The notes beneath the pieces are model-generated. The model saw only the letters and a list, made by a program, of their open reading frames with translations, had not been told where the DNA came from and did not search any database. DNA of 64,000 nt from Thiomicrorhabdus sediminis (GTDB lineage Bacteria > Pseudomonadota > Gammaproteobacteria > Thiomicrospirales > Thiomicrospiraceae): NCBI RefSeq assembly GCF_005885815.1, contig NZ_CP040602.1:387630-451629 (forward strand), written 5' to 3'. The stretch's first letter is position 1, and each line of letters begins with the position of its first letter. Made by a program: the position numbers and the translations under genes. This document shows, one piece after another, positions 1-64,000 of the stretch.

Positions 1-1338
1 GTGATGCTTGGGTTGGTGAATTTCATTGCCTTTGTCAATATTCGTTATTCAAGCCGTTATATGGCAGGTAATAAAGAAGAAGAGAAGCGTTATCTGCGTT
101 GGTTGCAGCTGGCTTTAGGTAGTGTTGCCATGGTGGTAATCAGTAACCATATGTTGGTTTTCATTATTGCCTGGATTGCCATCAGTACCAGCTTGCATCA
201 ATTATTGATCTTTTTCCCACACCGTCAGCGTGCGGTTTTGGCCGCGCACAAGAAGTATATCTTTGCGCGCCTGGCTGAGTTGTTCCTGTTGATTGCGATG
301 GTGATTCTTTATTTTGAGCACGATACTTGGTTTATCAGCGAAATCTATCAAAAGGTAACCGCTGCGGGTGAACTGAATGCCTTGGATCAATTTGCGGTAA
401 TGTTATTGGCGATTGCGGCCTTGATTAAATGTGCTCAGTTACCGTTGCATGGCTGGTTGATTCAGGTGGTTGAAGCGCCAACACCGGTTTCGGCTTTGTT
501 GCATGCCGGTATCATCAATCTAGGTGGTTACCTATTAATCACCTTTGCACCTTTGATTGTATTGTCGAATGCGGCGCAATGGGTGCTATTGATTGTCGGT
601 GGTTTAACAACCGTTTTGGCGGCATTGATTATGATGACGCGCGTTTCGGTAAAGGTGCGTTTGGCTTGGTCGACCATGTCGCAGATGGGGTTGATGTTGG
701 TTGAGTGTGCCTTGGGGATGTTCCACTTGGCGCTATTGCACCTGATCGCTCACTCTTGCTATAAAGCCTATGCTTTCCTGAACTCCGGTTCGGAAGTGGA
801 GTCAAGCATGAAACGAGGGTTATCGAAGTCGATTGCGCCAAGTCGTAAAGACTGGTGGGGCGCGGCGATCTTCTCATTGACGATTGTCATCGGTTTGATT
901 GCAGTGGTCGGTATTGAAGCGCCTTATAGCCCGTGGCTACTGTTTGCCATCGCCTTGACCCTGTTGATTGCCGAACGTCGAGGACGCATGAGTGCCGGTT
1001 CGGTATTGGGTATGGCCGGTCTTGCTACCGTATTATTGATTGCCTATAGCCTGCAAAAAGACGGTGCCGGATTCATTGTTTCAGGCTTGCCGACCACAGT
1101 TGGCTGGCACGGTGACTTATGGATGGCCTTCCTGTTTGTAATGTTCTTTGCCGGTTATATCATCTTGCGTTATCACGTTGATAATCCGCGCATGATGAAA
1201 GTACGCCGTGCCTTCTATGCAGGTTTCTATCTAGATGAATTTATGACGCGCTTGAATTTGCGTGTCTACCCAACTCGTTTACCGGTGAGATTCAAGCCGA
1301 AGAAATTGGAGATTCCAAAAGAGGAGTTCTATCAATGA
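1..1338 (+). CDS. dabB: DabB, membrane subunit of DAB inorganic-carbon pump (5' truncated by window)
   Basis: Membrane partner of DabA, from the NuoL/MrpA-type proton-translocating family; it is thought to couple cation flow to bicarbonate accumulation. The 445 visible residues hold a long series of hydrophobic helices. They include the antiporter-like stretch around residues 140-180 (LIKCAQLPLHGWLIQVVEAP), the region that carries the conserved Lys and His of proton-pumping subunits. The reading frame is open to base 1 and family members are usually longer, so the true start probably lies before the window and the GTG at base 1 should not be trusted. The stop overlaps the dabA start as ATGA, which points to translational coupling. 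The DabB assignment rests mainly on the adjacent DabA; alone it could be called a NADH-quinone oxidoreductase subunit L-like protein. Confidence 0.88.
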   Translation: MMLGLVNFIAFVNIRYSSRYMAGNKEEEKRYLRWLQLALGSVAMVVISNHMLVFIIAWIAISTSLHQLLIFFPHRQRAVLAAHKKYIFARLAELFLLIAMVILYFEHDTWFISEIYQKVTAAGELNALDQFAVMLLAIAALIKCAQLPLHGWLIQVVEAPTPVSALLHAGIINLGGYLLITFAPLIVLSNAAQWVLLIVGGLTTVLAALIMMTRVSVKVRLAWSTMSQMGLMLVECALGMFHLALLHLIAHSCYKAYAFLNSGSEVESSMKRGLSKSIAPSRKDWWGAAIFSLTIVIGLIAVVGIEAPYSPWLLFAIALTLLIAERRGRMSAGSVLGMAGLATVLLIAYSLQKDGAGFIVSGLPTTVGWHGDLWMAFLFVMFFAGYIILRYHVDNPRMMKVRRAFYAGFYLDEFMTRLNLRVYPTRLPVRFKPKKLEIPKEEFYQ

Positions 1339-3818
1339 GTAACGCAACAACACAGACAGTAAATGCGAATGAAGTACAGATGACTTCAGCTTTGACAGAA
1401 ACACAATTAACCAAATTGAATGCCGCTTGCGGGCGTATTGCTCCGACCTGGCCATTGGATGAGTTGATTGCGGTCAACCCTTGGTGGGAAATGCGTCACC
1501 TGCATATTTCCAAAGTTTCGGCTAAATTAAGTGCCTTGTCGCAAGCGCATTGTTTGATGCCGAAAACCTATTTCCAGGAAATTTGGCTGGAAAGCTTGCA
1601 GCCTGAGCATTTGCAAAAAGCCATTCAGGTCATGGGAGTGGATTATACGGTTGAAAGCCTAGAACGTTATTTATTGGAAGAAGATGAATATTCGCACTGG
1701 CATAATGTCAGTGATTTTGTCGACAGTGGCCCGGATCGTAAATACAAGATGGCTTGGCGTGATGAAATCACCCACCAGATCAGTCAGTTTTGTGCCGACT
1801 TCTTCCGTTTGAAAGCAGAAAAAGCCAGTTACGGTGAAACCTATAAAGGCTTGTATCAGGAATGGTTGGCGACAACCCGTCAGGATAAGGGGATCGAGAT
1901 TCTGATGGCCGAAGATGGCCTGACCGAAAACTTCGATGATTTACCGGATTCTGCCGAAGAGCTGTTGGCGCAGGCATTGCACGACTTGAATGTCAGCGAA
2001 ACGGAGCTGGCCGATTACGCACACGCATTGTTACTGGATGTTAACGGTTGGGCATCATGGGTTGCCTATTTGCGTTGGCAGGATCGCCTTAACGGTGCCG
2101 ATAACAATCTGATGTTAGATTTTCTGGCGATTCGTGTCGCTTGGGATTGGGTGCTTTGGCAACACCAGAAAGAGACCGACCGTGCAGTATTCAATGAGCT
2201 AAAAGTATTGTGGCGTCATCAGATGAATATGTTGCCTGAATTGATTGCCGCGCATGAAGCTTCTCAAGCCAAGGCTTGGGTATGGCAGCGTGCGGCGGAA
2301 ATCGCCTATCAGCGCAATCTGCATCAGCAGCTGGTGGCTCAGGATCAGGCGGCAGCATCAAACGAAGCTGAAACAGCGCAGCCATTGCTGCAAGCGGCGT
2401 TCTGTATCGATGTACGTTCTGAAGTCATGCGCCGTGCTCTGGAAACGCAAGATAACCGTATCGAAACACTAGGTTTTGCCGGATTCTTCGGCTTGCCGAT
2501 TGAATATCACCCGGTGGGAACGGAATCTTCGCGTCCGCAATTACCGGGGTTATTGAAGTCTTCGATTACCGTGCGTCCGGTGATTGAGGGTGAAGTTCAG
2601 CAAAAAACCTCTTATGCCTTGAATAATAAGGCGCGCTGGACCGAATGGGGTTATGCTCCGCCGGCAACATTCAGTATGGTTGAATCAACCGGTTTGCTTT
2701 ATGCCTTCAAAATGCTGAGAAATACCTTGTTCCCGAACGACCATGCGCATCCGATCAACGACCTGCCAACTTCTGACCAGTTCGAGTTAAGTCAGAATGA
2801 AACGCCTTTGAGTGTTGAGCAGAAGGTTGATTTGGCTGCCGGTATCTTGCACGCAATGGGCTTGGATCAAAATCTGGCAAAGACCGTTCTTTTAGTCGGT
2901 CACGGCAGCTCAAGCTGTAACAACCCGCATGCTGCTGGTTTGGACTGCGGTGCTTGTGGGGGGCAAACCGGTGAGATCAACGTGCGTGTATTGGCGTTCT
3001 TGTTGAATGACAAGGAAGTTCGTGCCGGTTTACAGGCGAAAGGTATCGAGATTCCGGAAGATACCCAGTTCGTCGGTGCGATGCATAATACCACGACCGA
3101 TGAGTTCACTTGCTATGCTTGGCAGGATGAAGACGGCCAAGTCAGCGAATGGCTGGCGGGTGCAACGCAATTGGCGCGTCAGGAACGTGCCATTCGTCTT
3201 GGCTTGGATGATATTGAGGGCGATAAGCTGCATCAGAGTATTATCAAGCGTTCTAAAGACTGGTCGCAGGTGCGTCCGGAGTGGGGTTTGTCGAACAATG
3301 CCGCTTTTATTATCGCGCCGCGTCAGCGTACTAAGGGTCTGAATCTGGATGGTCGTTCGTTCTTGCATGATTACGATTATGAGCAGGATGAAGACCTGTC
3401 ATTACTGACATTGATTATGACAGCACCGATGGTGGTTACCAACTGGATTAACCTGCAATACTATGCGTCGGTTTGTGATAACCATGTTTACGGTAGCGGT
3501 AACAAGGTATTGCACAATGTCGTCGACGGTTCGATTGGTGTGTTTGAAGGTAATGGTGGCGATCTGCGTATCGGTCTGCCGATGCAGTCATTGCATAATG
3601 GAGAGCAGTGGATGCATGAACCGTTGCGTTTGAGTGTCTATATCGATGCGCCAAAAGAAGCGATTGCCGAGATTGCCGCCGAACATGAGGTGGTACGTCA
3701 GTTGATTGATAATGAATGGTTATACTGTTTCCACTGGGGGCGTGATGGTGCCATTGAGCGTTATCTGAATCGTAACTGGCGTCCGCAACAGTCGACCGGT
3801 AAGAAACCCGTACTTTAA
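1335..3818 (+). CDS. dabA: DabA, DUF2309 carbonic-anhydrase-like subunit of DAB pump
   Basis: Cytoplasmic subunit of the DAB (DAC-accumulating) complex. It is thought to hydrate CO2 vectorially at a beta-carbonic-anhydrase-like zinc site, driven through DabB. The protein has 827 residues, the usual DUF2309 size. The four expected zinc-site residues can be placed: Cys357 and Asp359 in FCIDVRSE, His523 in LVGHGSSS, and Cys538 in GLDCGACGG. They fall almost exactly where the Halothiobacillus DabA residues are (from memory C351, D353, H524, C539). It overlaps dabB by 4 nt and is followed at once by a terminator, so dabBA forms a unit. In carboxysome bacteria such pumps are usually induced by low CO2; no operator is visible because the promoter lies outside the window. 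Confidence 0.95.
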   Translation: MSNATTQTVNANEVQMTSALTETQLTKLNAACGRIAPTWPLDELIAVNPWWEMRHLHISKVSAKLSALSQAHCLMPKTYFQEIWLESLQPEHLQKAIQVMGVDYTVESLERYLLEEDEYSHWHNVSDFVDSGPDRKYKMAWRDEITHQISQFCADFFRLKAEKASYGETYKGLYQEWLATTRQDKGIEILMAEDGLTENFDDLPDSAEELLAQALHDLNVSETELADYAHALLLDVNGWASWVAYLRWQDRLNGADNNLMLDFLAIRVAWDWVLWQHQKETDRAVFNELKVLWRHQMNMLPELIAAHEASQAKAWVWQRAAEIAYQRNLHQQLVAQDQAAASNEAETAQPLLQAAFCIDVRSEVMRRALETQDNRIETLGFAGFFGLPIEYHPVGTESSRPQLPGLLKSSITVRPVIEGEVQQKTSYALNNKARWTEWGYAPPATFSMVESTGLLYAFKMLRNTLFPNDHAHPINDLPTSDQFELSQNETPLSVEQKVDLAAGILHAMGLDQNLAKTVLLVGHGSSSCNNPHAAGLDCGACGGQTGEINVRVLAFLLNDKEVRAGLQAKGIEIPEDTQFVGAMHNTTTDEFTCYAWQDEDGQVSEWLAGATQLARQERAIRLGLDDIEGDKLHQSIIKRSKDWSQVRPEWGLSNNAAFIIAPRQRTKGLNLDGRSFLHDYDYEQDEDLSLLTLIMTAPMVVTNWINLQYYASVCDNHVYGSGNKVLHNVVDGSIGVFEGNGGDLRIGLPMQSLHNGEQWMHEPLRLSVYIDAPKEAIAEIAAEHEVVRQLIDNEWLYCFHWGRDGAIERYLNRNWRPQQSTGKKPVL

Positions 3819-3835
3819 TCGGTATCGAGCAAGTA

Positions 3836-3866
3836 AAAACCCGCCTAATGGCGGGTTTTTTATTTT
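3836..3866. terminator. Bidirectional rho-independent terminator between dabA and the TPR gene
   Basis: A GC-rich stem CCCGCC / GGCGGG (3840-3845 and 3850-3855) with a TAAT loop is flanked by A5 on the left and T6 on the right. It can therefore end transcripts from both convergent units. Confidence 0.9.
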
Positions 3867-3907
3867 AAGCACTCAATATAAGAGCCTGGCTTATGGGCAG
3901 AAAATAA

Positions 3908-4789
3908 TTAATCCGCATCAATATGTAATAGCTCTTTAAAACGGGGTAAATCCTTGAGGCTGATAAAGGCCGAGTCATTGAGCACTTCTTCGGCTTGAAC
4001 ATCAGAGTCTTTCAAGGCCAATTCCAAGTAGTCCAATGCCTCATTAGGTTGATCCATTAAGGCATAGGCGCCAGCCATTTGGTAATAGGCGTGGCGATGT
4101 TCAGGTTCGATTTCCAGAGCCCTTTGACACAGGTTGATCGCCCATTGTGGTTCATCCATTTCCAAAGCGGCGTCGGCTTTATAAGTCAGTGCTTCGACAT
4201 TTTCCGGGTCCATGGCAAGAATCTGGTCATAAATCTTGATACGGTTATTGGTCAAGGTTTCTTGACCGGCTTTCAGCCAGAGACTATGGATATCCTGATG
4301 CTGTGAGATCTGCTTATGTGCATTGCTCAAACCTTTCGATTTGCGATGCAGTTCCTCTTCAAGTTTCGCCAAGCGTTCCTCGTAGACATCGATGACTTCG
4401 CTGACTTTTGCATCGGCAAGATTGTGCACCTTGTCTTTGATGTCACGAATCGAATTCCAGCCCAATAACACCAATACCGAACTGATACCGGCAATCAGAT
4501 AGAAAAAATAGGTGACTGTATCGGTCGCATAACCGACTGCACGGGTGGTCAAACCGATATCACGATTGGTAATCTCTTTGGTCAGGTCGACATGAAGATT
4601 ATTCATATCGGTACGCAAGATTTTTAGTTCATCAAGTACATAACGCTCTATAAAAGGGTTATAGATCGGCTCTTTGATGTTTTCTACATCTTGGGTCTGT
4701 TTGTTGTGCAGCGTTTCTGCCGCATAACCGCCAATAGGGACCAACAATAACAGTGTCGACAACCATAAAGATAAACCTAGTGCTCGCAT
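3908..4789 (-). CDS. Membrane-anchored TPR protein at the end of the ectoine operon
   Basis: Function not known. The 293-residue protein starts with a signal-peptide-like hydrophobic stretch (residues 1-23, possible cleavage after GYA). It then has a short extracytoplasmic segment, a clear transmembrane helix at about 91-111, a charged coiled-coil-like region at about 112-160, and at least three tetratricopeptide-like units from about 165 to the end (for example around ALEIEPEHRHAYYQMAGAYALM). TPR proteins are scaffolds, so a protein-protein role is likely. Its start lies 13 nt inside the 3' end of the aspartokinase gene, so it is almost certainly co-transcribed and translationally coupled with ectABC-ask. 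No TPR protein is part of the known ectoine pathway; the link may be functional or simply positional. Confidence 0.85.
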   Translation of the reverse strand: MRALGLSLWLSTLLLLVPIGGYAAETLHNKQTQDVENIKEPIYNPFIERYVLDELKILRTDMNNLHVDLTKEITNRDIGLTTRAVGYATDTVTYFFYLIAGISSVLVLLGWNSIRDIKDKVHNLADAKVSEVIDVYEERLAKLEEELHRKSKGLSNAHKQISQHQDIHSLWLKAGQETLTNNRIKIYDQILAMDPENVEALTYKADAALEMDEPQWAINLCQRALEIEPEHRHAYYQMAGAYALMDQPNEALDYLELALKDSDVQAEEVLNDSAFISLKDLPRFKELLHIDAD

Positions 4790-6228
4790 ATTGCGCTCCC
4801 ATGATTATGCACTTCAATTAAGTTCTTATGCATCGCCGAGATGGTTTTCTCGTAGTCTTGTTCGCTGACAAAGAACTGCATTTCAACTTGTCGGGTATTT
4901 TGATGAATCGCCTCAATATTGATATCTTGTTGATAAAGCGCCTGCACCGCCGTGTGTAAAAAGCCTTTGATGCGCATATCACTGCCCATTGCTGAAGCCA
5001 AAGCGACTTTGCTGGTTTGAATACTGGCAGATGGTAATAGATTTTGCAGTTGCTTTTTCAGACGGTTCACTTTTTTCAGCGAGTCGTTCAGATAAAGCGT
5101 AATGGTGTTGGCATTGAAGTCTTTATTAATCAAGTCGCATTTCAAACGATCGGTGATATCTAAAATCTGACGCTCGTATTGAGTTTGTTCTCCCATCATT
5201 TCCGGATCGAAAATCTCCACCGCAATCAAACGCGATAAACCGGCGATAATCTCAACTTGTGGGTTGTCGCTACGGTAGTCCTCGGTAATTAATGTACCGT
5301 GGTGCTCCGGTTCAAAGGTGTTTTTGATGCGCAAAGGAATTTGAGCCTGGCGCAGGCCTTTTGCCGCTTTAGGGTGAATCGCCTCCATGCCAAGATTGGC
5401 AAGTTGGTCGGCGATGTCATAATTGGTTCGACCAATCGGCACCACATTGTCTTCACCGACTAAGCGCGGGTCGGCACTGCTCAAATGGTATTCCTTATGG
5501 ATCACCGCTTCGCTGGCATTGCATAAAACGGCAATACGACTAAAGGTCATTTCACTGTAACCACGATCATAGGTTTTCATCAAATGTTCGGTACAGTGGG
5601 TATAACCGGTAACGATCGGCAGTTCTTTATCCAAGTCGATATTGGCAAATTTCTCTTTGATGACATCATCCATCGGCTGTGGTGAATCGCTTTGCCAGCC
5701 GGTTAAATCGACAAAACGCGCATTGATGCCGGCATTGTTAAGCAGTTCACTTAGGTTGTAGGCACTGTGTGCTTCACCTAAGCTGGCAAGCAGTTCTCGA
5801 ACCGTGAGCAGGTGTTCGGTCAACGAGAAATGACCGTGGGTGCACAGGTCCTGCAGATAGCTCAACAGCTGTTCGGTTTCTTGAATGCGCTGATTGATAA
5901 ATGCATTGGCTTTCACTAGCGTCGGGGGATGATCAAATAGGGTGGCATTGATCTCATTGAGTTTATTGCCTAGCTCTTGCAGAGCCACTTGCCAATTAGC
6001 ATCGGTATCATCATTGGCAAATAGCCCGTAAACGCCTGGCTTACCGGATTTTTTATGTTCCAGCAGGTCATTGGTAACGCCGCCATAGGCTGACACCACA
6101 ATAATTCTGCGGTAAGGGTTTTCAGGGTAGAGAATAATGTTGTCACGCACCGCTTGGTAATCGGACATCGAGGTGCCACCAATCTTCTCAACACTGAGTG
6201 GGGTACTGGTAGGAGTTTTTTCAGACAT
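4777..6228 (-). CDS. ask: Aspartokinase dedicated to ectoine synthesis
   Basis: Phosphorylates aspartate, the first step toward aspartate semialdehyde and then diaminobutyrate for ectoine. The KIGGTSM motif at residues 15-21 is the aspartokinase nucleotide-binding start, followed by the VVSAYGGVTNDLL segment. The C-terminal part (about 310-483) looks like paired ACT domains, including ASAMGSDMRIKGFLHTAVQAL. At 483 residues it fits the Ask_Ect subgroup found in ectoine clusters, which escapes normal amino-acid feedback. It lies 76 bp downstream of ectC and overlaps the downstream TPR gene by 13 nt. The ATG at 6228 is preceded by AAAAGATC, a weak ribosome site. Confidence 0.93.
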   Translation of the reverse strand: MSEKTPTSTPLSVEKIGGTSMSDYQAVRDNIILYPENPYRRIIVVSAYGGVTNDLLEHKKSGKPGVYGLFANDDTDANWQVALQELGNKLNEINATLFDHPPTLVKANAFINQRIQETEQLLSYLQDLCTHGHFSLTEHLLTVRELLASLGEAHSAYNLSELLNNAGINARFVDLTGWQSDSPQPMDDVIKEKFANIDLDKELPIVTGYTHCTEHLMKTYDRGYSEMTFSRIAVLCNASEAVIHKEYHLSSADPRLVGEDNVVPIGRTNYDIADQLANLGMEAIHPKAAKGLRQAQIPLRIKNTFEPEHHGTLITEDYRSDNPQVEIIAGLSRLIAVEIFDPEMMGEQTQYERQILDITDRLKCDLINKDFNANTITLYLNDSLKKVNRLKKQLQNLLPSASIQTSKVALASAMGSDMRIKGFLHTAVQALYQQDINIEAIHQNTRQVEMQFFVSEQDYEKTISAMHKNLIEVHNHGSAICEH

Positions 6229-6304
6229 GATCTTTTAGTATTTTTTTGTGAATGGATTGAGCAAGCGTGGTTCAAACGCTTGCTTGGGTAGCTGGCTACA
6301 AGAG

Positions 6305-6697
6305 CTATTCCGGTAGGTTATATGAACCGTCGGCATCGTGTGTTTCACGACCGGTTACCGGAGGGTTGAAGACGCAAACCATGCGCATCTCAACACCTTT
6401 GTTGGCGCTAAGAATATGCTGATCATGCTGATCCAACGCATAAACAGTTCCCTCACGAATCTCGTGAGTGATGCCGGTTGCCTTGTCGTATATCTGGCCT
6501 TCACCAGAAATGCAGTAGACGGCTTCCAGGTGGTTCTTATACCAAAGGTGCAGGTCTTCACCGACTTTGATAATGGTGTCGTGCAAAGAAAAGCCCATGC
6601 CGTCCTTGGCTAATAAAAGGCGGCGGCTATTCCATTGCGCGCTGTCGACATCGGCGTCGGTACCAATTACATCGTCGTATAGGTTTTTTACAATCAT
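6305..6697 (-). CDS. ectC: Ectoine synthase
   Basis: Cyclises N-gamma-acetyl-diaminobutyrate to ectoine, the last step of the pathway; cytoplasmic. The protein has 130 residues, the normal length for EctC, and is a single cupin. The core shows LWYKNHLEAVYCISGEGQ and then YALDQHDQHIL, which carry the metal- and substrate-binding positions of the family. It starts 5 bp after the ectB stop and lies upstream of ask in the same operon. No ectD hydroxylase is present in the window, so the product is expected to be ectoine rather than hydroxyectoine unless ectD is elsewhere. Confidence 0.97.
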   Translation of the reverse strand: MIVKNLYDDVIGTDADVDSAQWNSRRLLLAKDGMGFSLHDTIIKVGEDLHLWYKNHLEAVYCISGEGQIYDKATGITHEIREGTVYALDQHDQHILSANKGVEMRMVCVFNPPVTGRETHDADGSYNLPE

Positions 6698-6702
6698 CTG
6701 AA

Positions 6703-7962
6703 TTATCCTTTGTTGATCACTTTGTCGATGGCTTGTTCAAGGATGTCGAAACCTTCATTGATCAACTCTTCGCTGATAACCAGAGGTCCTAAGAACTTGA
6801 TGACTTCTCCATCGGCACCGGCGGTTTCTATAACCAGGCCGTCTTCAAACGCTTGTGCACACACATGAGAGGTCAGTTCAGGTTGCTTGAACTCCGCACC
6901 CCAAATCATGCCGTGTCCGCGAATTTCACGAATCAGATAAGGATAGTTCAGCGCCAACTTTTCCATACGAGATTGAACCAGGTTCGACTTCGCTTTTAGC
7001 TGCTGACGGAAATCATCATTCGCCCAGAAGTTTTCAATCGCTTGGGTCGCTGCCACAAATGCTAGGTTGTTACCACGGAATGTCCCAGAGTGTTCACCTG
7101 GACTCCACTTATCTAATTGCGGTTTCATTAGTACCATTGACATCGGATGACCGCCACCGATAGATTTCGATAGGGTGATGATATCCGGCTGTATGCCGGC
7201 ACGTTCGAAACTGAAGAAATCGCTTGAACGACCGTTACCAACTTGGATTTCATCGGCAATCATCAGAATGTCGAAATCGTCACAGATTTGACGCAGGTCT
7301 TTTAACCACTGTTCTCCAGCAACGTTAATCCCGCCTTCGGCCTGGATCGTTTCCAACACAATCGCCGCCGGCAGCTCGGTACCACTTGACGCATCTTCAA
7401 GGATCTTGCGTAAATAAGCGATGGTATCGACCTTGTCGCCTAGGTAGTTGTGGAAAGGTACCTGATAGGTATAGCCAGGAACACCGTAGTGTTCATCGTG
7501 ATAGTAGCTGTTACCGGTAATACTTAAAGACCCCATCGACATACCGTGGAAACCGTTGGTAAATGACATTACCTGCTTACGGCCTTTCACCTTACGGGCG
7601 ATTTTCAGTGCGGTTTCAATGGCGTTGGTTCCTGTTGGGCCAACAAACTGCAGAATATAGTCCATGTTGCGTGGCTTAAGGATGTTTTCAACAAACGCGT
7701 TGATAAAGTTACGCTTGGCAACGGTCGCCATATCCAAAGCGTGACCGATACCGTCATTTTGTAGATAGCTGATAATCGCATCGTTAATGATTGGGTTGTT
7801 GTGACCGTAGTTCAATGCACCGGCACCGGCAAAAAAGTCGACATAACGTTTGCCTTCTTCATCCCAGATCTCAGCCATTTTCGATTTTTCGAAAACGGTT
7901 GGAAAAGAGCGGATATAGCCACGTACTTCCGATTCATATTGGTTAAATAATTCTAAAGACAT
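6703..7962 (-). CDS. ectB: Diaminobutyrate-2-oxoglutarate transaminase
   Basis: Converts aspartate semialdehyde plus glutamate to L-2,4-diaminobutyrate, the first committed step of ectoine synthesis. It has 419 residues and is a class III PLP aminotransferase. The PLP lysine is Lys266 in TLSKSIGGG, the cofactor-binding Asp is Asp237 in ADEIQVG, and GPTGTNAIETALK (about 108-120) is the phosphate-binding region. It lies 12 bp downstream of ectA and 5 bp upstream of ectC. The ATG at 7962 is preceded by AGGAGAACCCAATT, a good ribosome site. Confidence 0.97.
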   Translation of the reverse strand: MSLELFNQYESEVRGYIRSFPTVFEKSKMAEIWDEEGKRYVDFFAGAGALNYGHNNPIINDAIISYLQNDGIGHALDMATVAKRNFINAFVENILKPRNMDYILQFVGPTGTNAIETALKIARKVKGRKQVMSFTNGFHGMSMGSLSITGNSYYHDEHYGVPGYTYQVPFHNYLGDKVDTIAYLRKILEDASSGTELPAAIVLETIQAEGGINVAGEQWLKDLRQICDDFDILMIADEIQVGNGRSSDFFSFERAGIQPDIITLSKSIGGGHPMSMVLMKPQLDKWSPGEHSGTFRGNNLAFVAATQAIENFWANDDFRQQLKAKSNLVQSRMEKLALNYPYLIREIRGHGMIWGAEFKQPELTSHVCAQAFEDGLVIETAGADGEVIKFLGPLVISEELINEGFDILEQAIDKVINKG

Positions 7963-7974
7963 AATTGGGTTCTC

Positions 7975-8508
7975 CTAAAACTGAATTGAATTCAAGTTGT
8001 CGTTATTGGATTGTGAAATCGTGTAGAGCTGTTCAGCCTCATGCTGAGCGTTACCAAAGTGATTTGGCTCGATAAAATCTTCTACACGAATATCAAGCTC
8101 GTAGTTGGCGGCAAAACGCTTGAATAAAGATTGTGAAGCCAGATTTGTCGGGCTTATGGTGCAGCATAATTTGCCAACGCTTTGCTGCTCGCAGACATTT
8201 TTCAGCAGGGCTTTTAGCATTTTCTGGGCTAAGCCTTGGCCGCGCATGGATTCGGATACGGCAATTTGCCAGACAAACAACGAATCCTTGTCGTCAGGGC
8301 GCATATAGCCCGAGACAAAACCAACAATGCGCTGACCGACCTCGGCCACCAAGCAGGTATCTGCAAAATGGGTCGCTTGAAGCATATAGAGGTAGCTGGA
8401 ATTCACGTCCAGTGGTGGGGAATCCATAATTAATTGGTGAATGGCAGCGCCATCCTCTAAATTGGGGGATCTAAAAACTACTTTAGAATTTTGGGGGTGA
8501 GTCTCCAT
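7975..8508 (-). CDS. ectA: Diaminobutyrate acetyltransferase
   Basis: Acetylates the gamma-amino group of diaminobutyrate with acetyl-CoA. It has 177 residues and a GNAT fold; the acetyl-CoA motif is visible as AVSESMRGQGLAQKML (about residues 85-100), and the PPLDVNSSYLYMLQATHF segment near residue 35 is typical of EctA. It is the first gene of ectABC-ask-TPR. The ATG at 8508 has no strong Shine-Dalgarno match directly before it. The 347-bp upstream region has no gene and must hold the operon promoter. Confidence 0.95.
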   Translation of the reverse strand: METHPQNSKVVFRSPNLEDGAAIHQLIMDSPPLDVNSSYLYMLQATHFADTCLVAEVGQRIVGFVSGYMRPDDKDSLFVWQIAVSESMRGQGLAQKMLKALLKNVCEQQSVGKLCCTISPTNLASQSLFKRFAANYELDIRVEDFIEPNHFGNAQHEAEQLYTISQSNNDNLNSIQF

Positions 8509-8855
8509 AATAATCTAGATGTTCTTCTTGTTATTAGGTTGAAATTCAATCAATCGAATAACTCGTACAGCTGAGTTGGTTAAAGGGAGATTTTTGACGG
8601 ATGCGAATAGCTGCCAGTTTCGTAATTGAAACAGCATAAAGCAACGCCAAACGATTGATTCCTCGGGACGTATCCTCTGGATTAGACTTGACCAACAGTG
8701 GCCTGAAAAAAGGGGGCGCCTAAACGCAAAACAAATTGTAGTGTCTACAATCAGATATAAGATAGCTGAACTTAATATTAATGGGTTCTTATTTAGGATA
8801 ACAAATTGCAGGGGGAAATTGCAACCTTATGTGAAATGTAAGTTGCTGAATTTGT
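8509..8855 (-). promoter_or_regulatory. Ectoine operon leader and promoter region (no gene)
   Basis: This 347-bp gap between ectA and the patatin-like gene has no convincing reading frame. On the minus strand a possible sigma-70 promoter reads TTGTTA, 18 bp, TAATAT (about 8775-8804), which would leave a long 5' leader of roughly 250 nt. A palindrome lies just downstream of this candidate at 8735-8751. No ectR-like MarR regulator gene is next to the operon. The promoter is a reading by eye only. Confidence 0.45.
8735..8751. promoter_or_regulatory. Perfect palindrome upstream of ectA, operator candidate
   Basis: ATTGTAG-TGT-CTACAAT: two perfect 7-bp arms around a 3-bp centre. The geometry suits a dimeric regulator. 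It lies about 25 bp downstream of the candidate -10 element for ectA, where binding could block elongation or initiation. It has no T-run, so it is not a terminator. The binding protein is unknown. Confidence 0.45.
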
Positions 8856-10241
8856 TCATTTTTGTGTTTTTTTGTCGCGCAAAGAGGCTATTAAGGCTTT
8901 GAATTGTGGGTGATTTCTCAATAGCATGCGACCCGCGGAAATAAGTTGTTCCACCTGTTCATTCGGTAGGCTCAGACTGGTAGGAATTTGATTGAACTGG
9001 TCACGAATCCGTGCGCTTGGCAGTTGTGAAAAGTTCAGCTGGATCAGATAGGGATCGATCGTTTGAGAGCTGGACAGTTGGTTTTTCCAGTTATTCAAAC
9101 TTTGTGAAAACAGGGTGATGGTCGAACTGTTGTAGCGATGAATCTGGATGTCGTTGATGGTTTGTAATGTCTGTTTGATTGTGGGGGGCTGGTTGGTCAT
9201 GCTGATGGTGTTTTGCGGCTGGGTGGCCGCATCAACAACAATGACCGCAATTTGCGCAGTGATGGCTTTATCGACGTGGCCTAAAAAAGCCTGCACGCCT
9301 CCAGAAAGCTCGATGACATCGTAGATTGCCCGTAAGCCAAGATTGTCGGTAATGCCGCCATCGACAATATGAAGGTAAGGTAAGTTGTCATTGAGGTAAG
9401 GGGTCAAGGTGTTGATGGTCTGCTGCAGCTCATAATTATGGTCAGCGGATGTTTGCTGCATTAAACGATTGGCAATGCCGATATCGCAAGGGCGGTAGTT
9501 CTTCAATACAATCGGGTTGAATACCAGTGGTACCGCGCTGGAAGCGGCAACCGCTTTGGCAATGGGAAAGTGGTTCAGCTTGGAGCAGATCAGATCAAAG
9601 TATTCTTGGGTGAAACTGATGCGTGCGCCGCTACTTAGGTCGGAAGCATTGATGAGAATCAGCGGGCTGTGAGAGTTTTGTAAATCGGCAAAACTGGCAT
9701 AATTGAAAATTTCACGATTGTAATAATCAATTGCCATATCGGTTCGGCTTTTGCTGCTGAACCATTGGCTGACGCTGAGAGCACCGTCGATTAACTGGTT
9801 TTCAATGTCTTTATAGAGCATCGCCGATTTGAATTCGGTAAAGGTCTTTTTACCATGTAAGCCGTAATAAGCGGCGGTAAAGCTGCCGCCGGAAACGGAG
9901 CTGATAATATCGACTTCATCCAATAGGTTAATGGTTTGGTCGCCTATTGTTAATTGGGTGGCGTTAAGTTCTTCCAGTACACCATAGGACAAAGCGGCGG
10001 CTCGGGTGCCTCCGCCGGAAAAAGCGAGTAGCAGTGTCAGTTTGCCTTGCGGTTTGTTTTTTAATACCGATTCAATCGAATAGTCATTCCGAGTATCACT
10101 AAGCGCGGGCGGGTTGCTGATAGTGCCATAAGAAGAACATCCGCTAGATATAGCCATGGCAATGACTAAAGGTAATAAAAGCAGGCGTTGCAAATAATCG
10201 GTAGTCAGTGGTAGCAATCTGGCGGCGGTATTTAAGTTCAT
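8856..10241 (-). CDS. Patatin-like phospholipase, predicted lipoprotein
   Basis: Probable lipid acyl hydrolase anchored in the envelope. It has 461 residues. The N-terminus has a hydrophobic stretch ending in a lipobox (SSGC, Cys35). The patatin dyad region is visible: glycine-rich oxyanion loop SGGGTR at 75-80, a nucleophile motif SVSGGS with Ser117 (a variant of GxSxG in which the first Gly is Ser), and the catalytic DGG at Asp294 in HIVDGGITDN. Substrate unknown. It stands alone: the gene upstream is divergent and the ectoine operon downstream is separated by 347 bp. The ATG at 10241 is preceded by the weak AACATTAG. Confidence 0.85.
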   Translation of the reverse strand: MNLNTAARLLPLTTDYLQRLLLLPLVIAMAISSGCSSYGTISNPPALSDTRNDYSIESVLKNKPQGKLTLLLAFSGGGTRAAALSYGVLEELNATQLTIGDQTINLLDEVDIISSVSGGSFTAAYYGLHGKKTFTEFKSAMLYKDIENQLIDGALSVSQWFSSKSRTDMAIDYYNREIFNYASFADLQNSHSPLILINASDLSSGARISFTQEYFDLICSKLNHFPIAKAVAASSAVPLVFNPIVLKNYRPCDIGIANRLMQQTSADHNYELQQTINTLTPYLNDNLPYLHIVDGGITDNLGLRAIYDVIELSGGVQAFLGHVDKAITAQIAVIVVDAATQPQNTISMTNQPPTIKQTLQTINDIQIHRYNSSTITLFSQSLNNWKNQLSSSQTIDPYLIQLNFSQLPSARIRDQFNQIPTSLSLPNEQVEQLISAGRMLLRNHPQFKALIASLRDKKTQK

Positions 10242-10508
10242 CTAATGTTCTTTGAAATTGAGTTGATAGCGATTTGTGTAGTGATAAGTAATATGACTAT
10301 TAAAACCTATTTTGTTGAGCTGTCACAATGTTTTTCATTGCTGCGGGTTTTATCATTTCAGCGCTTAAATTATCACTTAATTCAAATGGTTAAATGGGAT
10401 GTGTTTTAAGTAGGCGGATATTGTTTGTCTGGCTTTTTATAAAAAAATCCAAAATGTGCTTTATTTATTAACAAAACGGTCGTTACTTAGATTAGAGGTA
10501 CTAAGTAG

Positions 10509-11132
10509 ATGAGATCAAAACAACAGCCTATTACACCGGCGATTAAATACTTCTTTAAGCGTTTGGAAAAGCAGGCGCATCAGATTGAGCGTCAGGTTGC
10601 TTTGGAGCATGAAAGGAATCAGCCTGTTCCCTTCGATGAGGTAGAAAATTTCTTCCGTCAGATTATGACGCAGAATATTTTTATCTTTACCGTTGGTGTT
10701 AACGGCAAGCCGGAATCGACCATTCTTTCTAAAGCCATATTCAGTATGAATAAGGTTGTACGCGTTTTCTACAGTACCAGTTTGAATGATGATAATAATG
10801 GGTTTATCCGCATCCGCCCAATCAATTCAGAACAGCGTATTGTGGTCGAGCGTCTGCATGGCCATAGACCTGTACCTGAACTGCTCTACTCGAGTAAAGA
10901 TCAATGCCATATCGTGCGCTTTATGGTGCGTTGGATGATGCGCCGCATTGATTGGAGCAAGACCAAGTTGGGTAACTTGGATCTCTATAAGCGTGTGCTT
11001 GAAGAAATGCATCTAGAGCTAGAGCGAAAATTGATGCTTATCGATGAAGGCGAAGAGGCCGAAGCGCTGCGTGAAGAGTATAGAAAGCACAGTAAGTTAT
11101 TGAGTAAGAATCACATTAAAGCACCTCGTTAA
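10509..11132 (+). CDS. Hypothetical protein, 207 aa, not recognised
   Basis: I do not recognise a family. The protein is basic, has no signal peptide or membrane helix and is rich in charged helices at both ends (1-45 and about 160-207). A mixed beta-rich centre (NIFIFTVGVNGKPESTIL, VVRVFYSTSL) lies between. Arginine and tryptophan cluster at FMVRWMMRRIDWSK (about 137-150). The ATG at 10509 follows AGAGGTACTAAGTAG. It is divergent from the patatin-like gene and convergent with ispB, so it is probably monocistronic. Base composition and codon use look like the surroundings, which supports a real gene. Confidence 0.7.
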   Translation: MRSKQQPITPAIKYFFKRLEKQAHQIERQVALEHERNQPVPFDEVENFFRQIMTQNIFIFTVGVNGKPESTILSKAIFSMNKVVRVFYSTSLNDDNNGFIRIRPINSEQRIVVERLHGHRPVPELLYSSKDQCHIVRFMVRWMMRRIDWSKTKLGNLDLYKRVLEEMHLELERKLMLIDEGEEAEALREEYRKHSKLLSKNHIKAPR

Positions 11133-11152
11133 TTTTTTTTATTAGCGAGGTG
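11122..11152. terminator. Long inverted repeat between the 207-aa gene and ispB, terminator-like
   Basis: CACCTCGTTAAT (11122-11133) pairs with ATTAGCGAGGTG (11141-11152) with a single G-T pair; the loop is T7. The left arm covers the stop codon of the upstream gene. The run of T lies in the loop rather than after the stem, so classical termination is uncertain for both directions. Confidence 0.5.
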
Positions 11153-11171
11153 TAAACGTTTTTAGGCAGGT

Positions 11172-12137
11172 TTAATGGTTACGGTTAACGGCTAAATCAC
11201 TTAAAGCAAGCAGGGCCTGCTTTAATTTCGATTGTTCCAGAACCCTTAGTGCCTGTTTGGCTTTTTCCGCTTCTTGTTGCGCCAGCTTCTTGGTGTAATC
11301 GATTGCACCTGACGCCTGAATGATTTTGGTCACTTCTGTTAAAAGCTCAATTCCATCTTCTTCAATAGCGCGTCTGATAATCTCTTTTTCAGTATCGTTG
11401 CCATGTTGCAGTACATAGATCAATGGTAAGGTCGGCTTGCCTTCGGCCAAGTCGTCACCGATGTTTTTGCCTAACTCTTCTTCATTGGCGGTGTAGTCCA
11501 AAGCGTCATCAATCAATTGGAAGGCGGCGCCAAGATGTTTGCCATAAGTTATAAAGGCTTGTTCCAGTTCCGGTTTATCGGCAAGAATCGGCCCCATGTG
11601 AGTAGCCGCTTCAAATAGCTTGGCGGTTTTGCGGTGAATGACTTCCATGTAGCGCTGTTCAGTGGTGTCGGCATCGTGACAGTTTAGCAGTTGCAGTACT
11701 TCGCCCTCAGCGATGACATTGGTCGCCTCGGACATAACCTGCATAATCTTTAAAATGCCCGGTTCAACCATCATTTCAAATGAGCGGGAGTAGAGGAAGT
11801 CGCCAACCAGAACGCTGGCGGCATTGCCCCAAACTTCATTTGCGGTTTTATTGCCACGGCGAGTGTCCGATTCATCAACCACATCATCGTGTAATAAGGT
11901 TGAGGTATGGATAAACTCTATCACCGCGGCCATCAATTGATGGTCTTTACCTTGATAGCCGCAAGCGCGTGCACTGAGTAATACCAGCAAAGGACGCAAG
12001 CGTTTGCCGCCACTATTAATAATATAGTGGCCAATTTGATTGATCAGCACCACATCAGAGGACAAACGTTCTAGAATCAATTGGTCAACGGCTTTAATAT
12101 CGTCTTGGATTAATTGTCGTATTTCGGCTAATGTCAT
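11172..12137 (-). CDS. ispB: Octaprenyl diphosphate synthase (polyprenyl synthetase)
   Basis: Chain-elongating trans-prenyltransferase that makes the side chain of ubiquinone. Both aspartate-rich motifs are present: DDVVD in LLHDDVVDESD (first motif, about 84-88) and DDALD in QLIDDALDY (second motif, about 210-214). The GGKRLRP segment binds pyrophosphate. I choose ATG at 12137, which gives 321 residues, close to the E. coli length, and has AGG upstream. The frame also stays open to a TTG at 12176, which would add 13 residues. The usual neighbour, rplU-rpmA-obgE, is divergent from it, a common gammaproteobacterial arrangement. Confidence 0.94.
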   Translation of the reverse strand: MTLAEIRQLIQDDIKAVDQLILERLSSDVVLINQIGHYIINSGGKRLRPLLVLLSARACGYQGKDHQLMAAVIEFIHTSTLLHDDVVDESDTRRGNKTANEVWGNAASVLVGDFLYSRSFEMMVEPGILKIMQVMSEATNVIAEGEVLQLLNCHDADTTEQRYMEVIHRKTAKLFEAATHMGPILADKPELEQAFITYGKHLGAAFQLIDDALDYTANEEELGKNIGDDLAEGKPTLPLIYVLQHGNDTEKEIIRRAIEEDGIELLTEVTKIIQASGAIDYTKKLAQQEAEKAKQALRVLEQSKLKQALLALSDLAVNRNH

Positions 12138-12186
12138 AGAGTTTAGGCCTAATGGGCGCTTATTCGTTGAATTCAAAGCCGCTATT

Positions 12187-12216
12187 TTAGTATGAATAAG
12201 AGCATGACGCTAGCAA
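12187..12216 (-). promoter_or_regulatory. Possible ispB promoter
   Basis: On the minus strand TTGCTA (12211-12216), 18 bp, TACTAA (12187-12192), continuing as TACTAAAAT. It would give a leader of about 45 nt before the ATG at 12137. Eye-read match with an imperfect -10. Confidence 0.4.
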
Positions 12217-12460
12217 ATCCCCTAAGTGATTATCCGATTTAATAAAAAGCCGTTAAAATAAGAGCGTTTTCTACTCTCAAGCAGCGCCATTATTGATGCG
12301 CAATTTATCGAGAGGATAAGTTGCCTTTAGTGCATAAATTATCTGTTATAGCCACTGCTAAAAGCACCTGATATATCAAATATTTAGTTGAGTAAGATGG
12401 TTGAAGGCAGATGTCTTGAAGCAATATCCGGAAAAACTGTAAATATTTCATTAAATTATT
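12217..12460. other. Gene-free divergent spacer between ispB and rplU
   Basis: AT-rich, no convincing reading frame and no RNA gene recognised. The right end (12442-12460, AATATTTCATTAAATTATT) is very AT-rich and sits directly before the rplU -35 box, so it could act as an UP element. Confidence 0.5.
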
Positions 12461-12489
12461 TTGACCTTACCTATAAAAGCCTATATAAT
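12461..12489 (+). promoter_or_regulatory. Strong sigma-70 promoter of rplU-rpmA
   Basis: TTGACC (12461-12466), exactly 17 bp, then perfect TATAAT (12484-12489). The AT-rich block before it suits a strong ribosomal-protein promoter. The leader begins near 12496. Confidence 0.85.
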
Positions 12490-12497
12490 TCCGCTTT

Positions 12498-12510
12498 CGC
12501 TAAATTAGCG
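12498..12510 (+). promoter_or_regulatory. Small inverted repeat in the rplU leader
   Basis: CGCTAA-A-TTAGCG lies at the start of the predicted rplU transcript. As RNA the loop would be tight, so pairing is uncertain. A role in autogenous control of L21 is possible but not shown. Confidence 0.3.
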
Positions 12511-12549
12511 GCTTATTAAAAAGATTTAAGATATCCGGGAGAATTGTAA

Positions 12550-12864
12550 ATGTACGCAGTAATTAAAACCGGTGGTAAGCAGTATCGAGTTCAAGAAGGT
12601 CAAGTATTGCGCATCGAGTCTCTGAATGCAGAAGTTGGTGATGCAGTTGAATTTGACGAAGTATTGATGGTAGGTGAAGGCGCTGATGTTAAAGTTGGTA
12701 CGCCTGTAGTTGAAGGTGCTAAAGTTTCTGCAACCGTTGAAGCAAACGGTCGTGGTAAAAAAGTAACCATCATCAAATTCCGTCGTCGTAAGAACAGATC
12801 GAAAACTAAGCAAGGCCACCGTCAAAACTACACTGAAGTGAAAATCGGTAAGATTTCAGCTTAA
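12550..12864 (+). CDS. rplU: 50S ribosomal protein L21
   Basis: Binds 23S rRNA in the large subunit. It has 104 residues, the usual length, beginning [18 protein letters not shown] and with the basic [15 protein letters not shown] patch near the C-terminus that is typical of L21. The ATG is preceded by CCGGGAGAATTGTAA (GGGAG, good). It is the first gene of rplU-rpmA, downstream of a strong promoter. Confidence 0.99.
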
Positions 12865-12942
12865 TTTTTTGACAGTAATTTGAATCAAAAGCCGGGGTTA
12901 CTTCTGAAGAGGGGGTAACACGGTAAACAAAAGGACTATACC

Positions 12943-13200
12943 ATGGCTCATAAGAAGGCAGCAGGTAGTACTAAAAACGGTCGCGATTCTAATGCCAAAC
13001 GACTAGGTGTGAAAGCATTTGGTGGTCAGCAAGTTTCAGCTGGAAGCATTATTGTTCGTCAACGTGGAACTAAGTTCCATGCGGGTGACAATGTAGGTCG
13101 CGGTAAGGATGACACTTTGTTTGCTAAGGCAGACGGTGCCGTTACCTTTGTTACTAAAGGTAAGCCAGTACGTACTTACGTAACAGTTGTAGCTGAATAA
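12943..13200 (+). CDS. rpmA: 50S ribosomal protein L27
   Basis: Its N-terminal tail reaches the peptidyl-transferase centre. It has 85 residues beginning [16 protein letters not shown], with the [22 protein letters not shown] core. There is no N-terminal extension of the Firmicutes type, so no processing is expected. It lies 78 bp after rplU and ends at a strong terminator. Confidence 0.99.
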
Positions 13201-13220
13201 TTCAGTTTTCCATACTGTTG

Positions 13221-13251
13221 AAAAACGCCCCGCTTCGTCGGGGCGTTTTTG
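13221..13251 (+). terminator. Rho-independent terminator after rpmA
   Basis: ACGCCCCG (13225-13232), loop CTTCGT, CGGGGCGT (13239-13246), then T-rich. The 8-bp GC-rich stem makes it one of the strongest terminators of the window. It separates rplU-rpmA from obgE. Confidence 0.93.
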
Positions 13252-13317
13252 TTTGTGAAATAAATAATTATCGATGCAGGTTGGCGGTAATTAACTTTTA
13301 AAATTTAGCTCTGATAA

Positions 13318-14478
<1,161 letters not shown>

Positions 14479-14505
14479 TTTTTTTGATTGAGGCAAGAAT
14501 CAGGC

Positions 14506-15627
14506 ATGCAACGCTCTGAGTTAAAAAATACCAAACGCTGGGTCGTTAAGATCGGCAGTGCTTTATTAACCAATGACGGCCAGGGTTTGAACAAGGAAGC
14601 ACTGGCGCACTGGGTTGAACAGATTGTCGAGCTAAAGTCTCAAGGGGTCGAGGTGGTTATTGTCTCTTCCGGTTCGGTCGCTGAAGGCATGAAACGCTTG
14701 GGTTGGAGTACGCGTCCTAAAGTGTTGAACGAGTTGCAGGCGGCGGCATCTGTCGGTCAGATGGGGTTGATTCAGGCTTATGAGTCGAAGTTTGCCAAAT
14801 ACGATATTCATACTGCGCAGATACTTATGACTCATGACGACCTGTCTAATCGTAAACGTTATCTGAATGTTAAAGGTACGGTGGAAACGCTGCTGGAATA
14901 TGGCGTTGTGCCGATTATCAATGAAAACGACACGGTTGTGACCGATGAAATCCGTTTTGGCGATAACGATACCTTGGCTGCCTTGACGGCTAATTTGATT
15001 TCTGCCGACGTGCTGGTTATTTTGACCGATCAGCAGGGGTTGTACGATGATAACCCACGAACGAATCCGCAAGCGCAATTGATTTCCGAAGCGCAAGTCA
15101 GCCGTAAAGATATTGAAGCGATGGCAAGCCCCGAAGGTGGGGCGCTCGGTAAGGGCGGTATGTATACCAAAGTAATGGCGGCCAAGCGTGCGGCACGTTC
15201 CGGTACGGCAACCATGATCGCTTCGGGTCGTGAAGCCGGTATTCTTACCAAGTTGTATAGTGGTCAGTCTTTTGGCACCTTGCTGGTTCCTGATTTGGAG
15301 CCGTTGAGTGCGCGTCGTCAATGGTTGGCCGGCCACTTGCAGGCAAAAGGTCAGTTGGTATTGGATGCCGGTGCGGTTAAGGTGCTTCAGGCATCAGGTA
15401 AGAGTTTATTGCCGATTGGAGTGAAAACACTCAACGGCGAATTTCAACGTGGTGAAATGGTGGTTTGTGTTGATGAGCAAGGTATGGAAATCGCTCGTGG
15501 TCTAGCCAATTATTCGGCGGTGGAGAGCTTGAAGATTATCGGTAAGCCGAGCAACCAGATTGAAGAGATTCTAGGCTTTGTGGAAGATGAATCACTGATT
15601 CATCGCGATAATCTCGTAGTAGGTTAA
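14506..15627 (+). CDS. proB: Glutamate 5-kinase
   Basis: First step of proline synthesis: ATP-dependent phosphorylation of glutamate. It has 373 residues from ATG 14506 ([21 protein letters not shown]); the frame extends six codons to a TTG at 14488, which is less likely. The amino-acid-kinase domain has [25 protein letters not shown] and [19 protein letters not shown]; a PUA domain follows from about residue 275. The gene order obgE-proB is common in gammaproteobacteria. Proline is also an osmolyte, though nothing here shows salt control of this gene. Confidence 0.97.
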
Positions 15628-15650
15628 GTTCAATATTGCTTAAAAATACA

Positions 15651-15678
15651 GAAAAGGCGCTTTAAGCGCCTTTTTTAT
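15651..15678 (+). terminator. Rho-independent terminator after proB
   Basis: AAGGCGC (15654-15660) and GCGCCTT flank a short TTTAA loop, followed by T6. A-rich sequence on the left may let it also end the convergent chemoreceptor transcript. Confidence 0.9.
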
Positions 15679-15717
15679 TGGATAAATTTAATGACACAAG
15701 CTTTGATTCAGTCCATT

Positions 15718-18342
15718 TTAATCAAGATGCGTTAATTGATTGGGTAGCTTGAATTGTTGTAGCTTGTCGCGTAACTCTTCAACCATTCTATTAAGCTCCT
15801 GCGAGCTTGCCGAAGTGTCATCGATCATCGCAGCGGTTTTTTGCGTTGAGGTATCAAATGTGGAGACCGCCTGATTGACTTGAAGAATGCCTTTTTCCTG
15901 TTCGTTAGAGGATTTGGCGATTTCTTCGATCATGCCGCCGACATTTTGAATCTCATTGATAATATCCGCCATTACGGTACTGGTGGTTTCCACCAGGTTG
16001 GTGCCTGACTCCACCTTGGTGTTAACCTCAGCGACCAGTTGTTTGATCTCCTTGGCGGCTTCGGCAGATTTTTGCGCAAGGTTTCTGACCTCGCCGGCGA
16101 CCACCGCAAAACCACGCCCATGTTCGCCAGCACGTGCCGCTTCAACCGCGGCATTCAGTGCAAGTAGATTGGTCTGGAAAGCAATCGAGTCAATCAAATT
16201 GGTAATGCCATCGATTTTTACACTCACCTCTTTAATCGAATGCATTGCGGCGACACTCTGTTCGACAACCTGTGTATTCGATTGCGCTTTGTTTACCGTG
16301 CCGGTAGAACTGTCATTGACCTGCTTGGTAAAGTCGGCCGACTGTTTCAAGGAGCTGGTCATTTGTTCAAGTGATGCCGCGGTCTGTTCAACCGAGGCGG
16401 CATTGGCCTGGGTGATCTGGTTAACTTCTCGGTTGGCGCTCATGATATTGTTTGCCGTGGTGTTTACTTGGTCGGCGGTTTGCAGGATATCACTGACCAG
16501 CGAGGCGATATTGGCGGTCGCCTGATTCAAAGAGTCTTTGAAAATTTTTAATTCACCTTCCAGTTTTTGGTCTACATGGGCGGTCAAATCACCTTCACTT
16601 AATTGGCTGGCCGCGGTAATAAAGCTTTTCAAGCTGTGCTGGATATTCTGCATCATGCTGTTAATGCCATTACCAAGCTCCAGTAAGAAACCGTCTAGGT
16701 GGTCGGTATCCAAACGTTGGTCGAGTTTACCTTGAGAGGCTGCTGCAATGAGTTGCTTAACCTGTTGTTCAATAGCTAGTGTATGGGTGACGTTTTTCCA
16801 TTCGGTGAAATAACCGATTAATTCTTGTTGTACATTATGAATCGCCTGGCTACTCAGCTCTATGGTCAGGCTGCCTATATGAATGGTTTGCTGAGTAGTT
16901 TGGCAGGAAATTTTCAATTGCTTGAAGATATCGGTTTCTTCAATTTTGCCATCGTTTTGCAAACCTTTGATCTTGCTCGCAAACTCGTTGCGGTTCGCAT
17001 CGACCAATTGTTTCATCTGTTGGTTAACAAATACAACTTTCTCATCATTGTTGGCAATGATTACATTGGCTGAAGCATTGTCTAGCGCATCAACAATGAG
17101 CTTTGATTCATTAAGATGAGATTGCATTTCATCGCGTGATTGCTTGAGGGAGTCCTGCATGGCACTAAGTTCAAGCATTAAGGAACCGAATTCAGTTTTG
17201 CTACTACCCTGAATTTGGTTGCTTAGATTACCACTTGAAATCGAGTGGGCCAAGTTCTTGGCATCCTTGGTGTTGTTCAAAACAAGACGAATAATTAAAA
17301 ATGAGACGGCAATGCTTAAGAGTAGGGCTATGACAACAGCTACTATAAGTTTAGCGGTAATTTCAGCGAATATGTCATCGACAACATCTATGGCGTTGAA
17401 TACCTTACCGTCTGCCAGGTCTTTAACATGTTCAATAGTTTCCAATAGTTCTTCGCTAGCTGCCTGGTAATCCTTATAAGAGTTCTCTAGAGCTTTTAGT
17501 TTGCTAATTGCGTTATCAAAAGTCGAGACGTTTTGCTTGGTGCCATTCATTAAGGTCTCAGCAAAAGTCTGTCCTGCCAAGGCACCGCTTTGGATTTTGT
17601 AGTTATCCAGATCTTCTGTGATTGGTTGACCCTGGGTAATGCCTAATTCTTCTAGGATGGCGTTAATATCGGTTAAAGGTTCTTTAATTAGTGGCAAGTA
17701 TTTGGCAAAATCCTTGGTGCGAAGCAGTGCTTGATAGTAGCCGCCGCGTGTTAGCATTAGAATGCGATATTCCATAATGCCGTCTGCCATTGTCCATGCT
17801 TTATTTAGCCCGCTGTTCCAACTTACCAAGCTGTCAGGTTGTTCAGCGAATACGTCGACATATCCATCACCCAATGCTTCGATTTCATCTAGGCTTTTTA
17901 ATAGCACCTCATAAGTTTGGTGTCGTTGTATTTCACTTTCGGTAAATTGGCGATAATCCTCTTGAAGTTTTTCACTCGCTTGGCGAAAGTTTGCTCTTGC
18001 TAGGTTTAATTGTTCGATTGACTCGCTATTTATTTGTCCTGTATTAGACATTCTGTCAAGCGATTCCTTCTCTATGGCTAGGGCAGCTTCAAACTTTTCA
18101 AGCGCTTTGCTGTTATTGATATCATCGAGGTAGTTCTCCATCGACAGCATTTGTTTTTCTATCCCGATAGCTCCTTCCATAGCTCCATCTGCGGTATCCC
18201 AAGCCGGGCCGCTGATGTAATCGAGAATGCCCTTCAGTTCTTTGGTGCTTGAATAGCCCATTAAAGAGATAATAAGAATTAAAGCACTAATCAGGCTGAA
18301 GCTGGTTAGAAGAAGGTGGGATAGTTTGAAGCGTTTTAACAT
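15718..18342 (-). CDS. Methyl-accepting chemotaxis protein with large periplasmic sensor
   Basis: Chemoreceptor that signals through CheA/CheW. I choose ATG 18342 (874 residues, MLKRFKLSHLLL) because AAGGAG lies 6 nt before it; the upstream in-frame ATG at 18369 lacks such a site. The protein has TM1 at about 10-32, a long helical ligand-binding region, and TM2 at about 325-350. HAMP follows, then a PAS-like segment (about 405-500), a second HAMP-like region near 540-640, and the MA signalling domain. The hairpin tip carries the conserved [20 protein letters not shown]. No C-terminal CheR/CheB pentapeptide is present. Ligand unknown. Confidence 0.92.
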   Translation of the reverse strand: MLKRFKLSHLLLTSFSLISALILIISLMGYSSTKELKGILDYISGPAWDTADGAMEGAIGIEKQMLSMENYLDDINNSKALEKFEAALAIEKESLDRMSNTGQINSESIEQLNLARANFRQASEKLQEDYRQFTESEIQRHQTYEVLLKSLDEIEALGDGYVDVFAEQPDSLVSWNSGLNKAWTMADGIMEYRILMLTRGGYYQALLRTKDFAKYLPLIKEPLTDINAILEELGITQGQPITEDLDNYKIQSGALAGQTFAETLMNGTKQNVSTFDNAISKLKALENSYKDYQAASEELLETIEHVKDLADGKVFNAIDVVDDIFAEITAKLIVAVVIALLLSIAVSFLIIRLVLNNTKDAKNLAHSISSGNLSNQIQGSSKTEFGSLMLELSAMQDSLKQSRDEMQSHLNESKLIVDALDNASANVIIANNDEKVVFVNQQMKQLVDANRNEFASKIKGLQNDGKIEETDIFKQLKISCQTTQQTIHIGSLTIELSSQAIHNVQQELIGYFTEWKNVTHTLAIEQQVKQLIAAASQGKLDQRLDTDHLDGFLLELGNGINSMMQNIQHSLKSFITAASQLSEGDLTAHVDQKLEGELKIFKDSLNQATANIASLVSDILQTADQVNTTANNIMSANREVNQITQANAASVEQTAASLEQMTSSLKQSADFTKQVNDSSTGTVNKAQSNTQVVEQSVAAMHSIKEVSVKIDGITNLIDSIAFQTNLLALNAAVEAARAGEHGRGFAVVAGEVRNLAQKSAEAAKEIKQLVAEVNTKVESGTNLVETTSTVMADIINEIQNVGGMIEEIAKSSNEQEKGILQVNQAVSTFDTSTQKTAAMIDDTSASSQELNRMVEELRDKLQQFKLPNQLTHLD

Positions 18343-18562
18343 GGCGGCTCCTTTGAAAAGGTTTGTCATTCTTACTCACATTAAAACAATAGCTCTAAAT
18401 GCAAGCTTTATCTAGTGATAACCATAAAAAAAACAATGTATTAGAGTTTTCTTATGTCGTTAGGTCAGACGGGGTTATAGCTGTTAACCCCTTTCAGGAT
18501 GTTGCGATGGGTTTATTTTTTTGAATCAAAGGCTTGAAAACAAAATCTTTGGCCTTATCTAG
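18343..18562. other. Divergent spacer between chemoreceptor and groES
   Basis: No gene seen. It contains a perfect inverted repeat GGGGTTA (18471-18477), 7-nt spacer, TAACCCC (18485-18491) followed by TTT, which could be an operator or a weak terminator. No sigma-28-like flagellar promoter was found for the chemoreceptor. Confidence 0.45.
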
Positions 18563-18590
18563 TTGACATGCTTTTGCGAATGACTACAAT
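18563..18590 (+). promoter_or_regulatory. Sigma-70 promoter of groESL
   Basis: Perfect TTGACA (18563-18568), 16 bp, TACAAT (18585-18590). It directly abuts the CIRCE operator, so repressor binding would block initiation. Confidence 0.85.
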
Positions 18591-18592
18591 TG

Positions 18593-18619
18593 TTAGCACT
18601 CTAAATATGAGAGTGCTAA
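18593..18619 (+). promoter_or_regulatory. CIRCE operator (HrcA site) upstream of groES
   Basis: TTAGCACTC, nine bases (TAAATATGA), GAGTGCTAA: an exact match to the CIRCE consensus. HrcA is therefore expected to repress groESL at normal temperature. hrcA itself is not in the window. No separate sigma-32 promoter was evident by eye. Confidence 0.97.
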
Positions 18620-18714
18620 TTTTGTTAAAAATAGTTGTTTGTGCGGTGGAGAAATAAAGCACAGCAAGTATTTAAATTTGTACTTTTTGAAATTTTAAAA
18701 TTCAGGAGACTTCA

Positions 18715-19005
18715 ATGAATATTAAGCCTTTACAAGATCGCGTTGTAATCCGTCGCGTAGAAGAGAAAAAAGAATCAGCTGGCGGAATCTTGCTTCCTGG
18801 TTCTGCACAAGAACAGCAGAACATGGGTGAAGTGGTTGCCGTAGGTCCAGGTAAAGCATCTGATTCAGGTTCAATTATCGCTATGACTGTTAAGGTTGGC
18901 GATAAGGTGATGTTTGGTCAGTATTCTGGTCAAGAGGTGAAAGACGACAATGGTGAGCCTCTAATGATTATGCGTGAAGACGATATTATTGCGATCGTTG
19001 ACTAA
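18715..19005 (+). CDS. groS: Co-chaperonin GroES
   Basis: Heptameric lid of the GroEL folding chamber. It has 96 residues starting [19 protein letters not shown], with the mobile loop around [18 protein letters not shown]. The start is preceded by CAGGAGACTTCA, a strong ribosome site. It forms an operon with groEL 62 bp downstream, under the CIRCE-controlled promoter. GroESL is also needed to fold Rubisco large subunit, relevant to the carboxysome operon at 25 kb. Confidence 0.99.
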
Positions 19006-19052
19006 TTCAGTGAATTGAATTAAATCAGAATCAAATCATTCAAAAGAATTAA

Positions 19053-20705
<1,653 letters not shown>

Positions 20706-20738
20706 TTCCAATTCTTTTATAAGTAATTGTGATTAGTA

Positions 20739-20768
20739 AAGACCCGCTTCGGCGGGTTTTTTATTTTT
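20739..20768 (+). terminator. Rho-independent terminator after groEL
   Basis: CCCGC (20743-20747), TTCG tetraloop, GCGGG (20752-20756), then a long T-rich run. Confidence 0.92.
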
Positions 20769-20851
20769 TTACCTTTTTATACCCTTGTCAACGCTTTGCG
20801 GGCTGGTTATTCTGGGTGGGCGTTTTACGGAATCTATAAGGAATAAGCCTT

Positions 20852-22267
20852 TTGTTTAAGTCCAGTTTCAAGTTGCGAGTATTTTTTGCTTTCACGCTCG
20901 TGATGCTGTTGGCAATCCTCTATGTGATTTCTTTACGTTATCAGACCGCAATCCAAGGTTTTGATCAACAACAGCAAATATTAATCGACAAGCAAGGCAG
21001 CTGGTTACCAATGAGTTGTCTGCTGAAATTGTCCGTATCCGTCAACAGATGCACGCCTTGTCAAAAAACGTCAATCTATTGGATAGTTTGAACAGGTTCA
21101 ATATTGCCCGAAGCTTACGGAGAGGTATTTCAATGATTTGAAGCTGTTTTTTCCAGATGTTCAGGATTTCTTTTTAGTCAACCGTGACGGCGAACAATTC
21201 GGTAGTCCTTATTACATCGAACTGGGTTCAGCGTGCGTTGCGGATATCGGTCATGCTTTTGATGAGGCTGTGTCCGGAGGGCATTTTAGCTATAAACCGG
21301 TGTTGCACCCGCAGTTCGAACGCGTTCATTTTGACATGATGTTTCCAACCGACATTTTTGGCGATAATCTACTGTTTTTTGCCAGTTTCAACGCGGAAAT
21401 CCTACGCCAAGTCTTGGTAAACCATAAGTTGTCGTCGCATACTTCATATCTGATTCGCCAGGACTCAAAATATCTGATCGAGCTTTATGAAAAGGCGGTG
21501 CGTGCCACAAACGATTTTAAAATCGGTTATTTCCTGAGTAACGAGTCTATTGCCAATATCGCCTATGATGCAATGGTACCAGGTACTGGTTGGCGTTTGG
21601 TTGTGGTGAAGGATTCCCAAGTCTATGATGCAGCAAGACGAGATTTTCAGCAGGTAGCGACTTTCCAAGCCGTGGTGGTAACGTTTTTATGGGTCATGGT
21701 CATGGCGCTGATTCTCCGCTACGTCACCATTCAGCAGCGTTTGCTGGGACGCTTGCATGCAGAGAGTCTGCGAGATGAGTTAACCGGATTGGGTAATCGG
21801 CGTGTACTGAAAACGGAATTGCCGAAAAGCATCGAACGCTATTAGCGCCGTGGGGCGTTTTCAGCCATGTTGTATATGGATCTGAATCATTCAAACCGGT
21901 AAATGATAACTATGGGCATGAAATCGGTGATGTGGTGCTTAAACAATTCAGCAACCGATTGATTGAGTTGTCTCGAGTTGAAGATATTCTGATCCGTTTG
22001 GGTGGGGATGAGTTTATTGTGATTTTGAATGAGCTTGGACACGACCAAGTCACTGCGGTAAAAAGTTTGCAAGCCGCTACGGCCCGTTATCAGGATAGAT
22101 TGAATCAAAAATATCAGATAGAACAGTTGCAGTTGGATGTGCCGCCGAGTATAGGGAGTGTGATAATCGATGGCAGTGAACTGGATCCCGATACCCTTAT
22201 CAAGCAAGCGGACCATATGATGTATGAAATCAAACAGCGCAATAAAGCTGCGCTAAGAGCGCGTTAA
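20852..22267 (+). pseudogene. Decayed membrane-bound diguanylate cyclase (GGDEF)
   Basis: Remnant of a c-di-GMP synthase broken in at least four places. An N-terminal membrane helix (FFAFTLVMLLAILYVISL) starts at TTG 20852. Near 21000 the reading shifts to LVTNELSAEIVRIRQQMHAL, and near 21120 it shifts again to RYFNDLKLFFPDVQDFF. That frame runs through an extracellular sensor region and a second membrane helix into the GGDEF start DELTGLGNRRVL. An in-frame TAG at 21842 and a missing base near 21893 (DLNHSNR for DLNHFKPVNDNYG) interrupt the catalytic domain. The rest is intact and includes LGGDEFIVIL and the C-terminal ADHMMYEIKQRNK. The number of lesions argues for real decay rather than sequencing error. 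Confidence 0.88.
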
Positions 22268-22290
22268 ATAAATCCCTTTAGGTTCCAAGA

Positions 22291-23037
22291 ATGAGGCTGT
22301 TGATGAGTTATAATGAGCCTATGTCTTATCCCGTTTTATATTCTTATCGACGCTGTCCCTATGCCATGAGAGCACGTTTGGCGATTTATTTTTCCGCCTT
22401 GCGAATCGAGCAGCGTGAAATCGTCTTTTGGGACAAGCCCGAGCCGATGTTGATCGCATCGCCAAAGGCTACCGTGCCGGTATTGGTGCTGCCGAATAAT
22501 GATGTTATTGATGAGTCCCGAGACATTATGCTGTGGGCATTGCAAAGCGCCGGACGCAATGAATTTACCTTTGCCGATAACCCTATTCTCGCTAAAGAGG
22601 TCTCGGACTGGATTGATGTTTGCGATAATCAATTCAAACCGTGGCTGGATAAATACAAATATGCCGATCGTCATCCTGAGTTCAGTGCCGAATATTATCG
22701 TCAGCAAGGCTGTTTTTTGCTCGACAGAATCGAACAGAAGTTAGCTGCTTATCAATTGCCGCCAGAAGAGGTTGCCGGTTTAGTGAATAATCAAATGTCG
22801 ATGGCCGATATGGCAACGGTGACCTTTATTCGCCAGTTCGCCAATGTCGACAAGGCGTGGTTTACTCAAACGGACTATCCATTTCTAAAAATGTGGCTGA
22901 ACGGTTGGCTGAATTCTGAGGCATTTCAAGCGGTGATGAAAAACCGTCCGGTATGGCAGCAGGGGCATAACCCGCTTTGGGTCGATGAACCGGGGTTGCA
23001 GACCAAAAATCAATTCAGCGATAAAGCGCTGGCTTAA
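22291..23037 (+). CDS. Glutathione S-transferase-like protein
   Basis: Thioredoxin-fold N-terminal domain with YSYRRCPYAMRARLA (single cysteine in CPYA, glutaredoxin-like) and cis-Pro KATVPVLVL. An all-alpha C-terminal domain ends near MLWVDEP. It has 248 residues from ATG 22291; ATG 22321 (MSYPVLYSYRRCPYAM, 238 residues) is an equally likely start and fits family N-termini better. Probably a glutathione-dependent redox enzyme; substrate unknown. It stands alone, after the GGDEF remnant and convergent with msrQ. Confidence 0.82.
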   Translation: MRLLMSYNEPMSYPVLYSYRRCPYAMRARLAIYFSALRIEQREIVFWDKPEPMLIASPKATVPVLVLPNNDVIDESRDIMLWALQSAGRNEFTFADNPILAKEVSDWIDVCDNQFKPWLDKYKYADRHPEFSAEYYRQQGCFLLDRIEQKLAAYQLPPEEVAGLVNNQMSMADMATVTFIRQFANVDKAWFTQTDYPFLKMWLNGWLNSEAFQAVMKNRPVWQQGHNPLWVDEPGLQTKNQFSDKALA

Positions 23038-23075
23038 GTACGCATCGTGTTGAATAATCAAGGCTCCGTTTCGGT

Positions 23076-23678
23076 CTAGCGTTGGCTTAAATTTTTCAGT
23101 AGGCTTTTATTGCGTAACAGCATCAGTACACTGAAAATCAGTAGCATTAATAAGGGTTGAAATAGATCCGCTTTGACCAGCATGACATAATGAATGATGG
23201 CCAGTAGGGTGATCGGGTAAACCAGCTTATGCAAAGACTGCCAGCGTTGTCTCAAGCGACGCTGCCATGCTGCAGTCGAAGTCATGGCTAGCGGTATCAG
23301 TAGTATCAAGGCCAGCATGCCCATTAAGATAAACGGTCTTTCCAAAACGTCTTCCACTAGTAGCGGCAGTGACAGTTCCAAGTCAAAAAACCAATAGGCG
23401 AGTAGGTGAAGAACGGCGTAGCAGAATGCCGATAAACCGAGGACTCTGCGTGTTAAATGCATGGCAAGGAAGTTCGACCATCTTGGTCGCAGCAGGTTGT
23501 TGATGGGCGTGATGCTGAGGGTGGCGAGCAAAAAATACAGTGCCCAATCGCCAGTGGTGTGCTGTAGTGTTTCAACCGGGTTGGCGCCGAGATCAAAGTG
23601 ATAGAAGCGCCAGCCCAAATCCAAAGCAGGAATGCTGCAGAGCAGGCTTAGTAATACAATTCGCCATAGGCTATTCAT
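23076..23678 (-). CDS. msrQ: MsrQ, heme-binding membrane subunit of methionine-sulfoxide reductase
   Basis: Passes electrons from the quinone pool to MsrP for repair of oxidised periplasmic methionines. It has 200 residues and about six hydrophobic helices of the ferric-reductase-like family. Candidate heme histidines include His73 in FLAMHLTRRVLG, His91 in YAVLHLLAYW and His144 in RQRWQSLHKLVYP. It lies 48 bp downstream of msrP in the same direction, the standard arrangement. Confidence 0.92.
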   Translation of the reverse strand: MNSLWRIVLLSLLCSIPALDLGWRFYHFDLGANPVETLQHTTGDWALYFLLATLSITPINNLLRPRWSNFLAMHLTRRVLGLSAFCYAVLHLLAYWFFDLELSLPLLVEDVLERPFILMGMLALILLIPLAMTSTAAWQRRLRQRWQSLHKLVYPITLLAIIHYVMLVKADLFQPLLMLLIFSVLMLLRNKSLLKNLSQR

Positions 23679-23726
23679 GTCAGCGCCGTATCCTTTGTTG
23701 TCTATAGGCTGTTGTGTTTATCATAA

Positions 23727-24650
23727 CTAGAAATATTTCTTTAAGTCCATGCCTGTGTATAGCTGTGCGACCTGATCGGCATAACCGTTGAAGATCAATG
23801 TCGGTTTTCTAAAAAACGAGCCGAGTGGGCGCTCTTTTGCCTGTGACCAGCGCGGATGCGCGACATTCGGGTTTACGTTTGAATAAAAACCATACTCGGA
23901 TGGGGTCGCTGCCATCCAGCTGCTCGTTGGTTGCTTTTCAACTAAGCGTATTTGCACAATCGATTTGCTGCTTTTAAAACCATATTTCCAAGGAACGACT
24001 AAGCGAATTGGTGCGCCATTTTGATTAGGCAGTTCTTTGCCATAGATGCCGGTAGCCATCAATGTTAAGGGGTGCATGGCCTCGTCCATGCGTAGCCCTT
24101 CACGGTAAGGCCAGTCCAAAACGCGGTATTCTTGTCCGGGTAGATTTTTCGGGTCATATATACTGACAAACTCAACATATTTGGCTTTGGAGGTTGGTTC
24201 AACCTGTTTAAGTAGTTTGGCGAGAGGAAAACCAATCCAAGGTACGACCATTGACCAGCCTTCAACGCAGCGAAAACGATAGATGCGTTCCTCCTGTGTA
24301 AATTGATACAGGTCATCCATATTAAATGTCTGCGGTTTGAGGCATTCGCCAGTAACTTCAACAGTCCAGCCATCGGTCTTTAATCTATCGGCGTAACGAT
24401 ATGGGTCAGACTTGTCTGTGCCCAGTTCATAGAAGTTATTATATTTGAGTGCGTGTTCCGGGTCGGTCAGTGCAAGATTGGCGGAGTACTGATTATTGCG
24501 AGTGAATTGTAATGCCCAAACAGGAGATGAGCTGGCGAATAATCCAACAGTCAGAGCGGACTTTATCAGTTGGCGACGATTGATGTATAGCGACTCGTCC
24601 GTCACCTGGTTTTCACTAAGTTTAGTGTTTGTTAAGTGCTTAAATGGCAT
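23727..24650 (-). CDS. msrP: MsrP, molybdopterin methionine-sulfoxide reductase
   Basis: Periplasmic molybdoenzyme that reduces protein methionine sulfoxide. It has 307 residues. The twin-arginine export signal is NRRQLIKSALTVGLFASSSPVWA (Arg25-Arg26). The catalytic-domain signature RFRCVEGWSMVVPWIGFPL has the cysteine that binds molybdenum. It is divergent from cbbL across a 305-bp regulatory gap and upstream of msrQ. Confidence 0.94.
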   Translation of the reverse strand: MPFKHLTNTKLSENQVTDESLYINRRQLIKSALTVGLFASSSPVWALQFTRNNQYSANLALTDPEHALKYNNFYELGTDKSDPYRYADRLKTDGWTVEVTGECLKPQTFNMDDLYQFTQEERIYRFRCVEGWSMVVPWIGFPLAKLLKQVEPTSKAKYVEFVSIYDPKNLPGQEYRVLDWPYREGLRMDEAMHPLTLMATGIYGKELPNQNGAPIRLVVPWKYGFKSSKSIVQIRLVEKQPTSSWMAATPSEYGFYSNVNPNVAHPRWSQAKERPLGSFFRKPTLIFNGYADQVAQLYTGMDLKKYF

Positions 24651-24770
24651 CGATAGAATCTCAGTTATTAGTTAATTTAATAGACCTTGATTAACAAAAA
24701 AAATTACAAAAACAATATTTTATTTGTCTTTTTTGTTTTGAATTGGGTAAACTCTGAAAACCATTTTTTT

Positions 24771-24902
24771 AAATGAGTACAGACATATAAGAAACAGTCC
24801 TGATACTAATATACGCATCACTACTCATTTCCTTCTTGTATAGATTCTAATCTATAAGGTTAATCATTTCTTTCAATTAGTCAAATGAGTCGCATCTCAT
24901 TA
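24771..24902 (+). repeat. AAATGAGT octamer cluster upstream of cbbL
   Basis: AAATGAGT at 24771-24778, its reverse complement ACTCATTT at 24823-24830, and AAATGAGT again at 24883-24890. The last copy forms a partial inverted repeat with CTCATTA at 24896-24902. Spacing between starts is 52 and 60 bp, about five and six helical turns. Looks like a multi-site operator; binding protein unknown. Confidence 0.5.
24839..24856. promoter_or_regulatory. 18-bp palindrome upstream of cbbL
   Basis: TATAGATT-CT-AATCTATA, perfect 8-bp arms, 100 bp before the cbbL start. The size and position suit a LysR-type (CbbR-like) operator, but it does not match a T-N11-A core exactly, so the regulator is a guess. Confidence 0.45.
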
Positions 24903-24955
24903 TTATTAGGCTTTATTTTTCGTTCAACCCACTCCATAAAATGAGGAGAACATTT

Positions 24956-26371
24956 ATGGCTAGTAAAACTTTTGACGCTGGTGTACAAGACTACCAGTTG
25001 ACTTATTGGACTCCAGATTATGTTCCATTAGACACAGACCTATTGGCGTGTTTCAAAGTTATCCCACAAGAAGGTGTACCACGTGAAGAAGCGGCTGCTG
25101 CGGTAGCTGCTGAGTCTTCAACAGGTACATGGACAACAGTATGGACAGACCTATTGACAGACATGGAATTCTACAAAGGTCGTTGTTACCGAATTGAAGA
25201 CGTTCCTGGTGACAAGTCAGCATTCTACGCGTTTATCGCTTACCCACTAGACCTATTCGAAGAAGGTTCAGTAGTAAACGTACTAACATCACTTGTTGGT
25301 AACGTATTCGGCTTTAAAGCGGTACGTTCTCTTCGTCTAGAAGATATCCGTTTCCCAATGGCGTTCATCAAGACATGTATGGGACCTCCATCAGGTATCC
25401 AGGTTGAGCGTGACAAGCTAAACAAGTACGGTCGTCCAATGCTAGGTTGTACAATCAAGCCTAAGCTAGGTCTATCTGCTAAGAACTACGGTCGTGCGGT
25501 ATATGAGTGTCTACGTGGTGGTCTAGATTTAACTAAAGATGATGAAAACATCAACTCACAGCCGTTCCAGCGCTGGCGTGATCGTTTTGAGTTTGTAGCG
25601 GAAGCGGTAGATAAAGCGACAGCTGAAACAGGTGAGCGTAAAGGTCACTACCTAAACGTTACTTCTGGTACTGTTGAAGAAATGATGAAGCGTGCTGAGT
25701 TCGCCAAAGAACTAGGTCAGCCGATCATCATGCACGACTTCCTAACAGCTGGTTTTACAGCGAACACAACACTAGCAAACTGGTGTCGTGAAAACGGAAT
25801 GCTTCTACACATTCACCGTGCGATGCACGCGGTAATTGACCGTAACCCACACCACGGTATCCACTTCCGCGTACTAGCGAAGTGTCTACGTTTGTCAGGT
25901 GGTGACCACCTACATACAGGTACCGTTGTAGGTAAGCTGGAAGGTGACCGTGCGTCAACGCTAGGTTTCGTAGATCAGTTACGTGAAGCATTCGTACCAG
26001 AAGACCGTTCACGCGGTGTATTCTTCGACCAAGACTGGGGTTCAATGGCGGGTGTATTCGCCGTTGCTTCAGGTGGTATCCACGTATGGCACATGCCAGC
26101 ACTTGTAAACATCTTCGGTGATGACTCAGTTCTTCAGTTCGGTGGTGGTACACAGGGTCACCCAGGTGGTAACGCTGCGGGTGCTGCGGCTAACCGTGTT
26201 GCGCTAGAAGCGTGTGTTAAAGCACGTAACGAAGGACGTGACCTAGAGCGCGAAGGTGGGGATATCCTACGTGATGCAGCTCGTCACTCTAACGAACTAG
26301 CCGTAGCTCTAGAGACTTGGAAAGAGATCAAGTTCGAGTTCGACACAGTTGATAAATTGGACGTTCAGTAA
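24956..26371 (+). CDS. cbbL: Rubisco large subunit, form IA
   Basis: Carboxylates ribulose-1,5-bisphosphate in the Calvin cycle, here as carboxysome cargo. It has 471 residues from ATG 24956 with GAGGAGA before it; an in-frame ATG at 24941 overlaps the ribosome site and is unlikely. Catalytic Lys168 lies in GCTIKPKLG. The carbamylated Lys194 with Asp196 and Glu197 lies in LDLTKDDEN, and the loop-6 region has [13 protein letters not shown]. Codon use is strikingly rich in CTA, GTA and ACA compared with neighbouring operons. It leads the carboxysome operon, 50 bp before cbbS. Confidence 0.99.
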
Positions 26372-26421
26372 TTAGCCACGGGTTAATTACCGAATTCGAA
26401 CCGAATTAAGGAGAATATAAA

Positions 26422-26766
26422 ATGTCAATGATTCAAACAGAAGACTACCGTACAAAGTATACGCTAGAAACTTTCTCATTCCTTCCAGACCTAACAGCGG
26501 ATGAGATCTATGCGCAGATCGTATATATCATCAACCAGGGTTGGACTCCGGCTCTTGAGCACGAAGCACCAGAAAGCGCTTCAGCTCACTACTGGGGTAT
26601 GTGGAAGCTACCATTCTTCGGTATGCGTGATCCAAACGAAGTATTGGCAGAGCTAGATGCTTGTCGTGCAGCGTACCCAAATCACCTAATCCGTTTGATT
26701 GGTTACGATAACTATACACAGTGTCAAGGGCACAACTTCGTGGTTTACCGTCCAAGAGGCATGTAA
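26422..26766 (+). CDS. cbbS: Rubisco small subunit, form IA
   Basis: Caps the L8 core to give the L8S8 enzyme and contributes to the CsoS2 binding surface. It has 114 residues, containing YKTKY-like start [16 protein letters not shown], the [15 protein letters not shown] core and [22 protein letters not shown]. The start is preceded by AAGGAGAATATAAA. It lies 33 bp before csoS2. The short hairpin loop is typical of bacterial small subunits. Confidence 0.99.
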
Positions 26767-26799
26767 TCCATTTTTTCTGGAATTTAAGGAGGCTTTAGC

Positions 26800-28821
26800 A
26801 TGAGTGGAACAACTCCAACGCAAAGCGGGCGCGAAGCAGCACGAGCTCACCGTCAAGGAATGAAGCGTGGTAAAACAGCACGTACTTCATCGCCTGTGTC
26901 GGCGAAGCGTCGTCCTGAACCAGTTGCGCCAGTAGCGAGTGCCCCAGTGGCACAACCTACAGCTGCTAAGTCACCTGTAACTCGTCCAGCCGTTCGTGTT
27001 GCGACCGCGCCAGTAGAAAGCGCGTCAGCAGCCGGACGAAAAGCGGCGAAGCAGAAACGACAGCAGTTAAAATCCGGAAAAGTGTCACGAACACAAAGTT
27101 CGACCAACCCACATCCTAAGGCGAAAGCCCGTCAGGATCGTGAGCCACTAGTTGAAGTGTCAGAGCGTAAGCCAGTAGCCACAAGCACACCTACTCGTCC
27201 AACGGACAGTAAGGTTGCGGTGAAAGCGGAAGCGAAGTCATCAGAATCCAGTGGACGCAGCATGGCGCGTGCATGGCGTAAAGCCGGTGCGAAAGGAAAG
27301 GCTGGTCAAAGTGCTTATAAATCAAAAGGTACACAGTCTGGTGCTCTAGCCAAGATGGCGAATCCAGATGCGTCTACCCGTGAGATTGCGAGAAAGATTC
27401 GAGCCGAACGTTGCAGCCGTGGTAAAGCGGGATGTGCAACAGCCGAAACGGCGAGCTCAAAGAAATCTCGACAGTCGAAAGCGTCACGCACAGCACCTGA
27501 AAAGGTGGGTGAGTCGAATACGCTTAGCGGACAACGTGTTTCTGGAACGCAAGTCGGTCAAGGTCGTAAGGCCATGACGGGTGCAGAAACCGGCGCGTGC
27601 CAATTGGTCAGCGGGACCGAGTATTTAGGAACGGAAGAGTTCGCGAACAACTGCGACTCGACACCTAATGCGAAGCCTGCGAAAGTAACGCAAACTCAGA
27701 CGACTCGTGGTCAGACCATTAGTGGAAATGAGGTAGGTCGTTCGAAGAGTGTAACAGGTGATGAATCTGGTACATGTTCAGCCGTAACCGGTTCTGAATA
27801 TCTTCCTGCGGACCAAAGCGCGTTATTCTGTGGTGGACAAGCCCCGACTAAGGCGGCTTCGACTGGTTTCTCAGTAATGAGTCAGCCATCACAGGCCAAT
27901 ACAGGTTCAAAAGTAACCGGTGGCGATAGCTACAAGTCACAGTCAGTGACATTGCGTCCGAACAGCGCCCCTGAAAAGGTGGTGGCTTCGAAGACAGCGA
28001 TGGGCATGACGACAACGGGCACGCAAGTGGGTCGTTTAGAGAATGTGACCGGTAGTGAGAAAGGCGTTTGTAAGAACGTCAGCGGCACAGGTTACCAGAG
28101 CGCTGAAGAAGCACAGGAATATTGTGATAAGCCGGCGGCATCTACCGCAAATAAAGTAACGACTTCTGGTACTTCAAGAGGCCAGTCAATTACGGGTGAC
28201 CGTAGTGGTGGTTACGATAACAACATGACTGGTGCAGAAGCCGGTTCATGTAAAGCGGTTACCGGTACGTCTTATATGGGTACTGAACAGCTAGCAACTT
28301 GTTCTGCTGAACAGCAGCAAGAAGCTCAGCAACGTATGAGACAAGGTATTAACCATGCGGTATCAGGCGTTCAGCCAGGTCCAGTAGGGTTAACAGGTGC
28401 GCAGAAAGGCGCGTGTACATTAGTATCTGGTACGCATTATCAGGGAAACGACCAGACAGCAATGGTTTGTGATTCAGCGAATGCTGCGCAACCTGGTCAG
28501 TCTGACTTTCCGCAGATGATGAACAGTGCTATGCAAGCCGCTCCAATGGCAGCTCCTGTACAGGAAGCACCAGTAGAGCAGCAAGCTTCAAGAATTACCG
28601 GTGACGGTTGGGATCGCGGTAGCAAAGTGACTGGAACAGAAGGTCCTTGGGCTGCACAGCGTAACTCATCTTTGCGCGGTACTAAAGGTCAAGCTCCTAT
28701 GGGTGCTAGCCAGTATCGTCCAGCATCGATGGAAGAAGTTCCACAAAGCCCAATTACGGGTTCATCTGGTAACACAAATGTAGGCGCAAAAGTCACTCTA
28801 TCCGGTGGCGCAAGAGCATAA
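26800..28821 (+). CDS. csoS2: CsoS2, carboxysome scaffold protein (compact form)
   Basis: Disordered scaffold that joins Rubisco to the shell. It has 673 residues. Four basic N-terminal Rubisco-binding helices are visible: at about 10-25 (GREAARAHRQGMKRGK), 79-94, 152-167 and 193-209. Five M-repeats with the VTG / C / VSG-T-Y / C pattern lie at about 243-286, 303-346, 399-443, 459-502 and 514-558. A degenerate unit lies between the second and third (357-398). The C-terminal part (about 597-673) has ITGDGWDRG, VTGTEGPWA and an end TLSGGARA that anchors to shell. From memory typical CsoS2 is 750-900 residues with more M and C repeats, so this is a short version. The frame is intact; no programmed-frameshift site was recognised. 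AAGGAGG precedes the ATG. Confidence 0.95.
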   Translation: MSGTTPTQSGREAARAHRQGMKRGKTARTSSPVSAKRRPEPVAPVASAPVAQPTAAKSPVTRPAVRVATAPVESASAAGRKAAKQKRQQLKSGKVSRTQSSTNPHPKAKARQDREPLVEVSERKPVATSTPTRPTDSKVAVKAEAKSSESSGRSMARAWRKAGAKGKAGQSAYKSKGTQSGALAKMANPDASTREIARKIRAERCSRGKAGCATAETASSKKSRQSKASRTAPEKVGESNTLSGQRVSGTQVGQGRKAMTGAETGACQLVSGTEYLGTEEFANNCDSTPNAKPAKVTQTQTTRGQTISGNEVGRSKSVTGDESGTCSAVTGSEYLPADQSALFCGGQAPTKAASTGFSVMSQPSQANTGSKVTGGDSYKSQSVTLRPNSAPEKVVASKTAMGMTTTGTQVGRLENVTGSEKGVCKNVSGTGYQSAEEAQEYCDKPAASTANKVTTSGTSRGQSITGDRSGGYDNNMTGAEAGSCKAVTGTSYMGTEQLATCSAEQQQEAQQRMRQGINHAVSGVQPGPVGLTGAQKGACTLVSGTHYQGNDQTAMVCDSANAAQPGQSDFPQMMNSAMQAAPMAAPVQEAPVEQQASRITGDGWDRGSKVTGTEGPWAAQRNSSLRGTKGQAPMGASQYRPASMEEVPQSPITGSSGNTNVGAKVTLSGGARA

Positions 28822-28827
28822 AGATTA

Positions 28828-28860
28828 CACGCTCTGGTTAAACATAAACACTAGAGTGTG
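28828..28860 (+). promoter_or_regulatory. Stem-loop between csoS2 and the first csoS1
   Basis: CACGCTCT (28828-28835) pairs with AGAGTGTG (28853-28860), one G-U pair, around a 17-nt loop. No T-run follows, so it is more likely an RNA stability or processing element that boosts the csoS1 part of the message than a terminator. It lies in the 74-bp gap where csoSCA and csoS4 genes would normally be. Confidence 0.5.
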
Positions 28861-28895
28861 AACCAAATTGAGAAGAAATTCTAAGGAGAAAAGTT

Positions 28896-29183
28896 ATGAG
28901 TACTGAATACGGTATTGCTTTAGGAATGATTGAAACACGTGGTCTAGTACCAGCTATCGAAGCAGCTGATGCGATGACTAAAGCGGCAGAAGTACGTCTA
29001 GTAAGCCGTGAGTTCGTAGGTGGCGGTTACGTTACTGTAATGGTTCGTGGTGAAACTGGTGCGGTAAACGCTGCAGTTCGCGCTGGTGCTGATGCGTGTG
29101 AGCGCGTTGGTGACGGTCTTGTTGCTGCGCACATCATTGCACGTCCTCACAAAGAAGTTGAGCCAGTATTGGCTGCTAAGTAA
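28896..29183 (+). CDS. csoS1: Carboxysome shell hexamer CsoS1, copy 1
   Basis: Single-BMC-domain shell protein whose hexamers tile the facets and carry the small pore. It has 95 residues starting MSTEYGIALGMIETRGLVPAI; the pore-lining VGGGYVTVMVRG is at about 41-52. The length fits CsoS1A/C. The start is preceded by AAGGAGAAAAGTT. Residues 1-92 are identical to the next gene. It follows csoS2 directly; csoSCA, csoS4A and csoS4B are missing from their usual place between. Confidence 0.98.
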   Translation: MSTEYGIALGMIETRGLVPAIEAADAMTKAAEVRLVSREFVGGGYVTVMVRGETGAVNAAVRAGADACERVGDGLVAAHIIARPHKEVEPVLAAK

Positions 29184-29208
29184 TCGTTGTTGATTTAAGG
29201 AGAAAGTA

Positions 29209-29517
29209 ATGAGTACTGAATACGGTATTGCTTTAGGAATGATTGAAACACGTGGTCTAGTACCAGCTATCGAAGCAGCTGATGCGATGACCAAAGCGGC
29301 AGAAGTACGTCTAGTAAGCCGTGAGTTCGTAGGTGGCGGTTACGTTACTGTAATGGTTCGTGGTGAAACTGGTGCGGTAAACGCTGCAGTTCGCGCTGGT
29401 GCTGATGCGTGTGAGCGCGTTGGTGACGGTCTTGTTGCTGCGCACATCATTGCACGTCCTCACAAAGAAGTTGAGCCAGTTCTTACTGCTGGTGGTAACT
29501 CAGCGAGCCGTAGCTAA
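29209..29517 (+). CDS. csoS1: Carboxysome shell hexamer CsoS1, copy 2 with C-terminal extension
   Basis: Same BMC shell fold as copy 1 but 102 residues, ending LTAGGNSASRS in place of LAAK. A C-terminal tail of this kind is reminiscent of CsoS1B. The first about 270 nt match copy 1 except for one silent change in the Thr28 codon (ACC for ACT), so the pair is a very recent duplication or is kept alike by gene conversion. The gap to copy 1 is 25 bp and contains AAGGAGAAAGTA as ribosome site. Confidence 0.97.
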   Translation: MSTEYGIALGMIETRGLVPAIEAADAMTKAAEVRLVSREFVGGGYVTVMVRGETGAVNAAVRAGADACERVGDGLVAAHIIARPHKEVEPVLTAGGNSASRS

Positions 29518-29577
29518 TAAACGGAAGTCTGAAACGATCGCTCGTTTGAGTGATTGTCTCGGATATTAGGAGGGAGC

Positions 29578-30126
29578 ATGCAATATTCGTCAAGAATACC
29601 AGGAAATGTTATGCCAGGTGCCGGTGCACATCCTCAAGTACCTCAATATCAGAACGTTCCTGCGAACGGACAGATTTTGGGTTATTTGGGGCGTGCGTTG
29701 AGCATGGAGTTTTCCGCTGGTCAGCATTACCTCGCGCAAGCGTCCTTGTCAAAGTTCCGTAATGAAATGAGTTTCGCTGAAGGTTTTGTCACCTTGGCGA
29801 ACGAAGAGTTCCAACATGCGAATCTGATTACAGACCGTATGGTGGCACAAGGTGCTCTACCGTCAGGCAGTATTTTACGTCCTGCGGGAGTATCGAATAA
29901 TGTGATTGAAGCTTTACGTACTTGTGAAGAGCGCGAAGTCGCTTTGATCAATCTGTATGCGGAAGCGACCAATTACTGTGCCAATGTAGGGGCTCAGCAA
30001 GATCATGCTCTATTCAGCCGATTATTGGAAGAAGAGCAGGCGCAGTTGATGAGAGTCAACTCTTGGATTCAAGAGTATTATCAGACGATGAGTCAGCAGC
30101 AACAGCCTTACGGGAGCTTTGTGTGA
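29578..30126 (+). CDS. Carboxysome-operon ferritin-like (bacterioferritin-like) protein
   Basis: Four-helix ferritin-like protein of the kind found at the end of alpha-carboxysome operons; its role there is not settled (iron or redox handling has been proposed). It has 182 residues from ATG 29578, which has AGGAGGGAGC just before it; the frame extends upstream to 29554 without a ribosome site. A Pro/Gly-rich N-terminal tail (about 1-35) precedes the helices. Likely di-iron ligands are in SMEFSAGQHYL, ANEEFQHANL, CEEREVAL and LEEEQAQL. The stop overlaps the next start (GTGA). Confidence 0.9.
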   Translation: MQYSSRIPGNVMPGAGAHPQVPQYQNVPANGQILGYLGRALSMEFSAGQHYLAQASLSKFRNEMSFAEGFVTLANEEFQHANLITDRMVAQGALPSGSILRPAGVSNNVIEALRTCEEREVALINLYAEATNYCANVGAQQDHALFSRLLEEEQAQLMRVNSWIQEYYQTMSQQQQPYGSFV

Positions 30127-30386
30127 ACGATAGATGGAAACAAAAGTCGAAACCGGCTAGTTTAGAGGCCCGCTTTGAGTTTGACAGTTTCGAGATTCTT
30201 CGTGAATTTCTTGATCAGACTGCTGAAATCGCGGAGCAACTAGAACATCATCCTAATATCAGTTTTTCTAAACAACATGTGTCCATGATTATTTATGCAA
30301 AAACTGGTGAGTTAATGGATATAGATTTTGAACTGCAAAGTTCATTTGATAAGGTTTATGATTCACTTGTTACCACTACAAGTTAG
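30123..30386 (+). CDS. PCD-like Rubisco assembly factor (acRAF-type)
   Basis: Pterin-4a-carbinolamine-dehydratase fold. In alpha-carboxysome operons such proteins act as Rubisco chaperones rather than enzymes. It has 87 residues if translation starts at GTG 30123, whose last bases overlap the ferritin stop as GTGA. An open frame continues to 30063, but that part lies inside the ferritin gene. Visible PCD-like segments are ARFEFDSFEILREFLDQTAEIAEQLEHHPNI and IYAKTGELMDIDFEL. The dehydratase HH-P motif is present as EHHPNI. The His of the usual second motif (T H) is replaced by Ala-Lys, which supports a non-catalytic role. It is the last gene of the operon. Confidence 0.85.
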   Translation: MNDRWKQKSKPASLEARFEFDSFEILREFLDQTAEIAEQLEHHPNISFSKQHVSMIIYAKTGELMDIDFELQSSFDKVYDSLVTTTS

Positions 30387-30419
30387 CGCAGCCTGATTTA
30401 GGATTTATTCCTGGATCTT

Positions 30420-30451
30420 AAAAACCCAAGCTTAGTCTTGGGTTTTTTTTT
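30420..30451 (+). terminator. Rho-independent terminator closing the carboxysome operon
   Basis: CCCAAG (30425-30430), 6-nt loop, CTTGGG (30437-30442), then T9. It marks the operon end, so csoS4 or csoSCA genes cannot follow on the same transcript. Confidence 0.93.
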
Positions 30452-30575
30452 GCCTGAAATTTATTTTAAGAGCCTTTCTGAGTGTTATCGATAATGGGTT
30501 TAACTGGGTGTACGTGTTAGAATAGTCGCTATTAAGAAGTTGCTGTGCAGTCAGCTATTTTCAATAGGAAATTTC

Positions 30576-31625
30576 ATGGAACAAACTACAGTCAAAATCG
30601 GTATTGTCGGTGGGACAGGTTATACCGGTGTCGAGCTTTTAAGAATTCTAGCCAATCATAATCAGGCACAAGTCGTCGCGATTACTTCACGAAGTGAGTC
30701 GGGTGTTAAGGTGGCGGATATGTACCCCAATCTGCGTGGTATCTATGACCTGGCTTTTTCCGAACCAACGGTAGAAGTGTTGCAGGCGTGTGATGTGGTG
30801 TTTTTTGCGACTCCGCACGGCGTGGCGATGAGTATGGCGCACGAATTGACGGCAGCCGGTGTTAAGGTGATCGATCTGGCCGCGGATTTCCGTATCAATG
30901 ACTTGGCCGTCTGGAGCAAATGGTATGGCCTGGAACACACTTGTGAGGATTTGATGCCACAGGTTGCCTATGGTTTGCCGGAGGTTTTCCGTGAGCAAGT
31001 CAAACAAGCGAACATCATTGCCAATCCGGGCTGTTATCCAACCAGCATTCTTTTGGCATTGAAACCGTTGATTGATCACGACCTGATTGATGTCAGTGAT
31101 ATTGTCGCCGATGGTAAATCGGGTGTTAGCGGGGCCGGTCGTGGCGCCAATGTTGCCATGTTGGGTGCTGAAATGAGTGAAAGCTTTAAGGCTTATGGTG
31201 TAGCAGGGCATCGTCATCTTCCCGAGATGCAGGATAAACTAATGCAGATGGCGGAGCAAAACATCGGGCTGACTTTCGTACCGCATTTGGTACCGATGAT
31301 TCGTGGTATGGAATCTTCCGTTTATGCCAACCTTAAAACTGATATGGGCCAAGATCAGTTGCAGACGCTGTTTGAAGAGTGCTATGCGGATGAGACTTTT
31401 GTCGATGTTATGCCAGCCGGCAGTTTACCTGAGACGCGTATGGTCAAGGGGTCCAATATGTGCCGTATGGCCGTGTATCGTCCACCGGGGAGTAATAAGG
31501 TCGTGGTGACTTCGGTGATTGATAACTTGGTTAAAGGTGCAGCGGGGCAAGCGGTTCAGAATATGAATATTCTTTTCGGTCTGCCGGAAAACAGTGGTTT
31601 GAACCAGGTCGCTTTATTACCTTAA
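30576..31625 (+). CDS. argC: N-acetyl-gamma-glutamyl-phosphate reductase
   Basis: NADPH-dependent step of arginine synthesis. It has 349 residues from ATG 30576 ([22 protein letters not shown], with ATAGGAAATTTC before it); the frame continues 12 codons upstream without family support. The dinucleotide motif is [10 protein letters not shown] at 9-18 and the catalytic Cys153 lies in NPGCYPTS. Monocistronic, between the carboxysome terminator and erpA. Confidence 0.97.
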
Positions 31626-31668
31626 AGATTGGCAAGTTCTCAAATGCTAACAGCGTTTTTATGTGTTT

Positions 31669-31679
31669 ATTGCTATAAT
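31669..31679 (+). promoter_or_regulatory. Extended -10 promoter upstream of erpA
   Basis: TTATTGCTATAAT contains TGC-TATAAT, an extended -10 with a perfect hexamer (31674-31679); no good -35 is seen, as is usual for this class. It is about 80 bp before erpA. An IscR site could lie here but was not identified. Confidence 0.55.
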
Positions 31680-31758
31680 ATTCATCTTGCTACATTAAAT
31701 TGATCGCTAGGCATATTTTGATATGGTCACCGCGATCTAGAATAAAAAGGAAGCAGAA

Positions 31759-32100
31759 ATGTCTGATATTCCACAACCATTAAATTTCACAGAAGCGGCG
31801 GCTTTAAAAGTCAGTGGCTTGATTGAAGATGAGCAGAACCCGAACCTTAAACTGCGTGTTTATATCACAGGCGGTGGTTGTTCCGGTTTCTCATACGGAT
31901 TCACTTTCGATGAATCGCAAGCGGATGATGATACCGTAGTCACTCGTGATGGTGTGACTTTGCTGGTTGATCCTATGAGCTTCCAGTACTTGGTTGGTGC
32001 CAAAATCGACTATCTAGAAGACCTGCAGGGCGCGCGTTTTGTGATTGAAAACCCAAATGCGACAACAACCTGTGGATGTGGTTCGTCATTTAGTGTTTAA
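31759..32100 (+). CDS. erpA: Iron-sulfur cluster insertion protein ErpA
   Basis: A-type carrier that delivers 4Fe-4S clusters to apoproteins. It has 113 residues with the three conserved cysteines: Cys41 in [11 protein letters not shown], and Cys105 and Cys107 in [10 protein letters not shown]. The start is preceded by AAAAGGAAGCAGAA. ErpA is chosen over IscA because it is not in an isc operon and has the family N-terminus [11 protein letters not shown]. Confidence 0.93.
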
Positions 32101-32188
32101 CCGCTAACCATAAGACGTTTAAACAGTTAAAGAAATCAACATTAGCGCCCTGGACTGTGTCTGGGGCGAATTATTTTAGGGCAATGCA

Positions 32189-33346
32189 ATGCAATATATT
32201 CCAGGACTTGCTGGTGTACCAGCGACTGAATCGAAAATTTCCTATATTGATGGTCAACAAGGGCTATTGACATATAGAGGCTTTGATATTCAAGAGTTGG
32301 CAGAACATTCAACATTTGAAGAAACCACCCTGTTGTTATTGTTTGGTCATTTGCCTACCGCTGATGAATTGACCACCTTTGATAAGCTGTTACGTGAAAA
32401 TCGCCGCGTTAAATACAATATTCGTGAAATCATGAAGAACTTGCCGACTACCACTCACCCAATGCACATGCTGCAGGTGGTGGTTGCCAGTCTGGCGAGT
32501 TTCTATCCTAGTACCGAGTACATGAAAGGCGGTTCGGAAAACCAGGACTACATAAATGATGTAACGGTGAAAATCATCGCCCATATGGGGACTCTTGTAG
32601 CCAATTGGGAGCATATGCGCAATGGCTTTGACCCAATTGAGCCACGTAAAGATCTGAACTATGCGGAAAACTTTTTGTATATGGTGACCGGGGAGGAGCC
32701 TGACAAGGATTGGGCTCGACTGCTGGATGCGATTCTGATCTTGCATGCCGAGCACACCATTAATGCATCGACCTTTACCACTATGGTTACCGGTTCGACA
32801 CTGGCCAACCCTTGTTCGGTAATCTCATCGGCGATTGCTTCTTTATCAGGCCCGTTACACGGTGGTGCCAACCAGAAGGTGATCGAGATGCTGGATGAGA
32901 TCGGCACGCCTGAGAAAGCGCGTCCTTATATCGAGCAACGTCTTGCCGATAAAAAGGTGATCTGGGGAATGGGGCACCGTGAATATAAGACCAAAGATCC
33001 ACGTGCTACCATTCTGCAAAAACTGTCTATGGAATTATTGGAAAAGAAATCCGGTGCCGGCGAGTTAAGTGCCGCGTTTGAAACCGCCATGGAAGTCGAA
33101 CGTGTGTGTGAAGAGCTGCTCGGTCATAAAGGCGTGTATCCAAACGTCGATTTCTATTCAGGCATCCTTTATAAGGAAATGGGCTTTGATCCAGGCCTGT
33201 TTACGCCGATCTTTGCGGTGGCGCGTTCTGCGGGATGGATGGCACACTGGCGTGAACAGCTGCAGAACAATAAGATCTTCAGACCGACTCAGGTTTATAC
33301 CGGATCAGGTAAGGCTTGTTATATTCCGCTTGCTGAGCGTGAATGA
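32189..33346 (+). CDS. gltA: Citrate synthase
   Basis: Condenses oxaloacetate with acetyl-CoA. It has 385 residues, the shorter, Gram-positive/archaeal-like or methylcitrate-synthase-like type rather than the approximately 430-residue E. coli type. Catalytic landmarks: HAEHTINAS, LHGGANQKVIEML, MGHREYKTKDPRA and the Asp in the NVDFYSGILYKEMGF stretch. In an autotroph the cycle may run incompletely, for biosynthesis. A 2-methylcitrate synthase role cannot be excluded, but no prp genes are nearby. GTAGG-type ribosome site is weak (TTTTAGGGCA). Confidence 0.92.
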   Translation: MQYIPGLAGVPATESKISYIDGQQGLLTYRGFDIQELAEHSTFEETTLLLLFGHLPTADELTTFDKLLRENRRVKYNIREIMKNLPTTTHPMHMLQVVVASLASFYPSTEYMKGGSENQDYINDVTVKIIAHMGTLVANWEHMRNGFDPIEPRKDLNYAENFLYMVTGEEPDKDWARLLDAILILHAEHTINASTFTTMVTGSTLANPCSVISSAIASLSGPLHGGANQKVIEMLDEIGTPEKARPYIEQRLADKKVIWGMGHREYKTKDPRATILQKLSMELLEKKSGAGELSAAFETAMEVERVCEELLGHKGVYPNVDFYSGILYKEMGFDPGLFTPIFAVARSAGWMAHWREQLQNNKIFRPTQVYTGSGKACYIPLAERE

Positions 33347-33363
33347 TAGTTAAGTATGGTTAA

Positions 33364-33391
33364 TAAAAAGGCTCCAGATGGAGCCTTTTTT
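33364..33391. terminator. Bidirectional terminator between citrate synthase and anmK
   Basis: AAAAAGGCTCC, AGAT loop, GGAGCCTTTTTT: an almost perfectly symmetric stem with A- and T-runs on either side, ending both convergent transcripts. Confidence 0.92.
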
Positions 33392-33413
33392 ATAGCGGCA
33401 ATCTTTTAGCGGC

Positions 33414-34532
33414 TTAAGGATGCCACAAACCTCCTAAAACAGCATTACGTTGTGCACCGGTAACACTGGCAAGGGGGACGCTTTGCAGCTCGATACGTTG
33501 CTGGGCGAGCCAGGCACACATCATCGCTTCAATGGCATCGGCAGCGATATCCAGCTGATCGGAGCTAATCACTTTAAAGCTTGGTAAAAATTGTTGTAAG
33601 CGCGCCATTAGATAAGGGTTGTAGGCACCACCTCCACTAATAATGATATTGCCTGTTCGATCACTGGGCAGGCGTTCGATATCTTGGCTGATCGTCTTCG
33701 CGGTCAGTTCTGCCAGGGTTGCCATAATGTCTAGGTTGGAAATCCTGTCTAACTGATCGAGTTTGTGTTGCAACCATTGCCAATTGAATAGATCTCGCCC
33801 CGTGCTTTTCGGATAGTTCTGTGCAAAGTAGCTATCAGCTAAACAAAGCGTTAGTAACGCTGAATTGACCCGGCCTTGCTGCGCAATGGCGCCATCGGCA
33901 TCATAGGATTGGGCAAATTCACGCTGGCTTAATTCATCCATCAGGCAATTGCCCGGGCCGCAATCCCAACCGATGATTGGTTGATGGTTATTCATTCCCG
34001 GCAGAAAACTGATATTGGCAATGCCGCCAATATTGACGACAAAAGTATCATGCATTTGGCTGAATAATGCCTGATGAAAGGCCGGGGCAAAAGGAGCGCC
34101 TTGACCGCCTAAAGCCATGTCGTCGACACGAAAATCACCGGCTACTTGAATGCCGGTCTGCTTTGCGATAATCGCCGGATGGCCAATTTGTAACGTCATC
34201 GGAATATGTGGGGCGTGGTAAATGGTTTGGCCGTGGCTGCCGATGGCACAGATATCAGATTTGTCGAGCCGGTTTTGTTTAAGTAATGTTTGCGTCGCTG
34301 CGGCAAATTCATTGGCAACACTGTATTGCAGCTGACACAAGGTTTCTAGACTGATTTCGCAGTTTTGATTAAGCTTCAACAGCTGGTCTTTTAAAGCCGT
34401 GCTTAAAGGGTAGGTGGCAAACTCGATCAGCTCGATATGAGCGTCATCAATATGTACCAAGGCACTATCAATGCCGTCTGCACTGGTGCCTGACATTAAA
34501 CCGATAAAAAGCTTACTGTCAGGGTTAGCCAT
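33414..34532 (-). CDS. anmK: Anhydro-N-acetylmuramic acid kinase
   Basis: Phosphorylates and opens 1,6-anhydroMurNAc from recycled peptidoglycan. It has 372 residues. GLMSGTSADGIDSALV at 11-26 is the family signature; VNIGGIANISFL and IGWDCGPGNCLMDEL are nucleotide and sugar-binding segments. Its ATG overlaps the stop of the M23 peptidase gene (TAATG), so the two wall-turnover genes are translationally coupled. Confidence 0.96.
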   Translation of the reverse strand: MANPDSKLFIGLMSGTSADGIDSALVHIDDAHIELIEFATYPLSTALKDQLLKLNQNCEISLETLCQLQYSVANEFAAATQTLLKQNRLDKSDICAIGSHGQTIYHAPHIPMTLQIGHPAIIAKQTGIQVAGDFRVDDMALGGQGAPFAPAFHQALFSQMHDTFVVNIGGIANISFLPGMNNHQPIIGWDCGPGNCLMDELSQREFAQSYDADGAIAQQGRVNSALLTLCLADSYFAQNYPKSTGRDLFNWQWLQHKLDQLDRISNLDIMATLAELTAKTISQDIERLPSDRTGNIIISGGGAYNPYLMARLQQFLPSFKVISSDQLDIAADAIEAMMCAWLAQQRIELQSVPLASVTGAQRNAVLGGLWHP

Positions 34533-35833
34533 TATTCAAAACCTTTGGCGATATAGGTTTGGCCATCAATTCGATCCAGCTGAGACAGCAAAAAGCGGCT
34601 GTTCTGTTTAAAACGCTGTTTATATTTTGCCGCCACCGGATTGGCAGCCGGGAATTTCATTTTCAATGGGTCAACGTGTTTACCGTTGATACGGAATTCA
34701 TAATGCAGATGTACGCCGGTTGCCAAGCCCGTCATCCCCATATAACCGATGACATCGCCCTGTTTCACATACTGACCACGCTTGAATTTACCAAACTTAG
34801 AAAGGTGGCCGTACACGGTCATGTATTTACCGGCATGTTGAATTTTGACGTGATTACCATAGCCGTTACCCCAGCCGCGGGTAATGATTTTACCGCTACC
34901 TGTGGCACGGATCGGTGTGCCTTTAGGGCCGCCGTAATCGACACCACGGTGTGAACGCCACTTTTTCAATACCGGGTGGAAGCGTTTAGGGTTGAATTTG
35001 GAGGTTATGCGCACATAATCAACCGGGTTGCGCAGAAAGGCTTTTTTCAGGTTTTTGCCGTTGTCGTCATAAAAGCCGATAACCTTGTCCTTGTCACGAA
35101 GGATGAAGCCATTATGAGTTTCACGACCGCCATTGGTGGTGATTTGCGCAGCCAGAATGTCGCCGTCGCCAATATATTCACCATTTAGGTAGCGCGTTTC
35201 ATAAATGACCTTAAAGGTATCACCCTTGTAGAACTCGCGAATAAAGTCGATATCCCAAGCGAACATATCGGCCAGCTGCATAATGCTTTTTGCGCTTAGG
35301 CCTGCTCGCTCAGCGGCAAGATAAAATGCGCCTTCGATTTTTCCATAGGCCGTTTCGGTACGAATTTCGACATCGGAAACCTTTTCATCAATAAAGTAAC
35401 CGTTCTCGGTTTTCACCAGCTCATAAGAGACGGTTTGTGTCTTAGGGTAAAGGATTTTTTGCAGTTGTTGGTCGCTATCGATCCATACGGTCAGTTCATC
35501 GCCGACCTTTAAATCGGTAATCAGTTTGCTGTTTTTCGTGCGGGCAATTTTATATACCGTGGTGGCGCCGATATTGATTTTTTCCAATGCCGTGCTCAAG
35601 GAGTCGTTCGGGCGGATTTTGATCTTATGCTGTTGCCAATTTTCTGTTGGGTCCTGAAAGGTTTGCGCAGTCTTGTCGGCTTCATCTTTGGCTAATGGCG
35701 GTAGAGGCAGGTTGATAGTTTTTGCCGGCAGGTTGGCTATAGAGCTGGTAGGCAAGAAAATAATAACGGTAAATATCAGAATAAAACTGATAAGAAGTTT
35801 GTGCAGGGTTGTATTTTTGAGCAAGGTTCTCAT
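34532..35833 (-). CDS. M23 family peptidoglycan endopeptidase, MepM-like
   Basis: Probable zinc DD-endopeptidase that opens cross-links for wall growth. It has 433 residues. An N-terminal membrane anchor or signal lies at about 12-33. An OapA/LysM-like region (RPNDSLSTALEKINI...LKVGDELTV) lies at about 75-135. The C-terminal M23 domain has HRGVDYGG (HxxxD zinc pair) and VHLHYEFRINGKHVDP (HxH zinc motif). It is followed immediately by anmK. The arrangement peptidase-anmK is common near tyrS in gammaproteobacteria; tyrS itself is not here. Confidence 0.93.
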   Translation of the reverse strand: MRTLLKNTTLHKLLISFILIFTVIIFLPTSSIANLPAKTINLPLPPLAKDEADKTAQTFQDPTENWQQHKIKIRPNDSLSTALEKINIGATTVYKIARTKNSKLITDLKVGDELTVWIDSDQQLQKILYPKTQTVSYELVKTENGYFIDEKVSDVEIRTETAYGKIEGAFYLAAERAGLSAKSIMQLADMFAWDIDFIREFYKGDTFKVIYETRYLNGEYIGDGDILAAQITTNGGRETHNGFILRDKDKVIGFYDDNGKNLKKAFLRNPVDYVRITSKFNPKRFHPVLKKWRSHRGVDYGGPKGTPIRATGSGKIITRGWGNGYGNHVKIQHAGKYMTVYGHLSKFGKFKRGQYVKQGDVIGYMGMTGLATGVHLHYEFRINGKHVDPLKMKFPAANPVAAKYKQRFKQNSRFLLSQLDRIDGQTYIAKGFE

Positions 35834-36025
35834 TTTAAACTTTCAACAAAGCCTCTTTTCTTTAAAGAAATACGCAGAGTTTGTACGTTATGGGGATCAA
35901 CAAACTGAGCTGGCGTTAACCAGAAAATCATTTAAGTTCATCCGTCATTATAACGAATCACCCCGGCTTGGCTACGGCTGTCGCTAAAAAAGTACTAAGT
36001 TTTAACTAAAATTTTGTTGACGGTT

Positions 36026-36274
36026 TTAGTTACGGCCAGCCACCTCAATGCAGATATCACAACCATAATCGGTAGCGGTGCAATCGAGCCAGATGTGCTT
36101 GTTTACCTTTACCCATGAAGCAATGTCTTTTTCTGCGCCACTATCGGTACAGCTAATGCAGATTTTGCTGCCTTTAGTGCAGCTCCTAACCTGTTGCTGC
36201 AGTTTAATTACCGGCATCGGGCATTTCAATCCTTTAGCGTCGATTCGCATGATTTGTTCACTATTTTCTGTCAT
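36026..36274 (-). CDS. TusA/SirA-family sulfur carrier protein
   Basis: Small sulfur-transfer protein. The CPxP signature is KGLKCPMPVIKL; Cys in this motif carries the persulfide. The protein has 82 residues if it starts at ATG 36274 (MTENSEQIMRIDAKGLKCP), the usual TusA length; an in-frame ATG at 36313 would add 13 residues. Four further cysteines (RSCTKG, ICISCTD, LDCTATDYGCDIC) are unusual for TusA. In a sulfur oxidiser such a protein might serve dissimilatory sulfur metabolism instead of tRNA thiolation, but the gene stands alone, so the role is open. Confidence 0.8.
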   Translation of the reverse strand: MTENSEQIMRIDAKGLKCPMPVIKLQQQVRSCTKGSKICISCTDSGAEKDIASWVKVNKHIWLDCTATDYGCDICIEVAGRN

Positions 36275-36397
36275 TGTTAAGCAACCCTGTGCTGGAGATT
36301 TATCAATCACCATGAATCTTTAAATGAATTCGTCTATTTTAGCCTGAAAAGCGTGAATTTCATGTTTTTTCTGGTCTTTTCACGGCACAAAATAAGT

Positions 36398-36403
36398 TAT
36401 AAT
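36398..36403 (+). promoter_or_regulatory. Perfect -10 box upstream of glyQ
   Basis: TATAAT at 36398-36403, about 85 bp before the glyQ start. The -35 region is poor by eye (TTTTCA at 15-bp spacing). Confidence 0.45.
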
Positions 36404-36488
36404 TGACGACATTTTTTCGGACTTGATGGCTAAGAGTTCAATCAAGTGACAAACTCCGTATTTAAGAATTCTAAAGAGGTTTTTCATA

Positions 36489-37406
36489 GTGTCGGCAAAT
36501 GCAGCAACGGATATTCGCACTTTCCAAGGTTTGATACAGACCTTGCAAGCTTTCTGGGCAGAGCAGGGTTGTGTGGTAATGCAGCCTTACGATAATGAAA
36601 TGGGAGCAGGGACTTTCCATCCATCTACATTTCTTCGCGCGGTAGGGCCTGAGCCTTGGCGTGCCGCTTATGTTCAGCCATGTCGTCGTCCGACTGACGG
36701 TCGTTACGGCGAAAATCCGAACCGTCTGCAGCACTACTACCAGTTCCAAGTCATGCTCAAGCCGTCTCCTGACAATATTCAGGAGCTTTATCTCGAATCT
36801 TTGAAAAAGATGGGCATTGATCCACTAGAGCACGATATCCGTTTTGTTGAAGACAATTGGGAGTCGCCAACTTTGGGTGCCTGGGGGCTTGGCTGGGAAG
36901 TCTGGATGAACGGTATGGAAGTGACACAGTTCACTTATTTCCAGCAGGTCGGCGGACTGGAATGTCGTCCGGTGACTGGTGAAATCACCTATGGTCTTGA
37001 GCGCATCGCCATGTATTTGCAGGGTGTGGATTCGGTTTATGACCTGACTTGGGTAGATGGTCCAGGTGGTAAGGTGACCTATGGTGATGTGTTCCACCAA
37101 AACGAAGTGGAAATGTCGACCTATAACTTTGAAAAGGCCGATACAGAGATTCTGTTTAGAACCTTTGATGAATGCGAACAGATTTTTAGCGAGCTGGTTG
37201 AAGCAAAACTGCCTCTACCGGCTTATGAACAGGTATTAAAAGCCTCCCATGCCTTCAATATGTTGGATGCACGTCATGCCATCAGTGTAACCGAGCGAGC
37301 GCGCTTTATCGGTCGTGTCCGTACTATGGCGCGTCAGATTGCGCAGTCATATTACGAAGGTCGAGAAGCGCTTGGCTTCCCGTTGGTAAAAGAGGAGGCA
37401 AAATAA
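36489..37406 (+). CDS. glyQ: Glycyl-tRNA synthetase alpha subunit
   Basis: Catalytic class II subunit of the bacterial alpha2beta2 enzyme. It has 305 residues and starts at GTG 36489 with AAAGAGG upstream. Signatures: [43 protein letters not shown] and [24 protein letters not shown]. It lies 1 nt before glyS. Confidence 0.98.
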
Positions 37407-37407
37407 G

Positions 37408-39480
37408 ATGACAATGAACACAGAAGCATTTTTAGTTGAAATCGGTACCGAAGAGTTGCCGCCAAAAGCATTGAAAAAATTATCGCAAGCCTTTGCCGAC
37501 GGGATTGTTGCCGGTTTAGCGGAAGCGGAATTGGCACATGGTGAGGTCAAATTGTTTGCCGCGCCACGCCGTTTAGCGGTAACCATCGATGCCTTGCAAA
37601 CTCAGCAGCAGGACAAGATTGTCGAGCGAAAAGGGCCGGCCAAGAAAGCCGCTTTTGATGCAGACGGTAATCCAACCAAAGCGTTGCAAGGTTTTATGCG
37701 TGGTTGTGGCGCACAGGTTGAAGACTTGGTGGAAATCGATACCGATAAAGGTGTCTGGATGGCTTATAACCTAGAGCAGAAAGGGGTGGATGCCAAGGCG
37801 CTTTTAGGCAATATCGTTGCTCAGTCGTTGGCCAAATTGCCGATTCCAAAACGTATGCGTTGGGGGAGCTGGGATGTTGAATTCGTGCGTCCGGTGCATT
37901 GGGCGCTGATGTTATTGGGCAGTGAAGTTGTCGATGCAGAAATCTTGGGGCATAAGACCGGCAACATCACCAGAGGTCACCGTTTCCATGCGCCGCAGGA
38001 AATTGTTATCAATCATGCCGATGAGTATGCCGACAAACTAGCCAATCAAGGTTATGTATTGGCCGATTTTGCAGAACGTTCGGCATCGATCAAACAACAG
38101 GTCGAGCAGGTCGCCAAGCAAGCCGGTGGTGAAGCGGTGATTGATGCCGAGCTGTTGGAAGAGGTTACCGCCTTGAACGAATGGCCCAATGCGGTGGTCG
38201 GTGAGTTTGAGACCTCTTTCCTGGCGGTACCGTCTGAGGCTTTGGTTTCGGCAATGGCGGGACACCAGAAATATTTCCATATGGTCGATGGCAACGGCAA
38301 GTTAATGCCTAATTTCATCACGATTTCCAATATTGCCAGCTCCAATCCGCAATCGGTTAAATTCGGTAATGAGCGCGTGATCCGTCCACGTTTGGCGGAT
38401 GCCAAGTTCTTCTGGGATCAGGATCGTAAACAACCATTGGATGATTTTTTACCGCGCTTGAAAACGGTCGTATTCCAACAGCAGTTGGGAACCCTGTTCG
38501 ATAAGGTTGAGCGTCTGGAAACCTTGACGGTGAAAATCGCCAAGCCATTAGGTGTGGAATCACAGATTGCCGAGCGTGCCGCTCGTTTATCGAAGTGCGA
38601 CTTGATGTCGGAAATGGTTGGTGAATTTCCAGATCTCCAAGGTGTGATGGGGCGTTATTATGCCATGGAGCAAAAAGAAGATCAGCAGGTCGCCGATGCG
38701 ATCGATGCGCAATATCAACCACGTTTTGCCGGTGATGATTTGCCATCATCAGCCGTCGCACAAGCTTTGGCGATTGCCGACAAGCTGGATACCATTACCG
38801 GTATCTATGGTATCGGTCAGGTGCCGACCGGTGATAAGGATCCGTTTGCTTTGCGTCGTGCCGCCTTGGGACTGTTGCGTATTATGATTGAGAAGAACCT
38901 GGATCTTGATCTGCGCCTATTGATTGAATTCAGTTTGAAACTGCATGAGCAGGTCAAGATGACAGAGGAACTGGTCAATGATATCTATGATTTCATTATC
39001 TCTCGTCTGCGTGCTTATTATGCCGATCAAGGTGTTAGCGCTGAGCAGTTCGAAGCGGTACGCGTTTGTCGTCCGGCACACCCGGTTGATTTTGCCAAAC
39101 GTATCGAGGCGGTACAACAGTTCGCGCAAATGGATGGCGCGGCCAGCTTGAGTGCGGCCAATAAACGTATCAGCAATATCCTTAAAAAGGTCGATGGTGA
39201 AATCAACGATACAGTCAATGCTAAGCTGTTTGCCGAAGCGGCGGAACAGCAGCTTTGGGATAAGTTGGATGCGTTGCGTGAAACCGTTAGCGAGCAAATT
39301 GCCAAGCGTGATTTTGTTGCGGCGATTTCCGAGTTGGCGACTATCCGTGAAGCGGTTGATCAGTTCTTTGACGATGTCATGGTTATGGCCGATAACGATG
39401 CGGTCAAACAGAACCGTCTGGCGTTATTGAATCAGATTTATGAGTTGTTCTTAGAGGTTGCGGATATTTCCCGCCTGTAA
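37408..39480 (+). CDS. glyS: Glycyl-tRNA synthetase beta subunit
   Basis: tRNA-binding subunit. It has 690 residues starting MTMNTEAFLVEIGTEELPPKAL, the family signature, with an HD-like region in the middle and an anticodon-binding domain of the arginyl-tRNA-synthetase type at the C-terminus. Directly after glyQ; ended by a clear terminator. Confidence 0.98.
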   Translation: MTMNTEAFLVEIGTEELPPKALKKLSQAFADGIVAGLAEAELAHGEVKLFAAPRRLAVTIDALQTQQQDKIVERKGPAKKAAFDADGNPTKALQGFMRGCGAQVEDLVEIDTDKGVWMAYNLEQKGVDAKALLGNIVAQSLAKLPIPKRMRWGSWDVEFVRPVHWALMLLGSEVVDAEILGHKTGNITRGHRFHAPQEIVINHADEYADKLANQGYVLADFAERSASIKQQVEQVAKQAGGEAVIDAELLEEVTALNEWPNAVVGEFETSFLAVPSEALVSAMAGHQKYFHMVDGNGKLMPNFITISNIASSNPQSVKFGNERVIRPRLADAKFFWDQDRKQPLDDFLPRLKTVVFQQQLGTLFDKVERLETLTVKIAKPLGVESQIAERAARLSKCDLMSEMVGEFPDLQGVMGRYYAMEQKEDQQVADAIDAQYQPRFAGDDLPSSAVAQALAIADKLDTITGIYGIGQVPTGDKDPFALRRAALGLLRIMIEKNLDLDLRLLIEFSLKLHEQVKMTEELVNDIYDFIISRLRAYYADQGVSAEQFEAVRVCRPAHPVDFAKRIEAVQQFAQMDGAASLSAANKRISNILKKVDGEINDTVNAKLFAEAAEQQLWDKLDALRETVSEQIAKRDFVAAISELATIREAVDQFFDDVMVMADNDAVKQNRLALLNQIYELFLEVADISRL

Positions 39481-39492
39481 CAATAACCAATG

Positions 39493-39520
39493 AGAAAACT
39501 CCCGTAATGGGAGTTTTTTT
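39493..39520 (+). terminator. Rho-independent terminator after glyS
   Basis: AAAACTCCC and GGGAGTTTT flank GTAAT, followed by further T residues. Confidence 0.9.
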
Positions 39521-39578
39521 ATGGCAATGAATTTTTCCTATGGGTAAGCACTGCCAAAATGATAAGGGTTTATTTAAG

Positions 39579-40112
39579 ATGACAAAAATCATCGTTCTGG
39601 ATAGAGATGGTGTAATTAACGAAGATTCGGATGATTTTATTAAATCAGCTGATGAGTGGCAGCCGGTCGCCGGCAGTATGGATGCCATTAAAAAACTCAA
39701 GCAAGCCGGTTGGACGGTAGCGGTGGCAACCAATCAGTCAGGTATCGCGCGTGGTTATTATGATCGTGCCACCTTAACGAGTATGCATCAAAAAATGCAG
39801 TCGTTATTGGTGGATTGTGGGGTCGACTGGGTGAGTTTTGCGCCTTATTTATCAACCGATAATTCACCGGCCCGTAAACCGGGGGTCGGTATGCTGACGG
39901 CGATTGAACAGCGTTTTGGCAGTTGTTTAGAGAAGATGCCGATGGTCGGCGATACGCTAGCCGATATTCAGGTTGCTCGCGCTAAAGGCATGCAGCCTTA
40001 TCTGGTGAAAACCGGCAAAGGTCTGCGTACCCTGGCAAAGGCGGATAACGAGTTGCTAGATGTGCCGGTTTTTGATGATCTCAATGCCGTTGTGGAGATG
40101 CTTTTACAATGA
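39579..40112 (+). CDS. gmhB: D-glycero-beta-D-manno-heptose 1,7-bisphosphate 7-phosphatase
   Basis: HAD phosphatase of ADP-heptose synthesis for LPS inner core. It has 177 residues from ATG 39579 (MTKIIVLDRDGVINED); the frame opens 13 codons earlier but that stretch overlaps the glyS terminator region. HAD motif I is DRDGV (Asp8, Asp10), motif II is ATNQSG, and motif IV is VGDTLADI. The usual Cys3-His zinc loop of GmhB is not evident (APYLSTDNSPARKPGVGM in its place), so this belongs to the zinc-free branch. Its stop overlaps the plsC start (ATGA). Confidence 0.92.
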   Translation: MTKIIVLDRDGVINEDSDDFIKSADEWQPVAGSMDAIKKLKQAGWTVAVATNQSGIARGYYDRATLTSMHQKMQSLLVDCGVDWVSFAPYLSTDNSPARKPGVGMLTAIEQRFGSCLEKMPMVGDTLADIQVARAKGMQPYLVKTGKGLRTLAKADNELLDVPVFDDLNAVVEMLLQ

Positions 40113-40846
40113 AGATGATTTATTTTTTACGTTCTGTGCTATTTTCTATAGGTCAGGTTTCCACTTTGGTTTTGTTCTCGTTACTGGGCCAATTTACTCG
40201 ACCTTTCTCTTTTGCGACACGTTATAACTTTATGCGCTACTGGGCCCATTTTTGTATTTGGTGGGTAAAAATTACTTGCGGTATTAAATATAACGTACAT
40301 GGTGCCGATAATATCAATACGGATAAAGCGGGCCTAATTCTTGCTAGACATGAATCGGCTTGGGAAACCTTTGCTTTGCAGGAGATTTTTCCGCGTCAGG
40401 CTTACGTGCTGAAAAGAGAGTTATTGAAAATTCCTTTTTTTGGTTGGGGTATGGCTTTGTTAAGACCGATTGCCATTGATCGTGGCGCCGGTCGGCAAGC
40501 ATTGAACCAGTTGGTGAAAGAAGGTCAGCAACGTTTGCAGGATGGTGATTGGGTGGTCGTTTTCCCGGAAGGCACAAGGATGCCTAGCGGCAAACTCGGC
40601 AAAATCAATATCGGTGGTGCCATGCTCGCTTCCAAGGCGGGCGCACCGGTGTATCTTGTGGCGCATAATGCCGGCAGTGTTTGGCCGAAAAACAGCTTTA
40701 TCAAAAAACCAGGGGTGGTTGATATCTATATCAGCGAGCCCTTAGATGCCTCAGCAATGTCTGCGGCCGAGATCAATCAACAAATAGAGAGTTGGTTCAG
40801 TCAGCACCTTGTTTTAGCAGACAAGCGTGAGGAGGCCGACAAATGA
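40109..40846 (+). CDS. plsC: 1-acyl-sn-glycerol-3-phosphate acyltransferase
   Basis: Makes phosphatidic acid at the inner membrane. It has 245 residues. The acyltransferase motif I reads HESAWE (His81 to Glu86), so the usual HxxxxD is HxxxxE, seen in some proteobacterial PlsC proteins. Motif III is VFPEGTRMPSG at about 151-161. An N-terminal hydrophobic segment (about 5-28) anchors it. Overlaps gmhB by 4 nt and lies only 5 bp before the MotA-like gene. Confidence 0.92.
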   Translation: MKMIYFLRSVLFSIGQVSTLVLFSLLGQFTRPFSFATRYNFMRYWAHFCIWWVKITCGIKYNVHGADNINTDKAGLILARHESAWETFALQEIFPRQAYVLKRELLKIPFFGWGMALLRPIAIDRGAGRQALNQLVKEGQQRLQDGDWVVVFPEGTRMPSGKLGKINIGGAMLASKAGAPVYLVAHNAGSVWPKNSFIKKPGVVDIYISEPLDASAMSAAEINQQIESWFSQHLVLADKREEADK

Positions 40847-40851
40847 GATAA

Positions 40852-41676
40852 ATGAGTAAATTTGCAACCCTATTAGGCATTATCATCGGCTTAATCATAT
40901 TGTCATTAAGCATGATCGATTACCAGCAAGGACAGTTCATTTATGCCTTTTTAAATTGGCAAGGACTGGCTTTGGTCTTGGGTGGCACTTTTGCCGCAGT
41001 TCTCATTAATTATCCTTTACGTCAGGTCGGCTGTATTTTCCGTGGGTTTTTTAAGGTCATCGGTTCTGAGCCGGCTTCCTATGTCGATATCATCGAAGAG
41101 ATGGTTCATCTCAGTCACCTATCCAAGCAGAAAGGTCTATTGGCGGTAGAAAATCAAATAGATTCTCTGGATGACGAATTTATGCGCTTCGCCTTGACCG
41201 AGACGTTGGTTTATAACGATCTGGGGATGCTCAAGCAGAGTCTGCAGAACCGCCTTATCAATATGCGTTTACGTCATTACTCTTGCCAAGAGGTTTATGG
41301 CAATATGGCTTCCTATGCACCGGCCTTCGGGATGATGGGAACGGTGATGGGGTTGATTATTATGATGACTAATCAGGTCGGCGGTGCCGGCTTGCCTTAT
41401 GGAGGGGAACAAACCCAGGATATGCTCGCCGGTTTGCTTAACGGCATGGGCTTGGCTTTGGTGACTACCTTTTATGGTGTACTGTTCTCTAATCTGGTGT
41501 TTTTACCGATTGCCGGTAAATTGCGCGTCTTGACTGATGCCGAGGTGATGCGCAACGAGATGATTATCGAAGGCGTTCTCGGGCTTAAAAAATCCGAACC
41601 GACGCTGTTATTGAAAGAGCGCCTGATGGCATTTGTTAACCGTAAGACCCAGCAGAAGCTGGAAAACCTGAGGTAG
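40852..41676 (+). CDS. MotA-like proton-channel subunit of a three-gene motor unit
   Basis: Stator-type A subunit with four predicted membrane helices (about 6-24, 33-55, 148-170, 190-212). The conserved last-two-helix block is visible: SYAPAFGMMGTVMGLIIMMTN and GMGLALVTTFYGVLFSNLVFLPIAGKL. It has 274 residues. It is more similar in layout to PomA/MotA of sodium or proton stators than to ExbB or TolQ. It is 5 bp after plsC and 2 bp before the first MotB-like gene, in an operon gmhB-plsC-A-B1-B2. A separate conventional motAB pair lies at 58.6 kb, so this may not be the main flagellar stator. Confidence 0.88.
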   Translation: MSKFATLLGIIIGLIILSLSMIDYQQGQFIYAFLNWQGLALVLGGTFAAVLINYPLRQVGCIFRGFFKVIGSEPASYVDIIEEMVHLSHLSKQKGLLAVENQIDSLDDEFMRFALTETLVYNDLGMLKQSLQNRLINMRLRHYSCQEVYGNMASYAPAFGMMGTVMGLIIMMTNQVGGAGLPYGGEQTQDMLAGLLNGMGLALVTTFYGVLFSNLVFLPIAGKLRVLTDAEVMRNEMIIEGVLGLKKSEPTLLLKERLMAFVNRKTQQKLENLR

Positions 41677-41678
41677 CA

Positions 41679-42437
41679 ATGTCTTGGTTGTCAACGTTCA
41701 CGCTGAGTGGCTCTGCACAAGACCTCAATGAATCAGCGGCGATCGAGCATATCCAGCGCACCCGCAGCTGGTTGATGACTTATATCGCCTTAGTCACCTC
41801 TTTATTGGCCTTTTTTATCCTCATTATCAGTATGATCGAGATTGAAGGCTCTAGTCTGAAAAGAGACCATCAAAAGCTAACCCAGGCCATCTATATGGAC
41901 GTAAAGGCCGCCGTTGCGGATCAATCAATCGATTGGCTACAAGTGGAAAATACCCTGACCAAAGGGGTGCGAATCAGCATAAAGCCCAATTTGATTCGCA
42001 ATCAGAACCTATTTGCTTCGGCGCAAGCCAAAATCAATCCGCGTTATCTGCCTTATTTGCAAAGCCTAGCTGAAGTACTTCAGCAGGTCGATATCGAAGC
42101 GCTGCGTCAACGCTATATGAAGTTGGTCAGTTCGATTGAAGCCAACGGTTTTGACGTCAAAATGATGATCCGTATAGAAGGTCATACCGATGCGCACCCT
42201 CTGGCGCAAACCGCCAGGTTCAAAAATAATATCGAACTAAGTACCTTCCGCGCCTATGCGATGATGGATTGGCTGCGAATCCATCTGCCATTGACGCGCT
42301 CACATTTCGTTATTGCCGGCTACGGCAGTTTCCAGCCAATCTTGGATGACGTCTATGCTGCCGACAACCGTCGAATTGAAATCTATATTCAGCCGATGCT
42401 TAAGCAGCAGAGGGAACTGGCGGGGACGATATTATGA
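41679..42437 (+). CDS. MotB-like OmpA-domain protein lacking the ion-binding Asp (B1)
   Basis: It has 252 residues. The single membrane helix is at about 32-52 (WLMTYIALVTSLLAFFILIIS). In MotB the matching stretch has Tyr-Ala-Asp-x-x-Thr; here Ala37 sits at the position of the essential Asp, so this subunit should not carry ions. A periplasmic OmpA-like peptidoglycan-binding domain follows, with IRIEGHTDAHPL (about 165-176) and NRRIEIYIQP. Between helix and OmpA domain there is an extended helical linker. It overlaps the next gene by 4 nt (ATGA). Confidence 0.85.
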   Translation: MSWLSTFTLSGSAQDLNESAAIEHIQRTRSWLMTYIALVTSLLAFFILIISMIEIEGSSLKRDHQKLTQAIYMDVKAAVADQSIDWLQVENTLTKGVRISIKPNLIRNQNLFASAQAKINPRYLPYLQSLAEVLQQVDIEALRQRYMKLVSSIEANGFDVKMMIRIEGHTDAHPLAQTARFKNNIELSTFRAYAMMDWLRIHLPLTRSHFVIAGYGSFQPILDDVYAADNRRIEIYIQPMLKQQRELAGTIL

Positions 42438-43126
42438 GTTTGATTATGGCGCGAGCCAAGTCGGCTTGGTTATTGGCCTTTGCGGATGTGGTCACCCTGC
42501 TGATTACCTTTTTTATTATGACTATCGCCTTGCATAAGGGGGAGATCAGCAAATTACAGCGTTGGGTAGAACAGCAGATAACAGAGAGTTACCTGCAGAT
42601 TGAAAGCAATATTCAACAACAACAATTGGACAGTATTGAGGCCAAACGCAGTGTGCGTGGTATCGTCTTGACCTTACGCAGTGACGAAGCCTTTGAATCG
42701 GCTAGCTATATTCCTACGCAGAAGGCGCAGCAACAACTCAAATCGCTGGCCGAAGTGTTGACTCAAACGCCGCTTTTCGCCTGGCATGATAATAGCGATA
42801 TGCGTCATATTATCGACTCGGCTAAAGCCGATGGCATGCATTGGTGGGTTGATATCAATGCAGAAGGACACACCGATAATGATAGGGTCGATCCCTTGTC
42901 ACCGTTACGCAATAACTTCTTTCTCAGTACTTTGCGGGCGCAGAATGTCATGCAGTTATTGCATCAATACAGCGCTTTGCCGGTAACGGTATTTTCGGTG
43001 AGCGGTTATGGCCCCTGGCAACCCCTGGCAAGTAATGCCAATGCCATCGGCAAGGCCAAGAATCGTCGGGTGGAAATTGTCATTAACGCCAGCTTTCAGC
43101 AGCTTGCCAAAGCTGACGGTTCTTAA
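42434..43126 (+). CDS. MotB-like OmpA-domain protein with intact Asp (B2)
   Basis: It has 230 residues. The membrane helix is at about 11-32 (AWLLAFADVVTLLITFFIMT) with Asp18 in the MotB-like Ala-Asp-x-x-Thr motif, so this copy can bind the ion. The periplasmic OmpA-like domain has INAEGHTDNDRV and KNRRVEIVINA. Its start overlaps the B1 stop. B1 and B2 differ throughout and are not recent duplicates. Together with the A subunit they suggest a hetero-B motor or force generator; what it drives is unknown. Confidence 0.86.
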   Translation: MSLIMARAKSAWLLAFADVVTLLITFFIMTIALHKGEISKLQRWVEQQITESYLQIESNIQQQQLDSIEAKRSVRGIVLTLRSDEAFESASYIPTQKAQQQLKSLAEVLTQTPLFAWHDNSDMRHIIDSAKADGMHWWVDINAEGHTDNDRVDPLSPLRNNFFLSTLRAQNVMQLLHQYSALPVTVFSVSGYGPWQPLASNANAIGKAKNRRVEIVINASFQQLAKADGS

Positions 43127-43129
43127 TAT

Positions 43130-45112
43130 TTACTTCTTGGTCAGGGCTAATTGCTGATCTAGATTAGCATCGGTTTCAAATTGACTGACACTGTCAGACA
43201 AATTGTCGACCTCGCCAACCATCATGGTCGCCGAATCCTTGGCCTGATTGGCAATCTGCACGTTTTGCTGGATCGATTCGTCCATGGCTGAAACTTCTTG
43301 GTTCAAAGTATTGATACCATTTGCCTGTTCAAGGTTTAGGCTCGCCATTTCACTGATCATTTCACTGACACTGTTAATGCCTTGGTTGATTTCTTGCAGT
43401 TGTTCTCCAGAGCGTTCAACGAGTTGGGTGCCGGATTCGACCGCATCAACGGTATCGTCAATCAAGGCGCGAATTTCCTTGGCGGCATCGGCAGATTTTT
43501 GTGCCAATGAGCGTACTTCACCGGCAACTACGGCAAAGCCGCGACCTTGTTCACCGGCACGTGCCGCTTCAACCGCCGCATTAAGTGCCAATAGGTTGGT
43601 TTGGAAAGCGATGCTGTCGATCAGGCCGACAATTTCGGCAATCTTATGGCTAGAGCTTTGAATCTCACGCATTGAATCAATGGTGTTGTTCATTACCTCT
43701 ACCCCGGTTTGTGCTTGATGACGCGCTTGATCGGACAGTTTATTGGCCTCTACCGCACTGTCCGCGGCCTGCTTCACCTCATGGGTAATCTGTTCCATGC
43801 GTTGCGCGGTATGTTGCAGTTCGGTGGCATGGTGGCTCAGGCTTTCAGAAAGGCTGTTGCTGTCTGTTGAGATGCTTTGCGAGGCTTGCTGCAATTTAGC
43901 ATTCATTTGGGTGACGTCGTTAATCAATGCGTTCAGGTTGCTAAAGGCGCTGTTGAGACCTTGTTTAATGGTGTTAAGTTCACCTTTATATTGTTTATCA
44001 ATTAGCTGATTTAGCTTACCGGAAGCCATGCGTTCCGAAGCCTTGTTAATTTCATTAAAAGCCGCTTGCACCTCATCCAGGGCGTGATTGACATTTTTTT
44101 TGAGTTCATCCAATTGCCCGGCTGCCGGGACATCAATGCGCTGGCTAAAGTTACCTTCGGCAAGCCCGGTCATGACATCCATTAAGGTCGAAATAATGCT
44201 CTCGGTTTGCGACATGGCGTTATCAACTTTGGTTTTCAGATCGCCTTTGACCTTATCGCTCATGCGTACCGAGAAATCACCCTGATGAATACCTTCCATT
44301 AAGGTGTTCAAGCTTTGCATGGTAAAGGTAACGCTCTCGGAACTGTCATTGACCGAGCGCTTGAGTTGATCCAGATCTCCTTTGAATTCCCCCTGAACGC
44401 GCTGGTCAAAACGACCGTGGGCGATAGCATCCATGACCTGGTTGATTTCCTTAAAGGCGACTTCGATATTGTTAAGTAAAGTGTTGGTCGCTTGCGCAGA
44501 AGAATGCTCTTTAAATTGTTCTACACGTTGTGAGAAATCACCGTTGTTGGAGACGGCATTAATGGTCGCTTGCACGCGGTAGGCCACATCGGCGTCATAT
44601 TTCATTAGTCGGCTATAGTAGATAAGCACGGCCGATTCGATAACCACGAACAATGCATGCAAGAAGGTGATTGACCAACTGCAATCATAGTTGTAAAGCA
44701 TGATCGGTACGCCGGCAATCGCCACTTCATTAAGTTGTAGGTAAGTCAGAACAATGTGATGGAGTGCGCCTACCGCTGCTGCAGAAACCACTACCAGCCA
44801 GTCTTTATAAAGCAGTGTGAATGCCAAAGCGACAAAAATATGGAAGTGCATCTCGATTCGCCCCATCTGGGTTTGAATCAGTGTTGCCGAGAACAGCATT
44901 AAAAATACGCCGGATAAGATACCGAACCAGCGTGTGCCTCTTAAGCTGAAGTAGCTGGCTATGACCAGTGTGCCGATAATCGCACTCATCGTCATGGCGA
45001 AACCCCAGGTATCAAATCCGATCGGCGCTAGGAAGGCGGTAAACGGTAGGTGACCCAGTAAAATGAATAGCATTTTCTTATCAGCAGTAAGCAAGTGGGG
45101 CATTCGGAACAT
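43130..45112 (-). CDS. Chemoreceptor with six-helix membrane sensor
   Basis: It has 660 residues. The N-terminal about 170 residues form roughly six membrane helices with no periplasmic domain. Conserved-looking histidines lie in IEMHFHIF (86-93) and LHHIVL (117-122), suggesting a heme, metal or quinone-linked redox sensor. Then come three HAMP-like repeats (about 175-400) and a MA signalling domain with [20 protein letters not shown]. There is no PAS domain. It lies 27 bp downstream of the Sco gene in the same direction, with AAGAGAGACAATT before the ATG, so the two are probably co-transcribed. Convergent with the B2 motor gene (3-bp gap, no visible terminator). Confidence 0.92.
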
Positions 45113-45139
45113 AATTGTCTCTCTTAAGTTGTTGTCTGG

Positions 45140-45751
45140 TTACAGAGCTTGTGCTGCGGTTTGTTTATTTTCTAATTTTTCAAGATCTGCCAGAATCTGG
45201 TCATAACGTACAAATTGGTTCTGGTAGATCAGCTTAATCTGCCCTTGCGGGTTGATTAGGTAAATCTTGCCGGGGTGATTGATTCGGTAATCGGCTCTGC
45301 TAGTGCCTAGTTTATCAGCATAAAAGTAGTTTTTGTATTGCGCGGTAAGGTTCTGTAATTGTCTCTTATTATCAGTGTAGAGCGCATAAAAGTTTTTACC
45401 GAGGTTATCGAAGTAGTTTGTGAGCATCTCAACAGTGTCGCGATCGGGGTCGAGGGTGATAAACAGAAAATCCATTTGCTTTGATGTGTTTTGTCTGTCG
45501 ACATTGAAAAGCGTGCCTACTTGGTTATGGCAGACGCCATCACAATTGATATAGCCAAAATAGATAAAGGTGTATTTACCCTGATGCTGAGACAAACTAT
45601 GCGCTTGATTGTGGGTGTCTTTCAGACTGAAATCCGGGGCTGGAATCAAAACTTTTTTTCCGTGGTATTCGCCAGTGCTGAAATGGTATAGAGCCATCGG
45701 CCCCAGAAGAAAGAGTGCCAGACTAATGCTGAGAAAAAATGCGAATAGCAT
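45140..45751 (-). CDS. Sco1/SenC-type copper chaperone
   Basis: Membrane-anchored thioredoxin-fold protein that helps load CuA of cytochrome oxidase or acts as thiol reductase. It has 203 residues, N-terminal helix about 2-22. The copper-binding set is complete: Cys70 and Cys74 in INCDGVCHNQ and His159 in YRINHPGKIYLI. The ATG at 45751 has only a weak ribosome site; the frame is open further upstream but without another standard start. No oxidase genes are adjacent. Followed by the six-helix chemoreceptor. Confidence 0.92.
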   Translation of the reverse strand: MLFAFFLSISLALFLLGPMALYHFSTGEYHGKKVLIPAPDFSLKDTHNQAHSLSQHQGKYTFIYFGYINCDGVCHNQVGTLFNVDRQNTSKQMDFLFITLDPDRDTVEMLTNYFDNLGKNFYALYTDNKRQLQNLTAQYKNYFYADKLGTSRADYRINHPGKIYLINPQGQIKLIYQNQFVRYDQILADLEKLENKQTAAQAL

Positions 45752-46062
45752 AAATTCTCGAGTGCGGCGGCTCGCTTTTCGTCCAATGGCTATCTTGGCA
45801 ATGCTATAAGGCTGTATGTTGTGTGTCTCTGATTTGTGTATAAAACTACTCCATGCAGAGGGCGTTCTCTGCTACTTTACATCGGACAATGATGGCGAAA
45901 TTGGGACTAGACTTGCTTTTATTTAGCCCGACTCATATTTAGTTTTTGACCAGTTTTTTAAGAACAGTGTAACGCTCTAGAGGATTGAATCAATAGGTAA
46001 AAATAGGCAAAAAACCGCCGTATATCAAAGGGGTTTGGTAGTTGTACTTATTGTTTCAGGAC
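45752..46062. other. 311-bp spacer upstream of the Sco gene
   Basis: No gene recognised. It contains a perfect 6-bp inverted repeat GCAGAG-GGCGTT-CTCTGC at 45855-45872, about 105 bp before the Sco start, which may be an operator. The rest is AT-rich and must include the promoter of the Sco-chemoreceptor unit and the end of ung. Confidence 0.45.
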
Positions 46063-46746
46063 TTAAAGTTGCCAATTGATGGGCGGTTTGCCGTGTTGAA
46101 TTAGGTAATGGTTGGCTTGTGAGAAAGGGCGGCTACCGAAAAAGCCTCTATAGGCTGAAAGCGGGGAAGGGTGAGGGCTTTTAATCACCAAATGTTTGTT
46201 TGTATCGATCGCGGCGCCTTTTTTCTGAGCATAGGCTCCCCAGAGAATAAACACCACATGCTCGCATTGCTGGTTGATCAGCTCGATAATCTTATCGGTA
46301 AACCTTTCCCAACCCAGTCCTTGATGAGCATTTGCCTTGCCGGCCTCAACCGTTAATACCGCATTTAGCAGCAATACCCCTTGGTCTGCCCAAGGTTGCA
46401 GATAGCCGCTATGAGAGTTATCAATGCCAAGGTCTTCAAGTAGTTCTTTATTGATATTCAAAAGCGATTTAGGCAAGGGTGAGACATCCGGCATCACCGA
46501 GAAGCACAGGCCGTGTGGGTGGCCGATGGTCGGATACGGGTCTTGACCGAGAATAACGACCTTGACCTGTTGCAACGGGGTGCTGTTCAATGCATTAAGC
46601 CAGAGGTTGCCTTGTGGCAGTATGGTTTTACCGGCCTGTTTTTCATTGCTTAAATGTTGTTTGAGTTGTTGCATATAAGGCTCATCAAATTCTGCTTGCA
46701 GGTATTTGAGCCAGCTTGGATCGAGTTGGATATTGTTGTTTGTCAT
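46063..46746 (-). CDS. ung: Uracil-DNA glycosylase
   Basis: Removes uracil from DNA. It has 227 residues from ATG 46746 (a TTG one codon earlier is possible). The family 1 signature is VVILGQDPYPTIGHPHG with the catalytic Asp in QDPY. The minor-groove loop is SPHPSPLSAYRGFFG with its active-site His, and the uracil-specific SerSer/Asn strand is LLLNAVLTV. It follows pdxH in the same direction with a 24-bp gap. Confidence 0.97.
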   Translation of the reverse strand: MTNNNIQLDPSWLKYLQAEFDEPYMQQLKQHLSNEKQAGKTILPQGNLWLNALNSTPLQQVKVVILGQDPYPTIGHPHGLCFSVMPDVSPLPKSLLNINKELLEDLGIDNSHSGYLQPWADQGVLLLNAVLTVEAGKANAHQGLGWERFTDKIIELINQQCEHVVFILWGAYAQKKGAAIDTNKHLVIKSPHPSPLSAYRGFFGSRPFSQANHYLIQHGKPPINWQL

Positions 46747-46770
46747 CAATTTAGATCATCAGTATAAGAA

Positions 46771-47418
46771 TCAGGGAGACAGACGCTCGATATCCCAGTG
46801 TTGATGTTCATCGATAAAGTAGATAAAACGGTCATGTAGGCGATTGGCACGACCTTGCCAGAATTCGAACTGGCTTGGAACCAGACGGTAACCACCCCAG
46901 TGCTCCGGACATGGGATATCGGTAAGCTGATACTCTTCCCCCTTAAGGGCAAAGTTCTGTTCTAAGGTTTTACGCCCTGCCACTACTTGGCTTTGATTGG
47001 ATGAGGCGGCAGCGATTTGGCTGTCGCGAGGACGTGAATGAAAATAATCTTCGGATTGCTGGCGCGAAACTTTTTCCAAACGGCCTTCAATACGGATTTG
47101 TCGATCCATTTGCGGCCAGAAGAACAATAACGCAGCAAGCGGGTTATGCGAAATCTCAACACCTTTGTGGCTATCGTAGTGGCTATAGAAAACATAGCCG
47201 GTTTCATCAATTTCTTTCAGCAGTACAATTCGACTGTGCGGTTGGCCTTGGCTGTCAACGGTCGCAACCGACATCGCGGTGGGATCCATAATATGGGCAC
47301 GCATGGCCTCATCCATCCAGGCATTGAATTGCTCAAAGGGATTGCCGTGCAGTGAGTCACGAGTCAGCTCGGTGTATTCGTACTCACGTCGCTCTTGATG
47401 GTAGTCTCGATTTGGCAT
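46771..47418 (-). CDS. pdxH: Pyridoxamine 5'-phosphate oxidase
   Basis: FMN enzyme that forms pyridoxal 5'-phosphate. It has 215 residues with the FMN-binding stretch SRIVLLKEIDETGYVFYSHYDSHKG, and the C-terminal signature ending FEFWQGRANRLHDRFIYF...WDIERLSP. Divergent from parE with a 67-bp gap; first gene of pdxH-ung. Confidence 0.96.
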   Translation of the reverse strand: MPNRDYHQERREYEYTELTRDSLHGNPFEQFNAWMDEAMRAHIMDPTAMSVATVDSQGQPHSRIVLLKEIDETGYVFYSHYDSHKGVEISHNPLAALLFFWPQMDRQIRIEGRLEKVSRQQSEDYFHSRPRDSQIAAASSNQSQVVAGRKTLEQNFALKGEEYQLTDIPCPEHWGGYRLVPSQFEFWQGRANRLHDRFIYFIDEHQHWDIERLSP

Positions 47419-47485
47419 AATAATATGGTATGATTTTTTTCAAGATATCGTCTTTATACCCATTTTAGCACGAGGCATTCTCTAG

Positions 47486-49366
47486 GTGAGTGAAAACTAC
47501 AACGCATCCGAAATTGAAGTTCTAACAGGGTTAGATCCAGTTCGTAAACGCCCCGGTATGTATACAGATACTACCCGTCCCAATCACTTAGCACAAGAGG
47601 TAATTGACAACAGTGTCGATGAGGCGCTTGCCGGTTTTGCTAATGAAATCAAAGTGATTCACTATGCCGATGGCTCCATGAGCATTGAAGATAATGGCCG
47701 AGGTATGCCGGTGGATATCCATCCGGAAGAAGGCGTGCCTGGGGTTGAGGTCATTATGACCCGACTGCATGCCGGCGGGAAGTTCTCCAATAAAGCCTAT
47801 AATTTCTCCGGTGGTTTGCATGGTGTGGGGATTTCGGTGGTGAATGCCTTATCCAGCAAGGTGGAGATCGAGATCAAACGTGATGCCAAACGTTATTCAA
47901 TCAGTTTTGCCAATGGCGAGCTGGCCGAGCCTTTGAGTGAGATTGGCAAGGTCGGCAAAAAAAATACCGGTACTTTGGTGCGTTTTTGGCCGGATGCAAA
48001 ATTCTTCGATACAGCGAAATATGCCATCAATAAGCTTACCCATCTGCTTCGAGCCAAAGCGGTCTTAAGCCCGGGGCTTAAAATCACTTTTATCGATGAA
48101 TTGAGCAATCAGACCACAGAATGGCTCTACGAGAACGGTCTGAAAGATTATCTAAACGATGCGTTGGACGGCCTGGAACGTTTGCCATTGGAAGGTTTTA
48201 TCGGTGAAGCACATAATGAAAACGAAGGTGTTGACTGGGCGATTGCTTGGTTGGCGGAACCGTCGGAATCCTTAATGGAAAGTTATGTCAATCTTATCCC
48301 TACGCCGCAAGGGGGGACTCATGTCAATGGTTTGCGCTCCGGGGCGACCGATGCCATTCGTGAGTTTTGTGAATTCCGTAACTTGATTCCGCGCGGGGTG
48401 AAAATCACCCCGGAAGATGCTTGGATGAATGTCGCCTTTGTATTGTCAGCCAAGGTGCGTGAACCGCAGTTTGCCGGACAGACCAAAGAGCGCCTCTCTT
48501 CACGTGAGTGTGTGCCGTTTATTTCCGGAGTGGTTAAGGATGCGTTGAGTTTATGGCTGAACCAGCATACCGAGGTGGCCGAAAAAATCGCGGAGATGGT
48601 GATTCAGAATGCCTCCAATCGCAGTAAAAAAGCCAAAAAGGTGACGCGTAAGAAAATCACCTCAGGGCCGGCATTGCCAGGTAAATTGGCGGATTGTACC
48701 GAGAGTGATTTGACACGCACCGAGTTGTTTCTGGTTGAAGGGGATTCTGCCGGCGGTTCGGCAAAACAGGCGCGTGACAGAAACTATCAAGCGATTATGC
48801 CGTTGCGCGGTAAGATCCTAAACACTTGGGAAGTGGAATCCGGCCAGGTTTTGGCGTCTCAGGAGATTCATGATATTTCCGTTGCGATCGGCGTCGATCC
48901 CGGATCGGAAGATCTTTCAGGGCTGCGCTACGGTAAGATTTGTATTCTGGCCGATGCGGATTCCGATGGCCTGCATATCGCCACCTTGATTTGTGCATTG
49001 TTTGTGCGTCATTTCCCGCAGTTGGTTGCCGCCGGGCATATTTATGTCGCCATGCCACCTTTATATCGCGTGGATGTCGGTAAACAGGTGTTTTATGCCT
49101 TGGATGAAGCCGAACGCCAAGGTGTGTTGGATAGAATCGAAGCGGAAAAAATGAGCGGTAAGGTTTCGGTTACCCGATTCAAGGGGTTGGGGGAGATGAA
49201 CCCGGGTCAATTGCGTGAAACCACTATGTTGCCGGAAACTCGTCGCCTGGTTCAATTAAGTATGGAAGAACAGGTCGATGAGGTGATGGATATGTTGTTG
49301 GCGAAAAAACGTTCCAGTGACCGCAAAGTATGGTTGGAAGACAAGGGCGATTTAGCAGAAGTCTAA
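47486..49366 (+). CDS. parE: DNA topoisomerase IV subunit B
   Basis: ATPase subunit of the decatenating type II topoisomerase. It has 626 residues starting at GTG 47486. ATP-site features: VIDNSVDEALAG, DNGRGMPV and GLHGVGISVVNALS. The TOPRIM region has VEGDSAGGSAKQARDR and DADSDGLHI. The length and the 'RDRNYQAIMPLRGKILNTWE' segment suit ParE rather than GyrB (about 800). The partner parC is 7 kb downstream on the same strand. Confidence 0.97.
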   Translation: MSENYNASEIEVLTGLDPVRKRPGMYTDTTRPNHLAQEVIDNSVDEALAGFANEIKVIHYADGSMSIEDNGRGMPVDIHPEEGVPGVEVIMTRLHAGGKFSNKAYNFSGGLHGVGISVVNALSSKVEIEIKRDAKRYSISFANGELAEPLSEIGKVGKKNTGTLVRFWPDAKFFDTAKYAINKLTHLLRAKAVLSPGLKITFIDELSNQTTEWLYENGLKDYLNDALDGLERLPLEGFIGEAHNENEGVDWAIAWLAEPSESLMESYVNLIPTPQGGTHVNGLRSGATDAIREFCEFRNLIPRGVKITPEDAWMNVAFVLSAKVREPQFAGQTKERLSSRECVPFISGVVKDALSLWLNQHTEVAEKIAEMVIQNASNRSKKAKKVTRKKITSGPALPGKLADCTESDLTRTELFLVEGDSAGGSAKQARDRNYQAIMPLRGKILNTWEVESGQVLASQEIHDISVAIGVDPGSEDLSGLRYGKICILADADSDGLHIATLICALFVRHFPQLVAAGHIYVAMPPLYRVDVGKQVFYALDEAERQGVLDRIEAEKMSGKVSVTRFKGLGEMNPGQLRETTMLPETRRLVQLSMEEQVDEVMDMLLAKKRSSDRKVWLEDKGDLAEV

Positions 49367-49483
49367 TTTTCGCAAAGCAGATTTCTAAAAAAATGCCTAA
49401 TCTATTATTTGATTTGGGGCTATGCTAGCAGAGCTAGAAAAAGCGAGGCTTTAGGACTGTGAGGTTCATTCAAGGAGAATAAT

Positions 49484-50395
49484 ATGAAAACCCGATTTGC
49501 TCTATTTGCGAAAGTATTTGCCGGTTTGGCATTATGCACGGCTTTGGTTAATTCGGCCTATGCGGCAGAGGTCAAAGAAATTAAGCAAACTCATCAAGGC
49601 ATGCAATTGAACGCCAATCTTCTGCTGGCCGATGGGGGCGGATTTGATGACAAAATGGTTCTGTTGACTCATGGAACCCTTACCCACAAAGAACGTTCAA
49701 CCTATGCGCAACTGCAAAAAAATCTTGCTGCTCAGGGTGTCAGTTCATTGGCAATCAATTTGTCTTTGGGCTTGAACGACCGCCATGGTGAATACGACTG
49801 TAATGTTGCGCATACCCACAAACATACTGATGCACTTCAGGAGATCGGTTTCTGGTTGGATTGGCTGAAATCGCAAGGTGCGACAGCGGTAACCTTGATG
49901 GGCCATTCACGTGGCGGTAATCAGACGGCATGGTTTGCCACAGAGCATGACAGTGATATCATCAAAAATGTGGTTCTGGTAGCTCCAGCAACGGGTGAGC
50001 AACAGTCCCCTGCCGAGTATGAAGAAAAATACGGCAAGTCTCTAGCAAGCGTGATGGCTAAGGCTAAAAAGATGGTTGCTGCCGGTAAGGGCAATGAGAT
50101 GATGGCAGATACCGACTTCATCTACTGTAAAAAAGCCAAAGTCGCCGCGGCTTCATTTGTCGATTATTACGAGGTTAAGCCGCAATTTGATACGCCGACC
50201 TTATTGAAAGACATTAATAAACCAACACTGGTTGTTATGGGGAGTGCGGATACCGTGGTAGCGGATTTACCGGAAAAAATTCAACCTTTAGCCGACGCAG
50301 GTAAAGTGGAAACCCTAATGTTGGAAGACGCAGACCATTTCTTTTTGGACTTTGCCAATGAAGACTTAGCGGCAGCGGTTGCTGAGTTTATGTAA
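49484..50395 (+). CDS. Secreted alpha/beta hydrolase
   Basis: It has 303 residues with a signal peptide (cleavage likely after AYA, about residue 27). The nucleophile elbow is LMGHSRGGNQT, with the catalytic His probably in LEDADHFFLDF and the acid in MGSADTVVADLP. Two cysteines (DCNVAHTH and IYCKKAK) could form a periplasmic disulfide. Substrate unknown; from its layout it could be an esterase. Strong ribosome site CAAGGAGAATAAT. Monocistronic. Confidence 0.85.
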   Translation: MKTRFALFAKVFAGLALCTALVNSAYAAEVKEIKQTHQGMQLNANLLLADGGGFDDKMVLLTHGTLTHKERSTYAQLQKNLAAQGVSSLAINLSLGLNDRHGEYDCNVAHTHKHTDALQEIGFWLDWLKSQGATAVTLMGHSRGGNQTAWFATEHDSDIIKNVVLVAPATGEQQSPAEYEEKYGKSLASVMAKAKKMVAAGKGNEMMADTDFIYCKKAKVAAASFVDYYEVKPQFDTPTLLKDINKPTLVVMGSADTVVADLPEKIQPLADAGKVETLMLEDADHFFLDFANEDLAAAVAEFM

Positions 50396-50410
50396 GCTTA
50401 TCTGTTTTAC

Positions 50411-50443
50411 CCATAAAAAAACCCGCCATGGCGGGTTTTTTTA
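50411..50443. terminator. Bidirectional terminator after the secreted hydrolase
   Basis: AAAAAACCCGCC-ATGGCGGGTTTTTT, self-complementary with A- and T-runs on the two sides; it serves the hydrolase and the convergent receptor gene. Confidence 0.92.
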
Positions 50444-50467
50444 TGTCTGTTTATCTCACTCAAAGCA

Positions 50468-53070
50468 TCAGGGGGTTGGCAGAGCCATGGTTGATGTATT
50501 TTGATTATGTAGCTCATCATTCAGGTCATCGATGGTGCTGAGAATTTGCTCAGACACTTCCAGCGCCTGATTTCTTAAAGTACGGGCTTGGTCGTAATCA
50601 TCGATGCGGCAAGACTCGATTGCTTGACCGATTTCTGCATGGAATTCGGCGTGAAGCTGTTCAAGTCTTTGCATATTGGAGAGGTGCATATATTGTTGGC
50701 CGTCGCCATAAATCCAAATTCCTAACGGGCAGACTTTTGGGTTGCTTGCTTCATCAAAATTAAAACTGCATTCTTGGCCGGTAATCAGTAAATCCAGCTC
50801 TGTTAGCCAAGCCTTGTGTTTCATTTTGGCATCGGCAAAATCGATGTTCAATTTACGGTTATTAGTGGCAGAGGTGAGTTTAAAGCGTGAAATGAACTCA
50901 GCCTGGTTTTCCGATTCATGGTTCATGTTTCCGGCTGTGGCCGAGAGTTCTTCAACCAGTGCGGCATTTTGTTGGGTGACCTGATCAAGGTTGCGAATTG
51001 CGACATTAACTTCGCGCACCCCTCGAACCTGCTCCTCTTCTGTCTGCGTGACTTGTTCGACAAGTTTCTCAACTTCCTTAATGCTGCCGACCATTTCTTC
51101 AAAGACTTGGTTGGTCTGTTCGACAAGGCTGGTTCCATTGTCGATTTGTTGGATGGTGGAGTTGATTAATTGGGTAATATCTTTTGCCGCTTCTGCAGAT
51201 TTTTGTGCCAAGTTACGAACTTCACCGGCAACTACTGCGAACCCTCTACCGTGTTCACCGGCACGAGCCGCTTCAACCGCTGCGTTCAGTGCCAGTAAGT
51301 TGGTTTGGAAAGCGATACTGTCGATGACGCTGGTGATTTCACCAATCTTATGACTCAATTCGGCAATGCCCGACATGGCATTGAGCGTGTCGGACATGAC
51401 TTTAATACCTTCCTCTGCTTGACTTACACTTGTATGCGCTATTTTATTGGCGCTATTGGTGCTTTCTGAAGAAGCTTCCAAAGTTGCGGTCAATTCTTCC
51501 ATGCTGGCCGCAGTCTGTTCCAGTGATGCGGCTTGTTCTTGGGTGCGCTGTGACAAGTCTTCACTGGCGATAGCCACTTCTTTGGCCATATTGCCAATTT
51601 CAATAGCTCCAGTATTGACCTGGTTTAGGGTTAAATTGATATTTGCCAAAGCGTTATTGGTAGCGCTCTGCATGGCCCTTAGTTCACCTTGGTATTGGCC
51701 TTCCAGTTTTGAAGTCAGATCGCCGGCTGCCATGTTCGATAAAATTCGGTTCAAGTTATTGGTGACCTGTGTGAAGGTATCCAGTAAAGTGTTAATCGAT
51801 TCGGATATCTGACGTTCAAAACCATGCAATTTCGAAACGTCTATACGAGAAGACATGTTACCTTTGGAAGCTTCTTCAATCAGGTTTTCGATATTACGTT
51901 CAATGGCAAGTTGTTCGGTCATGTTTTTCCATTCGGCAACGGTTCCGATACGTTTTCCCTGATCGTCAAAGATTGGATCGATAATCAAATCAATGGTCAG
52001 TGTCCCTACCTCGATACGAGCGTTATAGGTGTCTTTGAGTTCTTCTAAAATTTTGGCTTGATGTTCCGGGTGAGCATGGAAAACATCGATTTTCTGGCGC
52101 ATTAGGTTATCGCTATCGAAGTTCGGCAAGCTCTTCTGTAGTTCTGTTTCAATGCCTTTAAGCATGGCAATAACCGAATCGTTCTAAAGATAATGCTACG
52201 GAATCTATCGGCCACCATAACATTCGATGAGGCTGATTTCAGAGCGCTTTCGATGCGTTTTGAATGTGATAAGGCAGCTTTGACATCATCGATATCTGCG
52301 CCGAGTTTAATCTGCATGGACTTTAAACGACCATTGGTTTTCGCGATGGTGTTTTCTCCGCGCGTGTCGATTTGATTGGTAAAACGACCACTGGAAATCG
52401 AGGTAATTGTTTCGGCCATTTTATTAAGCTGTTTTTTCGACAGGAATGAGGTGAAAATCAATAGCGCAACCAATGTGACTTCCAGAATTTCAATTGCCAG
52501 TAACGGTATGATCTCGGTAAAGCCGGTGATAATTTCAGGTGTGAATTCAAGCACTAATAGCAGAGTTGCCAGAGTTGTAATGATGGTGGATTGGTCGAAT
52601 TTTAGCAGAGGGTTGAATCGGTCTTTGGCATAGACCGGTATCCCTTCCTTTAGCGTCAGTTTACCCGCGGAAATTTGCTTGTATGCCTGCTCGGCGGCGG
52701 CAATTTGTTCACGTGAAGCGGCGGTTCTTACCGACATGTAGCCAACCATTTCTCCTTTTTCAAAAATCGGTGTGGCGTTGGCCTCTACCCAGTAGTGATC
52801 GCCGTTTTTTCGGCGGTTCTTTACGATTTGTGACCAGGGTTTGCCATTTTGAATGGTCTGCCAGAAATCCTGGAAGACAGCGGCGGGTACATCGGGGTGA
52901 CGCAGGATATTATGAGGTTGGCCAACCAAGTCTTTCCAGTCATAACCACTGGCTTCGATAAAGGCTTCATTTGCTTCGGTGATATTTCCATGTAGGTCTG
53001 TTCTGGAAACGATAGTGATATCTGATGATAGAGTATACTCTTTTTGCGTAACGGCCCCGTTATCTCTCAT
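50468..53070 (-). pseudogene. Aer-like PAS chemoreceptor with CZB domain, broken by one frameshift
   Basis: One gene in two frames. The 5' part (53070 down to about 52185) has an Aer-type PAS domain (DLHGNITEANEAFIEASGY...RRKNGDHYWVEANATPIF), two membrane helices and a HAMP. At about 52180-52190 one base appears to be missing: after VADRFRSIIF the frame should continue [16 protein letters not shown]. The 3' part (to 50468) has a second PAS remnant, HAMP and the MA domain ([20 protein letters not shown]). A C-terminal CZB zinc-binding domain ([20 protein letters not shown]) ends it. Intact it would sense oxygen or redox state plus zinc or hypochlorite-like signals. Everything else is undamaged, so the lesion is very recent or a sequencing error. 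Confidence 0.85.
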
Positions 53071-53284
53071 AGTTATATTCTCATTTTCATTATTAATATT
53101 GTGGAAACGTAGCCTTACCAGTTTAGTTTAATCAAAGGTTAGTTTAATTAGGTTAATTACGTATTTACTATTAATATTTGTAATGGGTTAAGTAATTTGA
53201 TAGGTGATTGGTTGGCTATATTATGCGTGTGTGAAAGAGGGGGTGAGGTTTGATAAATAAGCAATATTTGCTAGATAACTGAGG
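53071..53284. other. AT-rich spacer upstream of the Aer-like receptor
   Basis: No gene recognised. It should hold the receptor promoter; no sigma-28-like element was seen by eye. Confidence 0.4.
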
Positions 53285-53632
53285 TTACATTTTTTGTTTG
53301 TGTTCGTTCATGTCTAATAAACGCTGTTTATAATCGAGAAAATCGGTGATGAATTCATATTGTTCTAAATCAAGATTGATGAATTCCAGTTTAAGATAAA
53401 TTCCTTCAGAGGAGTTATGTCTGTGAATGACCGTAGCCATCACTTTCAAGGTACGAAACTCCTGCTTGGCTGGAATTTCAAATACCAATTCCAGCTCGGT
53501 GCCTTCACGTGCTCCCATCGGGCTCAATACCCCGGCATGATGACTGGATAAGTCGGCTAGTATCACCTCTGTGGAAGCGTTTTGCCCGATAAGGGTGGCT
53601 TTTCGACTGGTTTGATATTTGTTTTTAGCCAT
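53285..53632 (-). CDS. PilZ-domain protein, downstream copy
   Basis: It has 115 residues. A PilZ-like pattern is present: SRKATLIG near the N-terminus (partial RxxxR), ADLSSHHAGVLSP (D-x-S-x-x-G type turn) and LKLEFINL. This fits a c-di-GMP-binding beta barrel, but the first motif has only one clear arginine. It lies 14 bp after another PilZ gene of exactly the same length. Role unknown; in motile cells such proteins tune flagella, pili or exopolysaccharide. Confidence 0.7.
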   Translation of the reverse strand: MAKNKYQTSRKATLIGQNASTEVILADLSSHHAGVLSPMGAREGTELELVFEIPAKQEFRTLKVMATVIHRHNSSEGIYLKLEFINLDLEQYEFITDFLDYKQRLLDMNEHKQKM

Positions 53633-53646
53633 TAATGTTAAGCCTG

Positions 53647-53994
53647 TTAAGTAGCGTGCCGCTGGTGAAAGTTGAAGTATTCATTAATGATCAGAGTGTC
53701 ATGAGTACTTGGTTTGTAGAATTCAAAACCAACCAAGTACTGGTTTTTCACTTTGGTTTGATGTTTGATCGCCCCGCCCAGTTTCAAAGGCGATGATGAA
53801 TCATAACCGGGAATAGTGAATTCCAAAGATGCGTTTTCATTCATTAGAATTTCTTCATCGCTTAAAAGGTCCGCACCGTTTAAAGAAATATTGAGCATAT
53901 ATAAGCTATGGTGTTGTTTCTTGAGACACAGTGTCGCCGTGGTCTTTAGATCAATGCGCAACTGCCCGCGTTTTTCATCGAAACTGATTTCCAT
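53647..53994 (-). CDS. PilZ-domain protein, upstream copy
   Basis: It has 115 residues with KRGQLRIDLKTTATLCL (RxxxR region), LNISLNGADLL (N-x-S-x-x-G) and YLVGFEFYKPS. The Asp of the canonical D/NxSxxG motif is Asn, which is allowed. It is the first gene of the two-gene PilZ unit; the ATG at 53994 is preceded by GGAAAGTTT. It shares little sequence with its neighbour beyond the fold pattern, so this is not a recent duplication. Confidence 0.72.
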   Translation of the reverse strand: MEISFDEKRGQLRIDLKTTATLCLKKQHHSLYMLNISLNGADLLSDEEILMNENASLEFTIPGYDSSSPLKLGGAIKHQTKVKNQYLVGFEFYKPSTHDTLIINEYFNFHQRHAT

Positions 53995-54078
53995 AAACTT
54001 TCCATTTTTAATTTTTATTCTACACCTAAATGGTAGTTATGGGTAAGGCTGCGAAGCAGATCATTGTTTGTTAAAGGC

Positions 54079-55539
54079 TTATGACGAGCAACTCAATGCC
54101 ATGCCTTTTTGATGATATTTAGGCGGTTTGATGTAAGTTTCCCAGCACGGTTGAAAGGATTCATCTAAAACAGGGGTTTGCAAAGCTGTCATCCATTTCG
54201 TTAAGGGGGCGAAATCCTGTTTTTCGGCCGCTTCGATAATTTCCTGTGCAATATAGTTGCGCAGGATCAGATGCGGGTTGTTTGCCGTCAGTTGGGCAAA
54301 GCGTTGTGGGGACTGTTGAGCGATGCGATTGCGAAATCGATCAAGCCAGTGATGCCACTGTGCGGACAATGATGAATCTGTCAGTGGCAATAGATCGAGG
54401 AAGCGGTTTTCCTGTTCGCTATCAAAGAAGGTTAACTGGCTAAAGAAATAATGAAAATCCAAGTTGGATTTATCCATTAATAATAGCGTATCGGCAATTA
54501 ATTGGCGATCTTCCGCATCCGGGTTGTGCAAGCCGAACTTTTCTGCCATATTTTGCAGGTATTGTTCGTTAAAGGTGTTGATAAACAACTCCAAAGCATC
54601 GTCGATTTCCGCCTGCCCCACCATGTCGCTAAAGGCAAAGCATAGAACCTGGCAGTTCCATAAGCCGATATTAGGCTGTTGACTGAAAGCGTAGCGGCCT
54701 TCCGTATCGGAGTGATTGCAAATATTGTGAACCTTGCAGTCATCTAAAAAAGCATAGGGACCAAAATCGAAGGTCTCACCGGCAACCGACATGTTATCGG
54801 TGTTCATGACGCCGTGACAAAAGCCGACTTTCTGCCAGCCGGCAATCATAATCGCGGTATTTTCAACAATGCGTTTTAACAAGGCGCTGTAGCGCTCAGT
54901 TTCACCTATGTCCTGTAGGTCCGGGTAAACTTGGTTGATGACATAATCGGCAAGTTGTTTTTGCTCAGCGAGAGTGCCTTTTTGTTTAAGCCATTCAAAG
55001 TGACCGAAGCGAATATGGGTTTTAGCAACGCGGATATAGCTGGCTCGTGGTTCAAGCTGTTCTCGTTGCACAGGTTCCGGGCTGCTACAAAGGCTGAGGC
55101 AGCGAGTAGTGGGAACGCCTAAATAATGCAAGGCTTCACCAATCAAGTATTCCCTGACCCCTGAGCGCAATACGGCGCGGCCATCACCGCGTCTTGAATA
55201 AGGGGTTTGTCCCGAGCCTTTAAGGTGCAGGTCCCATAGTTGCGATTGCTTGTCTGCTACCTGGCCTAGCAATACCCCGCGGCCGTCTCCCAAATCGGGG
55301 TTGTAATAGCCGAATTGATGGCCTGTGTATTTTTGCGCCAGCGGTCGCAGGTTATCCGGAAACTGATGACCCGATGTCATTTGCAGTAGGCGCTCATCAT
55401 CGATCTGGATGCCCAATTCATTCATTAGTTTCTGGTTGCTATGAATCAGTTGCGCCGATTGCAAGGGTTCAGTGCTGATTAAACAGTAAAAATGTTTGGG
55501 CAGTTCGCTATAGGTTTGGGTAAATCGGGTTGAAGACAT
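54079..55539 (-). CDS. selO: SelO/YdiU protein adenylyltransferase
   Basis: Pseudokinase-fold enzyme that transfers AMP to proteins, linked to redox stress. It has 486 residues. The nucleotide-binding region is visible as LGDGRGVLLGQV, LHLKGSGQTPYSRRGDGRAVLRSGVREYL, and the later FCHGVMNTDNMSVAGETFDFGPYAFLD with the Asn and Asp metal ligands. The C-terminus ends MALSCSS; the penultimate cysteine or selenocysteine position found in the family appears as Cys. Stands alone. Confidence 0.95.
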   Translation of the reverse strand: MSSTRFTQTYSELPKHFYCLISTEPLQSAQLIHSNQKLMNELGIQIDDERLLQMTSGHQFPDNLRPLAQKYTGHQFGYYNPDLGDGRGVLLGQVADKQSQLWDLHLKGSGQTPYSRRGDGRAVLRSGVREYLIGEALHYLGVPTTRCLSLCSSPEPVQREQLEPRASYIRVAKTHIRFGHFEWLKQKGTLAEQKQLADYVINQVYPDLQDIGETERYSALLKRIVENTAIMIAGWQKVGFCHGVMNTDNMSVAGETFDFGPYAFLDDCKVHNICNHSDTEGRYAFSQQPNIGLWNCQVLCFAFSDMVGQAEIDDALELFINTFNEQYLQNMAEKFGLHNPDAEDRQLIADTLLLMDKSNLDFHYFFSQLTFFDSEQENRFLDLLPLTDSSLSAQWHHWLDRFRNRIAQQSPQRFAQLTANNPHLILRNYIAQEIIEAAEKQDFAPLTKWMTALQTPVLDESFQPCWETYIKPPKYHQKGMALSCSS

Positions 55540-55785
55540 AATATAGCCGGTAATCTTTAATTTATTCTTGGATAACGACTATTTTAATGGATAGCCGCAA
55601 TAAGATTATGACAACACGAAAAACCTGTGAATGGAATAAAGAAAAGCAACTTTATACCCTTATTGAAAAGAAGTTGGCTGTAGAGTGTCAACCGCAGAAA
55701 ATAATGTGTTAAATTAACGGTATGAGCAGGTGTTTTATTCATCAGGTGCAGTTCCTTGCGGTTTGTGAGATAAAAGTGATAAAGG
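55540..55785. other. Spacer between selO and the HMA-domain gene
   Basis: Divergent promoter region with no gene recognised. Confidence 0.4.
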
Positions 55786-55794
55786 ATGTGTGAA

Positions 55795-56094
55795 GTGACA
55801 AGCCTTCAAGTTGAAAATATCAAGTGCGGCGGTTGTGCGGGTAATATCAAACAATCCTTGTCGAAACTTGATGGAATTGAAAGTGTTGCTGTCGATATCG
55901 AGGCAGGACAAGTGTCTTGTGAATTTTCCGCCGATGCCGACCAGGTCGCCGTTTTGGCTCAGGTGAAGGATAAACTACTTGCCATGGGATATCCGGAACA
56001 GGGTTCTGTAGAAGGGTTGGCATCGGTTGGTGCAAAAGCCAAGTCGTATGTTTCGTGCGCCATCGGAAAGATGGCTAGCGACGATAAGCAATAA
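55795..56094 (+). CDS. Heavy-metal-associated (HMA) domain protein
   Basis: It has 99 residues. The fold starts LQVENIKCGGCAGNIKQSLSKLDGIESVAVDIEAGQ, with metal-binding CxxC as CGGC. This is a copper-chaperone-like ferredoxin fold plus an about 30-residue tail of unknown function with one more cysteine (YVSCAIGK). GTG 55795 is preferred because AAAGGA lies 8-9 nt before it; ATG 55786 overlaps that ribosome site. Metal not determined from sequence; no P-type ATPase is adjacent. Confidence 0.85.
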   Translation: MTSLQVENIKCGGCAGNIKQSLSKLDGIESVAVDIEAGQVSCEFSADADQVAVLAQVKDKLLAMGYPEQGSVEGLASVGAKAKSYVSCAIGKMASDDKQ

Positions 56095-56177
56095 AGTCGT
56101 TATTGTGCTAGGGCATTAGCATTGCCCAGTTTGTAAATTAGAATTGAGATCGGTCGTTTAAGTCTGGGAGAGAATGG

Positions 56178-58406
56178 GTGAATCAGCATACAATCAATTA
56201 TGAAGGAATCGAACAAAGAAGCGTTGCTGAGTTTACTGAAAAAGCCTATTTGGATTATGCGATGTACGTCATCCTTGATCGTGCCTTGCCGCATATTGGA
56301 GACGGTCTTAAACCGGTACAGCGCCGCATTATCTATGCGATGTCCGAACTTGGCTTGAAAGCCAGTGCCAAATACAAAAAATCCGCACGTACCGTCGGGG
56401 ACGTATTAGGTAAATTTCATCCGCATGGTGACAGTGCTTGTTATGAAGCCATGGTGTTGATGGCGCAAGATTTCTCGTTCCGCTACCCCTTGGTAGACGG
56501 GCAAGGTAACTGGGGGTCGATGGATGACCCGAAATCCTTTGCCGCGATGCGTTACACCGAAGCCAAGCTTTCAAAATTCAGCCAATTATTGCTTGAAGAA
56601 ATCGGCCAGGGAACGGTTGATTGGACACCAAACTTTGACGGTTCTTTGGATGAACCGCTTGTGTTACCGGCACGTGTGCCTCATGTGTTATTGAATGGTA
56701 CCTCGGGGATTGCCGTAGGTATGGCTACCGATATCCCTCCCCATAATCTTGCCGAACTGGTTAATGCCTGTATCGCACTGTTGGAAAAACCGAGCACTTC
56801 AATTGAAGAGTTGATGGCGCATCTACCTGCACCGGATTATCCGAATAGTGCGCAGATCATTACCCCGAGAAGCGAATTGCTCAAACTTTATGAAACCGGT
56901 CACGGTTCGATTCGTCAGCGTGCGAGCTATGTGGTGGAAGATGGCGTCAATGTCGTTATCGAAGCCTTGCCATATCAGGTAAGCGGTGCCAAGGTTCTTG
57001 AGCAGATCGCTTCACAGATGCGCGCCAAAAAATTGCCTATGGTGGTCGATTTGCGTGATGAATCAGACCATGAAAATGCGGTGAGATTTGTGATTGAGAT
57101 GCGCTCCAAACGAGTCGACATCGATACCGCCATGCTTCACCTGTTCGCGACTACCGATCTGGAAAAAAGTTACCGCGCCAATTTCAATGTCATCGGTTTG
57201 AACGGCCGTCCGCAAGTGAAAAACCTGAAGATGATGCTTGCCGAATGGCTGAGCTATCGTTTGCAAACGGTTCGCCGCCGATTGCAGTATCGATTAGACA
57301 AGGTCAATGCGCGTTTGCATATTTTGGACGGTATGCTGATCGCTTTTTTGAATATCGATGAAGTTATCGCCATTATCCGTGAAGAAGACAAGCCCAAGCC
57401 TGCTTTAATGGAGCGTTTCGGTCTCACCGATATCCAAGCCGAAGCGGTCTTGGAACTGAAATTAAGACATTTGGCGCGTCTCGAAGAGATGAAAATCCGT
57501 ACCGAGCAGGCCGAGCTTGAAGCCGAGCGTAAGAAGCTTGAATTGACGCTGAGTAGTGAAGCTCGCATGAAGACGTTGGTGAAAAAAGAGTTGCTGGCCG
57601 ATGCGCAAACATTCGGTGATGAGCGAAAATCACCATTGATCGAAGGGCGTTCGGCGCAGGCGTTAAGCGAGCAGGATCTATTGCCGTCGGAAGCGGTAAC
57701 GGTCGTGCTGTCAGAAAACGGCTGGATTCGCGCCGCCAAAGGTTTGGATGTGGATGGCGAATCTTTAGGTTATAAATCCGGTGATAAATTCTGCCATCAA
57801 GCTTCTGGGCAGAGTCGTCAAATGTCGGTGTTCCTCGATTCCACCGGACGCAGTTATTCGCTGCCGGCGCATAGTTTGCCGTCGGCACGTTCTCATGGCG
57901 AACCCTTGACTGGACGCTTGAACCCACCGGCAGGCAGTCGCTTTACTCATGTGTTAATGGGTAATCCGGATGAAAAAGTGATTATGGCTTCAAGTGCCGG
58001 TTATGGCTTTATTACCCAGCTGGAAAGTCTCTATGCGAAAAACAAAGCCGGTAAAAGCAGTATTACTTTACCAAAAGGCAGCGAGATTCTGACACCTGCT
58101 CTGGTGAAAGCGGGACAGTGGGTCGTGGTGGTGACCAGTGAACCAAGAATGTTGGTATTTGTTGCCGAAGAGTTGCCGGAATTGGCCAAGGGCAAAGGCA
58201 ATAAATTGATTCAGTTGCCTAAGGGCGATAAGGTGTGTGCGGTATTTGCATTTGATGCCGGGCAAAAACTGTCATTGAATACCGCCAAATATGAAAAGGT
58301 ATTTGGCCCTACCGCAATTGAAGAGGCATTTGCCAATCGAGCCAAAAAAGGCGTGGTCTTGCCGCGTACTCTAAAAAAGGTCACTCATATTCGTATTGCA
58401 GAATAA
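56178..58406 (+). CDS. parC: DNA topoisomerase IV subunit A
   Basis: DNA-cleaving subunit. It has 742 residues starting at GTG 56178 with GGGAGAGAAT before it. The catalytic tyrosine is in [11 protein letters not shown]. The quinolone-determining region is [14 protein letters not shown], which has the Ser expected for a sensitive enzyme (HPHGDS). The C-terminal beta-propeller lacks the GyrA box, supporting ParC over GyrA. Confidence 0.97.
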
Positions 58407-58620
58407 GCGTGGCCCACACCAGCTGACACTAAAAGTTAAGGAGCTTTGTTTTTGGTATAGCAATTGCTTAAAGGTGTTTGGTTCAGTTTGTGTGCATTTT
58501 TTGACAGTAACCTATAAAGTCCTGCCGCAGCTGTAACTCAATATTCTAAAAGCCCGTTGACAGAGCCTTAACGGAATTAAGCACCTAAAGATGAAAAAAT
58601 TATAGAGTGTAAATGATTGT
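58407..58620. other. Spacer between parC and motA
   Basis: No gene recognised; no sigma-28 consensus promoter found by eye. A putative TAAA element at 58516 lacks the matching GCCGATAA. Confidence 0.4.
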
Positions 58621-59460
58621 ATGATTGCTAAGCCGATTGCTATTCTTGTGATTACATTAAGCTTCTTTGGCGGCTTTGTGTTAATGGGGGGGAGCCTCTG
58701 GTCACTATTCCATCCTTCCGAGCTGGTCGTTATTCTCGGTTTGGCTTTGGGGACTTTTCTCGCCTCGACGCCAATGTATATTTGGGGGCGTTCATTCAAA
58801 GCGCTGGGTCGCTATTTTGCCGGTGATCGTGTCACTAAAAAACTTTACCAACAAACCTTGGAGCTGCTTGAAGAACTGGCTCGATTATCTCGGGCGCAAG
58901 GGGTTTTGGCGCTGGAAAAGCATATTGTCAGCCCTGAAAATAGCAGTATTTTTGCCAGTTATCCTGCGGTGATGAAGCACAGTGATTTAAAGAAGTTCAT
59001 TATCGATAACTTCAGTTACCTGTTATTGAATCCACCGCAAAGTCAAAATTTCGAACATCATCTGGAAAACCAGATTTACGATATCACCGACTCGATGAGC
59101 GAAGTACCGAAGGCAATCGGCAAGGTCTCCGACTGGCTGCCGGGCTTTGGTATTGTTGCCGCGGTTCTTGGGGTTATCTTGACTATGGAGCTGTTGGGCG
59201 GTGAAATGGATGTGGCAAAAATTGGTACGGCAATCGGTGCCGCACTGGTGGGAACCTTGACCGGTGTATTTTTCGCCTTTGCCGTTTTGGCACCATTTGT
59301 TCATTCATTGGAGGTCATGATTCGTCAGGATAGAGCGGTATTGGAGATGACGGCATCGTTTTTATCAGCTTACGCTAATGGTGTTTCGCCAAACTTGGCG
59401 GTTGAGATCGGGCGCCAGCGAGTGCCTCCAGAATTTGAAGTTCCACGTGAAGCGCCGTAA
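58621..59460 (+). CDS. motA: Flagellar motor stator protein MotA
   Basis: It has 279 residues with four membrane helices (about 5-25, 32-55, 165-190, 200-225). The final pair carries LPGFGIVAAVLGVILTMELLGG and GTAIGAALVGTLTGVFFAFAVLAP, the usual MotA block with charged cytoplasmic loop between. The start ATG 58621 has no good ribosome site. Followed 37 bp later by motB. This pair, with its intact aspartate, is the likely main stator. Confidence 0.94.
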   Translation: MIAKPIAILVITLSFFGGFVLMGGSLWSLFHPSELVVILGLALGTFLASTPMYIWGRSFKALGRYFAGDRVTKKLYQQTLELLEELARLSRAQGVLALEKHIVSPENSSIFASYPAVMKHSDLKKFIIDNFSYLLLNPPQSQNFEHHLENQIYDITDSMSEVPKAIGKVSDWLPGFGIVAAVLGVILTMELLGGEMDVAKIGTAIGAALVGTLTGVFFAFAVLAPFVHSLEVMIRQDRAVLEMTASFLSAYANGVSPNLAVEIGRQRVPPEFEVPREAP

Positions 59461-59497
59461 TAGCGGTGCTTTGGGTTGTTAAAGGGTAGATAGTTAG

Positions 59498-60217
59498 ATG
59501 TCACGACGTCGAGGCCATGATGAAGGGGGATCCCATGGAGGTTCCTGGAAGATTGCCCTTGCCGATTTGATGACCGTTTTGATGGTTTTCTTTTTGGTAA
59601 TGTGGCTGACTTCTATCGTCGATCCGAAAGATAGAGAGGCGTTTATCAATAGTGTGATGGGAGAGCCTCCGATGGGAGCGGAGATTCAAGACGACCAATT
59701 ATTGCCGCCGCAGAAAGAATTGATTCAGCTCGATTTGAAACCGCCTGCTTCAGAAGAGGAGATCAGAAAGACGCTGGATAATGTCAACCCGAAAGATATT
59801 ACCATCGAAGATACCGAAGACTATACCCGCATTACTCTGCGTTCCGATAGCTTCTTTGAAAGTGGGCGAGCCACCATTAGCGATAAAACCCGCGAGACTT
59901 TGGAAAACCTTGGCGAGACCTTGGCGGGGCGCAATCAACCGATCAGTATTACCGGTTATACCGATAATGTGCCGATCAGTAACTTCCAATTTCCATCCAA
60001 CTGGGAGCTGTCCGCATCGCGCTCAGCAACGGTAGCGCGTACCTTTATCTATATGGGGGTGGCGCAGCAGTTATTAACCATTCAAGGGCGTGCGGATAAT
60101 AACCCGGTGGCATCCAATGCGACCGGCTACGGGCGTTCTTTAAACCGCCGGGTTATTATTGAGGTGGATAAGCGTCCGGAAAACGCCATTGATCTATTGG
60201 ATCTTGGTATTCAGTAG
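59498..60217 (+). CDS. motB: Flagellar motor stator protein MotB
   Basis: It has 239 residues. The membrane helix at about 17-38 carries the essential Asp23 in SWKIALADLMTVLMVFFLVM. The plug or linker region follows, and the OmpA domain shows ISITGYTDNVPI and GRSLNRRVIIEVDKRP. Compare with the two MotB-like proteins at 41.7-43.1 kb, one of which lacks this Asp. Confidence 0.95.
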   Translation: MSRRRGHDEGGSHGGSWKIALADLMTVLMVFFLVMWLTSIVDPKDREAFINSVMGEPPMGAEIQDDQLLPPQKELIQLDLKPPASEEEIRKTLDNVNPKDITIEDTEDYTRITLRSDSFFESGRATISDKTRETLENLGETLAGRNQPISITGYTDNVPISNFQFPSNWELSASRSATVARTFIYMGVAQQLLTIQGRADNNPVASNATGYGRSLNRRVIIEVDKRPENAIDLLDLGIQ

Positions 60218-60236
60218 TGCTATTAAAAGCCGATGA

Positions 60237-61013
60237 TCAGTCAGGCTTGCCGCACAGTTGACATGAGCTATCGGCTTTCAGGTTGAGGGTGCGAATCATC
60301 ATGGTGTAACCGTCAATAATCATCAGTTTGCCGTGTAAAACCGGCAAGTTCAATAATGCCTTAATCGCTTCAACCGCTTGCATCGAACCGACCATACCGA
60401 CCATCGGTGCCAGAACACCGTTCTGAGAGCAGTTTAATACCTGTCCCGAATCTTCCTTATAAAGACATTGATAGCAAGGGCCGTGATCTTTGCGGAAATC
60501 ATAGGTCGATAGTTGCCCTTCCCAGCGAATGGCTGCGCCGGAAACCAGCGGTTTTTTGCTTTGGTAGCAAGCTCGATTGAGGGCAAAGCGTGAATCGAAA
60601 TTATCGGTACAGTCGAGGACAACATCTGCTTGGGCGACCAGTGCAGTGATTTCCGTTTCGCTCAGTTGTCTAGCATAGGTATCGATTTGAATATGGCGAT
60701 TCAGTTCCATCAGGTTTTGTTTCGCTGAGGCCACCTTATCATCACCGACATTGTTTTCTTTATGGACAATTTGGCGTTGTAGGTTGGAATCGTCAACCTG
60801 ATCAAAATCAACCAATGAGAGTTTGCCGACGCCGGCGGCGGCCAGATAAAGCGCGGCCGGTGATCCCAAACCACCCAAGCCGAATATCACAGCATGCGAT
60901 TGAGCAAGCTTCAATTGACCATCATAATCAATTTCCGGCATTAATATCTGACGGCTATAACGTGACATTTCGTCATTGTTAAGTTCGCTTTTGACTGTAT
61001 TTGACTGACTCAT
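60237..61013 (-). CDS. MoeB/ThiF-type adenylyltransferase
   Basis: Activates the C-terminus of a ubiquitin-like sulfur carrier (MoaD or ThiS). It has 258 residues from ATG 61013 (MSQSNTVKSELNNDEMSRYSRQILMPEI), just after the prmC stop; an in-frame ATG at 61034 lies inside prmC. The nucleotide site is VIFGLGGLGSPAALYLAAAG. Zinc cysteine pairs are GPCYQC and CQLC. Position after prfA-prmC supports a MoeB-like naming, as in many gammaproteobacteria. Confidence 0.93.
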   Translation of the reverse strand: MSQSNTVKSELNNDEMSRYSRQILMPEIDYDGQLKLAQSHAVIFGLGGLGSPAALYLAAAGVGKLSLVDFDQVDDSNLQRQIVHKENNVGDDKVASAKQNLMELNRHIQIDTYARQLSETEITALVAQADVVLDCTDNFDSRFALNRACYQSKKPLVSGAAIRWEGQLSTYDFRKDHGPCYQCLYKEDSGQVLNCSQNGVLAPMVGMVGSMQAVEAIKALLNLPVLHGKLMIIDGYTMMIRTLNLKADSSCQLCGKPD

Positions 61014-61014
61014 A

Positions 61015-61878
61015 TTATTGCCCGTATTGTGCAAGACTGATTCTGGGGTTATCTGCTAGGTCTTTTATTAAGCGGTAATTTTTAAAGCCGTACTGGCTGA
61101 AAAGTTGTGCCACCGATTCTGCTTGATTATAACCGTGTTCCAATAATAGCCAAGCGCCGCTTTTCAGATAGTCGCGCGACTGGTTGATAATCCATGCAAT
61201 ATCTTCCAGACCCGATTGGCCGGATGTTAAAGCGCTCAAAGGTTCGAATTGGACGTCGCCCTGTTTCAGGTGTTGATCATTGTCTTCAATATAAGGCGGG
61301 TTACTGACAATCATATCGAAGCGCTGCGCTCGCAAGGCGCTGAACCAATCGCTTTGTAAAACTTCTATCGGCAAATCCAGCTGTTTGGCGTTTGTCATAG
61401 CAAGCTGTACCGCTTCAGCTTGGAAATCAAGTGCGCTGACCTGGATATCAGGTCGTTCCATTTTGATTGCCAGTGCGATAGCGCCGGTACCGGTACCCAT
61501 ATCAAGAAGTTTGATGGATTCTGCTGAAGGGGTAGGCAATAGTGAGAGAGCCGTTTCCACCAGAATCTCGGTATCGGCACGCGGTATCAAGGTGGACGGG
61601 CTGACTTTAAGCGGTAGTCCCCAGAACTCTTTGTAGCCCAATAGATAGGCGATGGGTTGATGTTGCATACGTTGCTGAAGCAGGGCTTCGAATTGCTTCA
61701 GCTGGTCAGCTTCAATAAGTTTTTCCGGCCAAGTAAAAATAAAGCTGCGTGGTTTGTCGAGAATGTGGCATAACAGCAGTTCAGCATCGAGTTTGGGCGA
61801 GTCATCTACGCCTGCCTGGCTCAGGCGTTGGCTGGCCGAATGCAATAACTCAGCAATAGTGATGTTTGACTCGCTCAT
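61015..61878 (-). CDS. prmC: Release-factor glutamine methyltransferase
   Basis: Methylates the Gln of the GGQ motif in RF1 and RF2. It has 287 residues. The SAM motif is LLDMGTGTGAIAL at about 124-136 and the catalytic NPPY is in IVSNPPYIED at 193-196. It lies 23 bp downstream of prfA, its substrate's gene. Confidence 0.97.
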   Translation of the reverse strand: MSESNITIAELLHSASQRLSQAGVDDSPKLDAELLLCHILDKPRSFIFTWPEKLIEADQLKQFEALLQQRMQHQPIAYLLGYKEFWGLPLKVSPSTLIPRADTEILVETALSLLPTPSAESIKLLDMGTGTGAIALAIKMERPDIQVSALDFQAEAVQLAMTNAKQLDLPIEVLQSDWFSALRAQRFDMIVSNPPYIEDNDQHLKQGDVQFEPLSALTSGQSGLEDIAWIINQSRDYLKSGAWLLLEHGYNQAESVAQLFSQYGFKNYRLIKDLADNPRISLAQYGQ

Positions 61879-61901
61879 GGCTTCAGCGCCTATTAAAGGG
61901 A

Positions 61902-62987
61902 TTAATTATTGCTTAATTCGGCAAGCTGTTCCGCTTGGTGTTCCTGAACCAATGGTCCGACAACTTGTTCCAGTGAGCCGTTCATCACTTCATCAAGCTT
62001 GTATAAAGTCAGGTTGATACGGTGATCGGTCACACGTCCTTGCGGATAGTTATAGGTGCGGATACGGTCGGAGCGATCCCCGGTTCCGACCAGGCTCTTA
62101 CGCTCCTGAGCGATCTCATTGGCGTGCACCTGTTCACGCGCATCCATGATTCTTGCCGCCAGCAAAGACATGGCGCGTGCACGGTTCTTATGCTGAGAGC
62201 GCTCATCCTGACACTCGACCACGGTACCGGTTGGAATATGGGTGATACGGATCGCCGAGTCGGTTTTGTTTACGTGCTGACCACCGGCGCCTGAGGCACG
62301 GAAAGTGTCGACTTTCAAGTCGGCCGGGTTCAATTCAATCTGTTCGACTTCCGGGGCTTCCGCCATAATCACCACGGTTGCCGCAGAAGTATGCACTCGG
62401 CCCTGGGTTTCGGTGGCCGGAACTCGCTGGACACGGTGTGCACCGGATTCGAATTTCAATTGGGAATAGGCGCCGTTACCGATAATGCGGGCGATAATCT
62501 CTTTATAACCGCCGTGCTCACCTTCGTTTGAGTTGATGACTTCAACCTGCCAACGCATTTTCTCGGCAAAACGGCTATACATCTTGAATAGATCGCCGGC
62601 AAAAATCGCAGCTTCGTCACCACCGGTTCCGGCACGGATCTCCAAAAAGATGTTGGCATCATCCTTAGGGTCTTTCGGCAGCAGCATCTTTTGCAGATCC
62701 ATTTCGTATTCTTCAAGTTGAGAATTCAGTTCAGGCAGTTCCTCTTGAGCCATCTCCTTTAGCTCAGGATCGCCGGACGCGAGCATCTCTTTGGCTTCAT
62801 TGATGTCGTCAAGCGTGCTGGTATAGGCGCTGAAAGTTTCCACCACCGGAGTCAGCTGGGCGTGCTCTTTGGTCAGGGCGGTGAATTTCTTTTGGTCGGA
62901 CATAATGTCCGGATCGGAAATCAAAGCATTGACTTCATCTAAGCGGTCTATCAAATGTTCTAGTTTTGTACGGATTGAATCTTTCAC
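61902..62987 (-). CDS. prfA: Peptide chain release factor 1
   Basis: Terminates translation at UAA and UAG. It has 361 residues. The PxT codon-reading motif is PAT at 190-192, and the GGQ hydrolysis motif is at 235-237 in [11 protein letters not shown]. Upstream of prmC and moeB-like gene; downstream of hemA, the standard order hemA-prfA-prmC. Confidence 0.98.
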
Positions 62988-63053
62988 GGTGTTTCTCGAA
63001 TTTCGATTGATATAGGGTGTTAGCGGCTATCGATTAGGATGCGATTAAGCTAG

Positions 63054-64000
63054 CTAAGACTCGGCGGCAGGGCCGTTTTCAGAATGATGTTCACTGCGTT
63101 TTTCGTGCATTTCATCGCAAATAAGCAGGGTTTTTGCCGCATCGATAAGGGCTTGATCGCCCTGTAGGCCGGCATGGTTAAGCTGTTTGCTTGGCGCATG
63201 AATCAAGCGGTTGGTCAGTTGATTGGCTAGGCGTTTGATGATTTCTTCGCCATCAACACCTTGTTCAAGCTGGTGTAGCGCGTGCTCCAGTGCGTGTTGT
63301 TTGATATCCATCGCTTGTTGGCGATACTGCTGAATCAGAGGTTTGCTCTGTTGTTCGGCCTGTTGCTGAGCCAAAAAGTGTTCGGCTTGCATATTGATGA
63401 TTTTTTCAGCTTCCAGCGCGGCATTTTGTCGAGACTGTTTGTTGCTGGCGATAATCTCTTGCAGGTCATCAACCGTATAGAGGTAAACATTGTCCAGATC
63501 ACCGACAGTGGCTTCAATATCTCGTGGTACGGCGATATCGACCATAAACATCGGACTATTTTTACGCTGTTTAATCGCGGCTTCGACACTGGTTTTATTC
63601 AAAATGGCGTGAGGGCTACCGGTAGAGCCGATGACAATGTCCGCTTCATGCAGGTGCTTGTCGATTTCATTTAATTGGATGCCGTAACCGGAAACTTCTT
63701 CAGCCAATTTATGGGCGCGCTCAAAAGTACGGTTGGCGATAATGATATTGCCGATATGACTTTCTTTTAAATGGCGCGCCACCAGCTCAATGGTTTCTCC
63801 GGCGCCTAAAAGCAGGGCGGTCTGTTCGGACAGGTCGCCAAAAAACTGTTTGGCTAATGACACAGCGGAAAACGCCACCGAAATCGGGCTGTTGCCGATA
63901 GCAGTATCGGTACGCACTTGTTTAACGGTTTTAAAGATATGCTGAAACAGCGGTTCCATTACATGATGGATGCTGGTGTTTTTGTGCGCCAGATTATAGG
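63054..64000 (-). CDS. hemA: Glutamyl-tRNA reductase (5' end beyond window)
   Basis: Reduces glutamyl-tRNA to glutamate-1-semialdehyde, the entry to tetrapyrrole synthesis. The visible part is the C-terminal about 315 residues: the NADPH-binding domain with LLLGAGETIELVARHL and IIANRTFERA, and a dimerisation helix at the end. The frame continues to base 64000 without a stop; the N-terminal catalytic domain, about 110-120 residues, lies outside. The internal ATG at 63959 is not a real start. Confidence 0.95.
   Translation of the reverse strand, partial: YNLAHKNTSIHHVMEPLFQHIFKTVKQVRTDTAIGNSPISVAFSAVSLAKQFFGDLSEQTALLLGAGETIELVARHLKESHIGNIIIANRTFERAHKLAEEVSGYGIQLNEIDKHLHEADIVIGSTGSPHAILNKTSVEAAIKQRKNSPMFMVDIAVPRDIEATVGDLDNVYLYTVDDLQEIIASNKQSRQNAALEAEKIINMQAEHFLAQQQAEQQSKPLIQQYRQQAMDIKQHALEHALHQLEQGVDGEEIIKRLANQLTNRLIHAPSKQLNHAGLQGDQALIDAAKTLLICDEMHEKRSEHHSENGPAAES

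Follow-up and report, generated by a model that had tools for sequence, protein, structure and literature searches.

Here, we describe the cso operon in a window of the Thiomicrorhabdus sediminis genome (the whole stretch of 64,000 nucleotides analysed, C1:387630-451629) as what is probably a duplicated and trimmed second cso locus that would feed one carboxysome pool together with a fuller cso locus, L002, about 100 kb upstream. The genes that the window operon lacks are encoded in L002, and L002 in turn lacks an acRAF-like gene that the window operon carries. Moreover, the divergence between the two loci changes abruptly within csoS2, in a manner that argues for an old split followed by gene conversion.

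Results

The co-occurrence of cbbL, cbbS, csoS2 and a BMC-H-type csoS1 in a single operon, based on Pfam matches and gene order, marks the window locus as an alpha-carboxysome operon (Table 1), and neither csoSCA nor csoS4A and csoS4B are part of it. From the cso context, we take cbbL to encode a form IA Rubisco, and the flanking genes are presumably msrP and argC. The original prediction had proposed that no gene lies between csoS2 and csoS1, that csoSCA, csoS4A and csoS4B are missing from the operon, and that a terminator closes it. All three proposals hold: the junction is gene-free, tblastn searches with CsoSCA, CsoS4A and CsoS4B of L002 gave no match around the operon, and a hairpin followed by a T-run marks the operon end. 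The reading frames of the operon are intact. In pattern scans, terminator-like sites were fewer than in shuffled sequences (3 versus 5.7), and promoter sites were about as frequent as expected (8 versus 7.3).

Table 1. Features of the window cso operon and its flanks (positions within the window)
Feature	Position	Strand	Evidence or remark
msrP-like gene, left flank of insert	23727..24650	-	Adjoins argC, with no cso locus between, in 11/18 relatives
Near-identical tract common to both loci	24943..27779	+	5 mismatches in 2,837 bp
cbbL, Rubisco large subunit	24956..26371	+	PF00016/PF02788; ORF start possibly 24941
cbbS, Rubisco small subunit	26422..26766	+	PF00101
csoS2	26800..28821	+	PF12288, E 1.4e-92
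Junction csoS2/csoS1, 74 bp, gene-free	28822..28895	+	Position of csoSCA, csoS4A and csoS4B in typical loci
csoS1, BMC-H shell protein	28896..29183	+	PF00936
Second csoS1	29209..29517	+	PF00936
bfr, bacterioferritin-like protein	29578..30126	+	PF00210
acRAF-like Rubisco assembly factor, pterin-4a-carbinolamine-dehydratase family	30123..30386	+	PF01329, E 1.9e-9
Intrinsic-terminator-like hairpin at operon end	30420..30451	+	11 pairs and T-run; fold z -5.02
argC, right flank of insert	30576..31625	+	Synteny with relatives

The junction contains a stem-loop (28828-28860; 11 pairs, no T-run, -16.3 kcal/mol, z -3.06) that is present as a single copy in the genome and is followed on its 3' side by a Shine-Dalgarno-like AGGAGA motif. 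The csoS4B-csoS1 gaps of relatives mostly fold weakly; stronger folds are found in G033 (-13.5 kcal/mol over 113 nt) and G018 (-9.7 kcal/mol over 107 nt), and those of eight Thiomicrospira-like loci range from -21 to -34 kcal/mol over 126-164 nt. The junction stem-loop could uncouple csoS1 expression from that of csoS2 within a shared transcript, or it could be a deletion scar.

Three fates had been offered for the missing functions, i.e., that they are encoded elsewhere, replaced, or lost, and whole-genome searches support only the first. The genome is one contig of 2,373,486 bp (2.37 Mb; completeness 99.99). L002 has the order cbbL, cbbS, csoS2, csoSCA, csoS4A, csoS4B, three csoS1, bfr, a small ORF, HAM1, csoS1D and cbbR, in which the genes lacking family matches carry the names that we presume to apply. 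PF08936, the CsoSCA family, has a single genomic match (C1:315873-316217, E 1.1e-46), which lies in L002 in a stop-free open frame of 509 aa, and the only two genomic matches to PF03319 pentamers (C1:316267 and C1:316520) are csoS4A and csoS4B of the same locus. Loss from the genome is excluded because all three genes are found in L002. Loss of CO2 production is likewise rejected, given csoSCA at C1:315873. Replacement is unneeded. PF00484 has no match in the whole genome, which rejects a Pro_CA-type beta-carbonic anhydrase as a substitute; another pentamer is rejected because the only two pentamer genes are those of L002; and the one alpha-carbonic anhydrase gene (C1:1697845), far from the cso loci, is not required as a stand-in. 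At C1:955069, on the opposite strand, there is a third gene for a Rubisco large subunit; we read it as form II, and the genes that follow it as CbbQ- and CbbO-like.

The two-locus arrangement with one stripped locus is already known. T. sediminis has been brought into culture (PMC10608990), and a 2022 review, in the part considered here, describes one typical cso locus and one without csoSCA, csoS4A and csoS4B, with identical CbbL and CbbS, a CsoS2 that is identical to residue 330, and small differences at the C-terminus of CsoS1 (PMC9164163). In the same part, the second locus is termed a recent duplicate, and a CO2-permeable particle used at high CO2 is raised as one possibility (PMC9164163). 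The genome analysed here shows the traits of this "No csoSCA" T. sediminis type, i.e., a stripped second locus, identical CbbL and CbbS, and a CsoS2 that diverges at residue 330. That part of the review makes no mention of acRAF being missing from the typical locus, of gene conversion, or of an odd CsoS2 end in the typical locus.

Several lines of evidence bear on the age of the duplication. First, the 5' part of the operon is nearly the same in both loci: CbbL has 0 differences over 471 residues, CbbS has no amino-acid difference, and dS is 0 for cbbS, 0.009 for cbbL and 0.016 for csoS2 codons 1-329 (dN 0), the encoded residues being identical. Second, CsoS2 has its first difference at residue 330 and is divergent over residues 330-673; in contrast to the first half of the gene, codons 451-673 have a dS of 1.39 and a dN of 0.33, which indicates a long separation of the csoS2 copies under continued constraint. 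The window csoS2 and that of the relative G028 are separated by a dS of 1.74 (codons 1-329) and 1.69 (codons 451-673), both values being near saturation, and the csoS2 end has diverged between the loci nearly as it has between species. Third, similarity returns further downstream. In the tract 29245-30044, which covers the csoS1-bfr part, 5 of 800 positions differ, and the bfr copies are 99% identical. The first csoS1 of the window is nearest to the third csoS1 of L002 (dS 0.03 versus 0.30 to the second and 0.46 to the first), to which the second csoS1 of the window also has a dS of only 0.026. A patch within csoS2 (27890-28136) with 2 mismatches between the loci fits a further small conversion tract. 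Thus, csoS2 appears as one gene with two apparent ages and a sharp border, which we read as an older duplication after which the tracts on either side underwent conversion. A simple recent duplication does not account for two apparent ages within csoS2; in this respect, the dS contrast argues against the published term of a recent duplicate, at least as it is used in the part of the review considered (PMC9164163). No publication pairing gene conversion with carboxysomes was among the literature matches listed.

To place the two loci, we compared 50 cso loci, i.e., 48 of relatives, the window locus and L002. csoSCA is present in 39 of these loci, and csoS4A and csoS4B in 49. The argC neighbourhood was inspected in 18 out of the 30 relatives with an argC match; no match to cbbL, bfr or acRAF was found near argC in any of the 18, and in 11 of them the msrP-like gene lies directly beside argC with no cso locus between. 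Because the argC site is otherwise empty in these relatives, the window locus is an insert. L002, which like the loci of many relatives is followed by HAM1, csoS1D and cbbR, probably has the ancestral position. The window locus shares the order cbbL, cbbS, csoS2, csoS1, bfr and acRAF with the operon typical of the genus but differs from it in lacking csoSCA, csoS4A and csoS4B, as well as HAM1, csoS1D and cbbR behind. A simple assembly collapse, which the original prediction had also considered, is unlikely and in its plain form rejected: the flanks of the two loci differ, with unrelated DNA further upstream of cbbL, and the site is empty in the relatives examined.

CsoS2 is found in 47 of 62 genomes of the family, and two separate csoS2 places occur only in this genome and in G029 and G030 of the same genus; no other genome in the 62-genome sample has two csoS2 places of which one is stripped of csoSCA and csoS4. 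G029 and G030 resemble this genome in having two csoS2-bearing loci each, but all four of their loci keep csoSCA, csoS4A and csoS4B. Each CsoS2 end of G029 (L056, L057) groups with one of G030 (L058, L059; support 100/99 and 98/91), and therefore their duplication is older than their split. The Thiomicrospira-like loci L088-L095 belong to a single sister genus and, like the window locus, have no csoSCA match, but they differ from it in keeping csoS4A and csoS4B; Thiomicrospira loci without csoSCA are described, in the part of the review considered, as having no csoSCA elsewhere either (PMC9164163). Two other unusual arrangements were observed in the comparison set. G021, of the same genus, has a very divergent cso locus (L049) without a csoSCA or bfr match and, about 8 kb on, a partial second cluster (L151) with a csoS4B match, two csoS1 and a weak acRAF-like match. 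In four genomes (L055, L066, L072 and L086), cbbL is separated from cbbS by a csoS1-like gene.

The acRAF-like gene of the window, the GTG start of which overlaps the bfr stop, is a PCD-family gene behind bfr that has the same place in 40 other loci and was aligned with 10 of them. In 41 of the 42 bfr-bearing cso loci, including the window locus, acRAF lies within 200 bp behind bfr, and L002 is the sole exception: in the stretch L002:12829-13653 (C1:317828-318652), its bfr is followed by the small ORF and not by acRAF. The eight loci without a bfr match consist of six that are truncated where a contig or stretch ends (L056, L057, L063, L064, L068 and L082) and two divergent loci with a weak acRAF-like match of 25-26% (L049 and L076). 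With the window acRAF as query against the whole genome, only the gene itself was matched up to an E value of 10. The genome has one other PF01329 gene (C1:1754161), whose score of 98.7 bits against this family exceeds the 41.2 bits of the window acRAF. Because its surroundings differ, with unrelated neighbours, and it aligns poorly to acRAF, we read it as an ordinary dehydratase; counter to our main reading, it might perhaps stand in for acRAF. Thus, it seems that the window locus needs its sister for CsoSCA and CsoS4, and that the sister needs the window locus for the acRAF-like gene.

The two CsoS2 ends are not equally typical of the group. From residue 451, the window copy is 74% identical to CsoS2 of G028 versus 54% for the L002 copy. 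In a tree of CsoS2 C-termini (46 rows, leaving out G033 and G057 with cut genes and G021 and G001 with very divergent CsoS2), the window and L002 copies are sisters (support 95/87) with end branches of 0.071 for the window copy versus 0.72 for the L002 copy, which the program flags as a long branch. Judged from these comparisons, the unusual, fast-changing CsoS2 end is the one in the fuller, "typical" locus, and it is the "atypical" window locus that keeps the usual end. The sister pairing has modest support and involves one long branch, and import followed by conversion retains a small likelihood as an alternative.

Discussion

Altogether, these observations support a model whereby a cso locus was duplicated in this lineage into the msrP-argC site. 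The window copy would then have lost csoSCA, csoS4A, csoS4B and csoS1 copies; the differences in gene content are observed, and their direction is the more probable one. The fuller locus would supply CsoSCA and the CsoS4 pentamers in trans and would itself have lost acRAF, which the window locus alone would still encode. Gene conversion would hold the loci nearly identical in cbbL, cbbS, the front half of csoS2 and the segment from csoS1 to bfr, so that Rubisco and the CsoS2 N-terminus, which is the Rubisco-binding part of this protein, would be the same from either locus. Provided that the loci are jointly expressed, what they encode would be built into a single pool of particles with carbonic anhydrase and vertices, and the window locus would raise the dose of Rubisco, CsoS2, CsoS1 and bfr and be the sole source of acRAF, rather than forming a separate compartment lacking a CO2 source. 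Because the loci do not differ in Rubisco or in the CsoS2 N-terminus, we see no sequence feature that would separate two particles. Counter to this model, the loci may be expressed at different times, for which the unrelated upstream DNA leaves room.

In H. neapolitanus, deletion of acRAF had a large negative effect, and reconstitution in E. coli showed a growth defect without acRAF, although it was not strictly required (both from the part of PMC7714395 considered here). According to the part of a 2026 review considered here, preparations of purified alpha-carboxysomes have shown no acRAF, and its site of action may be the cytoplasm (PMC12918739); therefore, one copy could serve both loci.

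It is unlikely that the window locus instead makes a distinct CO2-permeable Rubisco compartment for use at high CO2, without carbonic anhydrase or vertex caps. Such a particle is already raised in the part of the 2022 review considered (PMC9164163). In its favour, exactly csoSCA, csoS4A and csoS4B are absent, the different upstream DNA makes separate regulation possible, and an H. neapolitanus csoS4 knockout still makes carboxysomes that mostly look normal but are leaky (PMC2760150). However, genes for CsoSCA and CsoS4 are present in this cell, neither Rubisco nor the CsoS2 N-terminus differs from its L002 counterpart, and the CsoS2 C-terminus of the window locus is the ordinary one of the group.

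A more technical explanation, i.e., a mis-join at the shared tracts such that the csoSCA/csoS4 middle part belongs to the msrP-argC locus, or polishing that over-homogenised the copies, has a low probability. Short reads do not span the two long stretches common to both loci (2.8 kb and about 0.9 kb), and it is slightly unexpected that the conserved CsoS2 end and acRAF are found in the inserted locus. Had the segments between the shared repeats been interchanged during assembly, csoSCA and the odd CsoS2 end would each lie in the other locus. By contrast, the genome is a highly complete single contig, and the same composition of both loci is given in the part of the published account considered, perhaps from the same assembly (PMC9164163). 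Even after a swap, one locus would still be without csoSCA, csoS4A and csoS4B.

A last reading of the window locus could draw on the near-identity of the loci from cbbL to mid-csoS2 and in csoS1-bfr and on the missing csoSCA, csoS4A and csoS4B, but it is very improbable, given the intact reading frames of the operon, the dS of 1.39 but dN of 0.33 in csoS2 codons 451-673, and the presence in the window of the sole acRAF found and of the conserved CsoS2 end.

Within the favoured reading of two loci that feed one carboxysome pool, we propose a more specific arrangement only tentatively. The carbonic anhydrase, the pentamers and csoS1D are encoded in the fuller locus and acRAF in the window locus. 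The two operons might form an interlocked pair in which each has lost genes that the other keeps, conversion homogenises Rubisco, the Rubisco-binding half of CsoS2 and CsoS1, and the shell-side half of CsoS2 diverges, giving one organelle with two scaffold variants.

The carbonic anhydrase missing from the stripped locus is not lost from the genome, which sharpens the published puzzle. Beyond the published account, as far as the part considered here extends, our analysis adds the complementarity of the loci with respect to acRAF, the pattern of gene conversion, and the odd CsoS2 end in the fuller locus. Since acRAF is in turn absent from the fuller locus, the two loci are predicted to be mutually dependent. 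With its fixed N-terminal half and its free C-terminal half, CsoS2 would provide a natural test of Rubisco matching versus shell tuning.
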